From Clostridia bacterium (GTDB taxonomy: Bacteria > Bacillota > Sulfobacillia > RBS10-35 > JADGHG01), in contig JADGHG010000005.1 of NCBI GenBank assembly GCA_019689585.1, positions 1 through 47,745 on the forward strand: a stretch of 47,745 bases of DNA. The letters run 5' to 3'. The notes beneath the pieces were generated by a model that was not told the DNA's origin, made no database searches, and saw only the letters and a list, made by a program, of their open reading frames with translations. The translations under genes and the position numbers were made by a program. Shown here in pieces: positions 1 through 47,745 of the stretch. The first letter of the stretch is position 1. The number at the start of each line of letters is the position of its first letter.

Positions 1-12
1 GCAGCGTCAGAT

Positions 13-1191
13 GTGCATCAGAGCCAGGACCGGGGCGTGACGGGGGCCGGGCCGAAGAGGCGGCTTCGCGTCGGCCTCGTCGGCTACCCGACCCCCGGCG
101 GCAGCGGCGTCGTGGCGACGGAGCTCGCGCACGAGCTCGCGCGCTCGGGCCACGAGGTGCACCTCTTCAGCCACGACGTGCCGTTCCGGCTCAACCGCCA
201 GCCGGGCCTCGTCTATCACGCGGTCGAGCCGCCCGAGCACCCGGTGCTCCTCGCGGCGCCGTACGAGATGGCGCTCGCCGGAGAGATCGCCAAGGTCCAC
301 GAGCGGACGCCCCTCGACGTGATCCACGCCCACTTCGCCGTCCCGCACGCGACGGCCGCGCTCGTCGCCGCGCGCATGGCGAGGCCCCCGCGGCCGGCCG
401 TCGTCGTCACGCTGCACGGCTCCGACGTCACCGTGCTCGCCGACGACCCGGCCCTGCGGCGCACGCTCGCCTACGCCCTCGCCGAGGCGGACGCCGTCAC
501 CGCCGTCTCGGCCTGGCTCGCGGGGCTCGCGGCCTCGAAGTTCGCGCTCGCACGACCGGTCGCGGTCATCCCGAACTTCGTCAACCTCGACGTCTACCGA
601 CCCCAGCCCGACCCGCGCCTGCGCGCCCGCTACGCCGGGCCCGACGAGACGGTCGTCCTGCACGCCTCGAACTTCCGGCCGGTGAAGCGCGTCGTCGACG
701 TGGTGCGCGCCTTCGCCCGCCTGAGCCGCCGCGTCCCCGCGCGGCTCCTCTTCGTGGGCGAAGGGCCCGACTGTCCGGCCGCCTACCGCGAGGCGGTCGC
801 GGAGGGCGTAGCCGAGCGCGTCACCTTCCTCGGGGTCCAGCCGCAGATCGTCCCCTGGCTCGGCATCGCCGACGTGTTCCTCCTGCCCTCCGCCGAGGAG
901 GGCTTCGGCCTCTCGGCCCTCGAGGCCATGGCCTGCGGCGTCCCCGTCGTGGCGACCGACGTCGGCGGGCTGCCGGAGGTCGTCGAGCACGGGGTGTCGG
1001 GCTTCCTCCTGCGCCCGGGCGATGTCGCGGCGATGGCCGAGGCGGCGCTCCGCCTCTCGCTCGACCGGTCGCTGGCGGCGCGCGTGCGCGAGGCGGCGCT
1101 TGCGCGCGTGCGCGAGCGCTTCGACGCCCGCCTGGTCGTGCCCCGCTACGTCGAGACCTACCTCGCCGCGCGCCGGGCGCTTCACGGCTAA
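13..1191 (+). CDS. bshA: N-acetyl-alpha-D-glucosaminyl L-malate synthase BshA-like glycosyltransferase (GT4)
   Basis: 392 aa; [42 protein letters not shown] and [30 protein letters not shown] are typical of BshA/GT4. GTG start close to the window edge. Confidence 0.88.
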
Positions 1192-1943
1192 GGGCTCCCT
1201 TCGCGCAGGAGCTCCGACACCGTGACGAAGCGGTACCCGCGCGCGCGGAGCTCGGGGAGCGCGATCGCGAGCGCGCCGAGCGTGGCCTCGCGCGCGTCCG
1301 GGCCGTCGTGCATCACGACGATCGCGCCCGGGAAGACGTGGTCGAGCACGTGGCGCGCCACGCCGGCCGCCGTGGCCGCGCGGGTCCAGTCGCGCGGGTC
1401 GACGGAGCCGCCGACGACCGTGTAGCCCATGGCCTGCACGCGCTTCACGAGGCCGGGCGGCGAGATGAACCCGGGGAAGCGGAAGAGGCGGGGCGAAAGG
1501 CCCGTCGCCCGGCGCACGACCTCGTCCGTGCGGGCGATCTCGGAGGCCAGCTGGGCGGCCGAGAGGCGCGAGGCCCAGGTGTGGCTGTAGGTGTGGTTCC
1601 CGATCTCGTCGCCCGCCTCGGCGATCCGCGCGAGAAGGCCCGGATACCGCTCGGCCTGGAGGCCGAGGACGAAGAACGTCGCCCGGCCGCCCACCGCCCG
1701 GAACCGGTCGACGACGGCCGCCGTCGCCGGCCCGGGCCCGTCGTCGAAGGTGAAGGCGACGAGCCTTTCGTCCGTCCGCACGAAGTGGACGACGCCGTCG
1801 GGCGCGGACGCCGGCCGGGCCGTCCCGGCGGCCGCCGGGACGGGCGCGCGGCCTTCGACGGCCACCGCGACCCCGACGACGCCGAGGGCGAGGGCGAGCG
1901 GGAGCGCAAGCGCGCGCCGCATCGAGGCGCGGCGGAACGACAC
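1188..1943 (-). CDS. polysaccharide deacetylase family protein (NodB homology domain)
   Basis: 251 aa; N-terminal TM/signal; LVAFTFDDGPGPATAAVVDRF, IGNHTYSHTWASRLS, IVVMHDGPD motifs. A start at 1922 is also possible. Confidence 0.88.
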   Translation of the reverse strand: MSFRRASMRRALALPLALALGVVGVAVAVEGRAPVPAAAGTARPASAPDGVVHFVRTDERLVAFTFDDGPGPATAAVVDRFRAVGGRATFFVLGLQAERYPGLLARIAEAGDEIGNHTYSHTWASRLSAAQLASEIARTDEVVRRATGLSPRLFRFPGFISPPGLVKRVQAMGYTVVGGSVDPRDWTRAATAAGVARHVLDHVFPGAIVVMHDGPDAREATLGALAIALPELRARGYRFVTVSELLREGSP

Positions 1944-2021
1944 CGCGAAGCCGAGCCGGCGGGCGCGCAGGGCGACGCCCCCCGGGCCGAGCGTACGCCG
2001 GCCCCGCCGGGCGGTATGACG

Positions 2022-3818
2022 TCAGCCGGGGAGCGGGTAGCCCCCGGCCTCGCGCACGTCCCGGGCCACGGCCCGCCGCAGTTCGACGACGTCGTCGTCC
2101 GGGAGGAGCGCGAGAGACTCGCCGAGGAGGCGAAAGCCGCGGGCGAGCTCCGGGCGGACGGCGCGCGCCGCCACCTCGGCCGCCGCCTTGGCCGCCCGCC
2201 GCGCGGCGGAGGCGGCGTAGGCCCCGGCGAGCGCGGCCTTGTGCGCATCCTTCGCCTTCTTCGCCCGCAGAGCCGCGCTTTCGACGGCGAAGAGCTCGAT
2301 CGCGAGGTCGGCGAGCCGCGCGAGGAGCTCCTCTTCTTCCTCGATCGCCTGGCCGTGCCGCTCGGCCGCCTGGCCGGCGAGCGCGAGGAAGAGCGAGCGG
2401 GCCCCGCGCACCCAGGCGAGCGTCCGCTCGGCGCGGCCGCCTTCCGTCCCGAGCCACCAGGCCGGGTCGGGAGCCGTCGCCTCGCGCGCCGCCGGGACGA
2501 GCTCCTTCAGCGCCTGCGCCGCCGCCTGCAGGACCGGCAGCCCCCGCATGGCGCGGCGCATGAGCGTCTGCATCACGACGAGCCGGTTGATCTCGTTCGT
2601 CCCCTCGAAGATCCGGTTGATGCGGCTGTCGCGGTAGGCGCGCTCGATGGGGAACTCGCGCATGTACCCGTAGCCGCCGTGGATCTGGAGGCCCTCGTCC
2701 ACCGCGCGGTCGAGCGCCTCCGAGCCCAGCACCTTGAGGACCGAGCACTCGAGCGCGAACTCCTCGAGCCGCCGCGCCGCCTCGCGCCCGTCGAGGCCGC
2801 CCTCGCCGGCGCCTTCCTTCATGCGCCGGGCCATGAGCCCGGCGGCGCGCAGGACGGCCGACTCCACCGCATAGGCGTCGGCCGCCATCTCGGCGAGCTT
2901 CTCCTGGATGAGGGGGAAGTCGGCGATCGGACGTCCGAACTGGCGCCGTTCGGAGGCGTAGGCCGCCGCGGCGGCGAGCACCTCCTTGAGCGAGCCCATG
3001 CAGCCGGCGCCGAGCTTGAAGCGGCCGACGTTCAGGATGTTGAAGGCGATCACGTGGCCGCGGCCGACCTCGCCCAGCACGTTCTCGACCGGCACGGGCG
3101 CGTCGTCGAGGAAGACGCTGCGCGTCGAGGAGCCCTCGATCCCCATCTTGTGGACCTCGGGGCCGGTCGTGAGCCCGCCGCGCTCCCTCTCGACGATGAA
3201 GGCCGTGAAGCGCTCCCCGTCGACCTTCGCGTACACGACGAAGACGTCGGCGAAGCCGGCGTTCGTGATCCACTGCTTCTGGCCGCGGAGGAGGTACGCC
3301 CGGCCGTCGGGCGAAAGGCGCGCCGTCGTGCGGGCCGCGAGCGCGTCCGAGCCCGAGCCGGGCTCCGTGAGGGCGTAGGCCGCCAGCCGGCGGCCGCTCG
3401 CGAGGTCGGGCAACAGGCGCTCGCGCTGCTCGTCCGTGCCGAAGTAGACGATCGGCAGGCTGCCGATGCCGGTGTGGGCGCCGACGCTCACGGCGAAGCT
3501 GCCGGCGCGCGCGTAGGCTTCGCCGAGGAGCGCCGCCGTCACGAGGTCGACGCCGAGCCCGCCGTAGCGCTCCGGCACCTCGGCCCCGAGGAGGCCGACC
3601 TCCCCCATGCGGCGGAGGAGGGCGGGCACGAGCCCTTCCTCCTTGGCCTCGATCCGTTCCGCGACCGGCAGGACCTCGCGGGCGACGAAGTCGCGCGCGA
3701 GCTCGGCCACGCTCCGCTCCGCCGGGCTCACGTCCTCCGGCGTGAAGACGTCCTCGGGGCGAGCCTGGGCGACGAGGAAGCCCCCGCCCGTCGCGACCGT
3801 CTCGACGTCGGTCGACAT
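2022..3818 (-). CDS. fadE: acyl-CoA dehydrogenase (FadE-like)
   Basis: 598 aa from ATG at 3818, inside the longer ORF 2022..5204. AYALTEPGSGSDALAARTTA, QIHGGYGYMREFPIERAYRDSRINRIFEGTNEINR. TGATG overlap with the upstream thiolase. Confidence 0.9.
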   Translation of the reverse strand: MSTDVETVATGGGFLVAQARPEDVFTPEDVSPAERSVAELARDFVAREVLPVAERIEAKEEGLVPALLRRMGEVGLLGAEVPERYGGLGVDLVTAALLGEAYARAGSFAVSVGAHTGIGSLPIVYFGTDEQRERLLPDLASGRRLAAYALTEPGSGSDALAARTTARLSPDGRAYLLRGQKQWITNAGFADVFVVYAKVDGERFTAFIVERERGGLTTGPEVHKMGIEGSSTRSVFLDDAPVPVENVLGEVGRGHVIAFNILNVGRFKLGAGCMGSLKEVLAAAAAYASERRQFGRPIADFPLIQEKLAEMAADAYAVESAVLRAAGLMARRMKEGAGEGGLDGREAARRLEEFALECSVLKVLGSEALDRAVDEGLQIHGGYGYMREFPIERAYRDSRINRIFEGTNEINRLVVMQTLMRRAMRGLPVLQAAAQALKELVPAAREATAPDPAWWLGTEGGRAERTLAWVRGARSLFLALAGQAAERHGQAIEEEEELLARLADLAIELFAVESAALRAKKAKDAHKAALAGAYAASAARRAAKAAAEVAARAVRPELARGFRLLGESLALLPDDDVVELRRAVARDVREAGGYPLPG

Positions 3819-5086
3819 CAGGATCCCAGCCTCTCGAAGACGGCCGCCGCGCCCATGCCGCCGCCCACGCACATCGTGACGAGGCCGAAGCGGCCGCCCC
3901 GCCGCTCGAGCTCGTGCATGAGGGTCACCGTCTGGCGCGCGCCCGTCGACCCGAGCGGGTGGCCCAGCGCGATCGCGCCCCCGTTCGGGTTGACCTTCGC
4001 CGGGTCGAGCCCGAGGGCGCGCATGACGGCGAGGGTCTGCGAGGCGAAGGCCTCGTTCAGCTCGACGACGTCCACGTCGTCGAGCCCGAGGCCGGCTCTC
4101 TCGAGGGCCCGCGGCACGGCCCGCACCGGCCCGATGCCCATCACCTCGGGATCGACGCCGGCCACGGCGAACGAGCGCAGGGCGAGCCGGCCGCGGAGGC
4201 CGTGGGCCTCGGCGTACCGGCGCGAGACGACGACGAGCGCGGCGGCCCCGTCGCTCGTCGGCGAGGAGTTGCCGGCCGTCACGCTCCCGCCTTCGCGGAA
4301 GGCCGGCCGCAGGCGGGCGAGCGCCTCGAGGGAGGTATCCTCCCGGATGCACTCGTCCTCGTCGACCGTCGCGGTCGCCCGGCCCGCGGCCTCGCCCTCC
4401 GGGGCGGGGGCGAGCCCCGACCCGGCGCCGAGGGCGGCCGCCAGCCCGAGGCGGAGCCCCGCCGGCGGGGCGGCGGCCAGGCTGGCGAGCGGCACCTCGA
4501 CGGGCGCGATCTCCTCGCCGAAGCGGCCCTCGGCCCGCGCGCGCGCCGCCCGGCGGTGGCTCTCGAGCGCGAAGGCGTCCTGGTCCTCGCGCGAGACGCC
4601 GTAGCGGCGCGCGACCTCCTCCGCCGTCTGGCCCATCGAGATGTAGACCTCGGGCCAGGACTCGACGAGGTCCGGCAGCGGCGAGGGCGTGAAGCCCGGC
4701 ATGGGCACGCGGCTCATGCTCTCGACGCCGCCGGCGACGACGACGTCGGCCGCGCCCGCGGCCACCGTCCACGCCGCCACGGCCACCGCCTCGAGCCCGG
4801 AGGCGCAGAAGCGGTTCACCGTCTGGCCGGCGGTCGCGCTGGGAAGCCCGGCCCGGAGCGCCGCCAGCCGCCCGATGTTCAGCCCTTGCTCGCCTTCGGG
4901 GATGGCGCAGCCCAAGACGACGTCCTCGACGTCGGCCGCCGGCACGCCCGAGCGCGCGAGCGCCGCGCGGATCGCGACGGCGGCCAGCTCGACCGGCGGG
5001 ACCGCCCGCAGCCGCCCGCGCCCGCCGCGGCCGATCGGCGTGCGCGCCCCTCCCACGATGAGAGCCTCGTCCATCGACGTCCCCAC
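3818..5086 (-). CDS. fadA: acetyl-CoA C-acyltransferase (thiolase)
   Basis: 422 aa; VNRFCASGLEAVA, NPNGGAIALGHPLGSTGARQ, CVGGGMGAAAVFE thiolase motifs. Confidence 0.92.
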   Translation of the reverse strand: MGTSMDEALIVGGARTPIGRGGRGRLRAVPPVELAAVAIRAALARSGVPAADVEDVVLGCAIPEGEQGLNIGRLAALRAGLPSATAGQTVNRFCASGLEAVAVAAWTVAAGAADVVVAGGVESMSRVPMPGFTPSPLPDLVESWPEVYISMGQTAEEVARRYGVSREDQDAFALESHRRAARARAEGRFGEEIAPVEVPLASLAAAPPAGLRLGLAAALGAGSGLAPAPEGEAAGRATATVDEDECIREDTSLEALARLRPAFREGGSVTAGNSSPTSDGAAALVVVSRRYAEAHGLRGRLALRSFAVAGVDPEVMGIGPVRAVPRALERAGLGLDDVDVVELNEAFASQTLAVMRALGLDPAKVNPNGGAIALGHPLGSTGARQTVTLMHELERRGGRFGLVTMCVGGGMGAAAVFERLGS

Positions 5087-5127
5087 CTTCCCAGGGCGCC
5101 CGGCGCCCGTCCCCGGCCCCGGGCGGC

Positions 5128-7548
5128 TCAGTTCCGGAGCGGCCGGCCCGTCTCGAGCATGTGGGCCATGCGCGCCTGCGTCTCGGGCCGAGCGAGGAGC
5201 TCACAGAACGCCTCGCGCTCGAGCTCGAGGAGCTCCTCCTCGGCGACGAGCGCCCCGGCCGGCCGGTCGCCGCCCGTGAGCACGCGGGCGAGCGCCCGGG
5301 CTACGGTGCGGTCGTGGTCGGTGATGCGGCCGGCCCGCCACATCTCGTCGATCGCGAGCGCAAGCCGCGCCCGGCCCTCGCGGCCGGCGACCGGGACGGG
5401 GGCCGGGAGGTACGGCTCGTAGCCCGCCTCGTCCATCCGCACGACCCGGTCCTTGGCGTCCCGCAGAAGGCGCTCGCGGCTCCGGCTCACGCCGTCCTGG
5501 GGGCGCAGGAAGCCGAGGGCGGCCGACTCGCGGGCCGAGCCGCCGACCTTCGCGAGCGCGATCGTCTCGAACGTCCAGTCGACGAGCGGGAAGAGGTCGA
5601 GCCGCGCCGCGCGCGGGACGCTCGCGAGGGCGCGCAGCCAGAGCTCCTTCGTCCCGCCCCCGCCCGGGATGAGGCCGACGCCCGTCTCGACGAGCCCGAT
5701 GTACGACTCGGCCGCCGCCTGCACGGCCGGCGCGTGGAGGACGAGCTCCGCGCCCCCGCCGAGCGCGAGACCGTGGACGGCCACGACGAGGGGCTTCGGG
5801 AAGCGCTTCATGCGCTGGGTCGCCGCCTGGAAGCCGGCGACCGCCTTCGTCACCTCATCCCAGGCGCCCTGGCGCGCGGCCATGAGCATCATGAGGAGGT
5901 TGGCGCCGACGCAGAAGTTCTCGCCGGCGCCTGAGACGACGAGGCCGCGGTACGAGGCCTCGACCTCGTCCATCGCCCGCAGGAGGGCGTCGGCCGACCC
6001 CGGCCCGAGCGCGTCCTTCTCGCCGTGGAGGAGGAGGAGGGCGACCCCGTCGCCGATCTCGGCGAAGGTGGCGTCGGGCGTCGACCAGCGGCCCCTCGTG
6101 CGGCGGAGGCGGGCGGGCCGCGCGAGGTCGTCCTCGTCCGTCGAGCCCACCGCAAGCGGGACGACGGTCGTCCGGCCGCCTTCGGCCACGACCCTGCCCC
6201 GCACCGTCGCCGCGCCCTCCGAAAGCCGCCCCTCGACCCACTCGGGGAGCGCGATCCCGTCCGCCTTCATGCGCTCCGCCGTCTCGCGGAAGCCGAGCTC
6301 GTCCCAGGCCTCGAAGGGGCCGAGGGCCCAGCCGAAGCCGCCCCGCATGGCGCGGTCGACGGCGTCGGTGTCGTCGGCGATCTCGGGGAGGATGCGCGCC
6401 GCGTAGGCGAAGAGCCGCGCCGTCACGGCCCAGGCGAAGGCGGCCGCGCGATCGTCGCCCGAAAGGAGCACGCGGAGGCGCCGGGCCGGGTCGGGCTCGC
6501 GCAGGGCGCGGCCGACCGACTCGAAGCGCGGGCGCGTGCGCGGCCGGTATTCCAGGGTGGCGAGGTCGAGCGTCTCGACGACCTCGCCTCCGGCGTCGCG
6601 CCGGCGGCGGTAGAAGCCGGCCCCGGCCTTCTGGCCGGTCCAGCCCCGCGCCAGCATCGCTTGGACGGGCGCGGGCAGCCGGAAGAGGTCCCGCTCCTCC
6701 GGGTCCGCGACCCGCTCCCTCAGGTTCTCCGCGACGTGCGCGTACGTGTCGAGGCCGACGACGTCGAGCGTGCGGAAGGTGGCGCTGCGCGGCCGGCCCA
6801 TGGCGGGCCCGGTGACGGCGTCGACCTCGTCGACCGAGAGCCCCATCCGCTCCATCTCGGCGAGGGCGACCTGGAGGCCGTACGTGCCGACGCGGTTGGC
6901 GATGAAGTTCGGCGTGTCCTTGGCGAGGACGACGTCCTTGCCGAGCCGGAGCGCGAGCACGCGCCGCACCCACTCGACTGCCGCGGCGGAGGTGCGCGGC
7001 CCGGGGACGACCTCGACGAGCGGCAGGTAGCGCGGCGGGTTGAAGAAATGCGTGCCGAGGAAGCGCCGCGCCAGCCCGTCGCCGAAGCCGGCCGAGATCT
7101 CGCGGATCGGGAGCCCCGAGGTGTTCGTCGAGGCGACGGCCGTCGGCGGAAGGAGCGGTTCGACCCGCGCCCACAGCGCCCGCTTGGCCTCGAGGTCCTC
7201 CACGATCGCCTCGATCACCCAGTCGGCCTCGCGCACGCGATCGAGGTCGTCCTCGAGGTTGCCCGGCCGGATGCGCGAAGCCAGCTCGGGCCCGAAGAGC
7301 GGGGACGGCTTCAGCTCGAGGAGACGCTTCACCGCCCCGCGCGCCAGGCGGTCGCGCACCTCGCGGTCGCCGAGCCCGAGCCCTCGCGCCGTCTCTTCCG
7401 GCGACGGCGCGCGCGGCACGATGTCGAGCAGGTCGGTCGGCACGCCGACGTTCGCGAGGTGGGCCGCGATCTGCGCGCCCATCACCCCTGCCCCCAGGAC
7501 GACGGCCCGCCTGAGCGGGGGGCCGAACCGGCCGTCTTGGGACGTCAT
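5128..7548 (-). CDS. fadN: 3-hydroxyacyl-CoA dehydrogenase/enoyl-CoA hydratase (FadN/FadB-like)
   Basis: 806 aa from ATG 7548 (MTSQDGRFGPPLRRAVVLGAGVMGAQIAAHLANVG); NTSGLPI; crotonase part VVAVHGLALGGGAELVLHAPAVQAAAESYIGLVETGVGLIPGGGGT. Confidence 0.9.
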   Translation of the reverse strand: MTSQDGRFGPPLRRAVVLGAGVMGAQIAAHLANVGVPTDLLDIVPRAPSPEETARGLGLGDREVRDRLARGAVKRLLELKPSPLFGPELASRIRPGNLEDDLDRVREADWVIEAIVEDLEAKRALWARVEPLLPPTAVASTNTSGLPIREISAGFGDGLARRFLGTHFFNPPRYLPLVEVVPGPRTSAAAVEWVRRVLALRLGKDVVLAKDTPNFIANRVGTYGLQVALAEMERMGLSVDEVDAVTGPAMGRPRSATFRTLDVVGLDTYAHVAENLRERVADPEERDLFRLPAPVQAMLARGWTGQKAGAGFYRRRRDAGGEVVETLDLATLEYRPRTRPRFESVGRALREPDPARRLRVLLSGDDRAAAFAWAVTARLFAYAARILPEIADDTDAVDRAMRGGFGWALGPFEAWDELGFRETAERMKADGIALPEWVEGRLSEGAATVRGRVVAEGGRTTVVPLAVGSTDEDDLARPARLRRTRGRWSTPDATFAEIGDGVALLLLHGEKDALGPGSADALLRAMDEVEASYRGLVVSGAGENFCVGANLLMMLMAARQGAWDEVTKAVAGFQAATQRMKRFPKPLVVAVHGLALGGGAELVLHAPAVQAAAESYIGLVETGVGLIPGGGGTKELWLRALASVPRAARLDLFPLVDWTFETIALAKVGGSARESAALGFLRPQDGVSRSRERLLRDAKDRVVRMDEAGYEPYLPAPVPVAGREGRARLALAIDEMWRAGRITDHDRTVARALARVLTGGDRPAGALVAEEELLELEREAFCELLARPETQARMAHMLETGRPLRN

Positions 7549-8183
7549 CCGCCTCTCCCCTCCCGAGCGGCGGCGCGGCTTCCGCCCGGCCCGGCGAGAC
7601 CGTGCAGGAGAAGGCCCGTCAAGCCCGGCGCGAGGCCCGCCAGGTCGTACTTGCGCCCCGACATCACCCAGGCCGTCACGCACTGGTCGAGCGTGCCGAA
7701 GACCATCTTCTTCGCGAGCCGTACGTCGAGGTCGCGGGCGAACGAGCCGTCCCGGGCCCCGCGCGCGAGGACGTCCGCGATCCGGTCGAGGTAGGGCGAC
7801 AGCACGGCCTGGATGCCGCGGCGGATGTCGGGGTCGGCCTGGCGCAGCTCGATCTGCGTCACGACGGCCATGTGCGGCCGCTCTGCGAGCGCCGCCAGGT
7901 GGGTGCGCACGAGCCCGGCCAGGGCTTGGGCCGCCGTCTCCGCCTGGGCGAGGGTGCCGTCGAGCTCGGCGAGGAAGGCCTGGAACCGCTCGCGGAAGAG
8001 CGAGACGAGGAGGTCGTTCTTGCTCTCGAAGTAGAGGTACACCGTCCCGCCCGCCACGCCCGCCTCGCGGGCGATGCGGGAGACCTGCGCCCGCGCGAAA
8101 CCGCTTTCGGCGATCACGCGCTCGGCCGCCTCGAGGATCGCCTGGTAGCGCTCCGCCGACGCTGTCGCCGCCTTCGCCGTCAC
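7545..8183 (-). CDS. fadR: TetR family regulator, FadR-like (fatty acid degradation)
   Basis: 212 aa from GTG 8183 (VTAKAATASAERYQAILEAAERVIAESGFARAQVSRIAREAGVAGGTVYLYFESKNDLLVSLF); position between lcfA-like and fadN-like genes; FadR-type operator upstream of the operon. Confidence 0.85.
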   Translation of the reverse strand: MTAKAATASAERYQAILEAAERVIAESGFARAQVSRIAREAGVAGGTVYLYFESKNDLLVSLFRERFQAFLAELDGTLAQAETAAQALAGLVRTHLAALAERPHMAVVTQIELRQADPDIRRGIQAVLSPYLDRIADVLARGARDGSFARDLDVRLAKKMVFGTLDQCVTAWVMSGRKYDLAGLAPGLTGLLLHGLAGPGGSRAAAREGRGG

Positions 8184-9907
8184 CCGTCGCCTCCCGTCCC
8201 CGCGAGCTCGCGCCGGAGGATCTTGCCGACCGCGCTCTTCGGGAGCTCGTCTCGGAACTCGACGATGCGCGGCACCTTGTAGGCGGCGAGCTCGCGCCGG
8301 CAGTGGGCGAGGACCTGGGCCTCGTCGAGCCGGGCGCCCGCCTTCCGCTTGATGACGGCCTTGACCGTCTCGCCGCGGTAGGGGTCGGGCACGCCCACGA
8401 CGGCCGCCTCCTCCACCTCCGGCAGCGCGTAGAGGACCTCCTCGACCTCGCGCGGGTAGATGTTGTAGCCGCCGGCGATGATGACGTCCTTCAGGCGGTC
8501 GACGATGCGGAAGTAGCCGTCCTCGTCGTACGCCGCCAAATCGCCCGTGCGGAGCCAGCCGTGGACGAGGACGGCGGCCGTCTCCTCGGGCCGGTTCCAG
8601 TAGCCGCGCATCACCTGGGGGCCGCGCACCCAGAGTTCGCCCACCTCGCCCGGCCCGAGGACCCGTACGCCCTCGGGCAGGCCGAGCTCGCCCTCGGGCG
8701 GCGCGCCCGGCTCGGGGATCGTCGCCGGATCGACGACGACCGCGTCGGTGTCGGGCCAGGGCAGCCCGACGGTGCCCTCGCGCCGTTCGCCCCAGATGGG
8801 GTTGGCGTGAGTGACGGGCGACGCCTCGGTGAGCCCGTAGCCTTCGACCAGCCGGCCGCCGGTGAGCCGCTCGAACTCGCGTTGCACCTCGAGAGGGAGC
8901 GGCGCCGAGCCGCTGATGCAGGCCTCCACGCTCTTCAGGTCGCGCCGTGCGATGCCGGGCAGCCGGTTGACGCCGACGTACATCGTCGGCGTGCCGGGGA
9001 AGATCGTCACCCGGTGGCGCTCGATGGCGCGGACGGCGTCCTCGGGCGTCGGGCGGGCGAGGAGCACGAGGGTCGCCTGGCGGCTCACCCCGTAGTGCAG
9101 CACCGTGGTGAGCCCGTAGACGTGGAAGAAGGGCAGGGCGGCGAGGACGACGTCGCGCCCCGGCGGCCTCTCGCCCATCCAGGCCTGGGTCTGGACGACG
9201 TTCGCCACGAGGTTTCCGTGGGTCAGCATCGCGCCCTTCGCCGTCCCGGTCGTGCCGCCTGTGTACTGCAAGAGCGCGAGGTCGTCGGGCGCGGCGCCCA
9301 GGCCGGGCAGGTCGTCGTCCCCGCGCGGGCCGCCCGCGCCGCGGCGGAGGAAGTCGTCGTAGCGGACGGTGTCGCCCCCGAAGGCGATCCGCGGCGACTT
9401 CTGCCGGAGCGGGTAGAGCTGGCGCAGCGGGAACGGGAGCCTCTCGCGCAGCGAGGCGCACACGACGAGCGAGAGCGGGAGCTCCGAGCGCACCGAGGCC
9501 AGGCGGGGCTGGACGAGGTCGAGGCACACGGCGGCCCGGGCGCCGCTGTCGGCGAGCTGATGGGCGAGCTCGCGCGGGGTGTAGAGCGGGTTGACCCAGA
9601 CGACGACGGCGCCCGCGAGAAGCGTCCCGTAATGGGCCGAGACGGCCTGAGGGCAGTTCGGCAGGATGAGCGCCACGCGATCGCCCGGCCGGATGCCGCT
9701 CCGCGCGAGCGCACGGGCGAAGCGCACGGCCTCCTCCCACGTCTCGGCGTACGTGCGGCGCGCGCCGAAGAAGATCGTGGCCGTCTTCGCGGGCGCGCTC
9801 CGGGCCGCGTCCCGCAGGAAGGCCGGCACGGGCGCGCGCGGGTACTCGAGGCGGCTCGGCACCCCGGGCGGGTAGTGGGCGAGCCAAGGCCGGGCGGAGG
9901 CGTCCAT
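8180..9907 (-). CDS. lcfA: long-chain fatty-acid--CoA ligase
   Basis: 575 aa; LLQYTGGTTGTAKGAMLTHGNLVAN, GYGLTEASPV, YRGETVKAVI, KSAVGKILRREL. Confidence 0.92.
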   Translation of the reverse strand: MDASARPWLAHYPPGVPSRLEYPRAPVPAFLRDAARSAPAKTATIFFGARRTYAETWEEAVRFARALARSGIRPGDRVALILPNCPQAVSAHYGTLLAGAVVVWVNPLYTPRELAHQLADSGARAAVCLDLVQPRLASVRSELPLSLVVCASLRERLPFPLRQLYPLRQKSPRIAFGGDTVRYDDFLRRGAGGPRGDDDLPGLGAAPDDLALLQYTGGTTGTAKGAMLTHGNLVANVVQTQAWMGERPPGRDVVLAALPFFHVYGLTTVLHYGVSRQATLVLLARPTPEDAVRAIERHRVTIFPGTPTMYVGVNRLPGIARRDLKSVEACISGSAPLPLEVQREFERLTGGRLVEGYGLTEASPVTHANPIWGERREGTVGLPWPDTDAVVVDPATIPEPGAPPEGELGLPEGVRVLGPGEVGELWVRGPQVMRGYWNRPEETAAVLVHGWLRTGDLAAYDEDGYFRIVDRLKDVIIAGGYNIYPREVEEVLYALPEVEEAAVVGVPDPYRGETVKAVIKRKAGARLDEAQVLAHCRRELAAYKVPRIVEFRDELPKSAVGKILRRELAGTGGDG

Positions 9908-9916
9908 CTCGATCCG

Positions 9917-9946
9917 ACTCTAGTGAATGAACGTTCATTCAGTCAA
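9917..9946 (-). promoter_or_regulatory. fad operon promoter: -35 TTGACT (9941-9946), 18-nt spacer, -10 TAGAGT (9917-9922)
   Basis: Minus-strand sequence TTGACT-GAATGAACGTTCATTCAC-TAGAGT, ending 9 nt before the ATG of the ligase at 9907. Confidence 0.65.
9924..9941. promoter_or_regulatory. FadR-type operator, perfect 18-bp palindrome TGAATGAACGTTCATTCA
   Basis: Exact self-reverse-complement. Both half-sites match the Bacillus FadR pattern TGAATGA-N4-TCATTCA. Lies in the -35/-10 spacer of the fad promoter. Confidence 0.85.
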
Positions 9947-10034
9947 GCGTCGGGCGGCGGCGCGCCTCGCCGGCGGGCCCCGATCCGGCGATAATGGCGC
10001 CTGGGGGGCGTCCAGGGCGGCTACGGCGCTCGCC

Positions 10035-11021
10035 GTGGAGGAGATCTGGCGCGCCAGCCGGCGCATCGCCGGGCTCGCCGTGCGCACGCCGCTTCTCTCC
10101 GCCCGCCGGCTCGGCGCGCGGGCCGGCCTCCGACTCTACCTCAAGGCGGAGAACCTTCAGCGGACCGGCTCCTTCAAGTTGCGGGGCGCCTCGAACAAGC
10201 TCGCGCGGCTTCGCGCGTCCGGCCGCCCAGTGGCGGGCGTCGTCACGGCCTCGTCGGGCAACCACGGCCAGGCGGTGGCCTTCGCGGCCCGCGCGTACGG
10301 CGTCCCTGCCGTGGTCGTCGTGCCCGAGGGCGCGACGGCCCAGAAGGTCGAGGCGGCGCGGGACTTCGGGGCCGAGATCGTCGTCTGCGGCCAGACGAGC
10401 CGCGAACGGCTCGCCCGCGCGGCGGAGCTCGCGCGCGAGCGCGGCTTCGCCTTCGTCCCCCCGTACGACGACCTCGACGTCGTCGCGGGCCAGGGCACGG
10501 TCGGGCTCGAGATCGCCGACGAGCTCCCCGAGGTCGAGGCGGTCCTCGTCCCGCTGGGCGGGGGCGGGCTGGCGGCGGGCGTGGCCTCGGCCCTGCGCGC
10601 ACGGCTTCCGCGCGTGCGCCTTGTGGGCGTCGAGCCCGAAGGGTCCTGCGCGCATTACCTTTCGCGCGGGGCGGGCCGGCGGGTCGAGCTCGCGGCGACC
10701 GACACGGTCGCCGACGGCCTCCGCAAGCTGGCGCCGGGCGAGCTCACGCACCCGATCGTCCAGGCGCTCCTCGACGAGATCGTGCTCGTCTCGGACGACG
10801 AGATCCTCGAGGCCATGCGGTACCTCGCGACGGACGCGAAGCTCGTCGCCGAGCCCTCGGGCGCCGTCACGGTCGCGGCGGCGCTCGCGGGGCGGGGCGT
10901 CCGGCCCGGCGAGACGGTCGTGGCGGTCGTCTCGGGCGGGAACGCCGACCCCGCCGTCCTCGCGCGGGCGTTCGCCGGACGGACCGAGGCCGCCCGGGGC
11001 GACCGGGCCTCGCCCCTCTAG
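10035..11021 (+). CDS. threonine dehydratase (PLP-dependent, fold type II)
   Basis: 328 aa from GTG 10035 (the track ORF starts at 9927); KAENLQRTGSFKLRGASNKL, TASSGNHGQAVAFAA, VPLGGGGLAAGVA. Confidence 0.88.
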   Translation: MEEIWRASRRIAGLAVRTPLLSARRLGARAGLRLYLKAENLQRTGSFKLRGASNKLARLRASGRPVAGVVTASSGNHGQAVAFAARAYGVPAVVVVPEGATAQKVEAARDFGAEIVVCGQTSRERLARAAELARERGFAFVPPYDDLDVVAGQGTVGLEIADELPEVEAVLVPLGGGGLAAGVASALRARLPRVRLVGVEPEGSCAHYLSRGAGRRVELAATDTVADGLRKLAPGELTHPIVQALLDEIVLVSDDEILEAMRYLATDAKLVAEPSGAVTVAAALAGRGVRPGETVVAVVSGGNADPAVLARAFAGRTEAARGDRASPL

Positions 11022-11386
11022 CGCCCGAAGGCCGCTTCGAACGCGTCCCGGTCCCAGCCGGCGACCGCCTTCCGCCCGTCGGTCACGATCGGCCGGCGGA
11101 GAAGCCGCGGCTCCTCGGCGAGGAGACGGATGAGCCCCTCCTCGTCCTTCGGCAGGCGGTCCGGGTGGTCGGCGAAGCCGAGCTCGCGGAAGCGGCGCGA
11201 GCGGCGCGCAAGAAGCGCCTCCGCGCCGCCCGGGAGCGCGCGCGCGATGGCGCGGAGCTCGTCCTGGCTCGGCGGCTCGCGGTAGATGTGCCGCTCGCGG
11301 AAGCCGGGCGCGTGCTCGCTGAGCCACTCGCGCGCGCGGCGGCAGGACGTGCAGTTCGGGTAGAGGAACGCGAGCGGGGAGGCCAT
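11018..11386 (-). CDS. ArsC/Spx-family protein with CxxC motif
   Basis: 122 aa; FLYPNCTSCRRAREWLSEHAPGFRERHIYREPPS ... RRPIVTDGRKAVAGWD; SD GGGAGGTGAG before the ATG. Confidence 0.8.
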   Translation of the reverse strand: MASPLAFLYPNCTSCRRAREWLSEHAPGFRERHIYREPPSQDELRAIARALPGGAEALLARRSRRFRELGFADHPDRLPKDEEGLIRLLAEEPRLLRRPIVTDGRKAVAGWDRDAFEAAFGR

Positions 11387-11404
11387 CGCCTCACCTCCCG
11401 GGCG

Positions 11405-11410
11405 ATTCTA
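11405..11410 (-). promoter_or_regulatory. -10 TAGAAT upstream of the ArsC/Spx-like gene
   Basis: AT-rich hexamer in a GC-rich intergenic region, 18 nt from the start codon, with an SD between. Confidence 0.5.
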
Positions 11411-11513
11411 CCGCGCGCGGCCCCGGGGCGCCGGCCGGGCCGCGCCCTGGGCGCGGCATGAACCGGGCGACTCGGCGTCGAAAGGACCGTCGCTCGGGAA
11501 GGGGAGTCGCGAC

Positions 11514-12680
11514 GTGACCTTCGCCCAGACGGCGCGCGACTGGCTTTCGGGCTTCGCCGACGAGATGGCGGCCCGCCTCAGGGAGGCGGTCGGGATCGAA
11601 TCGCCCTCCGACGACCCGGCCTCGCTCCATCGCTTCGCGGACTGGCTCTTGGAGGAGGGCCGCGCCGTCCCCGGCGCCGACGCCGCGCTCCTCCCCGACC
11701 CGGCCGGGCCGGCGGTGCGGATCGCGCTCCCCGGCGAGGGCCGACCGGTCCTCGTCCTCGCCCACTTCGACACCGTGTGGCCCCTCGGCACGCTCGCCCG
11801 GCGGCCGGTGCGCCTTGAGGACGGCCGCCTCTTCGGGCCGGGCGCCTACGACATGAAGGCCGGCCTCGTCCAGGCGCTCTACGCCCTTCGTGCGCTGGCC
11901 GAGCTCAGAGCGGACGGCCGCGGGGACGCGCCCCGGCCGCCTGTGACGCTTCTCGCCACGAGCGACGAAGAGGTCGGATCCCACCGCTCCCGGCGCCTCA
12001 TCGAGGAAGAGGCCAGGCGCAGCCGGGCCGTCCTCGTCGCCGAGCCGGCCGTCGGACCCGAAGGCCGGCTCAAGATCTGGCGCAAGGGCGTGGGCGGGTT
12101 CCTCGTACGCGTCCGCGGCCGCGCCGCCCACGCGGGCGGCGACCACGAGCTCGGTCGGAACGCGATCGAGGAGCTTGCGCGCCACGTGATCGCCCTGCAG
12201 GCGCTCACCGACTACGCCCGCGGCACGACCGTGAACGTCGGTGTCGTCCGCGGCGGGACGCGCTCGAACGTCGTGCCGGATTTCGCGGAGGCCGAGGTCG
12301 ACTTCCGCGTCGCCTCGCCCGAGGAGGGCGAGCGCCTCGTCTCCCGCGTCCGAGGCCTGGCACCGACGGCCGAAGGCTTCACCCTCGAGGTGACGGGCGG
12401 CCTCAACCGGCCGCCCCTCGAGGAGCGCATGACGCGTCCACTATTCGCCCTGGCCGTCGAGGTCGGCGCGGAGCTCGGCCTCGCCCTGGCCGGGGAGGGC
12501 TCGGGCGGGGGCAGCGACGGCAACTTCACGGCCGCCCTCGGCGTGCCGACCCTCGACGGCCTGGGCGCCGTGGGCGACGGCGCCCACGCCGACCACGAGC
12601 ACGTCGCGCTCGCGGCGATGCCCGAGCGGGCGGCGCTCCTCGCGGGGCTCGTCGTCCGGATCGGGGAGAGGCTCGCCTAG
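11514..12680 (+). CDS. M20 family metallopeptidase (glutamate carboxypeptidase/CPG2-like)
   Basis: 388 aa; LVLAHFDTVWPLGTL, GPGAYDMKAGLVQALYAL, TSDEEVGSHRSRRLIEEEA, GGGSDGNFTAALGVPTLDGLGAVGDGAHADHEHV. Confidence 0.9.
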   Translation: MTFAQTARDWLSGFADEMAARLREAVGIESPSDDPASLHRFADWLLEEGRAVPGADAALLPDPAGPAVRIALPGEGRPVLVLAHFDTVWPLGTLARRPVRLEDGRLFGPGAYDMKAGLVQALYALRALAELRADGRGDAPRPPVTLLATSDEEVGSHRSRRLIEEEARRSRAVLVAEPAVGPEGRLKIWRKGVGGFLVRVRGRAAHAGGDHELGRNAIEELARHVIALQALTDYARGTTVNVGVVRGGTRSNVVPDFAEAEVDFRVASPEEGERLVSRVRGLAPTAEGFTLEVTGGLNRPPLEERMTRPLFALAVEVGAELGLALAGEGSGGGSDGNFTAALGVPTLDGLGAVGDGAHADHEHVALAAMPERAALLAGLVVRIGERLA

Positions 12681-13663
12681 GCCTGCGAGAAGCGGGCGCG
12701 GACCGCCTTGACGATCTCCGGGACGAGGGTCTGGTAGTCGCCGACGATCCCGACCTCGGCGACGCGGAAGATCGGAGCTTCCCTGTCCTTGTTGATGGCG
12801 ACGACGTGGCGGGCGCCGCCGATGCCGGCGAGGTGCTGGCTCGCGCCCGAGATGCCGACGGCGATGTAGACGGTCGGCGCGACGGACGTGCCCGTCTGCC
12901 CCACCTGCATGCTCTGCGGCACCCAGCCGGCGTCGACGGCCGCGAGCGAGGCCCCGACCGCGCCGCCCAAGGCGTCGGCGAGCTCCTTGAGCTCGCGCCG
13001 GAACGGCTCCGGCCCCCCGACGCCGCGGCCGCCCGAGACGACGACGGCCGCCTGCGCGAGCGGCACGCCCGCGCTCTCGGCCGCCTCGCGCGCGAGGACC
13101 TCGAACTCCGGCGCCGTCGGCTCGGCCGCGAGCGAGCGGACCTCGGCCTCGCCCGCGCCCTCCTCGGGGGCAGAGAAGGCGCCCGCCCGCACCGTGACGA
13201 CAGACGGCCGCGCGGCCGCACAAAGGCGTGCGACCGCCTTCCCCCCGAAGACCGGCCGGAGGAAGACCGGCTCCCCGTCTTCGACCGCGACGCCCGTCAC
13301 CTCGGTGAGCGGCGCCCCGCGCAGCCGGACGGCGAGCCTCGGCGCCCATTCGCGGCCGAAGGCGTCGGCGACCGTCACGACGATGTCCGCCTCCTCGCCC
13401 TCGAGCGCCGCGGCGAACGCGGCGGCCGCCTGGCGCGAGTCGAGGGCCGCGTCGTCCGCGACCGAGACGTGGACGACGCGGTCGGCGAGCCGGCGGGCCC
13501 TCGCGACGGCGGGGGAGCCGGTCGCGCCGCCCAAGACGATCGCCGAGAGCCCGTCGCCCAGGCCGCGGGCGAGTTCCCGCGCGGCCCCGAACGCCTCCCA
13601 CGCCGCCGGGCGCGCCTCGCCGCCCGGCGCCACCACCGCCGCCCAGAGACCCGTCTTCGTCAC
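12677..13663 (-). CDS. etfA: electron transfer flavoprotein alpha subunit
   Basis: 328 aa from GTG 13663; [76 protein letters not shown]. Confidence 0.95.
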
Positions 13664-14448
13664 GCCGAGAGCCACCTCCGCAGCCGCTCCGCGAGCTCCT
13701 TCGCCACCTCGGCCGGCTCGCCCTCGAGGAACTCGCAGCGGCCGCCGCGCTCGGGGACGGCGAGCCCGGCGACGGAGAGGGTCGGCTCGAGCCCGACCCC
13801 GAGCTCGGCCGCTAGGATCGTCTCGACCGGCTTCCGGTGGGCGGCGACGACGTCCTTCAACTTCGGCAGGCGGAGGACGTTCGACTCGTGGTTCGTCACG
13901 GTGGCGACGGCGGGAAGCCCGGGCCGCACCCGCTCGACGCCGTCCTCGACCTGGCGCGTGAGGACGAGCCGGCCCGCCTCGTCGAACCCGGCCGCGAAGG
14001 CGAGGCCGACGAGCGGCCAGCCGAGGAGCTCTGCGAGCGCCGGTCCCACGACCCCCTGGTCCCAGTCGCCCGACTGGCGCCCGACGAGGACGAGGTCGGC
14101 GGGCGGGTCGAGCCGCTTCAGGGCTTCGGCGAGAAGCCGCGCGGAAAGGAGCGAATCGGGGCCCGGGAGCGGATCGAGGTCGACGCGCAGAGCGCGGTCG
14201 ACGTTCAGCGAGAGCGCCTTCCGCAAGGCCTCCTGGGCCGCCGCCGGGCCGAGGCTGAGCGCCGTCACGCGCACGTCCTCCCGCGCGTCCTTCAGCTGGA
14301 GCGCGATCTCGAGCGCGTTCTGGTCGAAGGGGCCGATGGCGCGCGGGAGCCCCTCCTCGCGGGGCGCGCGCCCGTCTTCGCGGATGCGGAAGCTCGCGGG
14401 CGGCATCTCCGGGTCGAGGATGTGCTTGAGGCACACGGCGACGTGCAC
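13660..14448 (-). CDS. etfB: electron transfer flavoprotein beta subunit
   Basis: 262 aa; MHVAVCLKHILDPE, INPFDQNALEIALQLKD-like motif (AIGPFDQNALEIALQLKD), LVLVGRQSGDWDQGVVGPALAELLGWP; GTGA overlap with etfA. Confidence 0.94.
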   Translation of the reverse strand: MHVAVCLKHILDPEMPPASFRIREDGRAPREEGLPRAIGPFDQNALEIALQLKDAREDVRVTALSLGPAAAQEALRKALSLNVDRALRVDLDPLPGPDSLLSARLLAEALKRLDPPADLVLVGRQSGDWDQGVVGPALAELLGWPLVGLAFAAGFDEAGRLVLTRQVEDGVERVRPGLPAVATVTNHESNVLRLPKLKDVVAAHRKPVETILAAELGVGLEPTLSVAGLAVPERGGRCEFLEGEPAEVAKELAERLRRWLSA

Positions 14449-14530
14449 GCGCGGATCCCCCTCCCGCCGGCCCCGCCCCCCGGGGGTCGGGTCGGCCGCC
14501 CGCAGGATATCACACGGAGCCCGGCCGGCC

Positions 14531-15682
14531 TCAGCGCGACGGCCGCGCCGCCGTGAAGACGGTCACCGTCCCGGCGCCCATGTCGGCGACGTAGAGCCGT
14601 CCCGCGCGGTCGACCGCCACGGCCAGCGGATGCTCGAAGCCGGTGGCGAAGTCCTGCACCTCGAAGCGGCCCCCGGGCCTCCGGAGCGCGACGACGACCT
14701 TGCGCCCGATCGCCTCGTCGCCCGAGTTGGCGCCCCAGAGCGCGACGAAGACGGCGCCGTCGTACTCGGCCGGAAAGGCCGTGCCGCGGTACACGGCGAT
14801 CCCGTCGGCCGAGGAGTGGTCGGGGAATAGCGCCACGGGCGGCTCCGTGCCCTCGCAGTTCCGGCCGCCCCCGTCGCCCCAGCAGTCGGGCCAGCCGTAG
14901 TCGGCGCCTTCGTGGATGACGTTCAGCTCGTCCGGCACGCCCTCCGGCGTGTCGCGGCCGTTGTCCGTGGCGAAGAGCTCGCCCGTCGCCGGGTCGAAGG
15001 CGAGGCCGTAGGGGTTACGCAGCCCGCGGGCGACGACCGTGAGGTCCGTGCCGTCGAGGTCGGCCGAGAGCACGGCCGCCTCTCGCGCGAGCACGCCGCC
15101 TTCGCCGTGGTCCGTGCGCGACCCTTGCCCCCAGTAGAGCCGGTTGTCGAGGCCGACGACGACGGCATCGTTCTGGTGGCGGCCGACGGGAAGCCCGGTC
15201 ACGATGGCGTCGCGTCGGTCGGCCCGGCCGTCGCCGTCGGTGTCGCGAAGCCGCGTGATGCGCCCGCGCTCGGAGACGACGACGTCGCCGTCGCGAAGCA
15301 CGGCGACGCCGAGGGGGCTCGCGAGCCCGGTCGCGAAGGTGGCCACCTCCGCGCGCCCGTCGCCGTCTTGGTCCTTCAGCACCGCGACCCGCCCGCCGAG
15401 CTCCGTCACGTAGAGCGACCCGTCCGGTGCGAAGGCCATCGCCGTCGGCTGCGCGAGACCGTCGGCGAAGAGCGAGCGCGTGAAGAAGCGAGGGTCGTCG
15501 CCCGGCGGCCCCTCGGGGGCCGGGGGCGGCTCCGAGCCTTCGGACGCGGCCAGAGGGGGCGCCGAGGCCGACGGCCCGGCCGGTTCGGACGCCCGTTCCG
15601 GCCGCCCCGCCCAGAGGAGCCCGGCGATGACGACCGCCGCCGCGAAGAGGAGCGCAGCGGCCCACGACCCGCGTTCCCGCAC
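14531..15682 (-). CDS. PQQ-dependent sugar dehydrogenase-like beta-propeller protein
   Basis: 383 aa; N-terminal TM anchor; GLAQPTAMAFAPDGSLYVTELGGRVAVLKD, RGLRNPYGLAFDPATGELFATDNGRD, ELNVIHEGADYGWPDCWG. Confidence 0.85.
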   Translation of the reverse strand: MRERGSWAAALLFAAAVVIAGLLWAGRPERASEPAGPSASAPPLAASEGSEPPPAPEGPPGDDPRFFTRSLFADGLAQPTAMAFAPDGSLYVTELGGRVAVLKDQDGDGRAEVATFATGLASPLGVAVLRDGDVVVSERGRITRLRDTDGDGRADRRDAIVTGLPVGRHQNDAVVVGLDNRLYWGQGSRTDHGEGGVLAREAAVLSADLDGTDLTVVARGLRNPYGLAFDPATGELFATDNGRDTPEGVPDELNVIHEGADYGWPDCWGDGGGRNCEGTEPPVALFPDHSSADGIAVYRGTAFPAEYDGAVFVALWGANSGDEAIGRKVVVALRRPGGRFEVQDFATGFEHPLAVAVDRAGRLYVADMGAGTVTVFTAARPSR

Positions 15683-15752
15683 GTCGGCCGCCCCTCCCCT
15701 GGGATTCTACCGCCCGGCGCGCCCCGGCCTGGACCTCGCCGGGGGGCGCGGC

Positions 15753-15758
15753 TATGCT
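15753..15758 (+). promoter_or_regulatory. -10 TATGCT upstream of the MBL-fold gene (candidate -35 TGGACC at 15730-15735)
   Basis: 8 nt between hexamer and ATG 15767; 17-nt spacer to TGGACC; no SD in the gap. Confidence 0.45.
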
Positions 15759-15766
15759 GGACCGCG

Positions 15767-16735
15767 ATGGCAGGGGACGCGATCGTAGCCGTCGACCTCC
15801 TCGAAGGCGGAGAGCCGCGTCGCACCTCGGCCTTCATCGTCCGCGCGCCCCGGCCGGCGCTCGTCGAGACGGGGGGAAGCCGCTCGGCCGAGGCCGTCCT
15901 CGCCGCCCTCGCCGCCCAGGGGATCGCCCCCGAGGACGTGGCCTGGATCGCCGTGACGCACGTCCACGTCGACCACGCCGGCGGCGCCGGCACGCTCGCC
16001 GCGCGCCTGCCGAACGCGAAGGTCGTCGTCCACCCGCGCGGGGCGCGCCACCTCGCCGACCCCTCCCGGCTCGTCGCCGGGACGAGGGACATCCACGGCG
16101 ACGACTGGCTCGCACGCTTCGGGCCCGTCGAGCCGGTGCCCGAGGACCGCCTCTTCGTCCCCGAGCCGGGTCTGCGCATCGACCTGGGCGGAGGCTACGC
16201 GCTCGAGTGCCTCGACGCGCCGGGTCACGCGTTCCACCACTTCGCCTTCTTCGAGCCGGAGACGGGCACGCTCTTCACCGGGGACGCGGCCGGCATCGTC
16301 TACCCCGACCTCTCGCGCCCGGGCGACCTCTACCTCCTCGCCTCCACGGCGCCCAACCAGTTCGACCCCGACCTCATGGTCGCGACCGCCCGCCGGCTGG
16401 CCGCGCTCCCGGCGCGCCGCGTGGCGTTCTCGCACTTCGGACTCTGGGAGGCCGAGCTCGGCTGGGTGGCCGACCGGCTGGAAGAGGTGGTGCGCGGCTG
16501 GCTCGCCGCCGTCGCCGGCGACGGCGACGGGGCCTTTGAGGGCCCGAGCCCGAGCCGCGAGGCGGTGCGAAGGGCCATCTGGCGCTGGATCGAGGCGGAC
16601 CTAGCGCGGGCCGGCCGGCCCTCCTCCGAGGCCGTGCGGCGGCTCCTTGCCCGCGACGTCGAGATCGACGCGGGCGGCTACGAGGCCTACCTCGCCTACC
16701 TCTCCCGACAGGCGCACGGAAGCGACACGGCCTGA
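15767..16735 (+). CDS. MBL-fold metallo-hydrolase
   Basis: 322 aa from ATG 15767; IAVTHVHVDHAGGAGTLAARLPNAKVVVHPRGARHLADPS; GTLFTGDAAGIVYPD. Confidence 0.88.
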   Translation: MAGDAIVAVDLLEGGEPRRTSAFIVRAPRPALVETGGSRSAEAVLAALAAQGIAPEDVAWIAVTHVHVDHAGGAGTLAARLPNAKVVVHPRGARHLADPSRLVAGTRDIHGDDWLARFGPVEPVPEDRLFVPEPGLRIDLGGGYALECLDAPGHAFHHFAFFEPETGTLFTGDAAGIVYPDLSRPGDLYLLASTAPNQFDPDLMVATARRLAALPARRVAFSHFGLWEAELGWVADRLEEVVRGWLAAVAGDGDGAFEGPSPSREAVRRAIWRWIEADLARAGRPSSEAVRRLLARDVEIDAGGYEAYLAYLSRQAHGSDTA

Positions 16736-16745
16736 AGGGGCCTGT

Positions 16746-16751
16746 TATAAT
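16746..16751 (+). promoter_or_regulatory. perfect -10 TATAAT of the cox1 operon (candidate -35 GCGACA at 16722-16727, 18-nt spacer)
   Basis: Exact consensus -10 in a GC-rich context. It overlaps the annotated ORF start ATG 16750, so the real coxB start is probably 16804. Confidence 0.6.
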
Positions 16752-16803
16752 GCCCCGCGGTGATCCGGCCCATGCGCGGGCCGGGCGAGGAGGCGCGCGC
16801 AGC

Positions 16804-17829
16804 GTGCGGCGGATCCCCCGAGGCCTGGCTCTGGCGTCGTTCGCCCTCCTCGCCGGCGGCTGCACCTCGTTCGAATCGCCCCAGTCGGCGCTCGCCCCCG
16901 CCGGCCCCGTGGCGGCGGAACAGCTGCGCCTCATGATCCTCTCGGTCGTCGTGATGACGGTCGTCTTCGTCGTCGTCATGGGCATGCTGGCCTGGGTGCT
17001 CATCCGCTACCGCCGGCGGCGCGGCGACACAGAGGACCCCGAGCAGGTGCACGGCAACACCTGGATCGAGCTCACCTGGACGGCCATCCCGGTCGTGATC
17101 CTCATCTTCCTCGCCGTCCCCTCCGTGCGCGCGACCTGGCAGCTCGCCGCGCCCCCTCGGGCGCCGTCGGAGGAGGTGGCCCTGCACGTCACGGTCGTCG
17201 GCCATCAGTTCTGGTGGGAGTTCCGCTACGACGACCTCGGCGTCGTCACGGCGAACGAGCTCCATGTGCCCACGGGCCGGCCGGTCGAGATGACGGTGAC
17301 GAGCCAGGACGTCGTCCACTCCTTCTGGATCCCCAGGCTCGCGGGCAAGATCGACGCCATCCCGGGCCGGCGGAACGCCTTCTGGCTCCAGGCGGACGAG
17401 CCCGGCTACTACCCGGGCCAGTGCTCGCAGCTCTGCGGTCCGAGCCACGCGCTCATGGGCATGGCCGTCGTCGCCGAGACGCCGTCGGACTTCGACGCCT
17501 GGGTCGCGCGCATGAAGGAGCCTTTCGCGCCGCCCCAGGACCCCCTCGCGGCCCGCGGCATGGCCGTGTTCGAGAAGAGCTGCGCCCAGTGCCACGCCAT
17601 CGCCGGCACCGACTTCCAGGGCGCGATCGGCCCGAACCTCACGAAGGTGGCCGACCGCCGCTACATCGCCGCCGAGACGCTGCCGAACACCCACGACGAT
17701 CTCGTACGCTGGGTGTCGGACGCGCCCGCGGTGAAACCGGGCGTGCTCATGCCGAGCGGGACGCGCGACCTGAAGCTCGGCCCGGACGAGATCGAGGCCG
17801 TCGTCGCGTTCCTCGAGTCACAGAAGTAG
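16804..17829 (+). CDS. coxB: cytochrome c oxidase subunit II with C-terminal cytochrome c domain (caa3 type), copy 1
   Basis: 341 aa from GTG 16804, with SD GGAGG; lipobox LLAGGC; CuA site GQCSQLCGPSHALM; heme c motif SCAQCHAIAGTDFQGAIGPNLT. ORF track start 16750. Confidence 0.93.
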   Translation: MRRIPRGLALASFALLAGGCTSFESPQSALAPAGPVAAEQLRLMILSVVVMTVVFVVVMGMLAWVLIRYRRRRGDTEDPEQVHGNTWIELTWTAIPVVILIFLAVPSVRATWQLAAPPRAPSEEVALHVTVVGHQFWWEFRYDDLGVVTANELHVPTGRPVEMTVTSQDVVHSFWIPRLAGKIDAIPGRRNAFWLQADEPGYYPGQCSQLCGPSHALMGMAVVAETPSDFDAWVARMKEPFAPPQDPLAARGMAVFEKSCAQCHAIAGTDFQGAIGPNLTKVADRRYIAAETLPNTHDDLVRWVSDAPAVKPGVLMPSGTRDLKLGPDEIEAVVAFLESQK

Positions 17830-17848
17830 GGCGGAAGGGGGCGTCGCG

Positions 17849-19759
17849 GTGGACGCGGTTCCGCTGAGGGAGGCGGCCGTCGAGCGGGCGGCGCGGGTGG
17901 AGGCCGAGCCGGCGTACGGCCGCTCGGGCCTCTGGGCCTGGCTCACCACCGTCGACCACAAGAAGATCGGCATCATGTACCTCCTCGGGGGGACGTTCTT
18001 CTTCGCGGTCGGCGGGGCCGAGGCGTTCATGATGCGGCTCCAGCTCATGAACCCGCACAACCGGCTCTTCGTGGGCGAAGTCTTCAACCAGCTCGTGACG
18101 GCCCACGGCACGACGATGATCTTCTTCGCCGTGATGCCGCTCTTCATCGGGTTCATCAACTGCATCGTGCCCCTGCAGATCGGGGCGCGCGACGTCGCCT
18201 TCCCGTACCTGAACGCGCTCTCGCTCTGGCTCTTCTACGTCGGCGGGATCCTCTTCAACATCGCCTGGGTGGCCCAGTTCGTCACGGGCCGGCCGAGCGT
18301 GCCCGACAACGGCTGGTTCAACTACGCGCCGCTCAGCATCTCGCTCTACAACCCGGGGCCCGGGATCGACTTCTACGACCTCGGCATCCAGATCTCGGGG
18401 ATCGGCTCCTTCATGACGGGGATCAACTTCATCGTGACGATCGTCAACATGCGGGCGCCCGGGCTCTCGTTCCGGCGGCTGCCGCTCTTCACGTGGGCGG
18501 CGCTCGTCACGATGATCCTCATCCTCTTCGCCTTCCCGCCGCTTACGGTCGACCTCTTCCTCCTCATGTTCGACCGCATGCTCGGCATGCACTTCTTCGA
18601 CGTCACGGCGGGCGGCAACGTCCTCATCTGGCAGCACCTCTTCTGGATCTTCGGCCACCCGGAGGTCTACATCCTGGTGCTGCCGGCTTTCGGCATCATC
18701 TCGGAGGTCGTGACGGCCTTCTCCGGCAAGACGCTCTACGGCTACGACAGCATGGTGCTCGCCATCTGCGCGATCGGCTTCCTGTCGTTCATGGTCTGGA
18801 GCCACCACATGTTCGCCGTCGGCATGGGGCCCGTCGTCAACTCGATCTTCAGCATCACGACCATGCTGATCGCGATCCCGACCGGCGTGAAGATCTTCAA
18901 CTGGATCATGACGATGTGGGGCGGCAAGCTCCGGCTCACGACGGCCATGCTCTACGCGATCGGCTTCATCCCGATCTTCGTCATCGGCGGCATGAGCGGG
19001 GTCATGGTGGCGATGGCGCCGGCCGACTACCAGTACAACATGAGCTACTTCGTCGTCGCCCACTTCCACTACGTCATGATCGGCGGCTCGCTCTTCGCGC
19101 TCCTCGCGGCGCTCTACTACTGGGCTCCGCGCATCTTCGCGCGCAAGCTCGACGAGCGCCTCGGCAAGGTCGGCTTCTGGCTCGTCTTCGTCGGCTTCAA
19201 CGTCACGTTCTTCCCTCAGCACTTCGCGGGGCTCCTCGGCATGCCGCGCCGGATCTTCACGTACCGCGACGTGCCCTCCCTCGTGACGATGAACGAGCTC
19301 TCGACGATCGGCGTCTTCATCCTGGCGCTCGGCTTCCTCACGGTGCTCGCGAACCTCGTCAAGGCAGCCCTCTCCGCGCGGAACGCCGAAGCCGACCCCT
19401 GGGACGGCCGCTCGCTCGAGTGGACGATCCCGGTGCCGACGCCGGAGTACAACTTCGCCCAGATCCCGCAGGTGCGGAGCCGTGACGCCTGGTGGCGCGA
19501 GAAGCGCGCGGGCCGCACGAGGATGCCGGCCGCGGAGGCGCTTCAGCCGATCCACATGCCGCCGACCTCGATCGAGCCCCTCGTCCTCGCCGTCGCGGTC
19601 GGGGTCGCGGCCATGGGGGCGATCTACTCGCTCCCGCTCCTCATCGGGGTCGGCCTCCTCGTCGCCGCCGTGTGCCTCTACCGGGCGATGTTCCGCGAGG
19701 CGCCCGGCTACCACGTGATGCCGGCGGAGGAGCCGGCGCGGGCGGCGGAGGTGGGCTGA
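17849..19759 (+). CDS. coxA: cytochrome c oxidase subunit I, copy 1
   Basis: 636 aa; WQHLFWIFGHPEVYILVLPAFG, VWSHHMFAVGMGP, FVVAHFHYVMIGG. Confidence 0.97.
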   Translation: MDAVPLREAAVERAARVEAEPAYGRSGLWAWLTTVDHKKIGIMYLLGGTFFFAVGGAEAFMMRLQLMNPHNRLFVGEVFNQLVTAHGTTMIFFAVMPLFIGFINCIVPLQIGARDVAFPYLNALSLWLFYVGGILFNIAWVAQFVTGRPSVPDNGWFNYAPLSISLYNPGPGIDFYDLGIQISGIGSFMTGINFIVTIVNMRAPGLSFRRLPLFTWAALVTMILILFAFPPLTVDLFLLMFDRMLGMHFFDVTAGGNVLIWQHLFWIFGHPEVYILVLPAFGIISEVVTAFSGKTLYGYDSMVLAICAIGFLSFMVWSHHMFAVGMGPVVNSIFSITTMLIAIPTGVKIFNWIMTMWGGKLRLTTAMLYAIGFIPIFVIGGMSGVMVAMAPADYQYNMSYFVVAHFHYVMIGGSLFALLAALYYWAPRIFARKLDERLGKVGFWLVFVGFNVTFFPQHFAGLLGMPRRIFTYRDVPSLVTMNELSTIGVFILALGFLTVLANLVKAALSARNAEADPWDGRSLEWTIPVPTPEYNFAQIPQVRSRDAWWREKRAGRTRMPAAEALQPIHMPPTSIEPLVLAVAVGVAAMGAIYSLPLLIGVGLLVAAVCLYRAMFREAPGYHVMPAEEPARAAEVG

Positions 19760-20379
19760 TGCACGGGCAAGAGGGGCCGGTCGCGGTCCCCGAGGGCTTG
19801 CGGCCGGGGTCTCTCCCGGAGTCGCGCGTCTTCGGCTTCTGGGTCTTTCTGGCCGGCGAGGCGACGCTCTTCGCCTCGCTCATCGGCACGTTCCTCGCGC
19901 TCCGCGGCCAAACGGCCGGGGGCCCGGGCCCCGAGGAGCTCTTCGACCTGCCGCTCGTCTTCGCCGCGACGGTCGCTCTCCTCACGAGCTCGCTCACGGG
20001 GGCGCTCGCCACGCGGCAGCTCAAGCTCGGCCGGCTCTCGGGGGTCCAGGCGTGGCTCGCCGTGACGATCGTCCTCGGGGAGATCTTCCTCGGCATCCAG
20101 GCCTACGAGTTCTACCACTACATGATGACCGAGGGCTTCGGGCTCGGCACGAGCGCCTACTCGGCCGGCTTCTACACGCTCGTCGGCTTCCACGGCATGC
20201 ACGTCAGCTTCGGCGTGTTCTGGCTCATCGGCCACCTGTTCAACTCGTTCCTGAAGCGAGGCATCTCGGAGGCCGACGCGGCCAAGATCTTCGTCGCGGG
20301 ACTCTACTGGCACTTCGTCGACGTCGTCTGGGTGCTCATCTTCTCCGTCGTCTACCTCATGGGGAAGCTGGGGGTGTAG
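19759..20379 (+). CDS. coxC: cytochrome c oxidase subunit III, copy 1
   Basis: 206 aa from ATG 19759 (TGATG overlap with coxA); VFGFWVFLAGEATLFASLIGTFLAL, GFYTLVGFHGMHVSFGVFWL, LYWHFVDVVWVLIF. Confidence 0.95.
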   Translation: MHGQEGPVAVPEGLRPGSLPESRVFGFWVFLAGEATLFASLIGTFLALRGQTAGGPGPEELFDLPLVFAATVALLTSSLTGALATRQLKLGRLSGVQAWLAVTIVLGEIFLGIQAYEFYHYMMTEGFGLGTSAYSAGFYTLVGFHGMHVSFGVFWLIGHLFNSFLKRGISEADAAKIFVAGLYWHFVDVVWVLIFSVVYLMGKLGV

Positions 20380-20380
20380 C

Positions 20381-20650
20381 ATGGCCGGCGTGGGCGGATA
20401 CGTCGGTTGGACCGTCGTCATGATCGTCCTCACGATCGTGGCCTTCGTTGCCGTGGGCTACGGCCTTCTGCCGGCCCCCTGGCTCGTCGCCCTCCTCCTC
20501 GTCCTCGCCGCGATCCAGGTCGCAGCCCAGGTGCTCCTCTTCATGCACCTCTCGGCGAGCCGCCGCTTCTACGGGCTCGCGTTCGGCGCCGGGCTCGGCT
20601 TCGCCGTCATCTTCGCCGTCGGCCTCATGTACCTCGTCTGGGCCTACTAG
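20381..20650 (+). CDS. cytochrome c oxidase subunit IV-like protein, copy 1
   Basis: 89 aa; 3 TM; AAIQVAAQVLLFMHLSASRRFYGLAFGAGLGFAVIF, typical CyoD/CtaF-like. Confidence 0.85.
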   Translation: MAGVGGYVGWTVVMIVLTIVAFVAVGYGLLPAPWLVALLLVLAAIQVAAQVLLFMHLSASRRFYGLAFGAGLGFAVIFAVGLMYLVWAY

Positions 20651-20701
20651 GAAGCCGGCCTTCCCGCACTCCCTGGCGCGTCGAATCGGAGGTGGCGCGG
20701 G

Positions 20702-21682
20702 TTGGAGTCTGCCGTGGTCGCAGAGCGTCTCACGAAGCGGTACGGCCAGTTCGAGGCCGTGCGCGGGATCGACTTCGAGGTGCGCCGCGGGGAGTGCTTC
20801 GGGTTCCTCGGCCCGAACGGCGCCGGCAAGAGCTCGACGATGCGCATGATCTACGGCCGCACGGGCGTGAGCAGTGGGACCCTCCGGGTCCTCGGCCTCG
20901 ACGTCGCGCGCGAGGTGAGGCGCGTGAAGCGCATGGTCGGCGTCGTACCGCAGGAGTCGAACCTCGACTCGGGCCTCACGACGTTCGAGAACCTGGCGCT
21001 CTTCGCCCGCTACTACGGCATCGGCCGCCAGGACGCCGCCCGGCGCGCCCGGCGCTGGCTCGAGTTCGTCGGGCTCGCGGACGTCGCCCGCGTCCGGGGC
21101 GACGAGCTCTCGGGCGGGATGCAGAGGCGGGCCGTGATCGCGCGGGCGCTCCTGCACGACCCCGGCCTCGTCGTCCTCGACGAGCCGACGACGGGCCTCG
21201 ACCCGGCCGCCCGCCACGCCATCTGGCAGAAGCTCGCGGAGCTCAAGGCCCAAGGCGTGACGCTCGTGCTCACGACCCACTACATGGACGAGGCGCAACG
21301 GCTCTGCGACCGGCTCGTCGTCATGGACTACGGCCGCATCCTGGCCGAAGGCCGGCCCGACGAGCTCCGTGCGCAGCTCGTCGGGGACCTCGCCGTCGAG
21401 GTGCCGTCCGCCTGGTTCGAGGCCCACCTCGGCGCGGGCGACGGGCGCGTGACGCCGCTTCTGCGCCGGAGGCTCCGGCTCGGCGCGACGCTCTTCCTCT
21501 ACCCGCAGGAGGGGCTCGCCTCGCGGCTCGTCGAGGTCCTGAACGGGCTGCCGGCGGCGCCGCGGTTCCTCGCGCGCCCGACGAACCTCGAGGACGTCTT
21601 CCTCGTCCTCACGGGGAGGGAGCTCGCGGCCGAAGGCCCCGCCGAGGGGCTGCGCACGGCCCGGTCGTCCGATGGGGGCTAA
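20702..21682 (+). CDS. ABC transporter ATP-binding protein (NodI/DrrA-like)
   Basis: 326 aa; LGPNGAGKSST, ELSGGMQRRAVIARALLHDPGLVVLDEPTTGLDPAARH, VLTTHYMDEAQRLCDR. Confidence 0.92.
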   Translation: MESAVVAERLTKRYGQFEAVRGIDFEVRRGECFGFLGPNGAGKSSTMRMIYGRTGVSSGTLRVLGLDVAREVRRVKRMVGVVPQESNLDSGLTTFENLALFARYYGIGRQDAARRARRWLEFVGLADVARVRGDELSGGMQRRAVIARALLHDPGLVVLDEPTTGLDPAARHAIWQKLAELKAQGVTLVLTTHYMDEAQRLCDRLVVMDYGRILAEGRPDELRAQLVGDLAVEVPSAWFEAHLGAGDGRVTPLLRRRLRLGATLFLYPQEGLASRLVEVLNGLPAAPRFLARPTNLEDVFLVLTGRELAAEGPAEGLRTARSSDGG

Positions 21683-22466
21683 GCTCGGCAGCCTTCCGCT
21701 CCCCAGCTTCGCCTGGCAGGCCTGGCGCGTCTGGGAGCGGAACGCGATCGAATGGTCGAAGATCTATCGGACGAGCGTGCTCCTCAACTTCGGGGAGCCG
21801 TTCATGAACCTCCTCGCGCTCGGCTTCGGGCTCGGCACCTACGTGACGAAGCTCGGCGACGTCCCCTTCGCCGAGTTCATCGGCCCGGGCCTCCTCGCCA
21901 GCACCGTGATGATGAGCGTCGCCTTCGACATGAGCTTCTCGGGCTTCAACCGGCTCCACCGCGACCGGACGTACGACGCGATGGTGACCGGCCCCTTGAA
22001 CGTTCCGGCGATCGTCGGCGGCGAGATCCTCTGGGAGGCGACGCGCGGCCTCCTCTACGCGGCCACGTTCCTCCTGGTGCTCCTCGCGCTCGGCCTTCTG
22101 CGCTCGTGGCTCGCCGTCTTCATCCTGCCGCTCGCCGTCCCGCTCGCCGTCGTCTTCGCGGCGCCCTCGATCGTGGTGGCGGCCTATGCGCGCATCGAGG
22201 ACCACATCTTCTACTACTCGACGCTCGTCATCACGCCGATGTTCATGTTCTCGGGCATCTTCTTCCCGGTCGACCGGCTGCCCGCCCTCGCGCGGGACGT
22301 CATCTGGTTCGCCCCGCTCTACCACGCCGTGAACCTCATGCGGGCGCTTTCGCTCGGCCGGATGTACCCCGGCTTCTGGAACGACCTCCTCTGGCTCGTC
22401 GTCGCGGCGGCCGTCCTACTGCCCTGGCCCGTCCTCGTCCTGCGGCGCGTCCTCGACGCCGACTAG
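21672..22466 (+). CDS. ABC-2 type transporter permease (NodJ-like)
   Basis: 264 aa; FGLGTYVTKLGDVPFAEFIGPGLLASTVMMSVAFDMSF; 6 TM; overlaps the ATPase gene by 11 nt. Confidence 0.88.
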   Translation: MGAKLGSLPLPSFAWQAWRVWERNAIEWSKIYRTSVLLNFGEPFMNLLALGFGLGTYVTKLGDVPFAEFIGPGLLASTVMMSVAFDMSFSGFNRLHRDRTYDAMVTGPLNVPAIVGGEILWEATRGLLYAATFLLVLLALGLLRSWLAVFILPLAVPLAVVFAAPSIVVAAYARIEDHIFYYSTLVITPMFMFSGIFFPVDRLPALARDVIWFAPLYHAVNLMRALSLGRMYPGFWNDLLWLVVAAAVLLPWPVLVLRRVLDAD

Positions 22467-22481
22467 GCGGGCGCAGGCCCG

Positions 22482-24035
22482 TCACATCCGCTCCGAGATC
22501 GCCTTCGCCTGGAGGAAGAGGAGCAGGTAGTCGGGCCCGCCCGTCTTGGAATCGGTCCCCGACATGTTGAAGCCGCCGAAGGGGTGGACCCCGACGAGCG
22601 CGGCCGTGCACTTCCGGTTCAGGTACAGGTTCCCGACGTGGAACGTCTCGCGCGCCCGCTCGAGATGCTCCGTCGAGCGCGAGTAGAGCGAGCCGGTGAG
22701 CCCGTACTGGGTGCCGTTGAAGATGGCCTCGGCCTCGTCGAAGTCCTTCGCGCGGATGAAGGCCAGGACCGGTCCGAAGATCTCCTCCTGGGCGATGCGG
22801 GCCGTCGGCGCGACGTCCGCGAAGATCGTCGGCTGGATGAAGTAGCCGCCCTCGGGGCCCTTCGCCCCGCCGGCGACCAGGCGACCCTCGCGCCGGCCGA
22901 CCTCGATGTAGTCGAGGATCTTCCGGTAGGCGGCCTCGTCGATCACGGGGCCCACGTCGACGGCCAGGTCCGTCGCCGGGCCGAGCACAAGCCGCCGGGT
23001 CCGCTCCACCACACGCTCGAGCACGGCGTCGTAGGCTGCGCCCACGCCGATGACGCGGCTCGCCGCCGAACACTTCTGGCCCTGGAAGCCGAAGGCCGCC
23101 TGGACGATGCCGTTCGCCGCCTCGTCGTAGTCGGCGCCTTCGTCGACCACGATCGCATCCTTGCCGCCCATCTCGGCGACGACCCGCTTGAGCCAGATCT
23201 GGCCGGGCTGGACCTTCGCCGCCCGCTCGTAGATGCGGACGCCGACGTCGCGCGAACCGGTAAAGGAGATGAAGCGGGTCTTAGGGTGGTCGACCATGTG
23301 GTCGCCGATCTCGGAGCCGCTTCCCGGCACGAAGTTCAGGACGCCCGGCGGCAGGCCCGCCTCCTCGAAGATCTCGACGAGGCGGTAGGCGATCGCCGGC
23401 GTCGTGGAAGCCGGCTTGAGGAGCACGGCGTTGCCCGTCACGATCGCGGCTGAGGTCATGCCGGTGACGATCGCGAGCGGGAAGTTCCAGGGCGGGATGA
23501 TCGCCCCCACGCCGAGCGGGATGTAGCGAAGCTCGTTGTCCTCGTCGGGGATGCGCGTCACGGCGCCGCCGGCCGCGAGCCGGTACATGTCGCGGGCGTA
23601 GTACTCGAGGAAGTCGATCGCCTCGGCCACGTCGGCGTCGGCCTCCACGACCGTCTTGCCGGCCTCGAACTGCTCGAGCGCCACGAGCTCGAGCCGCCGT
23701 CGCCGCATGATGGCGGCCGCGCGGTGCAGAAGCCGCGCCCTCGCCTCGGGCGCGACGCGCGACCAGCTGCGGAAGGCGTTCCAGGCCACCTCCATGGCGC
23801 GATCGACGTCGGCCGCCGTCGCCTGGGCCGCCCGGGCCACGACCCGGCGCGTGTCCGACGGGTCGAGGGAGTCCTTCGTGCGCGCCGTCGCGATCCGCTC
23901 GCCGCCGATGACGAGCGGGATCTCCTCCGGGAACCGGCCGGCGACGAGCGCCTGGGCCTTGCGGATCGCCTCGCGCTCGCTCTCGTCCCTGTACTGCCGG
24001 ACCGGTTCGTTCCGGAACGGCTCCTTCATCGCCAT
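22482..24035 (-). CDS. rocA: L-glutamate gamma-semialdehyde (1-pyrroline-5-carboxylate) dehydrogenase
   Basis: 517 aa; [83 protein letters not shown]. Confidence 0.92.
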
Positions 24036-24054
24036 TCCCCCTCCGCCGCCCCCC

Positions 24055-24060
24055 AGTATG
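24055..24060 (-). promoter_or_regulatory. -10 CATACT (TGG-CATACT) upstream of P5C dehydrogenase
   Basis: 19 nt from start 24035, with a GGAGGGGG SD between. Confidence 0.4.
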
Positions 24061-24127
24061 CCAGAAGGCTCGCAGACCGCGGCTCGTCCGCGCGACGCCG
24101 CGTACCAGGAGGTCGCCCACCCGGTGC

Positions 24128-24133
24128 TAGAAT
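24128..24133 (+). promoter_or_regulatory. extended -10 TGC-TAGAAT upstream of ctaB
   Basis: TGnTAGAAT at 24125-24133; 9 nt to ATG 24143. Confidence 0.5.
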
Positions 24134-24142
24134 GTGTCGTAC

Positions 24143-25042
24143 ATGGACAGCCAGCCGGAGCCCGTCCCCGCCGGCCCGCCTCTGCGGGCGGCCGTTCAGC
24201 GCGCCGCCGACTATTACTCGTTGACGAAACCGGGCATCGTCTTCCTCATGCTCATCGCGACCCTCGCGACGATGATGGCGGCCGCGGGCGGCCGCGTGCC
24301 CCTCGACCTCACGCTCGTCACGCTTTTGGGCACGGCGCTCGCGGCCGGGGGCGCGAACGCCGTCAACTGCTTCGTCGACCGCGACATCGACCGGCTCATG
24401 TCCCGCACCCGCTCGCGGCCCTTGCCGGCAGGGCGCGTGCGGCCGGCCGAGGCGCTCGCCTTCGGCATCTTTTGCCTCGTCGCGTCCTTCGCCGTCCTCT
24501 GGGTCGGGGTCAACCCGCTCGCCGCGGCCGCGGCTCTCGGGGGCGCCGCCTTCTACGTGTTCGTCTACACGCTCTGGCTCAAGCGGCGCTCCCCCCAGAA
24601 CATCGTGATCGGCGGCGCGTCCGGCGCCGTGCCGCCCCTCATCGGCTGGGCCGCCGCGACGGGCCACATCTCGCTCGCGGCCGTCGCGCTCTTCGCCGTC
24701 ATCTTCCTCTGGACGCCGCCTCACTTCTGGGCCCTCGCGCTCTACAAAGGCGACGACTACCGGCGGGCCGGCGTCCCGATGATGCCGATCGTGGCAGGCG
24801 AGGCGGCGACGAAGCGCCAGATCGTCTGGTACACGGCCTTCATGGTGGCCGCCGCGCTCGCCGCCTACCTCCTCGGCGTGGGCGGCTACGTCTACCTGGC
24901 GGGGAGCCTGGCCCTCGGCGTCGGCTACATCGCGCTCACCCTGCGAGCCTTGCGCGACGACTCGGAGAGCATGGCGCGGCGCCTCTTCAGCTACTCGATC
25001 CTCTACCTCACGCTGCTCTTCGCGCTCCTCGCCTTCGGGTGA
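24143..25042 (+). CDS. ctaB: protoheme IX farnesyltransferase (heme O synthase)
   Basis: ANAVNCFVDRDIDRLMSRTRSRPLPAGRV; NIVIGGASGAVPPLIGWAAATG; LWTPPHFWALALYKGDDYRRAGVPMMPIVAGEAATKRQI. The track's GTG start at 24134 directly abuts the -10, so 24143 is preferred. Confidence 0.95.
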   Translation: MDSQPEPVPAGPPLRAAVQRAADYYSLTKPGIVFLMLIATLATMMAAAGGRVPLDLTLVTLLGTALAAGGANAVNCFVDRDIDRLMSRTRSRPLPAGRVRPAEALAFGIFCLVASFAVLWVGVNPLAAAAALGGAAFYVFVYTLWLKRRSPQNIVIGGASGAVPPLIGWAAATGHISLAAVALFAVIFLWTPPHFWALALYKGDDYRRAGVPMMPIVAGEAATKRQIVWYTAFMVAAALAAYLLGVGGYVYLAGSLALGVGYIALTLRALRDDSESMARRLFSYSILYLTLLFALLAFG

Positions 25043-25112
25043 CGGCGGCGCGCCCGGCCTTGGACTCGCCGCGCCGGGCCGGTATCCTTCTGCGGGGAGG
25101 CGTCCTCGCGCG

Positions 25113-25553
25113 ATGTGGCAGGAACTTCTGGCGGCCGTCGGCGGGCTCTTGCTCGTCCTGCTCCCGGTCCTCCAAGGGTATGCGAATCAGACGCTGCTCC
25201 TCCTCCTGAACCTCGCGATCGCCGTGCACGTCCTCTACCTCTCGCTCTCGGCCTTCGCCATCAGCCGCATCGAGAGCCGCACCTGGCGACGCTACCCCGG
25301 CCGGCGCTGGCTCATGGTCGTGGCTGCGCTGGTCGCGGCGCCGGCCGTGGCACTGCCGCCGCTCCTCGGCCTCGGCACCGACCTTGTCGCCTCGCGCAAC
25401 AACCTCTTCTGCGGTGCGCTCATCTTCTTCTGCTCGCTCTGGGCCGCGCTTCTGCCGCCGCCCGCCCGCGGCGAGGCGGAGGAGGCCGCCGAAGAGGCGC
25501 CTTCGCGCCGCCGGAGCCCGCGCGCCGGCGCCGAGCTCACGGCCGGGGCCTAG
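25113..25553 (+). CDS. uncharacterised 4-TM membrane protein (cox-linked family, copy 1)
   Basis: 146 aa MWQELLAAVGGLLLVLLPVLQG...NLAIAVHVLYLSLSAFAISR...; alignable over its length with 25550..25927. Confidence 0.7.
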   Translation: MWQELLAAVGGLLLVLLPVLQGYANQTLLLLLNLAIAVHVLYLSLSAFAISRIESRTWRRYPGRRWLMVVAALVAAPAVALPPLLGLGTDLVASRNNLFCGALIFFCSLWAALLPPPARGEAEEAAEEAPSRRRSPRAGAELTAGA

Positions 25554-25927
25554 CCCTCCTCGGCCGGGCCCGCCTCCCGCCACGCGTCGAGGGCGGCCCA
25601 GAGCGCGAAGAAGAACGCGGCCCCGCCGAAGGCGAGGTTGTCCCGCGCAGCCGTCACGTCGCCGCCCTGCCCGAGGAGGGCGGGCGCCACCACGGCCATG
25701 CCGGCGAAGGCGGCCGCGGCGAGGAGGAGCCAGCCTCGCTCCGGGTGGTCCCGGCCCGAACGCCGGTCGGCCCGGTGGATGCCCCAGGCGGCGAGCGAGA
25801 GGTACGCGACGTGGAGCGCCAGGCCGAGGTTGACGAGGTAGAGGACCCCCGCCGAAAGGAAGCCGTTCCAGAAGGCAGCCGTGCCGAGGAGCGCGGCCCC
25901 TGCGGCCGCCGCCAGCTCGAGCCACAC
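25550..25927 (-). CDS. uncharacterised 4-TM membrane protein (cox-linked family, copy 2)
   Basis: 125 aa MWLELAAAAGAALLGTAAFWNG...NLGLALHVAYLSLAAWGIHR...; last gene of the cox2 operon, 1 nt after the subunit IV stop; paralog of 25113..25553. Confidence 0.75.
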   Translation of the reverse strand: MWLELAAAAGAALLGTAAFWNGFLSAGVLYLVNLGLALHVAYLSLAAWGIHRADRRSGRDHPERGWLLLAAAAFAGMAVVAPALLGQGGDVTAARDNLAFGGAAFFFALWAALDAWREAGPAEEG

Positions 25928-25928
25928 G

Positions 25929-26261
25929 CTAGCGCACCACCCACACGAGGTACCAGATCGCCAGCACCCAGATCACGGCGAAGTGCGCCCCCATCCCGAA
26001 GTAGACGAGGTACCAACGGCTCGTCCGGCCGAGGTGCATGAAGAGGGTGAGCTGAAGGACGACCTGCCATGCGCCGAGGAGAAGGAGCGACCAGCCGACG
26101 TACGCTCTCGGGAGGAGCCTGAGGCCGACCAGCGCGAAGGCCAGGACGGTCCACGCAACCATGAGGAGCCACGCGAAGAGGAAGGCGCGCCAGGGCGCGC
26201 GCCGAGGGCGGATCTGCGCGCGGCCCTCCGCAGTGAGCCCCTCGTCCGCCTCGGACCTCAA
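25929..26261 (-). CDS. cytochrome c oxidase subunit IV-like protein, copy 2
   Basis: 110 aa from TTG 26261 (TTGA overlap with coxC2); GAWQVVLQLTLFMHLGRTSRWYLVYFGMGAHFAVIWVLAIWYLVW. ORF track gives 26312. Confidence 0.82.
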   Translation of the reverse strand: MRSEADEGLTAEGRAQIRPRRAPWRAFLFAWLLMVAWTVLAFALVGLRLLPRAYVGWSLLLLGAWQVVLQLTLFMHLGRTSRWYLVYFGMGAHFAVIWVLAIWYLVWVVR

Positions 26262-26899
26262 CCCGCCCCCGCCACCCCGAGGAGGTAGACGGCCGAGAAG
26301 ATGACGACCCACACGACGTCGACGAAGTGCCAGTAGAGGCCCGCCACGAAGAGGCGCGCCGCCTCCTCGCGCGCGATCCCCTCGAGGAGGATCGACTGGA
26401 AGAGCGCGGCGAGGAGCCAGAAGACGCCGAAGGTGACGTGAAGGCCGTGGAAGCCGACGAGCGTGTAAAAGGCGCTTGCGAAGGCGCTCGTCGAGAAGCC
26501 GAAGCCGGCGTGGGCGGCGTAGCTCCAGAACTCGTACGCCTGGATGGCGAGGAACGCCTCCCCGAGGGCGGCCGTGGCGGCGAGCCAGAGCTGCATGGCG
26601 CGGAGCCGGCCTTCGCGCGCCGCCAGCACGGCGAAGGCGCAGGTGAGGCTCGAGGTGAGGAGCGCGACCGTGGCGACTCCCACGAGGGGGAGGTCGAAGA
26701 GCTCGCGCGGCCCGGGCCCCCCGGCCGTCCGCCGGGAGAGGGCGAGGAAAGTCCCGATGAGCGAGGCGAAGAGCGAGGCCTCGCCGGCCAGGAAGACCCA
26801 GAAACCGAAGACGCGGTTCTCGTCCGCGGACCCGCGCGGAAGCCCTTCGGGGACGGAGGCCGGGGAGCGGCCGGGGACGGCGTAGGCCGGCTCGCTCAC
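26258..26899 (-). CDS. coxC: cytochrome c oxidase subunit III, copy 2
   Basis: 213 aa from GTG 26899; ENRVFGFWVFLAGEASLFASLIGTFLAL, ASAFYTLVGFHGLHVTFGVFWLLAALF, LYWHFVDVVWVVIF. Confidence 0.94.
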   Translation of the reverse strand: MSEPAYAVPGRSPASVPEGLPRGSADENRVFGFWVFLAGEASLFASLIGTFLALSRRTAGGPGPRELFDLPLVGVATVALLTSSLTCAFAVLAAREGRLRAMQLWLAATAALGEAFLAIQAYEFWSYAAHAGFGFSTSAFASAFYTLVGFHGLHVTFGVFWLLAALFQSILLEGIAREEAARLFVAGLYWHFVDVVWVVIFSAVYLLGVAGAG

Positions 26900-28725
26900 G
26901 CGCGGACCTCCTCCGCCGGCCGCACGACCACGCCCGGCGCCCGTCCGAACATCCCCCGGTAGAGGCCGAAGGCGACGAGCGCCGCGCCCGGCGCGCCGAG
27001 CCACGGCTTCCCGTAGATGAGGCCGAAGGAGGCGGACGCCGCCCCGAGCGCGATGAGAAACGGCAGCGCCGAGGGCGGCGGGAGGTGGATCTCCTCGGGC
27101 GCCGGGGCCGACCCGGTCTCCCGCTCCGACGCCTTCTTCTTCATGGCCCAGAAGGCGTCGCGGCTCGTCACGAGGGGGATGCGCGCAAAGCCATACTCCG
27201 GCACCGGTGTCGGCAGCGACCACTCGAGCGTGCGCGCGTCCCAGGGGTCGGCCGGCGCCCGCTCGCCCCGCACGAGGGCGGCGACCGTGTTGCCGAGAAG
27301 CACGAGGAACCCGGCCGTGAGGACGAAGACGCCCGCCGTGGAGACGAGGTTCAGCGTGGTGAGCCCCCAGTCGTCGGGGTAGGTGTAGACGCGGCGCGGC
27401 ATGCCGAAGAGGCCGAGGAAGTGCTGGGGGAAGAAGGTGACGTTGAAGCCCGTGAACACGAGCCAGAACGAGAGCTTGCCGAGCCGCTCGTCGAGCATCC
27501 GCCCCCAGATCTTCGGGAACCAGTAGTGGTACGCGGAGAGGAGCGCGAAGAGCGAGCCGCCCACCATCGTGTAGTGGAAGTGGGCGACGACGAAGTACGT
27601 CATGTTGTACTGGTAGTCGGCCGGCGCCATCGCCACCATCACCCCGGTGACGCCGCCCAGCACGAAGATCGGGATGAAGCCGACGGCGTAGAGCATGGCC
27701 GTCGTGAAGCGGATGCGTCCGCCCCACATCGTCGCGAGCCAGTTGAAGATCTTGATGCCCGTCGGGATCGCGATCATCATCGTCGTCACGCTGAAGACGC
27801 CGTTCACGACGGGGCCCATGCCGGCCGTGAACATGTGGTGGCTCCAGACGACGAAGGAGAGGAACGCGATCGCCGCGAGCGCCAGCACCATGCTGTCGTA
27901 CCCGAAGAGCGACTTGCGCGAGAAGGTCGCGACGACCTCGGACACGATGCCGAACGCCGGAAGGATGAGGATGTAGACCTCCGGGTGGCCGAAGATCCAG
28001 AAGAGGTGCTGCCAGATGAGGACGTTGCCCCCGAGCGAGACGTTGAAGAAGTTCGCGTCGAGGAAGCGGTCGAAGGTGAGGAGGAAGAGGTCGGCCGCAA
28101 GGGGCGGGAAGGCGAAGACGATCATGGTCGAGGTGATGAGCGCGGCCCAGGTGAAGAGCGGCATGCGCCGCAGCGTCATCCCCGGCGCGCGGCCGTTCAG
28201 GATCGTCACGACGAAGTTGACGCCGGTGATGAGCGTGCCGACGCCCGAGATCTGTCCGCCCAGCGCGTAGAAGTCGGGTCCGAGCCCGGGCGTGTAGGCG
28301 GGCAGGGTGAGGGGTGCGTACGCGAACCAGCCGTCGTTCGGGTACTGGCCCGCGACGATGCTCCAGTTGAAGACGACGGCGCCCGCCAGGAAGAGCCAGA
28401 AGCTCAAGGCGTTCAGAAACGGGAAGGCGAGGTCGCGCGCGCCGATCTGCAGCGGCACGACGTAGTTCACGAAGCCCAGGAAGAGCGGCATGATCGCGAA
28501 GAGGATCATGTTGAAGCCGTGGAGCGTGACGACGCCGTTGTAGGTGTCGCCGACGATGAGCCGCGAGCCGGGGTGCATGAGCTGGAGCCGGATGAGGAAC
28601 GCCTCGACGCCGCCCACCGCGAAGAAGAAGGCGGCCGAGACGAGGTAGAGGATCCCGATCCGCTTGTGGTCGACCGTCGTGAGCCAGGGACGGAGCCAGC
28701 GCCAGAAGGCTTGGGCGGTCCTCAT
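26896..28725 (-). CDS. coxA: cytochrome c oxidase subunit I, copy 2
   Basis: 609 aa from ATG 28725; IWQHLFWIFGHPEVYILILPAFGIVSEVVATF, VWSHHMFTAGMGPVV, VVAHFHYTMVGG. Confidence 0.96.
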   Translation of the reverse strand: MRTAQAFWRWLRPWLTTVDHKRIGILYLVSAAFFFAVGGVEAFLIRLQLMHPGSRLIVGDTYNGVVTLHGFNMILFAIMPLFLGFVNYVVPLQIGARDLAFPFLNALSFWLFLAGAVVFNWSIVAGQYPNDGWFAYAPLTLPAYTPGLGPDFYALGGQISGVGTLITGVNFVVTILNGRAPGMTLRRMPLFTWAALITSTMIVFAFPPLAADLFLLTFDRFLDANFFNVSLGGNVLIWQHLFWIFGHPEVYILILPAFGIVSEVVATFSRKSLFGYDSMVLALAAIAFLSFVVWSHHMFTAGMGPVVNGVFSVTTMMIAIPTGIKIFNWLATMWGGRIRFTTAMLYAVGFIPIFVLGGVTGVMVAMAPADYQYNMTYFVVAHFHYTMVGGSLFALLSAYHYWFPKIWGRMLDERLGKLSFWLVFTGFNVTFFPQHFLGLFGMPRRVYTYPDDWGLTTLNLVSTAGVFVLTAGFLVLLGNTVAALVRGERAPADPWDARTLEWSLPTPVPEYGFARIPLVTSRDAFWAMKKKASERETGSAPAPEEIHLPPPSALPFLIALGAASASFGLIYGKPWLGAPGAALVAFGLYRGMFGRAPGVVVRPAEEVRA

Positions 28726-29753
28726 CGGAGCGTCTCCAGGAAGGCGACGACGTCGCGGATCTGCGCGTCGGTGAGGGCGAGCTTCCCCTTGCCCGACGGC
28801 ATGAGCACCCCTGGTTTGAAGACGGAGGCGTCGGTCACCCAGCGGACGAGGTTCTCCCGGTTCAGCTCGAGGGTGCCGGCCCCGATCGTCTTGCGGAGCA
28901 TGAGGGCCGTCAGGTCCGGGCCGGTCGCGCCTTTGAAGGCGGTCCCGCGGATGGCGTGGCAACTCGCGCACTTCGCGGCGAAGATCTGCATGCCCCGCGC
29001 CGCGGCGCTCCCCGGCGGCGGGGGCGAGAACGGCTTCGTGAGCTCCGCCCGCCAGGCCTCGAAGGCCGATGGGGTATCGGCGTAGACGGTCGTCAGCATG
29101 TGCGCGTGGCTTGCCCCGCAGAGCTGCGTGCACTCGCCCGCGAAGACGCCCGGCCCGTCGCTCTGGAGGTAGAGGAAGTTGCGCCGGCCGGGGGCGGCGT
29201 CCACCTTGCCGCCGAGCCGCGGCACCCAGAACTCGTGCATCACGTCCGCCGAGGTGACGCGCAGGTCGAGCGGCCTCGCCGCCGGGACGTGGAGCTCGTT
29301 CGCCGTCACGAGCCCGAGGTCGTCGTAGCGGTATTCCCACCAATACTGGTGGCCGACGACGGTGACGCGCATCCCGCCGGCGACCGGCTTGGCGAGGTAG
29401 AACGTGTCGGTGAGGGACGGCACGGCGAGAAGCACGAGCAGCCCCGCGGGCACGGCCGTCCAGGCCACCTCGAGCCAGGTGACGCCCGGGTTGTCCGCGC
29501 CTTCGGAGGCGTCGCCGGGGCGGGCGCGAAAGCGCACGACGATGTAGAGGAGGACGAGGAGCACGGCCGCCGAGATGGCCCCGACGACGACGAGGCTCAG
29601 GCCGAGGAGGTCGAGCTCCATGCGCGCCGCGGGGCCCGCGGGCGCGAGGACGGAGCCCGGCCGCTCCACACTGCAGCCTGAGAGGGCGAGCGCGAGAAGG
29701 GCGACGGCGGGCGCCTCGGCGGCGCGCCTCGCTCGGCCGTGCCTCCGCCCCAC
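28722..29753 (-). CDS. coxB: cytochrome c oxidase subunit II with cytochrome c domain (caa3 type), copy 2
   Basis: 343 aa; lipobox ALALSGC; GECTQLCGASHAHM; CASCHAIRGTAFKGATGPDLT. Confidence 0.94.
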   Translation of the reverse strand: MGRRHGRARRAAEAPAVALLALALSGCSVERPGSVLAPAGPAARMELDLLGLSLVVVGAISAAVLLVLLYIVVRFRARPGDASEGADNPGVTWLEVAWTAVPAGLLVLLAVPSLTDTFYLAKPVAGGMRVTVVGHQYWWEYRYDDLGLVTANELHVPAARPLDLRVTSADVMHEFWVPRLGGKVDAAPGRRNFLYLQSDGPGVFAGECTQLCGASHAHMLTTVYADTPSAFEAWRAELTKPFSPPPPGSAAARGMQIFAAKCASCHAIRGTAFKGATGPDLTALMLRKTIGAGTLELNRENLVRWVTDASVFKPGVLMPSGKGKLALTDAQIRDVVAFLETLR

Positions 29754-29813
29754 GGGGCGCCGGGCCTCCCTACCCGGCTAGCCTTCGCGCGCCCCGGCCT
29801 CTCCATGCGGGCT

Positions 29814-29930
29814 CTAGCAGGCAGTGCGAATTGGCGAGGGGCGGGGCGAGCGTGCTCATGGGGCGGTTGCCGCGTGAGCAGCACCATTTCGCACGCAGCC
29901 ATGAATTCGCCAACTCACCCAGCCTGCTAG
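29814..29930. repeat. 117-bp nested inverted-repeat element (MITE/REPIN-like) with 24-bp imperfect terminal inverted repeats
   Basis: Left arm 29814-29837 CTAGCAGGCAGTGCGAATTGGCGA; right arm 29907-29930 is the reverse complement of CTAGCAGGCTGGGTGAGTTGGCGA (20/24 identical, outer 9 perfect). Inner repeats GTGCGAA/TTCGCAC (29824-29830/29888-29894) and central TGCTCA...GCGG-TTG-CCGC...TGAGCA. Confidence 0.65.
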
Positions 29931-31207
29931 CCGCCCGCCGCGACGCCGGCCTCCCGCGCCCGGCGCAGGAGCAGCTCCCGTTCGCGCTCGTTTCGGGTGA
30001 GCGACGCGGCTCGCTCGAACTCCCGCCGGGCCTCCTCGAACCGGCCGAGCTTGGCGAGGAGGTCGCCACGCACGCTGGGAAGCAGGTGATAGTTCGCGAG
30101 AGAGGGTTCCGCGGCCAGCCGGTCGACGACCTCGAGGCCGGCCGCCGGCCCGAAGGCCATGGCAAGCGCCACCGCCCGGTTCAACTCCACCACGGGCGAC
30201 GGGCTCACCCGCGCGAGCGCCTCGTACAGCGTCGCGATCCGCTCCCAGTCCGTCTCGCCCGCGTGCCGTGCCCGCGCGTGGCAGGCGGCGATGGCCGCCT
30301 GCAGGGCGTAGGGACCGAGCGCGCCGCCGAGAGCTTCCGCGCGTTCCAGCGCCGCGAGGCCGCGGCGGATGAGGACGCGGTCCCAAAGCGAACGGTCCTG
30401 GTCGAGGAGCAACACCGGCTCGCCACCCGGCCCCACGCGGGCCCGGAGCCGCGAAGCCTGGATTTCCATGAGCGCCACGAGCCCATGGACCTCCGGCTCC
30501 TCGGGCATGAGCCCTGCCAGGACGCGCCCGAGGCGCAGGGCCTCGCGGCAGAGATCGGGCCGCGCCCAGTCGCTCCCGGCCGTCGCAGCATAGCCCTCGT
30601 TGAAGATGAGGTAGATCACCCGGAGCACGGACGAGAGGCGGTCCGCGAGCTCGTCACCCTCCGGGAGCTCGAAGGGGATCCGCGCCGCGCGCAGCGTCCG
30701 CTTGGCTCGGACGATGCGCTGCGCGACCGTCGCCTCGGGGACGAGGAAGGCGCGCGCGATCTCGTCCGTCCTGAGCCCTCCGAGCAACCGCAGCGTGAGC
30801 GCCGTGCGAGCCTCTTCCGAGAGCACCGGGTGGCAGCAGATGAACATGAGGCGGAGGACGTCGTCATCGATGGCCGCCCCGCCCACGGCATCCTCGGGGG
30901 AGGGCGCGGCCGGCGCCTCAAGTTCCAGACGCCGGCCGGCCTCCTCCAGCTTCTCCCTCAAGCGCGTCGCACGGCGCAGTTGGTCGATGGCGCGGCGCCG
31001 CGCCACCGTGGTGAGCCAGGCGGCCGGATGGTCCGGCACTCCGGACTCGCGCCACTCCTCAAGAGCCTCCACGAGCGCGTCCTGCGCGGCGTTCTCCGCA
31101 AGCCCGACGTCGCCCGTGAGCCGCAGGAGGCCTCCGACGATCCTGGCGGATTCGATCCGCCAGACCGCCTCCAGCGTTCGGTCGACGTCAACGCATGCCT
31201 GGGACAT
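29927..31207 (-). CDS. RNA polymerase ECF sigma factor, ECF42/SigJ-like with large C-terminal (TPR-like) extension
   Basis: 426 aa from ATG 31207; DVGLAENAAQDALVEALEEW, HPAAWLTTVARRRAIDQLRR, LLGGLRTDEIARAFLVPEATVAQRIVRAKRTLR, VLRVIYLIFNEGYAATAG. Confidence 0.9.
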   Translation of the reverse strand: MSQACVDVDRTLEAVWRIESARIVGGLLRLTGDVGLAENAAQDALVEALEEWRESGVPDHPAAWLTTVARRRAIDQLRRATRLREKLEEAGRRLELEAPAAPSPEDAVGGAAIDDDVLRLMFICCHPVLSEEARTALTLRLLGGLRTDEIARAFLVPEATVAQRIVRAKRTLRAARIPFELPEGDELADRLSSVLRVIYLIFNEGYAATAGSDWARPDLCREALRLGRVLAGLMPEEPEVHGLVALMEIQASRLRARVGPGGEPVLLLDQDRSLWDRVLIRRGLAALERAEALGGALGPYALQAAIAACHARARHAGETDWERIATLYEALARVSPSPVVELNRAVALAMAFGPAAGLEVVDRLAAEPSLANYHLLPSVRGDLLAKLGRFEEARREFERAASLTRNERERELLLRRAREAGVAAGG

Positions 31208-31568
31208 CGAAGTCGAAGTCGCTCGGCTCCTGGATCTTGCGGATTTCGATGACGTCGCCATCCCCGGCGGGGCAACGCTTCGCCCACTCGATGGCCTCTT
31301 CCTTCGAGCTGACCTCGATGATCCAGTAGCCGCCCACGACTTCCTTGGCCTCGCTGAAGGGGCCGTCCGTCACCGCGGGCTCTCCTCCCCGAAACGAGAC
31401 CCTGGCACCCATCGACGGCGGGTGAAGCCCGTCGAGCGCGAGGAGCACGCCCGCCTTCTCCAGCGCCTCGTTGTACTTCATCATCCGCTCGACGGCCGCC
31501 TGGTCGGGCATCGTGCCCGGGGCCGCACTCGCGTAGCCCGCCGGAATCATCAGCATCATGAAGCGCAT
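31188..31568 (-). CDS. DGPF/YCII-related domain protein
   Basis: 126 aa MRFMMLMIPAGYAS...TDGPFSEAKEVVGGYWIIEVSSKEEAIEWAKR; DGPF motif. Confidence 0.9.
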   Translation of the reverse strand: MRFMMLMIPAGYASAAPGTMPDQAAVERMMKYNEALEKAGVLLALDGLHPPSMGARVSFRGGEPAVTDGPFSEAKEVVGGYWIIEVSSKEEAIEWAKRCPAGDGDVIEIRKIQEPSDFDFDVPGMR

Positions 31569-31571
31569 GCG

Positions 31572-31898
31572 TCATGCCCCCTGAAAGTCGTCCGGGCCGC
31601 CCATCACCCGGCGGATCCTTGCCTCGCCCTCGCCCACGATGGCGAGGAAGCGCTTGGCCACCTCGACCGCTTCCTCCTTCGACGGAACGTCGATGAGCGC
31701 CCAGCCGCCGACAAGCTCCTTGGCCTCCGCGAAGGGCCCGTCCGTCACGGTGAACTTCCCGTCGGCGAGGCGGATCTGGGCGCCTTCGGAACTCGGCATC
31801 ATGCCGCCCGTCGCGACGAGCACCCCGCGGCGCGACATCTCCTCCATGAACTCCCCCATCCGGGCCATGACCTCCGGCGTGGGCGGGGGCAACCTCAT
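31572..31898 (-). CDS. DGPF/YCII-related domain protein (short N-terminus)
   Basis: TDGPFAEAKELVGGWALIDVPSKEEAVEVAKRFL; SD AAGGAGG best spaced for ATG 31898 (track start TTG 31904). Confidence 0.85.
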   Translation of the reverse strand: MRLPPPTPEVMARMGEFMEEMSRRGVLVATGGMMPSSEGAQIRLADGKFTVTDGPFAEAKELVGGWALIDVPSKEEAVEVAKRFLAIVGEGEARIRRVMGGPDDFQGA

Positions 31899-31972
31899 CT
31901 CCAACCGCCTCCTTCGAGTGTGGGCGGCACCGGGCGTCCGGACAGCTCCCGATTGACCGCCTCTATAGACGC

Positions 31973-31999
31973 GTCGAACGGGGTGAGGGGAAATCGACA
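31973..31999 (-). promoter_or_regulatory. candidate ECF42-type promoter: TGTCGA (-35, 31994-31999), 17-nt spacer, CGAC (-10, 31973-31976)
   Basis: Minus-strand TGTCGA-TTTCCCCTCACCCCGTT-CGACG upstream of the DGPF-DGPF-sigma operon. Confidence 0.5.
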
Positions 32000-32151
32000 G
32001 GTGCTGGGGCGAAGGCCGGGTGAAGATTCGCGCATCTCGACGGTCACGCGTTCAAGGACGATCCGCGCCGGCGGTCAGGGCGCCGGGCCGACCTCGGCTG
32101 CCGCTCGTCTCGTTCATGTCTCACTGCTCACTCGAGGGCCTATTCATGGCC

Positions 32152-32167
32152 TAGCTCGCGCGAGCTA
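32152..32167. repeat. perfect 16-bp palindrome TAGCTCGCGCGAGCTA
   Basis: Exact self-reverse-complement in the noncoding interval between the DGPF operon and the MFS gene. Confidence 0.6.
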
Positions 32168-32198
32168 CCGACTCCGCCCCATGGCGCGGTTTTCCGGC

Positions 32199-32375
32199 TC
32201 ATTCAGCTCCGAGTACAGGTCGAACACGGTCTGCTTTCACTAGGCCGGCGTCCAGGATGCCCGCGTAGATGGCGTCCTCCACGTCGTGCCCCGCATAGGC
32301 AATCCTGTCCCCCGCGCGCCGGACGAAGCGCGTGCCGAGCATCAGGAACTCGGTGAGCCGCACCGCCGCGCTGAA
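32199..32375 (-). pseudogene. remnant of an HD-domain dGTP triphosphohydrolase-like gene
   Basis: Translated fragment VRLTEFLMLGTRFVRRAGDRIAYAGHDVEDAIYAGILDAGLVKADRV resembles the conserved DRIAYxxHDxxDAxxAGLL segment of dGTPase-like proteins. No HD motif or full-length frame nearby. Confidence 0.5.
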
Positions 32376-32427
32376 GGTCCATCTGGTCGACCGCGTCGCT
32401 GACGAAGTACAGAGGGACGGACGGCGC

Positions 32428-33702
32428 TCACGCGCCCCGCGACCCGTCGGCGACAGGGGACTCGGCCGGGCCGACGACCCAGGATGGCCGACGGGCGAGC
32501 CACAGGACAAAGCCCGAGAAGGCGAGCGCGACTAGGCTCCCCAAGACCATCGCCCAGCGGGCGCCGAACCATTCCGCCAGGGCGCCGAGGAGCTCGGCGC
32601 CGAAGGGCGTGGAGCCCCCGAAGACGAGGAAGTAGACGGCCATGACGCGCGAGCGGAGCTCGTCCGGCACGAGCGACTGGACGAACGAGTTGCAGCCGGC
32701 CGTGAAGCGGATCATGGCGTAGCCTGCGAGCGCAAGGAGCACGAGGTCGAGGAGGTAGGAAGGCACGGCGCCCGCCGCTCCCGTGAGGACCGAGAAGAGG
32801 GCCGCGTACCCCGCCACCTCCGCCACGCCGCCCGGGGCCCGCCGGGCGGCCGCGAGCGCCAGCCCGCCGGCCAGCGCCCCGACGCCGAGGGCCGTGTAGA
32901 GGAAGCCGAGCCCCTGGGCGCCGACCTCCAGCGCGCCCTTCGCCAGGACGGGGAGCACCACGTTCCAGTTGATGGCGAAGACGCCCACGACCCCGAGGAG
33001 CGCGATCGCCCAGAAGACATCGCGGGTCGTGCGGATGTACCGGAGCCCTTCGCCGACGTCCTCGAGAAGCCGCCGGCGCGGCCGAGGCGCGGCCGGCGGC
33101 AGGTCGCGCATGAGCGCCAGGCCCGCGAGCACCGCGAGGTACGAGACCCCGTTCAGGATGAAGGCCGGCCCCGTGCCGAAGAGCTCGATGACGAAGCCGG
33201 CGACCGCCGGGCCGATGACGCGCGCTCCGTTGAAGACGGAGGAGTTCAGCGCGATGGCGTTCGGGAGGTCGTCCTTGCCGACGAGCTCGACGTAGAAGGA
33301 CTGGCGCGTCGGGTTGTCGAGCGAGTTGACGACGCCGGTGAGAAGCGAGATGAGCATGACGTGCCAGATCCGCACCCACCCCGCCAGGGTGAGGAGGCCG
33401 AGCGCGAGCGCGAGGGCCATGAGGAGCCCTTGCGTCCACTTGAGGATCGCCTGCTTCGGATACCGGTCGGCGAAGGCGCCCATGAAGGTGGTGAGGAGGA
33501 GGACGGGCAGCCAACGGAGCGCCCCCACCGTGCCGAGCATCACGGGGGAGTCGGTGAGCTCGAGGACGAGCCAGCCCTGGGCCACCTGGTTCATCCAGTT
33601 GCCCGTGACCGAGACGAGCTGGCCGGTCCAGAAGAGGCGGAAGTTACGGTGGCGGAGCGAGGCGAAGATGTCGCCCAGGGCGGCCCGGGGCCGGCGGATC
33701 AT
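32428..33702 (-). CDS. MFS transporter (EntS/MFS_3-like)
   Basis: 424 aa; LRHRNFRLFWTGQLVSVTGNWMNQVAQGWLVLELTDSPVMLGTVGALRWLPVLLLTTFMGAFADR. Confidence 0.9.
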   Translation of the reverse strand: MIRRPRAALGDIFASLRHRNFRLFWTGQLVSVTGNWMNQVAQGWLVLELTDSPVMLGTVGALRWLPVLLLTTFMGAFADRYPKQAILKWTQGLLMALALALGLLTLAGWVRIWHVMLISLLTGVVNSLDNPTRQSFYVELVGKDDLPNAIALNSSVFNGARVIGPAVAGFVIELFGTGPAFILNGVSYLAVLAGLALMRDLPPAAPRPRRRLLEDVGEGLRYIRTTRDVFWAIALLGVVGVFAINWNVVLPVLAKGALEVGAQGLGFLYTALGVGALAGGLALAAARRAPGGVAEVAGYAALFSVLTGAAGAVPSYLLDLVLLALAGYAMIRFTAGCNSFVQSLVPDELRSRVMAVYFLVFGGSTPFGAELLGALAEWFGARWAMVLGSLVALAFSGFVLWLARRPSWVVGPAESPVADGSRGA

Positions 33703-33708
33703 GCGATG

Positions 33709-33737
33709 AGTCTAGATCCTTTCGACACCCGAAACAA
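33709..33737 (-). promoter_or_regulatory. promoter: TTGTTT (33732-33737), 17-nt spacer, TAGACT (33709-33714)
   Basis: 6 nt between the -10 and MFS start codon 33702; no SD. Confidence 0.5.
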
Positions 33738-33751
33738 GTACGGCCGAAGGC

Positions 33752-33961
33752 CTACCCTGCCCTCTCCGCCTCCCCCTCCTCGTCGCGCGGGGCCGCGCCG
33801 GCCGGCGGCCGTCGGTCCCCGGCCGCGAGGCTGGCGATCCGCCCGGGGGAGCGTCCCCAGCTGGGACCCGTCGCCGGCCGCCGGCCGAGCCAGACGCCGA
33901 ACGCGCCGAAGACGACGAAGAGCATCCCAAGAAGCGCGATCGCCCAGAGGACGTCCTTCAC
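33752..33961 (-). CDS. small single-TM protein, translationally coupled to the ECF ATPase
   Basis: 69 aa from GTG 33961: VKDVLWAIALLGMLFVVFGAFGVWLGRRPATG...; GTGA overlap with the ATPase stop; inside long ORF 33752..35896. Confidence 0.55.
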   Translation of the reverse strand: MKDVLWAIALLGMLFVVFGAFGVWLGRRPATGPSWGRSPGRIASLAAGDRRPPAGAAPRDEEGEAERAG

Positions 33962-35715
33962 GCCGTGCCACCCCCGACGCTCCGATCGTGCCACGCCCGC
34001 GCCCGTTCCACGAAGCAGGCGGCCTTCGCCGGCCGCTCCCGCCAGCCGAGCGCGCGGGCCAGACGGGAGGCGGCCGTCGGCGCGAGCCCGGCCCGCGCGA
34101 GGGCCTCGTCCGACCCGAAGACCTCGTCCGGCGTGCCGTCGCACACGACCTCGCCCGCGGCGAGGACGACGACGCGGTCGGCGACGTCGGCGACGAACTC
34201 GACGTCGTGGCTCGTGAGGACGACGAGCCGGCCCTCTTCGGCGAGCCGGCGGCAGAGCGCCCGAAGCCTCGCGAGGCTCGGGCCGTCCTGGGCCATCGTC
34301 GGTTCGTCGAGCACCACGACGGGCGTCCTCATCGCGACGGCCGCGGCCACGGTGAGAAGCTTCCGCTCGCCGAAGCCGAGGTCGTAGGGATGGCGGTCGC
34401 GATGGGCCGCGATGCCGAGCGCCTCCATGGCGGAAAGCGCCTCCGCCTCGGCCTCGCCCTTCGCCCGACCGAGGTTCCGGGCGCCGTAGGCCGCCTCGGC
34501 AAGCGCCTTCGGCAGGAACAGCTGGTCGTCCGGGTTCTGAAAGGCGACGGCCACCTGCCGCGCCAGCTCGGCCGGCGAGCGACGGGCGGCGTCCTCGCCG
34601 CACACGAGGACCCGGCCCGACTGCGGACGCAGGAGGCCGAGGAGGAGTCGCAGGAGCGTCGACTTCCCGCCGCCGTTCTCCCCGACGAGGGCCGTCACGC
34701 CGGGCCCTCCCAGGGCGAGCGAGAACGACTCGAAGACGGCCGTCCCCGGCACGTAGCCGAAGGTCACGCCCTCGAACTCGACCCGCGGCGGGCGGTCGGC
34801 CGCGGGCGGCGGCACCTCGCCGGGGCGGCGAGCCGCCCCGGCGCCCGCACCCGCCCCGGCGAAGGGCCGGAGGAGCGCGAGCGCCTCCTCGTCGTCGAGC
34901 GCGCGCGTGCCCGTCAAAGCCTCGGCGATCCGCGCCACGGCCGGCAGCGGGCGCGCGAGGTCGGCCAGGCCGGGGTCGCGGTAGACCGACCTCGCCGGGC
35001 CGTAGGCCGCGGGCCGGCCGCCGTCCAGGACGAGCACGCGGTCGGCCGATGCGGCGATCCACTCGGCGCGGTGCTCGACGAGCACGATCGCGACGTCGTT
35101 CCGGCGCGCCTCCGCCACGGCCGCCATCACCTCGCGCGCCCCGCGGGGGTCGAGCTGGGACGTCGGCTCGTCCAACACCAGGACCCGCGGCGCGAGCGCC
35201 CAGACGGACGCGATCGCGAGCCGTTGCGCCTCGCCGCCCGAGAGCGAGAACGGGTTCCGCTCCGAAAGGCGCGCAAGCCCGAAGCGCGAAAGCGCCTCCT
35301 CGACGCGCCGGGCGATCTCCTCGCGCGGGAGCCCGAGGTTCTCGAGCCCGAAAGCGACCTCGTCGTAGACGGTGTCGCGCGCGCCGGTGATCTGGTTGTA
35401 CGGGTTCTGGAGCGTGAGCCCCACGACCCCCGCGAGCCCTCCCGGCCCTTCCCGGACCGGGTCGAGGCCCGCCACCTCGACGACGCCCCGCACCTCGGCG
35501 CGGAACGCGTGGGGCAGGAGGCCCATGAGGAGATAGGCGAGCGTCGTCTTCCCCGAGCCGTGCGGCCCCGTGACGGCCACGAGCTCCCCCGGCTCGACGG
35601 CGAAGGAGACGCCCGCCAAGGCCTCGCGCCGCGCGAGGGCGTACCGCACGTGCACGTCCGCGACGCGCACGCCCGCACCCCCCGGTCCGGCTCCCGCCGA
35701 CCCGGCCGAGGGCAT
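33958..35715 (-). CDS. ECF transporter energy-coupling ATPase, two fused ABC domains
   Basis: 585 aa from ATG 35715; Walker A GPHGSGKTTL and GENGGGKSTL; LSGGEAQRLAIASV and LGFGERKLLTVAAA; LTLQNPYNQITG / AVAFQNPDDQLF Q-loop motifs typical of EcfA. Confidence 0.92.
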   Translation of the reverse strand: MPSAGSAGAGPGGAGVRVADVHVRYALARREALAGVSFAVEPGELVAVTGPHGSGKTTLAYLLMGLLPHAFRAEVRGVVEVAGLDPVREGPGGLAGVVGLTLQNPYNQITGARDTVYDEVAFGLENLGLPREEIARRVEEALSRFGLARLSERNPFSLSGGEAQRLAIASVWALAPRVLVLDEPTSQLDPRGAREVMAAVAEARRNDVAIVLVEHRAEWIAASADRVLVLDGGRPAAYGPARSVYRDPGLADLARPLPAVARIAEALTGTRALDDEEALALLRPFAGAGAGAGAARRPGEVPPPAADRPPRVEFEGVTFGYVPGTAVFESFSLALGGPGVTALVGENGGGKSTLLRLLLGLLRPQSGRVLVCGEDAARRSPAELARQVAVAFQNPDDQLFLPKALAEAAYGARNLGRAKGEAEAEALSAMEALGIAAHRDRHPYDLGFGERKLLTVAAAVAMRTPVVVLDEPTMAQDGPSLARLRALCRRLAEEGRLVVLTSHDVEFVADVADRVVVLAAGEVVCDGTPDEVFGSDEALARAGLAPTAASRLARALGWRERPAKAACFVERARAWHDRSVGGGTA

Positions 35716-36482
35716 CAGAGGACGGCGCGCCAGGCCGCCGAGGCTGCGAAGAGGGCGAGGCCGAGGCTGCGGACGGCGAGGGCGCCCGGCATGTCGGCGA
35801 CCGGCCGGAAGACGGTCCGGGGGCCCTTTCGGCTGAAGCCGCGCACTTCGAGCGCGACGGCGCGCTCCTGGGCCGCCGTGAGCGAAGCCATGACAAGCGG
35901 CCCCAGCATCGGCAGAAGCGCCCGCAGGCGGCGCCCGAGCCCGCCGTCCGTCTCCACCCCGCGCGACCTCTGGGCGTCGAGCACGGCCGCGACGGCCGCC
36001 CAGACGGTGGGCAGGAGCTGGACGACCGAGGCCACGGCGTAGCCGGCCCTGGGCGGGAACCCGCGCATGAGGAGCGCCGCGACCAGGTCCTGGGGCCGGG
36101 TCGTGAGGACGAGGACGCCCATGGCCAGGATCGTGTTCCAGAGCCGGAAGGCGAGGGTCAGCGCGAACACGAGCCCTTCGCGGTAGAAGGGGAGGCCGGC
36201 CGCGCGGAAGGCGACCTCCCCCGAGCCCGCGTGCGTGAGCCCTTGGGCGACGAAGAACGTGACGACGAGGAGAGCGCTCGCCAGAACGAGCCCGGCCACG
36301 CGGCGGAGCACCCCCGCGCGGGCGAGGACGGCCGCGTTCAGGAGGAAGAGGAGGGCGAGGCCGCGCCAGTCGGGGACGAGGAAGCCGGCGAGCGTGAGCG
36401 AGGCCGCCCACACCCCCTTGGTGACGGGGTCGGCCCGGTGGACGGGCGTCGATCCCGGCACGTAGAGGGAGGGCGGCCGCAT
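35715..36482 (-). CDS. ECF transporter transmembrane T component (EcfT/CbiQ-like)
   Basis: 255 aa; STPVHRADPVTKGVWAA; AQRSRGVETDGGLGRRLRALLPMLGPLV; ERAVALEVRGF. Confidence 0.9.
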   Translation of the reverse strand: MRPPSLYVPGSTPVHRADPVTKGVWAASLTLAGFLVPDWRGLALLFLLNAAVLARAGVLRRVAGLVLASALLVVTFFVAQGLTHAGSGEVAFRAAGLPFYREGLVFALTLAFRLWNTILAMGVLVLTTRPQDLVAALLMRGFPPRAGYAVASVVQLLPTVWAAVAAVLDAQRSRGVETDGGLGRRLRALLPMLGPLVMASLTAAQERAVALEVRGFSRKGPRTVFRPVADMPGALAVRSLGLALFAASAAWRAVL

Positions 36483-37084
36483 CAGTCGGCGTCCCTCGCC
36501 GCCACCGCCCCCGCCTGGGCGACGAGCCGCTCGGGGAGGCCGCGGAAGATGAGGTAGGCGACGAAGACGGTGATCACCTTGTCCGGCAGGTCGATGACGA
36601 ACTCGTCGAGGAACGACGCGATCCAGACCGGGAAGCCCGAGAGGCGGAGGCTCGTGAAGAGGGCGTCCCCCCAGACGTTGCCCGTCGTCCCGCCCCAGAG
36701 GAGGACGTTGAGGGGCGTGGAGACGACGGCGGCCACGACGGCGACGGCGACGCCCAGGCCGACGGCGGCGGCCGGCGTCTTCGTCCAGCCGCGGTACGCG
36801 AGGTAGCCGGCGGCGAGCCCGATGAAGACGCTCGTCACCGCGTACCAGAACGAGACCGGGTCCTGCACGAGCCCGTAGAAGACGTTGTTGACGGCTCCCG
36901 CCAGAGCGCCGACGACCGGCCCGCCGAGGATGGCCGCGAGCACCGTGCCGATCGAGTCGAGCCAGAGCGGCAGGCGCAGGACCTGTGCCACGTACTTGCC
37001 GACGAAGTTGACGGCCACGGCGATCGGGATGAGGGCGACCATGAAGGTCGTGAGTCGAAGCGACCAGACCGAACGCGCCTGCAT
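36482..37084 (-). CDS. ECF transporter substrate-binding S component (substrate unknown)
   Basis: MQARSVWSLRLTTFMVALIPIAVAVNFVGKYVAQVLRLPLWLDSIGTVLAAILGGPVVGALAGAVNNV; start 37084 with SD GGGGGAGG. The track start at 37105 overlaps a -10 hexamer. Confidence 0.82.
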   Translation of the reverse strand: MQARSVWSLRLTTFMVALIPIAVAVNFVGKYVAQVLRLPLWLDSIGTVLAAILGGPVVGALAGAVNNVFYGLVQDPVSFWYAVTSVFIGLAAGYLAYRGWTKTPAAAVGLGVAVAVVAAVVSTPLNVLLWGGTTGNVWGDALFTSLRLSGFPVWIASFLDEFVIDLPDKVITVFVAYLIFRGLPERLVAQAGAVAARDAD

Positions 37085-37103
37085 CGGCGAGACCTCCCCC
37101 GGC

Positions 37104-37109
37104 ATTCTA
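37104..37109 (-). promoter_or_regulatory. -10 TAGAAT of the ECF transporter operon
   Basis: Minus-strand TAGAATGCCGGGGGAGGTCTCGCCGATG: -10, SD, then ATG 37084 (19-nt gap). Confidence 0.5.
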
Positions 37110-37150
37110 CCCGGCGCCCGCAGAGCGCTGCGACGAAGGACGTCGAGCGC

Positions 37151-37693
37151 CTAGGCGCCCACCCGGACGGACGACGGCCCGAGCGCCCGCCGGACGGCGA
37201 GGGCGAGCGTCGCGGCCAAGACGGCCTTCACGGCGTCGTACGGGACGAAGACGGCCGCCGCCTCGTACGCGGCGCCCCAGGGCACGTGCCCGAAGAGCGC
37301 GATGCCGGCCCCGCCCAGAAGCCAGCTCGTCGCGACGCCGGCCAGGTTGGCGAGGACGAGCCGCCACCAGCCCGGCTCCCGGCCGGCGATCGCGCCGATG
37401 ATCCAGGCCATGACGGGGAAGGCGAAGAGGTAGCCGCCCGAGGGCGCGACGAAGTGCACGATCCCGCCCGCGCCGCCTGCGAAGACGGGCGCCCCGGCCG
37501 CCCCGAGCGCGAGGTACACGACCTGCGAGAGGAAGGCCAGCCGGGGGCCGATGAGCGAGCCGGCCAGGAAGATGGCGAAGACCTGGAGCGTGAAGGGCAC
37601 GCCGGCCGCGAGCGGGTTCGGGATGGCGAGGTAGGCGCCGACGGCCGTGAGGGCGGCGAAGAGCGCCGTGAGGACGAGGCTCCGCACGTTCAC
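37151..37693 (-). CDS. bioY: biotin transporter BioY
   Basis: 180 aa from GTG 37693; [63 protein letters not shown]. Confidence 0.93.
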
Positions 37694-38172
37694 GGCCGCC
37701 CGCTCCCGCCGTCCGCCGTGTCCTCGAAGAGCGAGAGGTACTCGCCGTAGCCCTCTCGCTCGAGCTCGGCCTTGGGGATGAAGCGCAGGGCGGCCGAGTT
37801 GATGCAGTAGCGGAGGCCGCCCAGTTCTCGCGGCCCGTCGTCGAAGACGTGGCCGAGGTGCGAGTCGGCCTCGCGGCTGCGCACCTCGGTGCGCCGCATG
37901 CCGAAGCGGTGGTCGGGCCGCGTGACGACCGCGTCCGCGTGGATCGGGCGGGCGAAGCTCGGCCAGCCGCAGCCCGAGTCGAACTTGTCGCGCGAGGAGA
38001 AGAGCGGCTCTCCCGACACGACGTCGACGTAGATGCCCTCCTCGCGGTGGTTCCAGTACTCGTTCCGGAAGGGCGGCTCGGTGCCGTCGAGCTGGGTCAC
38101 CTCGTACTGGAGCGGCGTGAGCCGCCTCCGGAGCTCCTCCCTGTCGACGGGCCGGCGCGCGCGCGATGCCAT
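37690..38172 (-). CDS. msrB: peptide-methionine (R)-S-oxide reductase
   Basis: 160 aa; [65 protein letters not shown]. Confidence 0.95.
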
Positions 38173-38232
38173 CGGGCCACCTCCCGCGCCGAAGTATACC
38201 GGCCGCGCGGGGGCTGCGGGCGCGCGGGCCGC

Positions 38233-39720
38233 TCAGCCGCGCGGGCCGACCGGCACGGGCTCCTTCGGGGCTTCGCGCCCCCCGACCGCGTCCGCACGAC
38301 GGGCTGCCGCCGCCCCGCCTGCGGGCGCCGCCTCGGCCCGCCGCGCGCCCGCGCCGCGCCGGGCCAGGTCCGGCCGCGGGCCGACCTCGGCCCCCGGGGC
38401 GCGCGTCGCGAGTTCCAGCCCGGCGAATTCGGCGATCCAGGGGTCGAGCGCCACCAGGTCCTCGCGCGCGAGGTCGCGCGTGCGCGTCTTGCCGAGCGCC
38501 GTGACGATCTCGCCCAGCTCCCTCGCCGTCGCCCGGAGGTAGCGCTCGAGGTTCTGGGCTGCGCGCTCCACGTCGAGGCGGCCGCGCAGGGCTCCCACCT
38601 GGAGCACGAGCTGGAGCGAGGGCTCGCCCGGCAGCGCCCGCACGACCTCGGCCCCGATGAGGGCGATGACGGCGACCGTCCCGATGTAGACGGCGTCCGC
38701 CCCGAGCGCGAGCGCCTTCGCGAACTCGCCCGGCGTGCGCAGGCCGCCCGCCGCGACGACCGAGACGCGGTCGCGCACGCCCTCGGCCCGCAGGAAGTCG
38801 ACCGCCCGCACGAGCGCGTGGAAGGTGGGGAGCCCGGTGTCGTCCTCGAGGGTCGGCGAGGCCGCGTGCGTGCCGGCCTCGGCCCCGTCGACGACGACGA
38901 AGTCGACGCCCGCCTCGACGGCGATCGCGAGCTCGCGCTCGAGCCAGTGCGTGGCCCCGAACTTGTAGCCGACGGGAACCGGGAAGCGCTCCTTGAGGCG
39001 GCGCACGAGGGCCGCGAGCTCGGCCGGGCTCGTCACGCCCTCGAGGTGCGACTCGATGAGGGCGTCCTCGCCGGGAGCCAGCCCGAACACCTCCCGCATG
39101 CGCGGGTCGATGCGGCTCGCCTTCGTCTTCTGCGGCGTGCCGGCCTGGGCGCCCTGGCCGACCTGGATCTCGATCGCGTCCGCCGCCTCGAGGACGCTCC
39201 AGTCGCGCTGGCTGCTGCGAGGCCAGGTCCCGCGGATGTACTGTACGACGAGGCGCGAGGCCGCCTCGCGCTCCTCGGGGAGGTAGGCCTCGCCCGTGTT
39301 CGTCGCCGTGCCGGCGCGGCTCGCGCCGAGCGCGAGGGCGACCTTGGCGTTCGCCGCCAACGCGCCCCCGAAGGACATCCCCGTGACGAGGACGGGCAGA
39401 TCGAGCGTGAGCGGCTTCTTCGCGGCCGGGCCGATCGTCGTGCGCAGGTCGATCGGCGTCCCGTACTCGGGCGGAACGCGCGTGAGGTAGGTCGGGCTGA
39501 AGAGGAGTCGCTCCCAGGGCGACAGGTGCAGCACGCTCCCGAGCGGCCGCTCGACCTTGCCGGCCTGAGAGGCCCGCATCACCGTCTCCATGAGGATGCG
39601 CGGCGTCACCTTCTGCGCGGTCGTCACCATCGAGAAGAGGTTGTCGGTGTACGGGTCGCGGACGATCCGGCGCACCTTCGCGTCGAGGAGCCGGTCGGCC
39701 ATCCAGTCGACGAGTCCCAT
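38233..39720 (-). CDS. FMN-binding glutamate synthase-family protein
   Basis: 495 aa; LVTGMSFGGALAANAKVALALGASRAGTATNTGEAYLP; YKFGATHWLERELAIAVEAGVDFVVVDGAEAGTHAA; GADAVYIGTVAVIALIG. Confidence 0.85.
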   Translation of the reverse strand: MGLVDWMADRLLDAKVRRIVRDPYTDNLFSMVTTAQKVTPRILMETVMRASQAGKVERPLGSVLHLSPWERLLFSPTYLTRVPPEYGTPIDLRTTIGPAAKKPLTLDLPVLVTGMSFGGALAANAKVALALGASRAGTATNTGEAYLPEEREAASRLVVQYIRGTWPRSSQRDWSVLEAADAIEIQVGQGAQAGTPQKTKASRIDPRMREVFGLAPGEDALIESHLEGVTSPAELAALVRRLKERFPVPVGYKFGATHWLERELAIAVEAGVDFVVVDGAEAGTHAASPTLEDDTGLPTFHALVRAVDFLRAEGVRDRVSVVAAGGLRTPGEFAKALALGADAVYIGTVAVIALIGAEVVRALPGEPSLQLVLQVGALRGRLDVERAAQNLERYLRATARELGEIVTALGKTRTRDLAREDLVALDPWIAEFAGLELATRAPGAEVGPRPDLARRGAGARRAEAAPAGGAAAARRADAVGGREAPKEPVPVGPRG

Positions 39721-39804
39721 GCGGGCTCATCCCTCCGCCGGCTAGCCTGCCAAGGACCGGCCGAGGTTAGACAGGGCGGCGGTCCGCCGGCCTGCGAGGA
39801 CGGC

Positions 39805-41121
39805 TCAGCCGGAGGACGCGACCCTCTGCGCGCGCACGTCGGGCGCCCAGGCGAAGAGCGCGATGCCGAGGGCCGAGGCCAGCGCCACGGCGCCGAAGAG
39901 GCCCGTGAACCCGTACGCGCGCTCGGCGAGCGCAAGGAGCACGGGCCCGGCCGCGAGGCCGATCGTCCGGAAGACGGCGATGAGCGAGAGCGCCTGCGCC
40001 GAGCGCTCCTCGGCGTGGAGGAAGAGCGCGAGCCGGTTGAGCGGCGCGCCCATGGTGAAGGCCGTGCCGAGCCCGAAGAGCGCCATGGCGACGATGAAGC
40101 GGGTGAGGCCAAGCCCGGGCCAGGCGAGGAGCACCCCGCCGAGGACGGCGGCGACGAGCCCGATCGAGACGACGCGCTTCGGCCCGATGCGATCGACGAG
40201 CACCCCGCCGAGCCCGGCAAGGAGCGCGCCCGTGACAGCGGCCGGCATCACGGCGACGCCCGAGCCGAGGACCGAGAGGCCCAGCTCCTTCTGCGCGAGC
40301 GTCGGCACGAACACGGCCGCCGACATGTCGAGTCCGACGACGGCCGCCCCGGCGACGAGCGCGAGCCCGGCGGCACCCGCGACCGCCCGCGCGTCGAGGA
40401 ACGGCTCGGCCTCGCCCTGGCCCGCCAGGGCGCGCCTTTCGCGCGCGTAGAACCAGAGCCCGAGGGCGGCGGCCGGGACGAGGAGGAGCGCCCCCCGCGG
40501 GCCCCCGATCGAGAGCGAAAGGAGCAGGGCGGCGAGCGCCCCCGCGAACGCGAGCCCGCCCCAGACGTCGGGCATCGGCACGCGCCGGGCGGGGGAAGGC
40601 CGAAGCCGCCGGGCCAAGAGGAGCGCGAGCGCGACGAGCGGCACGTTCAGGTAGAACACGGCCGGCCAGCCGAAGTACTGGGCGAGCGCGCCCCCGACGT
40701 TCGGGCCGACGATGGCCGCGAGCCCGAAGACGGCGCCGAAGACGCCGAGCGCCGTGCCGCGCCGCTCCGGCGGGAAGAGCGCGACGCCCTCGGCCTGCGC
40801 GTTGGGGAACATCGCGCCCGCCCCCGCGCCCTGCACGGCGCGGCCGAAAAGGAACGGCCAGAGCGAGCCGGCCGAGGCCGTGACGAGCGAGCCGAGCCCG
40901 AAGAGGCCGAGGCCCCAGGCGAGGACGCGCAGCCGACCGCGCCGGTCGCCGAGGGCGCCGGCCAGCACCGTCGCCGCCGCGTACGCGATGGTGTAGGCCG
41001 TCACCGTCCACGCGTCCCAGGTGAGCGAGACGCCGAAGTCCTGGGCGATGAGCGGGAAGGCCGGCCCGATGATGCTCGTGTCGAGCGCGCCGATGAAGAC
41101 GGCGAAGAGGTAGACGGCCAC
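39805..41121 (-). CDS. MFS transporter (drug-efflux-like)
   Basis: 438 aa; YLFAVFIGALDTSIIGPAFPLIAQDFGVSLTWDAWTVTAYTIAYAAATVLAGALGDRRGRLRV. Confidence 0.9.
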   Translation of the reverse strand: MAVYLFAVFIGALDTSIIGPAFPLIAQDFGVSLTWDAWTVTAYTIAYAAATVLAGALGDRRGRLRVLAWGLGLFGLGSLVTASAGSLWPFLFGRAVQGAGAGAMFPNAQAEGVALFPPERRGTALGVFGAVFGLAAIVGPNVGGALAQYFGWPAVFYLNVPLVALALLLARRLRPSPARRVPMPDVWGGLAFAGALAALLLSLSIGGPRGALLLVPAAALGLWFYARERRALAGQGEAEPFLDARAVAGAAGLALVAGAAVVGLDMSAAVFVPTLAQKELGLSVLGSGVAVMPAAVTGALLAGLGGVLVDRIGPKRVVSIGLVAAVLGGVLLAWPGLGLTRFIVAMALFGLGTAFTMGAPLNRLALFLHAEERSAQALSLIAVFRTIGLAAGPVLLALAERAYGFTGLFGAVALASALGIALFAWAPDVRAQRVASSG

Positions 41122-41970
41122 CTAGGCGATCCCCAGCCCTTCGAGCAGCCCGGCGATGCCGCCGTCTTCGGCGACCTCGAGGTCGGCGAGGAACCGGGCG
41201 GCCGGGACGGCCCGGGGAGCGGCCGCCGCGACCCCCGCGTACGCGAGGAGCGGCAGATCGTTGATCCCGTCGCCGACGGCGAGGGTGGCCGAGCGGGGCA
41301 CGCCCAGCCGGCGCGCGAGGTAGGCGAGCGCCATCCCCTTCGTCGCCTTCGGGTGGGTGACGTGCACGACCGTCGGCTCGTCGCGGTCCGGAAGGCCGAG
41401 GAGGCGGATCTCGCCCTCGCGGTGGCCGAAGGCGCGGATGAGCGCCCGCGCGTTCTCGCGCCCCGTGACGACGACCTGCAGGGGGTCGCGGTCGAGTCCG
41501 GCGGCGATCGCCGGCTCGACGCGCTCCATCGGCCGCATCTCGTGGGGGCCCTGGCCCGGGTTCCAGAAGTCAGTCTCCGGCGGCCGGTTGTACAGAAACT
41601 CGCGCTCCAAGTCGACCCGCACCGCGATCCCGCGCCGTTCGGCCCACGCGAGCACGTCCGCCGCCACGCGCCGGCCAAGCCGCCAGGCCCGCAGGATGCG
41701 CCCCTCGGGGTCGTAGACGGCCGCGCCTCCCGTCGCGATGACCGGCACGTCGTCGCCGATCTGCCGCGCATACGGGACGGCGCTCGGCCAAGTGCGGCCG
41801 GTCGCTACGACGACGCGCACGCCGCGGGCGCGAGCCCTGGCGAGCGCGGCCCGGTCTCGGGGGGCGATCTCCCCGTCGTCACCGAGAAGCGTGTCGTCGA
41901 GGTCGAGGGCGATCAGCCGGATGCGAGGGCGGGACGGGTCCGGTGCGAGGCTCCGGCCGAGGGCGTCCAT
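41122..41970 (-). CDS. Cof-type HAD-IIB hydrolase
   Basis: 282 aa; IRLIALDLDDTLLGDDGEIAPRDRAALARARARGVRVVVATGRT; KATKGMALAYLARRLGV; LAVGDGINDLPLLAYAGVAAA. Confidence 0.92.
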   Translation of the reverse strand: MDALGRSLAPDPSRPRIRLIALDLDDTLLGDDGEIAPRDRAALARARARGVRVVVATGRTWPSAVPYARQIGDDVPVIATGGAAVYDPEGRILRAWRLGRRVAADVLAWAERRGIAVRVDLEREFLYNRPPETDFWNPGQGPHEMRPMERVEPAIAAGLDRDPLQVVVTGRENARALIRAFGHREGEIRLLGLPDRDEPTVVHVTHPKATKGMALAYLARRLGVPRSATLAVGDGINDLPLLAYAGVAAAAPRAVPAARFLADLEVAEDGGIAGLLEGLGIA

Positions 41971-41976
41971 GACGCC

Positions 41977-41998
41977 ATCCTAGCAGAGTGGCTACAAT
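41977..41998. promoter_or_regulatory. compact divergent promoter pair: minus -10 TAGGAT (41977-41982) for HAD and plus -10 TACAAT (41993-41998) for the epimerase
   Basis: Two oppositely oriented -10-like hexamers within 22 bp. HAD start 6 nt from its -10. Plus -35 candidate ATGACG (41969-41974) overlaps the HAD start codon. Confidence 0.45.
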
Positions 41999-42030
41999 CA
42001 GCGCATGCACGGTGCGCGTGCCTGCCGGCC

Positions 42031-43032
42031 GTGAAGGTCCTCGTGACGGGCGCGGGCGGCTACCTCGGCCCCCACGTCGTGGCGGCCCTTGTGCGCCACG
42101 GCCACGACGTCCGCGCCGCCGTCCGGGGGGTGCCGCCCTCCGGGGGCCAGCTCTTGCCCGAGGGCCGCGGCGTGCCGGGCGCCGCCGAGACGTACGTCCT
42201 CGACGTCGAGGACGCCGCCACGCTCGTCGAGCCCATCCTCGGCGTCGAGGCCGTCGTCCACCTGGCGGCGCTCCGGCGCGAAGGCCGGGGCGACTCGTTC
42301 CACGGCACGAACGTCCAGGGCATCCGCAACCTCGTGCGCGCGATGGCCCGCGTCGGCGCGCGCCGGCTCCTCCACTTCTCCCCGCTCTTCACAAGCGACG
42401 AGGCCCGCCTCGGGTACGCGTACTCGCGCTGGCAGGGCGAGCGGCTCGTGCGCGAGAGCGGCCTGGCCTGGACGATCCTCCGGCCCGCCCTCGTCTTCGG
42501 GCCCGGTCACGGGCCGCTCGACCGCATCGTCCGCACGGTCGACGCCTCGCCCCCCGGCACGGCCGTCGTGCCGGCCGGCGGGCGCGCCCGGCACCAGCCG
42601 GTCCACGCGGACGACGTCGCGGAAGCGGCCGCCCGGGCGCTGGAAGACGAGGCCACGTATGGGCGGGCCATCGCCCTCGGCGGCCCCGAGCGGCTTCCCT
42701 ACCGCGAGGTGCTCGCGCGCGTCCTCCGGGCGCTCGGCGAGAACCGGCGCCTTGTCCCCGTCCCGCTCGCGCTCCTTTCGCCGCTCGCCGCGCTCGCCGC
42801 CCGCCGCTCCCCCGACCCCTGGCTCCTTTCCGAGGACTTCCCGCTCTTCACGAGGGACGCCCTCGCCGACCCGGACGAGCTCCGCCGCACGTTCGGGATC
42901 GAGCCTCGACCGATGACCGTGGCCGAGCTTTCCTACCTCGGACGGCAGCGCCAAGAGGCTCTCGCGCGGCGGCAGAGAGCCGCCGAACGGCTCCGGCTCG
43001 CCGACGTCGAGACGGGTCCCTTCGCCCGCTAG
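42031..43032 (+). CDS. NAD-dependent epimerase/dehydratase (extended SDR, NDUFA9-like)
   Basis: 333 aa from GTG 42031; VKVLVTGAGGYLGPHVVAALVRHGHDVRAAVR; YAYSRWQGERLVRESGLAWTILRPALVFGPGHGPLDRI. Confidence 0.88.
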   Translation: MKVLVTGAGGYLGPHVVAALVRHGHDVRAAVRGVPPSGGQLLPEGRGVPGAAETYVLDVEDAATLVEPILGVEAVVHLAALRREGRGDSFHGTNVQGIRNLVRAMARVGARRLLHFSPLFTSDEARLGYAYSRWQGERLVRESGLAWTILRPALVFGPGHGPLDRIVRTVDASPPGTAVVPAGGRARHQPVHADDVAEAAARALEDEATYGRAIALGGPERLPYREVLARVLRALGENRRLVPVPLALLSPLAALAARRSPDPWLLSEDFPLFTRDALADPDELRRTFGIEPRPMTVAELSYLGRQRQEALARRQRAAERLRLADVETGPFAR

Positions 43033-43035
43033 CGC

Positions 43036-44016
43036 CTAGCCCGGCATCGGCGGCTGCGACCCCGACCCCTCGGGCTCGGGGCGACGGCCCTCTGAGGGCG
43101 CCCGGGCGCCGCCCAGAGGAGGCTCCGGCGCGCGCAAGACCTCGCCCAAGGCGCCCGCCAGACCGATGAGGTTCACGAGGTCGGACGGGATGAAGATCTT
43201 GGTCGCCTGCCCGTTCGCCACCTCGCGCAGGGCGTCGAACGCCTGCAGCGCCAGGACCGGCTGGTCGGCCGCCGCCTCGCGCAGAAGGCGCAACCCTTCC
43301 GCCTGGGCGCGCCGGACGCGCAGGATGGCCTCGGCCTCGCCCTCGGCCTCGAGCACCTGCTTCTCCTTCACCGCCTCCGCCTGCAGGACGATCGCCCGCT
43401 TCTGCCCTTCGGCCTCCAGGATCGCCGCCTGCTTCGTCGCCTCGGCCGAGGTGACCTTGGCGCGCCGTTCCCTTTCGGCCTTCATCTGGAGCTCCATCGC
43501 GGCCTGGATCTCCCGCGGCGGCTCGATCGCCCTGAGCTCGACGCGGTTCACCTTCACGCCCCACTTGTCGGCCGCCTCGTCGAGGTGGATCCGCAGCTTG
43601 GCGTTCACCTGCTCGCGCGAGGTCAGCATCTGGTCGAGCGTCAGCTCGCCCGCCACGTTGCGGAGCGTCGTCTGGATGAGCCGGTCGATGGCGACGTGGT
43701 AGTCGGAGATCTCGTAGACGGCGCGCTTCGGGTCGACGACCTGGATGTAGGCCACCGTGTCGACCTCGACCGTCACGTTGTCCTGGGTGATGACGGGAAC
43801 CTTCTGGAACTCGATCGGCTGCTCGCGCAGGTCGAGGTGGGCGCGCACCCCGTCGACGAAGGGCACGATGAGGTGGAGGCCCGGGCCGAGCGTCGCGTGG
43901 TAGCGGCCGAGCCTCTGGATGATGAGCGCGCTCGCCTGCTCGACGACCCGCACCGAGCGGACGAGGATCGCCACGACGAGGACGAGGACGATGACCCACA
44001 GGATGACGGCCGTCAC
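43036..44016 (-). CDS. SPFH/band 7 (stomatin-like) protein
   Basis: 326 aa from GTG 44016; VRVVEQASALIIQRLGRYHATLGPGLHLIVPFVDGVRAHLDLREQPIEFQKVPVITQDNVTVEVDTVAYIQVVDPKRAVYEISDY. Confidence 0.94.
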   Translation of the reverse strand: MTAVILWVIVLVLVVAILVRSVRVVEQASALIIQRLGRYHATLGPGLHLIVPFVDGVRAHLDLREQPIEFQKVPVITQDNVTVEVDTVAYIQVVDPKRAVYEISDYHVAIDRLIQTTLRNVAGELTLDQMLTSREQVNAKLRIHLDEAADKWGVKVNRVELRAIEPPREIQAAMELQMKAERERRAKVTSAEATKQAAILEAEGQKRAIVLQAEAVKEKQVLEAEGEAEAILRVRRAQAEGLRLLREAAADQPVLALQAFDALREVANGQATKIFIPSDLVNLIGLAGALGEVLRAPEPPLGGARAPSEGRRPEPEGSGSQPPMPG

Positions 44017-44453
44017 GCCCCTCCCCCTTCCCGCCGCACCTTCAGCGTAACCCCGGAGACGCCCTCGACGCGGACGCGCGCCCCCGGCTCGATCGCCTCG
44101 TCGGCGCTCGCGGCCCAGTCCTCGCCGCCTACGCGCACGCGGCCTCTCCCCCCGGCCGGGATCGCGACCGTCACGGTCGCGGCCTGCCCGAAGAGCGCCT
44201 CGGCGTTCGTCGCCTGGGCCTCCCCGGTCCGCCGCGCCATGCGTCGCACGGCGAAGGGCCGCAGGAGGAAGAGGCACACGAGCGAGGCCAGGACGAACGC
44301 GACGAGCGGCGCATCCCAGCCGGGCACGGCGGCCGCGACGGCGGCGGCGACGAGCGCCGCGACCCCGAAGGAGAGGAGGACGAACGTCAGCGTGAACACC
44401 TCTGCGACGCAGAGGGCGAGCCCGACGGCGAGGAAGAGTGTTGCCACGGACAT
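44013..44453 (-). CDS. NfeD family membrane protein
   Basis: 146 aa from ATG 44453; TM segments plus OB-like C-terminus (LFGQAATVTVAIPAGGRGRVRVGGEDWAASADEAIEPGARVRVEGVSGVTLKV); coupled to SPFH. Confidence 0.88.
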   Translation of the reverse strand: MSVATLFLAVGLALCVAEVFTLTFVLLSFGVAALVAAAVAAAVPGWDAPLVAFVLASLVCLFLLRPFAVRRMARRTGEAQATNAEALFGQAATVTVAIPAGGRGRVRVGGEDWAASADEAIEPGARVRVEGVSGVTLKVRREGGGA

Positions 44454-44458
44454 GGCGG

Positions 44459-45934
44459 TCAGCCGGGCCGGTCGAGGACGAGGACGCGGATCTCGGTCAT
44501 GTCCTCCATCGCGTAGCGCAGGCCCTCGCGCCCGAAGCCCGAGTCCTTCACACCGCCGTACGGCATGCTGTCGACGCGGAAGCTCGGCGCGTCGTTCACG
44601 ATGACGCCGCCGACCTCGAGCGTCTCGAACGCCTGCCACACATGGCGCTGGTCGTTTGTGAAGACGCCGGCTTGGAGGCCGAAGCGCGAGTCGTTCACGC
44701 GCCCGAGGGCTTCCTCGAACGTGTCGACCCGCTCGACCAGGACGACGGGCGCGAACGCCTCCTCGCACTCGATGCGGAGCCCCCTGGGGACGTCCGCGAG
44801 GACGGTCGGCGGGAACAGCCGCGGGCGGGCCGGATCGGGCCGGCCGCCCGCCAGGAGGGTGGCCCCGGCGGCGACCGCCTCCTCCACCCATTCGCGGGTC
44901 CTCGCCGCCGACTCGTCGTCGATCATCGGACCGACGTCGGTCGACTCGTCGAGCGGGTCGCCGAGCCGGAGCGAGGCGACCTGCCGGAGGAACGCGTCGA
45001 GGAAGCGGTCTCTGACCCTGGAGAGGACGAAGATGCGCTGGACGGAGATGCAGACCTGGCCGGCGTACGAGAAGGCCCCGACGGCGCCGCGGCGCGCGGC
45101 GTGCTCGAGGTCGGCCGTCTCGTCGACGATCATGCCGGCGTTGCCGCCGAGCTCGAGGACGACCTTCTTCTTCGCCCCGGCGCGCGCCTTCATGTCCCAG
45201 CCGACGGCCGGGCTGCCGGTGAACGAGAGCACGGCGAAGCGCGGGTCGGTGACGAGGAGGTCGCCGACCTGGCGGTCGGCCGGCAGCACGCTGAAGGCAC
45301 CCGCCGGCCAGTCGGACTCGGCGACGACCTCGGCGAGCAGAAGCGCCGTGAGCGGCACCTTCGAGGCCGGCTTGAGGACGACCGGGCAGCCGACCGCGAT
45401 CGCCGGCGCGACCTTGTGGCAGGCCAGGTTCAAGGGGAAGTTGAAGGGCGAGATGGCGGCGACGGGCCCCCTGGGGAAGCGCCGGGTGAGGCCGACGCGG
45501 CGCACGGCCGCCGGGGTGATGTCGAGCGGCAGGAGCTCGCCGCCGAAGCGGCGCGCCTCCTCCGAGGCGATGCGGAACGTCGAGACGGCCCGCGCCACCT
45601 CGGCCCGCGCGTCGCGGATCGGCTTGCCGGCCTCGAGCGCGATCGTCCGCGCGAACTCCTCCGCCCGCTCCGCGATCCGGCGCGAGATGCCGAGGAGGAT
45701 CTCCCCGCGCTCGTACGTCGGAAGCCGCCTCGTCTCGGCGAACGACTCGACCGCGCGCGCGATCGCCTCCTCGACCGTGGCGCGCTCGGCCTTGTGGACC
45801 TGCGCCACCCGGTCCCCCGTGTACGGGTTCACGACGTCGAAGGTCGGCGTCTCGTCCGCCCACCGGCCGCCGACGTAGAGGGGCCTGGCCTCTTCAGCCG
45901 CCGTCGCCCTCGGCTTCGGCTCCACCTTCGCCAT
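44459..45934 (-). CDS. aldehyde dehydrogenase (NAD(P)-dependent)
   Basis: 491 aa from ATG 45934; ISPFNFPLNLACHKVAPAIAVGCPVVLKPASK; VVLELGGNAGMIVDETADLEHAA; YAGQVCISVQRIFV. Confidence 0.92.
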   Translation of the reverse strand: MAKVEPKPRATAAEEARPLYVGGRWADETPTFDVVNPYTGDRVAQVHKAERATVEEAIARAVESFAETRRLPTYERGEILLGISRRIAERAEEFARTIALEAGKPIRDARAEVARAVSTFRIASEEARRFGGELLPLDITPAAVRRVGLTRRFPRGPVAAISPFNFPLNLACHKVAPAIAVGCPVVLKPASKVPLTALLLAEVVAESDWPAGAFSVLPADRQVGDLLVTDPRFAVLSFTGSPAVGWDMKARAGAKKKVVLELGGNAGMIVDETADLEHAARRGAVGAFSYAGQVCISVQRIFVLSRVRDRFLDAFLRQVASLRLGDPLDESTDVGPMIDDESAARTREWVEEAVAAGATLLAGGRPDPARPRLFPPTVLADVPRGLRIECEEAFAPVVLVERVDTFEEALGRVNDSRFGLQAGVFTNDQRHVWQAFETLEVGGVIVNDAPSFRVDSMPYGGVKDSGFGREGLRYAMEDMTEIRVLVLDRPG

Positions 45935-46070
45935 GTCGACCAGCCTCCCCCGATCGGCCTTCGTCTCCTCCCAACGTAGCACGACGGCGCAGGGCGGGGC
46001 CGGTTCGCAGGGTTCCCGCGGTCGGCCGTGGAACGCCCTGGCAGCCGAATCCGGAGGGAGGCCCGTCGCC

Positions 46071-47745
46071 ATGCCTGCCACCTCGTACGCGAGCCGGCCC
46101 TGGCTCGCCCACTACCCGCCGCACGTCGATCGCGACCTCACCGTGCCGGCCGTGACGCTCGACCGCATCCTCGCCGACACGGCCCGCGCCAAGCCGGCGA
46201 AGGCGGCGCTCCGGCTCGGGCCGTCGTCCTTGACGTTCGAAGAGCTTCACGGCGCCGTCCAATCCTTCGCGGCCGGGCTTCGTACGCTCGGGCTCACGCC
46301 AGGCGAGCGGGTGGCCGTGATGCTCCCCAACCTCCCGCAGTACGTGATCAGCTACTACGGTACGCTCCTCGCGCGCGCGGTCGTCGCGCAGGTGAACCCG
46401 CTCTACGTGGAGCGCGAGCTCTCGCATCTCCTCAGCGACTCGGGCGCCCAGACGCTCGTCCTCCTCGACGCCTTCGTGCCGCGGGCGCTCGCCGTCGCGT
46501 CCGAGACGCCGCTCCGCCGCCTCGTCGTCGTCCCCACGCCCGGCGCGCCCCAGGAGGCGAGCCCGGCCGGGTCCGAGTCGGCCGGGCCGTCGGCAGGCGG
46601 CCTCGAGCGGCTCACGTTCGACGAGCTTCTCACACGGGGTCGGGGCGCCCTCGCCGAAGGGCGCGTGGAGCTCGGCGGCGCCTCCCCGGACGACGTCGCC
46701 GTGCTGCAGTACACCGGCGGCACCACCGGCACGAGCAAGGGCGCGATGCTCACGCACCGGAACCTCGTCGCGAACGTGCACCAGCTCGCCACCTGGGTCG
46801 AGAACTTCTACGACGAGGGCGAGACGATGCTCGCGGCGCTCCCGCTCTTCCACTCCTACGGGATGACCGTCTGCATGAACTACGCCATCTTCCGCGGCTC
46901 GACCTCGATCCTCGTCCCGCGGTTCGAGCCGGCCCAGGTGCTCGAGCTCATCCGCGCCTTCCGGCCGACCTCGTTCCCGGGCGTGCCGACGATGTACATC
47001 GCGCTGAACGCGCTCCCCGACGTGCGGCCGGAGGATCTTGCGAGCCTGCGCGTCTGCAACTCCGGAGGCGCGGCCATGCCCGTCGAGGTGATGCGCCAGT
47101 TCGAGGCCCGCACCGGCGCGACCATCATCGAGGGCTACGGCCTTTCCGAGACCTCGCCCGTCACCCACTGCAACCCCACCGTCGGCCTGCGCAAGCCGGG
47201 GAGCATCGGCATACCGGTCCCGCTCACCGAGGCGCGCGTCGTCGACGTCGAGACGGGCGAGCGCGAGGTGCCCGTCGGCGAGGTCGGGGAGATCTGCGTC
47301 CGCGGCCCGCAGGTGATGAAGGGCTACTGGAACCAGCCGGAGGAGACGGAGAAGGCGCTCCGCGACGGCTGGCTCTACACCGGCGACATCGGCCGCATGG
47401 ACGAGGACGGCTACTTCTACGTCACCGACCGCAAGAAGGACATGATCAACGCGGGGGGCTTCAACGTCTACCCCCGCGACGTCGAGGAGGTCCTCTTCCA
47501 GCACCCGGCCGTGCAGGAGGCGGCCGTGGTCGGCGTGCCCGATCCGTACCGCGGGGAGACGGTGAAGGCGTACGTCGTCCCGAAGGCGGGCGCGTCGGTC
47601 AGCGAGGCCGAGCTCGACGCGCACTGCCGGCGCCTGCTCGCCGCCTACAAGGTGCCGCGCATCTACGAGTTCCGCGCCGAGCTGCCGAAGAGCATGGTCG
47701 GCAAGGTGCTGCGCCGCGTTCTCCTGGAGGAGGAGAAGGCGCGGC
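46071..47745 (+). CDS. long-chain fatty-acid--CoA ligase, truncated by the window end
   Basis: ATG 46071 with SD GGAGGGAGG; MPATSYASRPWLAHYPPHVDRDLTVPAVTLDRILADTARAKPAKAALRLG ... LQYTGGTTGTSKGAMLTHRNLVAN ... GYGLSETSPVTHCNP ... PKSMVGKVLRRVLLEEEKAR. No stop before the edge, so absent from the ORF track. Confidence 0.93.
   Translation, partial: MPATSYASRPWLAHYPPHVDRDLTVPAVTLDRILADTARAKPAKAALRLGPSSLTFEELHGAVQSFAAGLRTLGLTPGERVAVMLPNLPQYVISYYGTLLARAVVAQVNPLYVERELSHLLSDSGAQTLVLLDAFVPRALAVASETPLRRLVVVPTPGAPQEASPAGSESAGPSAGGLERLTFDELLTRGRGALAEGRVELGGASPDDVAVLQYTGGTTGTSKGAMLTHRNLVANVHQLATWVENFYDEGETMLAALPLFHSYGMTVCMNYAIFRGSTSILVPRFEPAQVLELIRAFRPTSFPGVPTMYIALNALPDVRPEDLASLRVCNSGGAAMPVEVMRQFEARTGATIIEGYGLSETSPVTHCNPTVGLRKPGSIGIPVPLTEARVVDVETGEREVPVGEVGEICVRGPQVMKGYWNQPEETEKALRDGWLYTGDIGRMDEDGYFYVTDRKKDMINAGGFNVYPRDVEEVLFQHPAVQEAAVVGVPDPYRGETVKAYVVPKAGASVSEAELDAHCRRLLAAYKVPRIYEFRAELPKSMVGKVLRRVLLEEEKAR

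Follow-up and report, generated by a model that had tools for sequence, protein, structure and literature searches.

Two convergent genes in the window (the whole 47,745-nucleotide stretch of DNA analysed here) encode small membrane proteins of a divergent branch of the SPW repeat family (PF03779), all eight known copies of which lie directly behind ctaB or coxD. The pair is real, conserved and oxidase-linked, and could plausibly act in the assembly of the oxidase or form part of it. Our preferred reading, to which we give a probability of roughly 45%, is that the two proteins belong to a divergent, oxidase-dedicated SPW branch and would serve as assembly or cofactor-handling factors for caa3 oxidase, with a histidine in the second transmembrane helix as a putative heme or copper ligand.

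The convergent pair and its oxidase neighbours

The first-pass annotation had described two homologous reading frames meeting tail to tail, one behind ctaB and the other following by 1 nt the subunit IV gene of the cox2 operon. Coordinates, strands and neighbours were all recovered (Table 1), ctaB being a gene of the UbiA family and the operon a caa3-type one with a cytochrome-c-fused CoxB, and the convergent stop codons overlap by 4 nt in one palindromic CTAG. The encoded proteins, P0001 and P0002, share 46% identity and 67% positives over 78 aa (BLASTP, E 2e-17), a similarity far beyond chance. Hydropathy gives four hydrophobic transmembrane (TM) segments in each protein, as had been proposed, and in P0001 an AlphaFold2 model of moderate confidence (pLDDT 70-74) places helices at residues 2-21, 27-57, 63-84 and 91-113. 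The consensus proposed for the two proteins stood in its overall pattern; two details did not, since the closing Gly of MWxEL-x2-A-x2-G lies one residue earlier in P0002 and the 'AR' element reads SR in P0001.

Orthologues of the linked proteins are under purifying selection, with dN/dS values of 0.05, 0.14 and 0.21 in same-genus pairs, and we therefore regard P0001 and P0002 as products of real genes. They are the only copies of their subfamily in the window genome (G000).

Table 1. Coordinates of the gene pair and of the oxidase loci in the window
Feature	Position	Strand	Remarks
cox1 operon coxBACD (caa3 type)	16750..20650	+	G007 counterpart lacks an SPW-like gene after coxD
ctaB, heme O synthase (UbiA family)	24134..25042	+	Ends 70 nt before P0001 gene
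ctaB-linked SPW-like protein P0001	25113..25553	+	ATG start, 146 aa, 4 TM, His39
CTAG palindrome, stop codon for P0001 and P0002 genes	25550..25553		TAG on either strand
coxD-linked SPW-like protein P0002	25550..25927	-	GTG start, 125 aa, 4 TM, His39
cox2 coxD-like subunit IV	25929..26312	-	COX4_pro 28.1 bits; 1 nt before P0002 gene
cox2 coxC (subunit III)	26258..26896	-	Start inferred
cox2 coxA (subunit I)	26896..28725	-	Groups with G007:C30 coxA
cox2 coxB fused to cytochrome c (caa3 type)	28722..29753	-	

The window holds two complete caa3-type operons (16750-20650 and 25929-29753), which are separated by about 5 kb, run in opposite directions and both carry the coxB-cytochrome c fusion; a third, distant coxA-type operon is found on contig C10 of the same genome. 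The COX4_pro score of the cox2 coxD-like gene falls slightly below the cut-off of 28.9 bits, and its true start may lie further in. Between cox1 and ctaB (20702-24035) are a pair of ABC-2 type transporter genes and, in convergent orientation, an aldehyde dehydrogenase gene.

Assignment to the SPW repeat family

SPW proteins occur in bacteria and archaea. The pair had been thought to represent a family that may be undescribed; a Pfam search instead leads to SPW, of which it is a very divergent branch. P0001 scores 31.8 bits against PF03779, whose cut-off is 31.5, a slender margin by itself, but all five ctaB-linked copies found in this study exceed that threshold (31.8, 43.7, 42.7, 40.7 and 36.5 bits), aligning to positions 1-92 or 1-93 of the profile. 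Taken alone, the coxD-linked copies fall below it (15.2 bits or no match), and we count them as members because they are homologous to the ctaB-linked copies (99.8% in a profile comparison with hhalign). The eight linked proteins and a set of 28 canonical SPW proteins from their class were compared profile to profile; they matched at 95% (E 3e-8, 112 columns), whereas a control with reversed sequences gave 3.6%. The three coxD-linked proteins by themselves gave a weaker 63%. The function of SPW is itself uncharacterised, and the only literature found for PF03779, a modelling paper, gives none (PMC8078820).

In a tree, the eight linked proteins group together as a single clade that is distinct from canonical SPW proteins (support 100/99). 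They share with the family an architecture of two TM-hairpin repeats, a Trp at the start of TM1 and a Pro, usually with a Gly, in the second-repeat motif. Their four helices make up two hairpins, and each half matches the canonical profile in three of the genomes carrying them (G005, G001 and G003). The literal Ser-Pro-Trp motif is absent from both repeats; the residues kept are W2, W110 and P82, the last of these belonging to the second motif and present in all members. Degenerate second motifs that retain Pro are a feature of the family at large (PMC8078820). Because the motif is missing from both repeats and only P82 of it is kept, on sequence grounds the pair is a divergent branch of the SPW family rather than a set of typical members.

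Besides these eroded motifs, the linked proteins differ from the rest of the family in the fixed position of their genes beside ctaB or coxD, in a longer, Arg/Lys-rich TM2-TM3 loop and in one TM2 position. There, all 28 canonical SPW proteins have Gly and all eight linked proteins have His39, the exact register of this column being a matter of judgement given a one-residue alignment gap nearby. The conserved TM2 histidine noted in the first reading of the window is thus common to the whole branch. Since the TM2-TM3 loop is rich in Arg and Lys, the positive-inside rule predicts that both termini are cytoplasmic and that His39 lies in the outer half of TM2.

No assignment other than SPW stands from searches of Pfam, NCBIfam, PDB sequences and Foldseek. 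The PDB sequence search matched no chain of any solved structure, and Foldseek with the model returned no solved structure alike. Matches of the model to copper storage proteins and receptors were given no weight because they had E values of about 1 and reflect generic four-helix bundles.

Distribution, linkage and origin of the two copies

A subfamily profile search found linked proteins in five of the 13 genomes of the order (G000, G001, G003, G005 and G007), which represent three families. Among 398 sampled genomes of the phylum the subfamily appeared only in G000, and protein searches of 150 relatives gave convincing scores only in the same five genomes. A search of named genomes with P0001 returned no relative, 80 ctaB loci of named genomes contained no SPW-like gene, and plasmids gave no match. 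In the five carriers, all of them draft assemblies and together the whole linkage sample, eight of eight copies lie directly behind ctaB (five) or coxD (three), which extends to relatives the close tie to oxidase genes first seen in the window. This linkage is retained across the three families at 30-48% protein identity.

The arrangement varies in detail. In G003 and G007, ctaB and its SPW gene overlap by 4 nt when the longest start is taken, and a coxBACD-copy unit converges with a ctaB-copy unit as in the window; of that operon, the G003 contig includes no more than the end with coxC and coxD. The coxD-linked copy follows coxD by 22 nt in G003 and by 1 nt in the window; the common CTAG stop is not kept in G003 or G007, where the intergenic gaps are 28 and 363 nt. 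G001 and G005 have a ctaB-linked copy only, and in the G005 draft only a distant coxA was found. G001 has an order of ABC transporter, aldehyde dehydrogenase, ctaB and SPW genes similar to that of the window, and so does G005, though with additional genes.

Such linkage could in principle be neutral, an ordinary SPW protein of general role having been caught next to ctaB in a single lineage and duplicated locally with no function in the oxidase. SPW genes occur frequently in the class (67 of 154 genomes), where none was found within 10 kb of ctaB outside the five carriers when positions were compared by eye, and the pair is confined to five genomes of a single order, as this explanation would have it. 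However, the genes have been kept in three families despite their divergence, in two separate positions and with operon-like spacing; G001, G005 and G007 also retain an ordinary SPW gene elsewhere; and both a long branch and the Gly-to-His change are specific to the linked copies. We consider it unlikely that the linkage carries no function.

Two observations on ordinary SPW genes were made alongside. A textbook two-repeat SPW protein of G007, with two SPW motifs (L102, 17631-17966), is encoded about 8 kb from that genome's second cox operon, possibly by chance, with an aldehyde dehydrogenase gene and a sugar-phosphate isomerase-like gene as neighbours. A large SPW subfamily, mostly from family f11 of the class (L041-L067), has a conserved first repeat (GAWFVVSAWALNPMHS) and no oxidase genes within 1.5 kb.

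The first-pass annotation assigned one copy to each oxidase operon and placed a duplication boundary inside the pair, which would mean that a local duplication made both the two copies and the two cox operons. In the window the genes stand tail to tail with a cox locus on either side, which invites this interpretation, but the same convergent pair surrounds one cox operon in G003 and G007, and the second cox operon of G007 is on another contig and lacks a copy behind coxD. One copy accompanies ctaB and the other a single cox operon. The flanks of the copy-less G007 operon contain electron-transfer-flavoprotein, peptidase and aldehyde dehydrogenase genes, as around cox1 in the window. In the coxA tree, the window cox2 sequence groups with that of the SPW-linked operon on contig C30 of G007 (99/98), and the separation of the cox1 and cox2 copies predates that of the two families to which the window and G007 belong. 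The grouping indicates that the operons diverged before the window arrangement arose, and a local origin by one duplication is accordingly very improbable. Given this grouping and the resemblance of the copy-less operon to cox1, we assign the pair to the ctaB/cox2 junction; it would hence be older than, or independent of, the adjoining cox1. P0001 and P0002 may have duplicated either before or after the families separated: in AU tests, a clade of the coxD-linked copies had p = 0.42 and a clade of the window pair p = 0.26.

A candidate role in oxidase biogenesis

The positions of the SPW-like genes are those of a known oxidase factor. CtaM (YozB; DUF420, PF04238), a protein with four (or five) TM helices, is needed for functional aa3/caa3 oxidase (PMC9145763), a requirement for active enzyme that is also reported in work lately linking it to copper handling (PMC13344008). 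Its gene adjoins ctaB in S. aureus and is the last of ctaCDEFM in B. firmus (PMC9145763). Six genomes from sister families in the order have DUF420/CtaM directly behind ctaB; G012 carries it on a separate contig. The SPW-like genes, whose products are of similar length and also have four TM helices, fill both CtaM-type positions, behind ctaB and at the end of a cox operon, and it is because these are the places of CtaM in other bacteria that we favour a role in assembly or cofactor handling.

The likeness does not extend to sequence. Homology to DUF420 was rejected, as the linked proteins have no Pfam match to it and hhalign against nine DUF420 proteins of the order gave 5.5%; CtaM also has several conserved His residues, in contrast to the one found here. 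In G001, G003, G005 and G007, DUF420 persists at a locus of its own, together with rpmF and a gene resembling spermidine synthase, and the SPW-like proteins therefore do not simply replace it. A search of G000 found no DUF420. Contig C125 of that genome (L225, 8740-9311) breaks off within a PAP2-like gene whose counterpart in G001 is immediately followed by DUF420, and the lack is probably an assembly gap; we thus do not count it as evidence that the pair replaces CtaM in the window genome and, since the contig breaks exactly at that locus, claim no loss of DUF420. Homology to CoxD (COX4_pro, PF03626), likewise a small membrane protein encoded at the end of cox operons, was also discarded: profile comparison gave 4.7%, and a separate coxD lies just upstream of the SPW-like gene.

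The proteins might instead be accessory structural subunits of caa3 oxidase, lying in the membrane next to CoxA and CoxC. A hydrophobic four-helix protein with no obvious catalytic residues except His39, maintained by purifying selection and encoded at the very end of cox2 and of its G003 equivalent, would suit such a part. Yet the universal position of these genes is behind ctaB (five of five carriers) and not in the structural operon, the other cox operon of G007 manages without a copy after coxD, and G005 has its ctaB-linked copy though its draft yielded only a distant coxA. We regard a structural subunit as rather unlikely.

On the preferred reading, an assembly or cofactor-handling role, one paralogue would work with CtaB and the other with one caa3 operon, both acting as membrane factors for the oxidase beside CtaB and in the outer half of the membrane. 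His39, at a site occupied by Gly in ordinary SPW proteins, could there ligate heme or copper, perhaps across a homo- or heterodimer. The specific proposal of heme handling, suggested by one conserved histidine, is weak. Against the preferred reading count the location of other SPW proteins away from oxidase genes, the absence of sequence relation to DUF420 and its retention in four carriers, the small set of five draft genomes behind the linkage, and the moderate confidence of a model that resembles no solved structure.

A review of bacterial oxidase assembly expects that more biogenesis factors are still to be discovered (PMC9145763). The pair may, as a tentative and somewhat doubtful extension of our reading, constitute a class of biogenesis factor for heme-copper oxidases that is new and specific to the lineage, drawn from the SPW family, marked by a Gly-to-His site and divided into CtaB-side and oxidase-side duplicates. 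Its fixed placement beside ctaB and a caa3 operon makes this branch the first SPW group for which we have found a lead that is concrete and testable.
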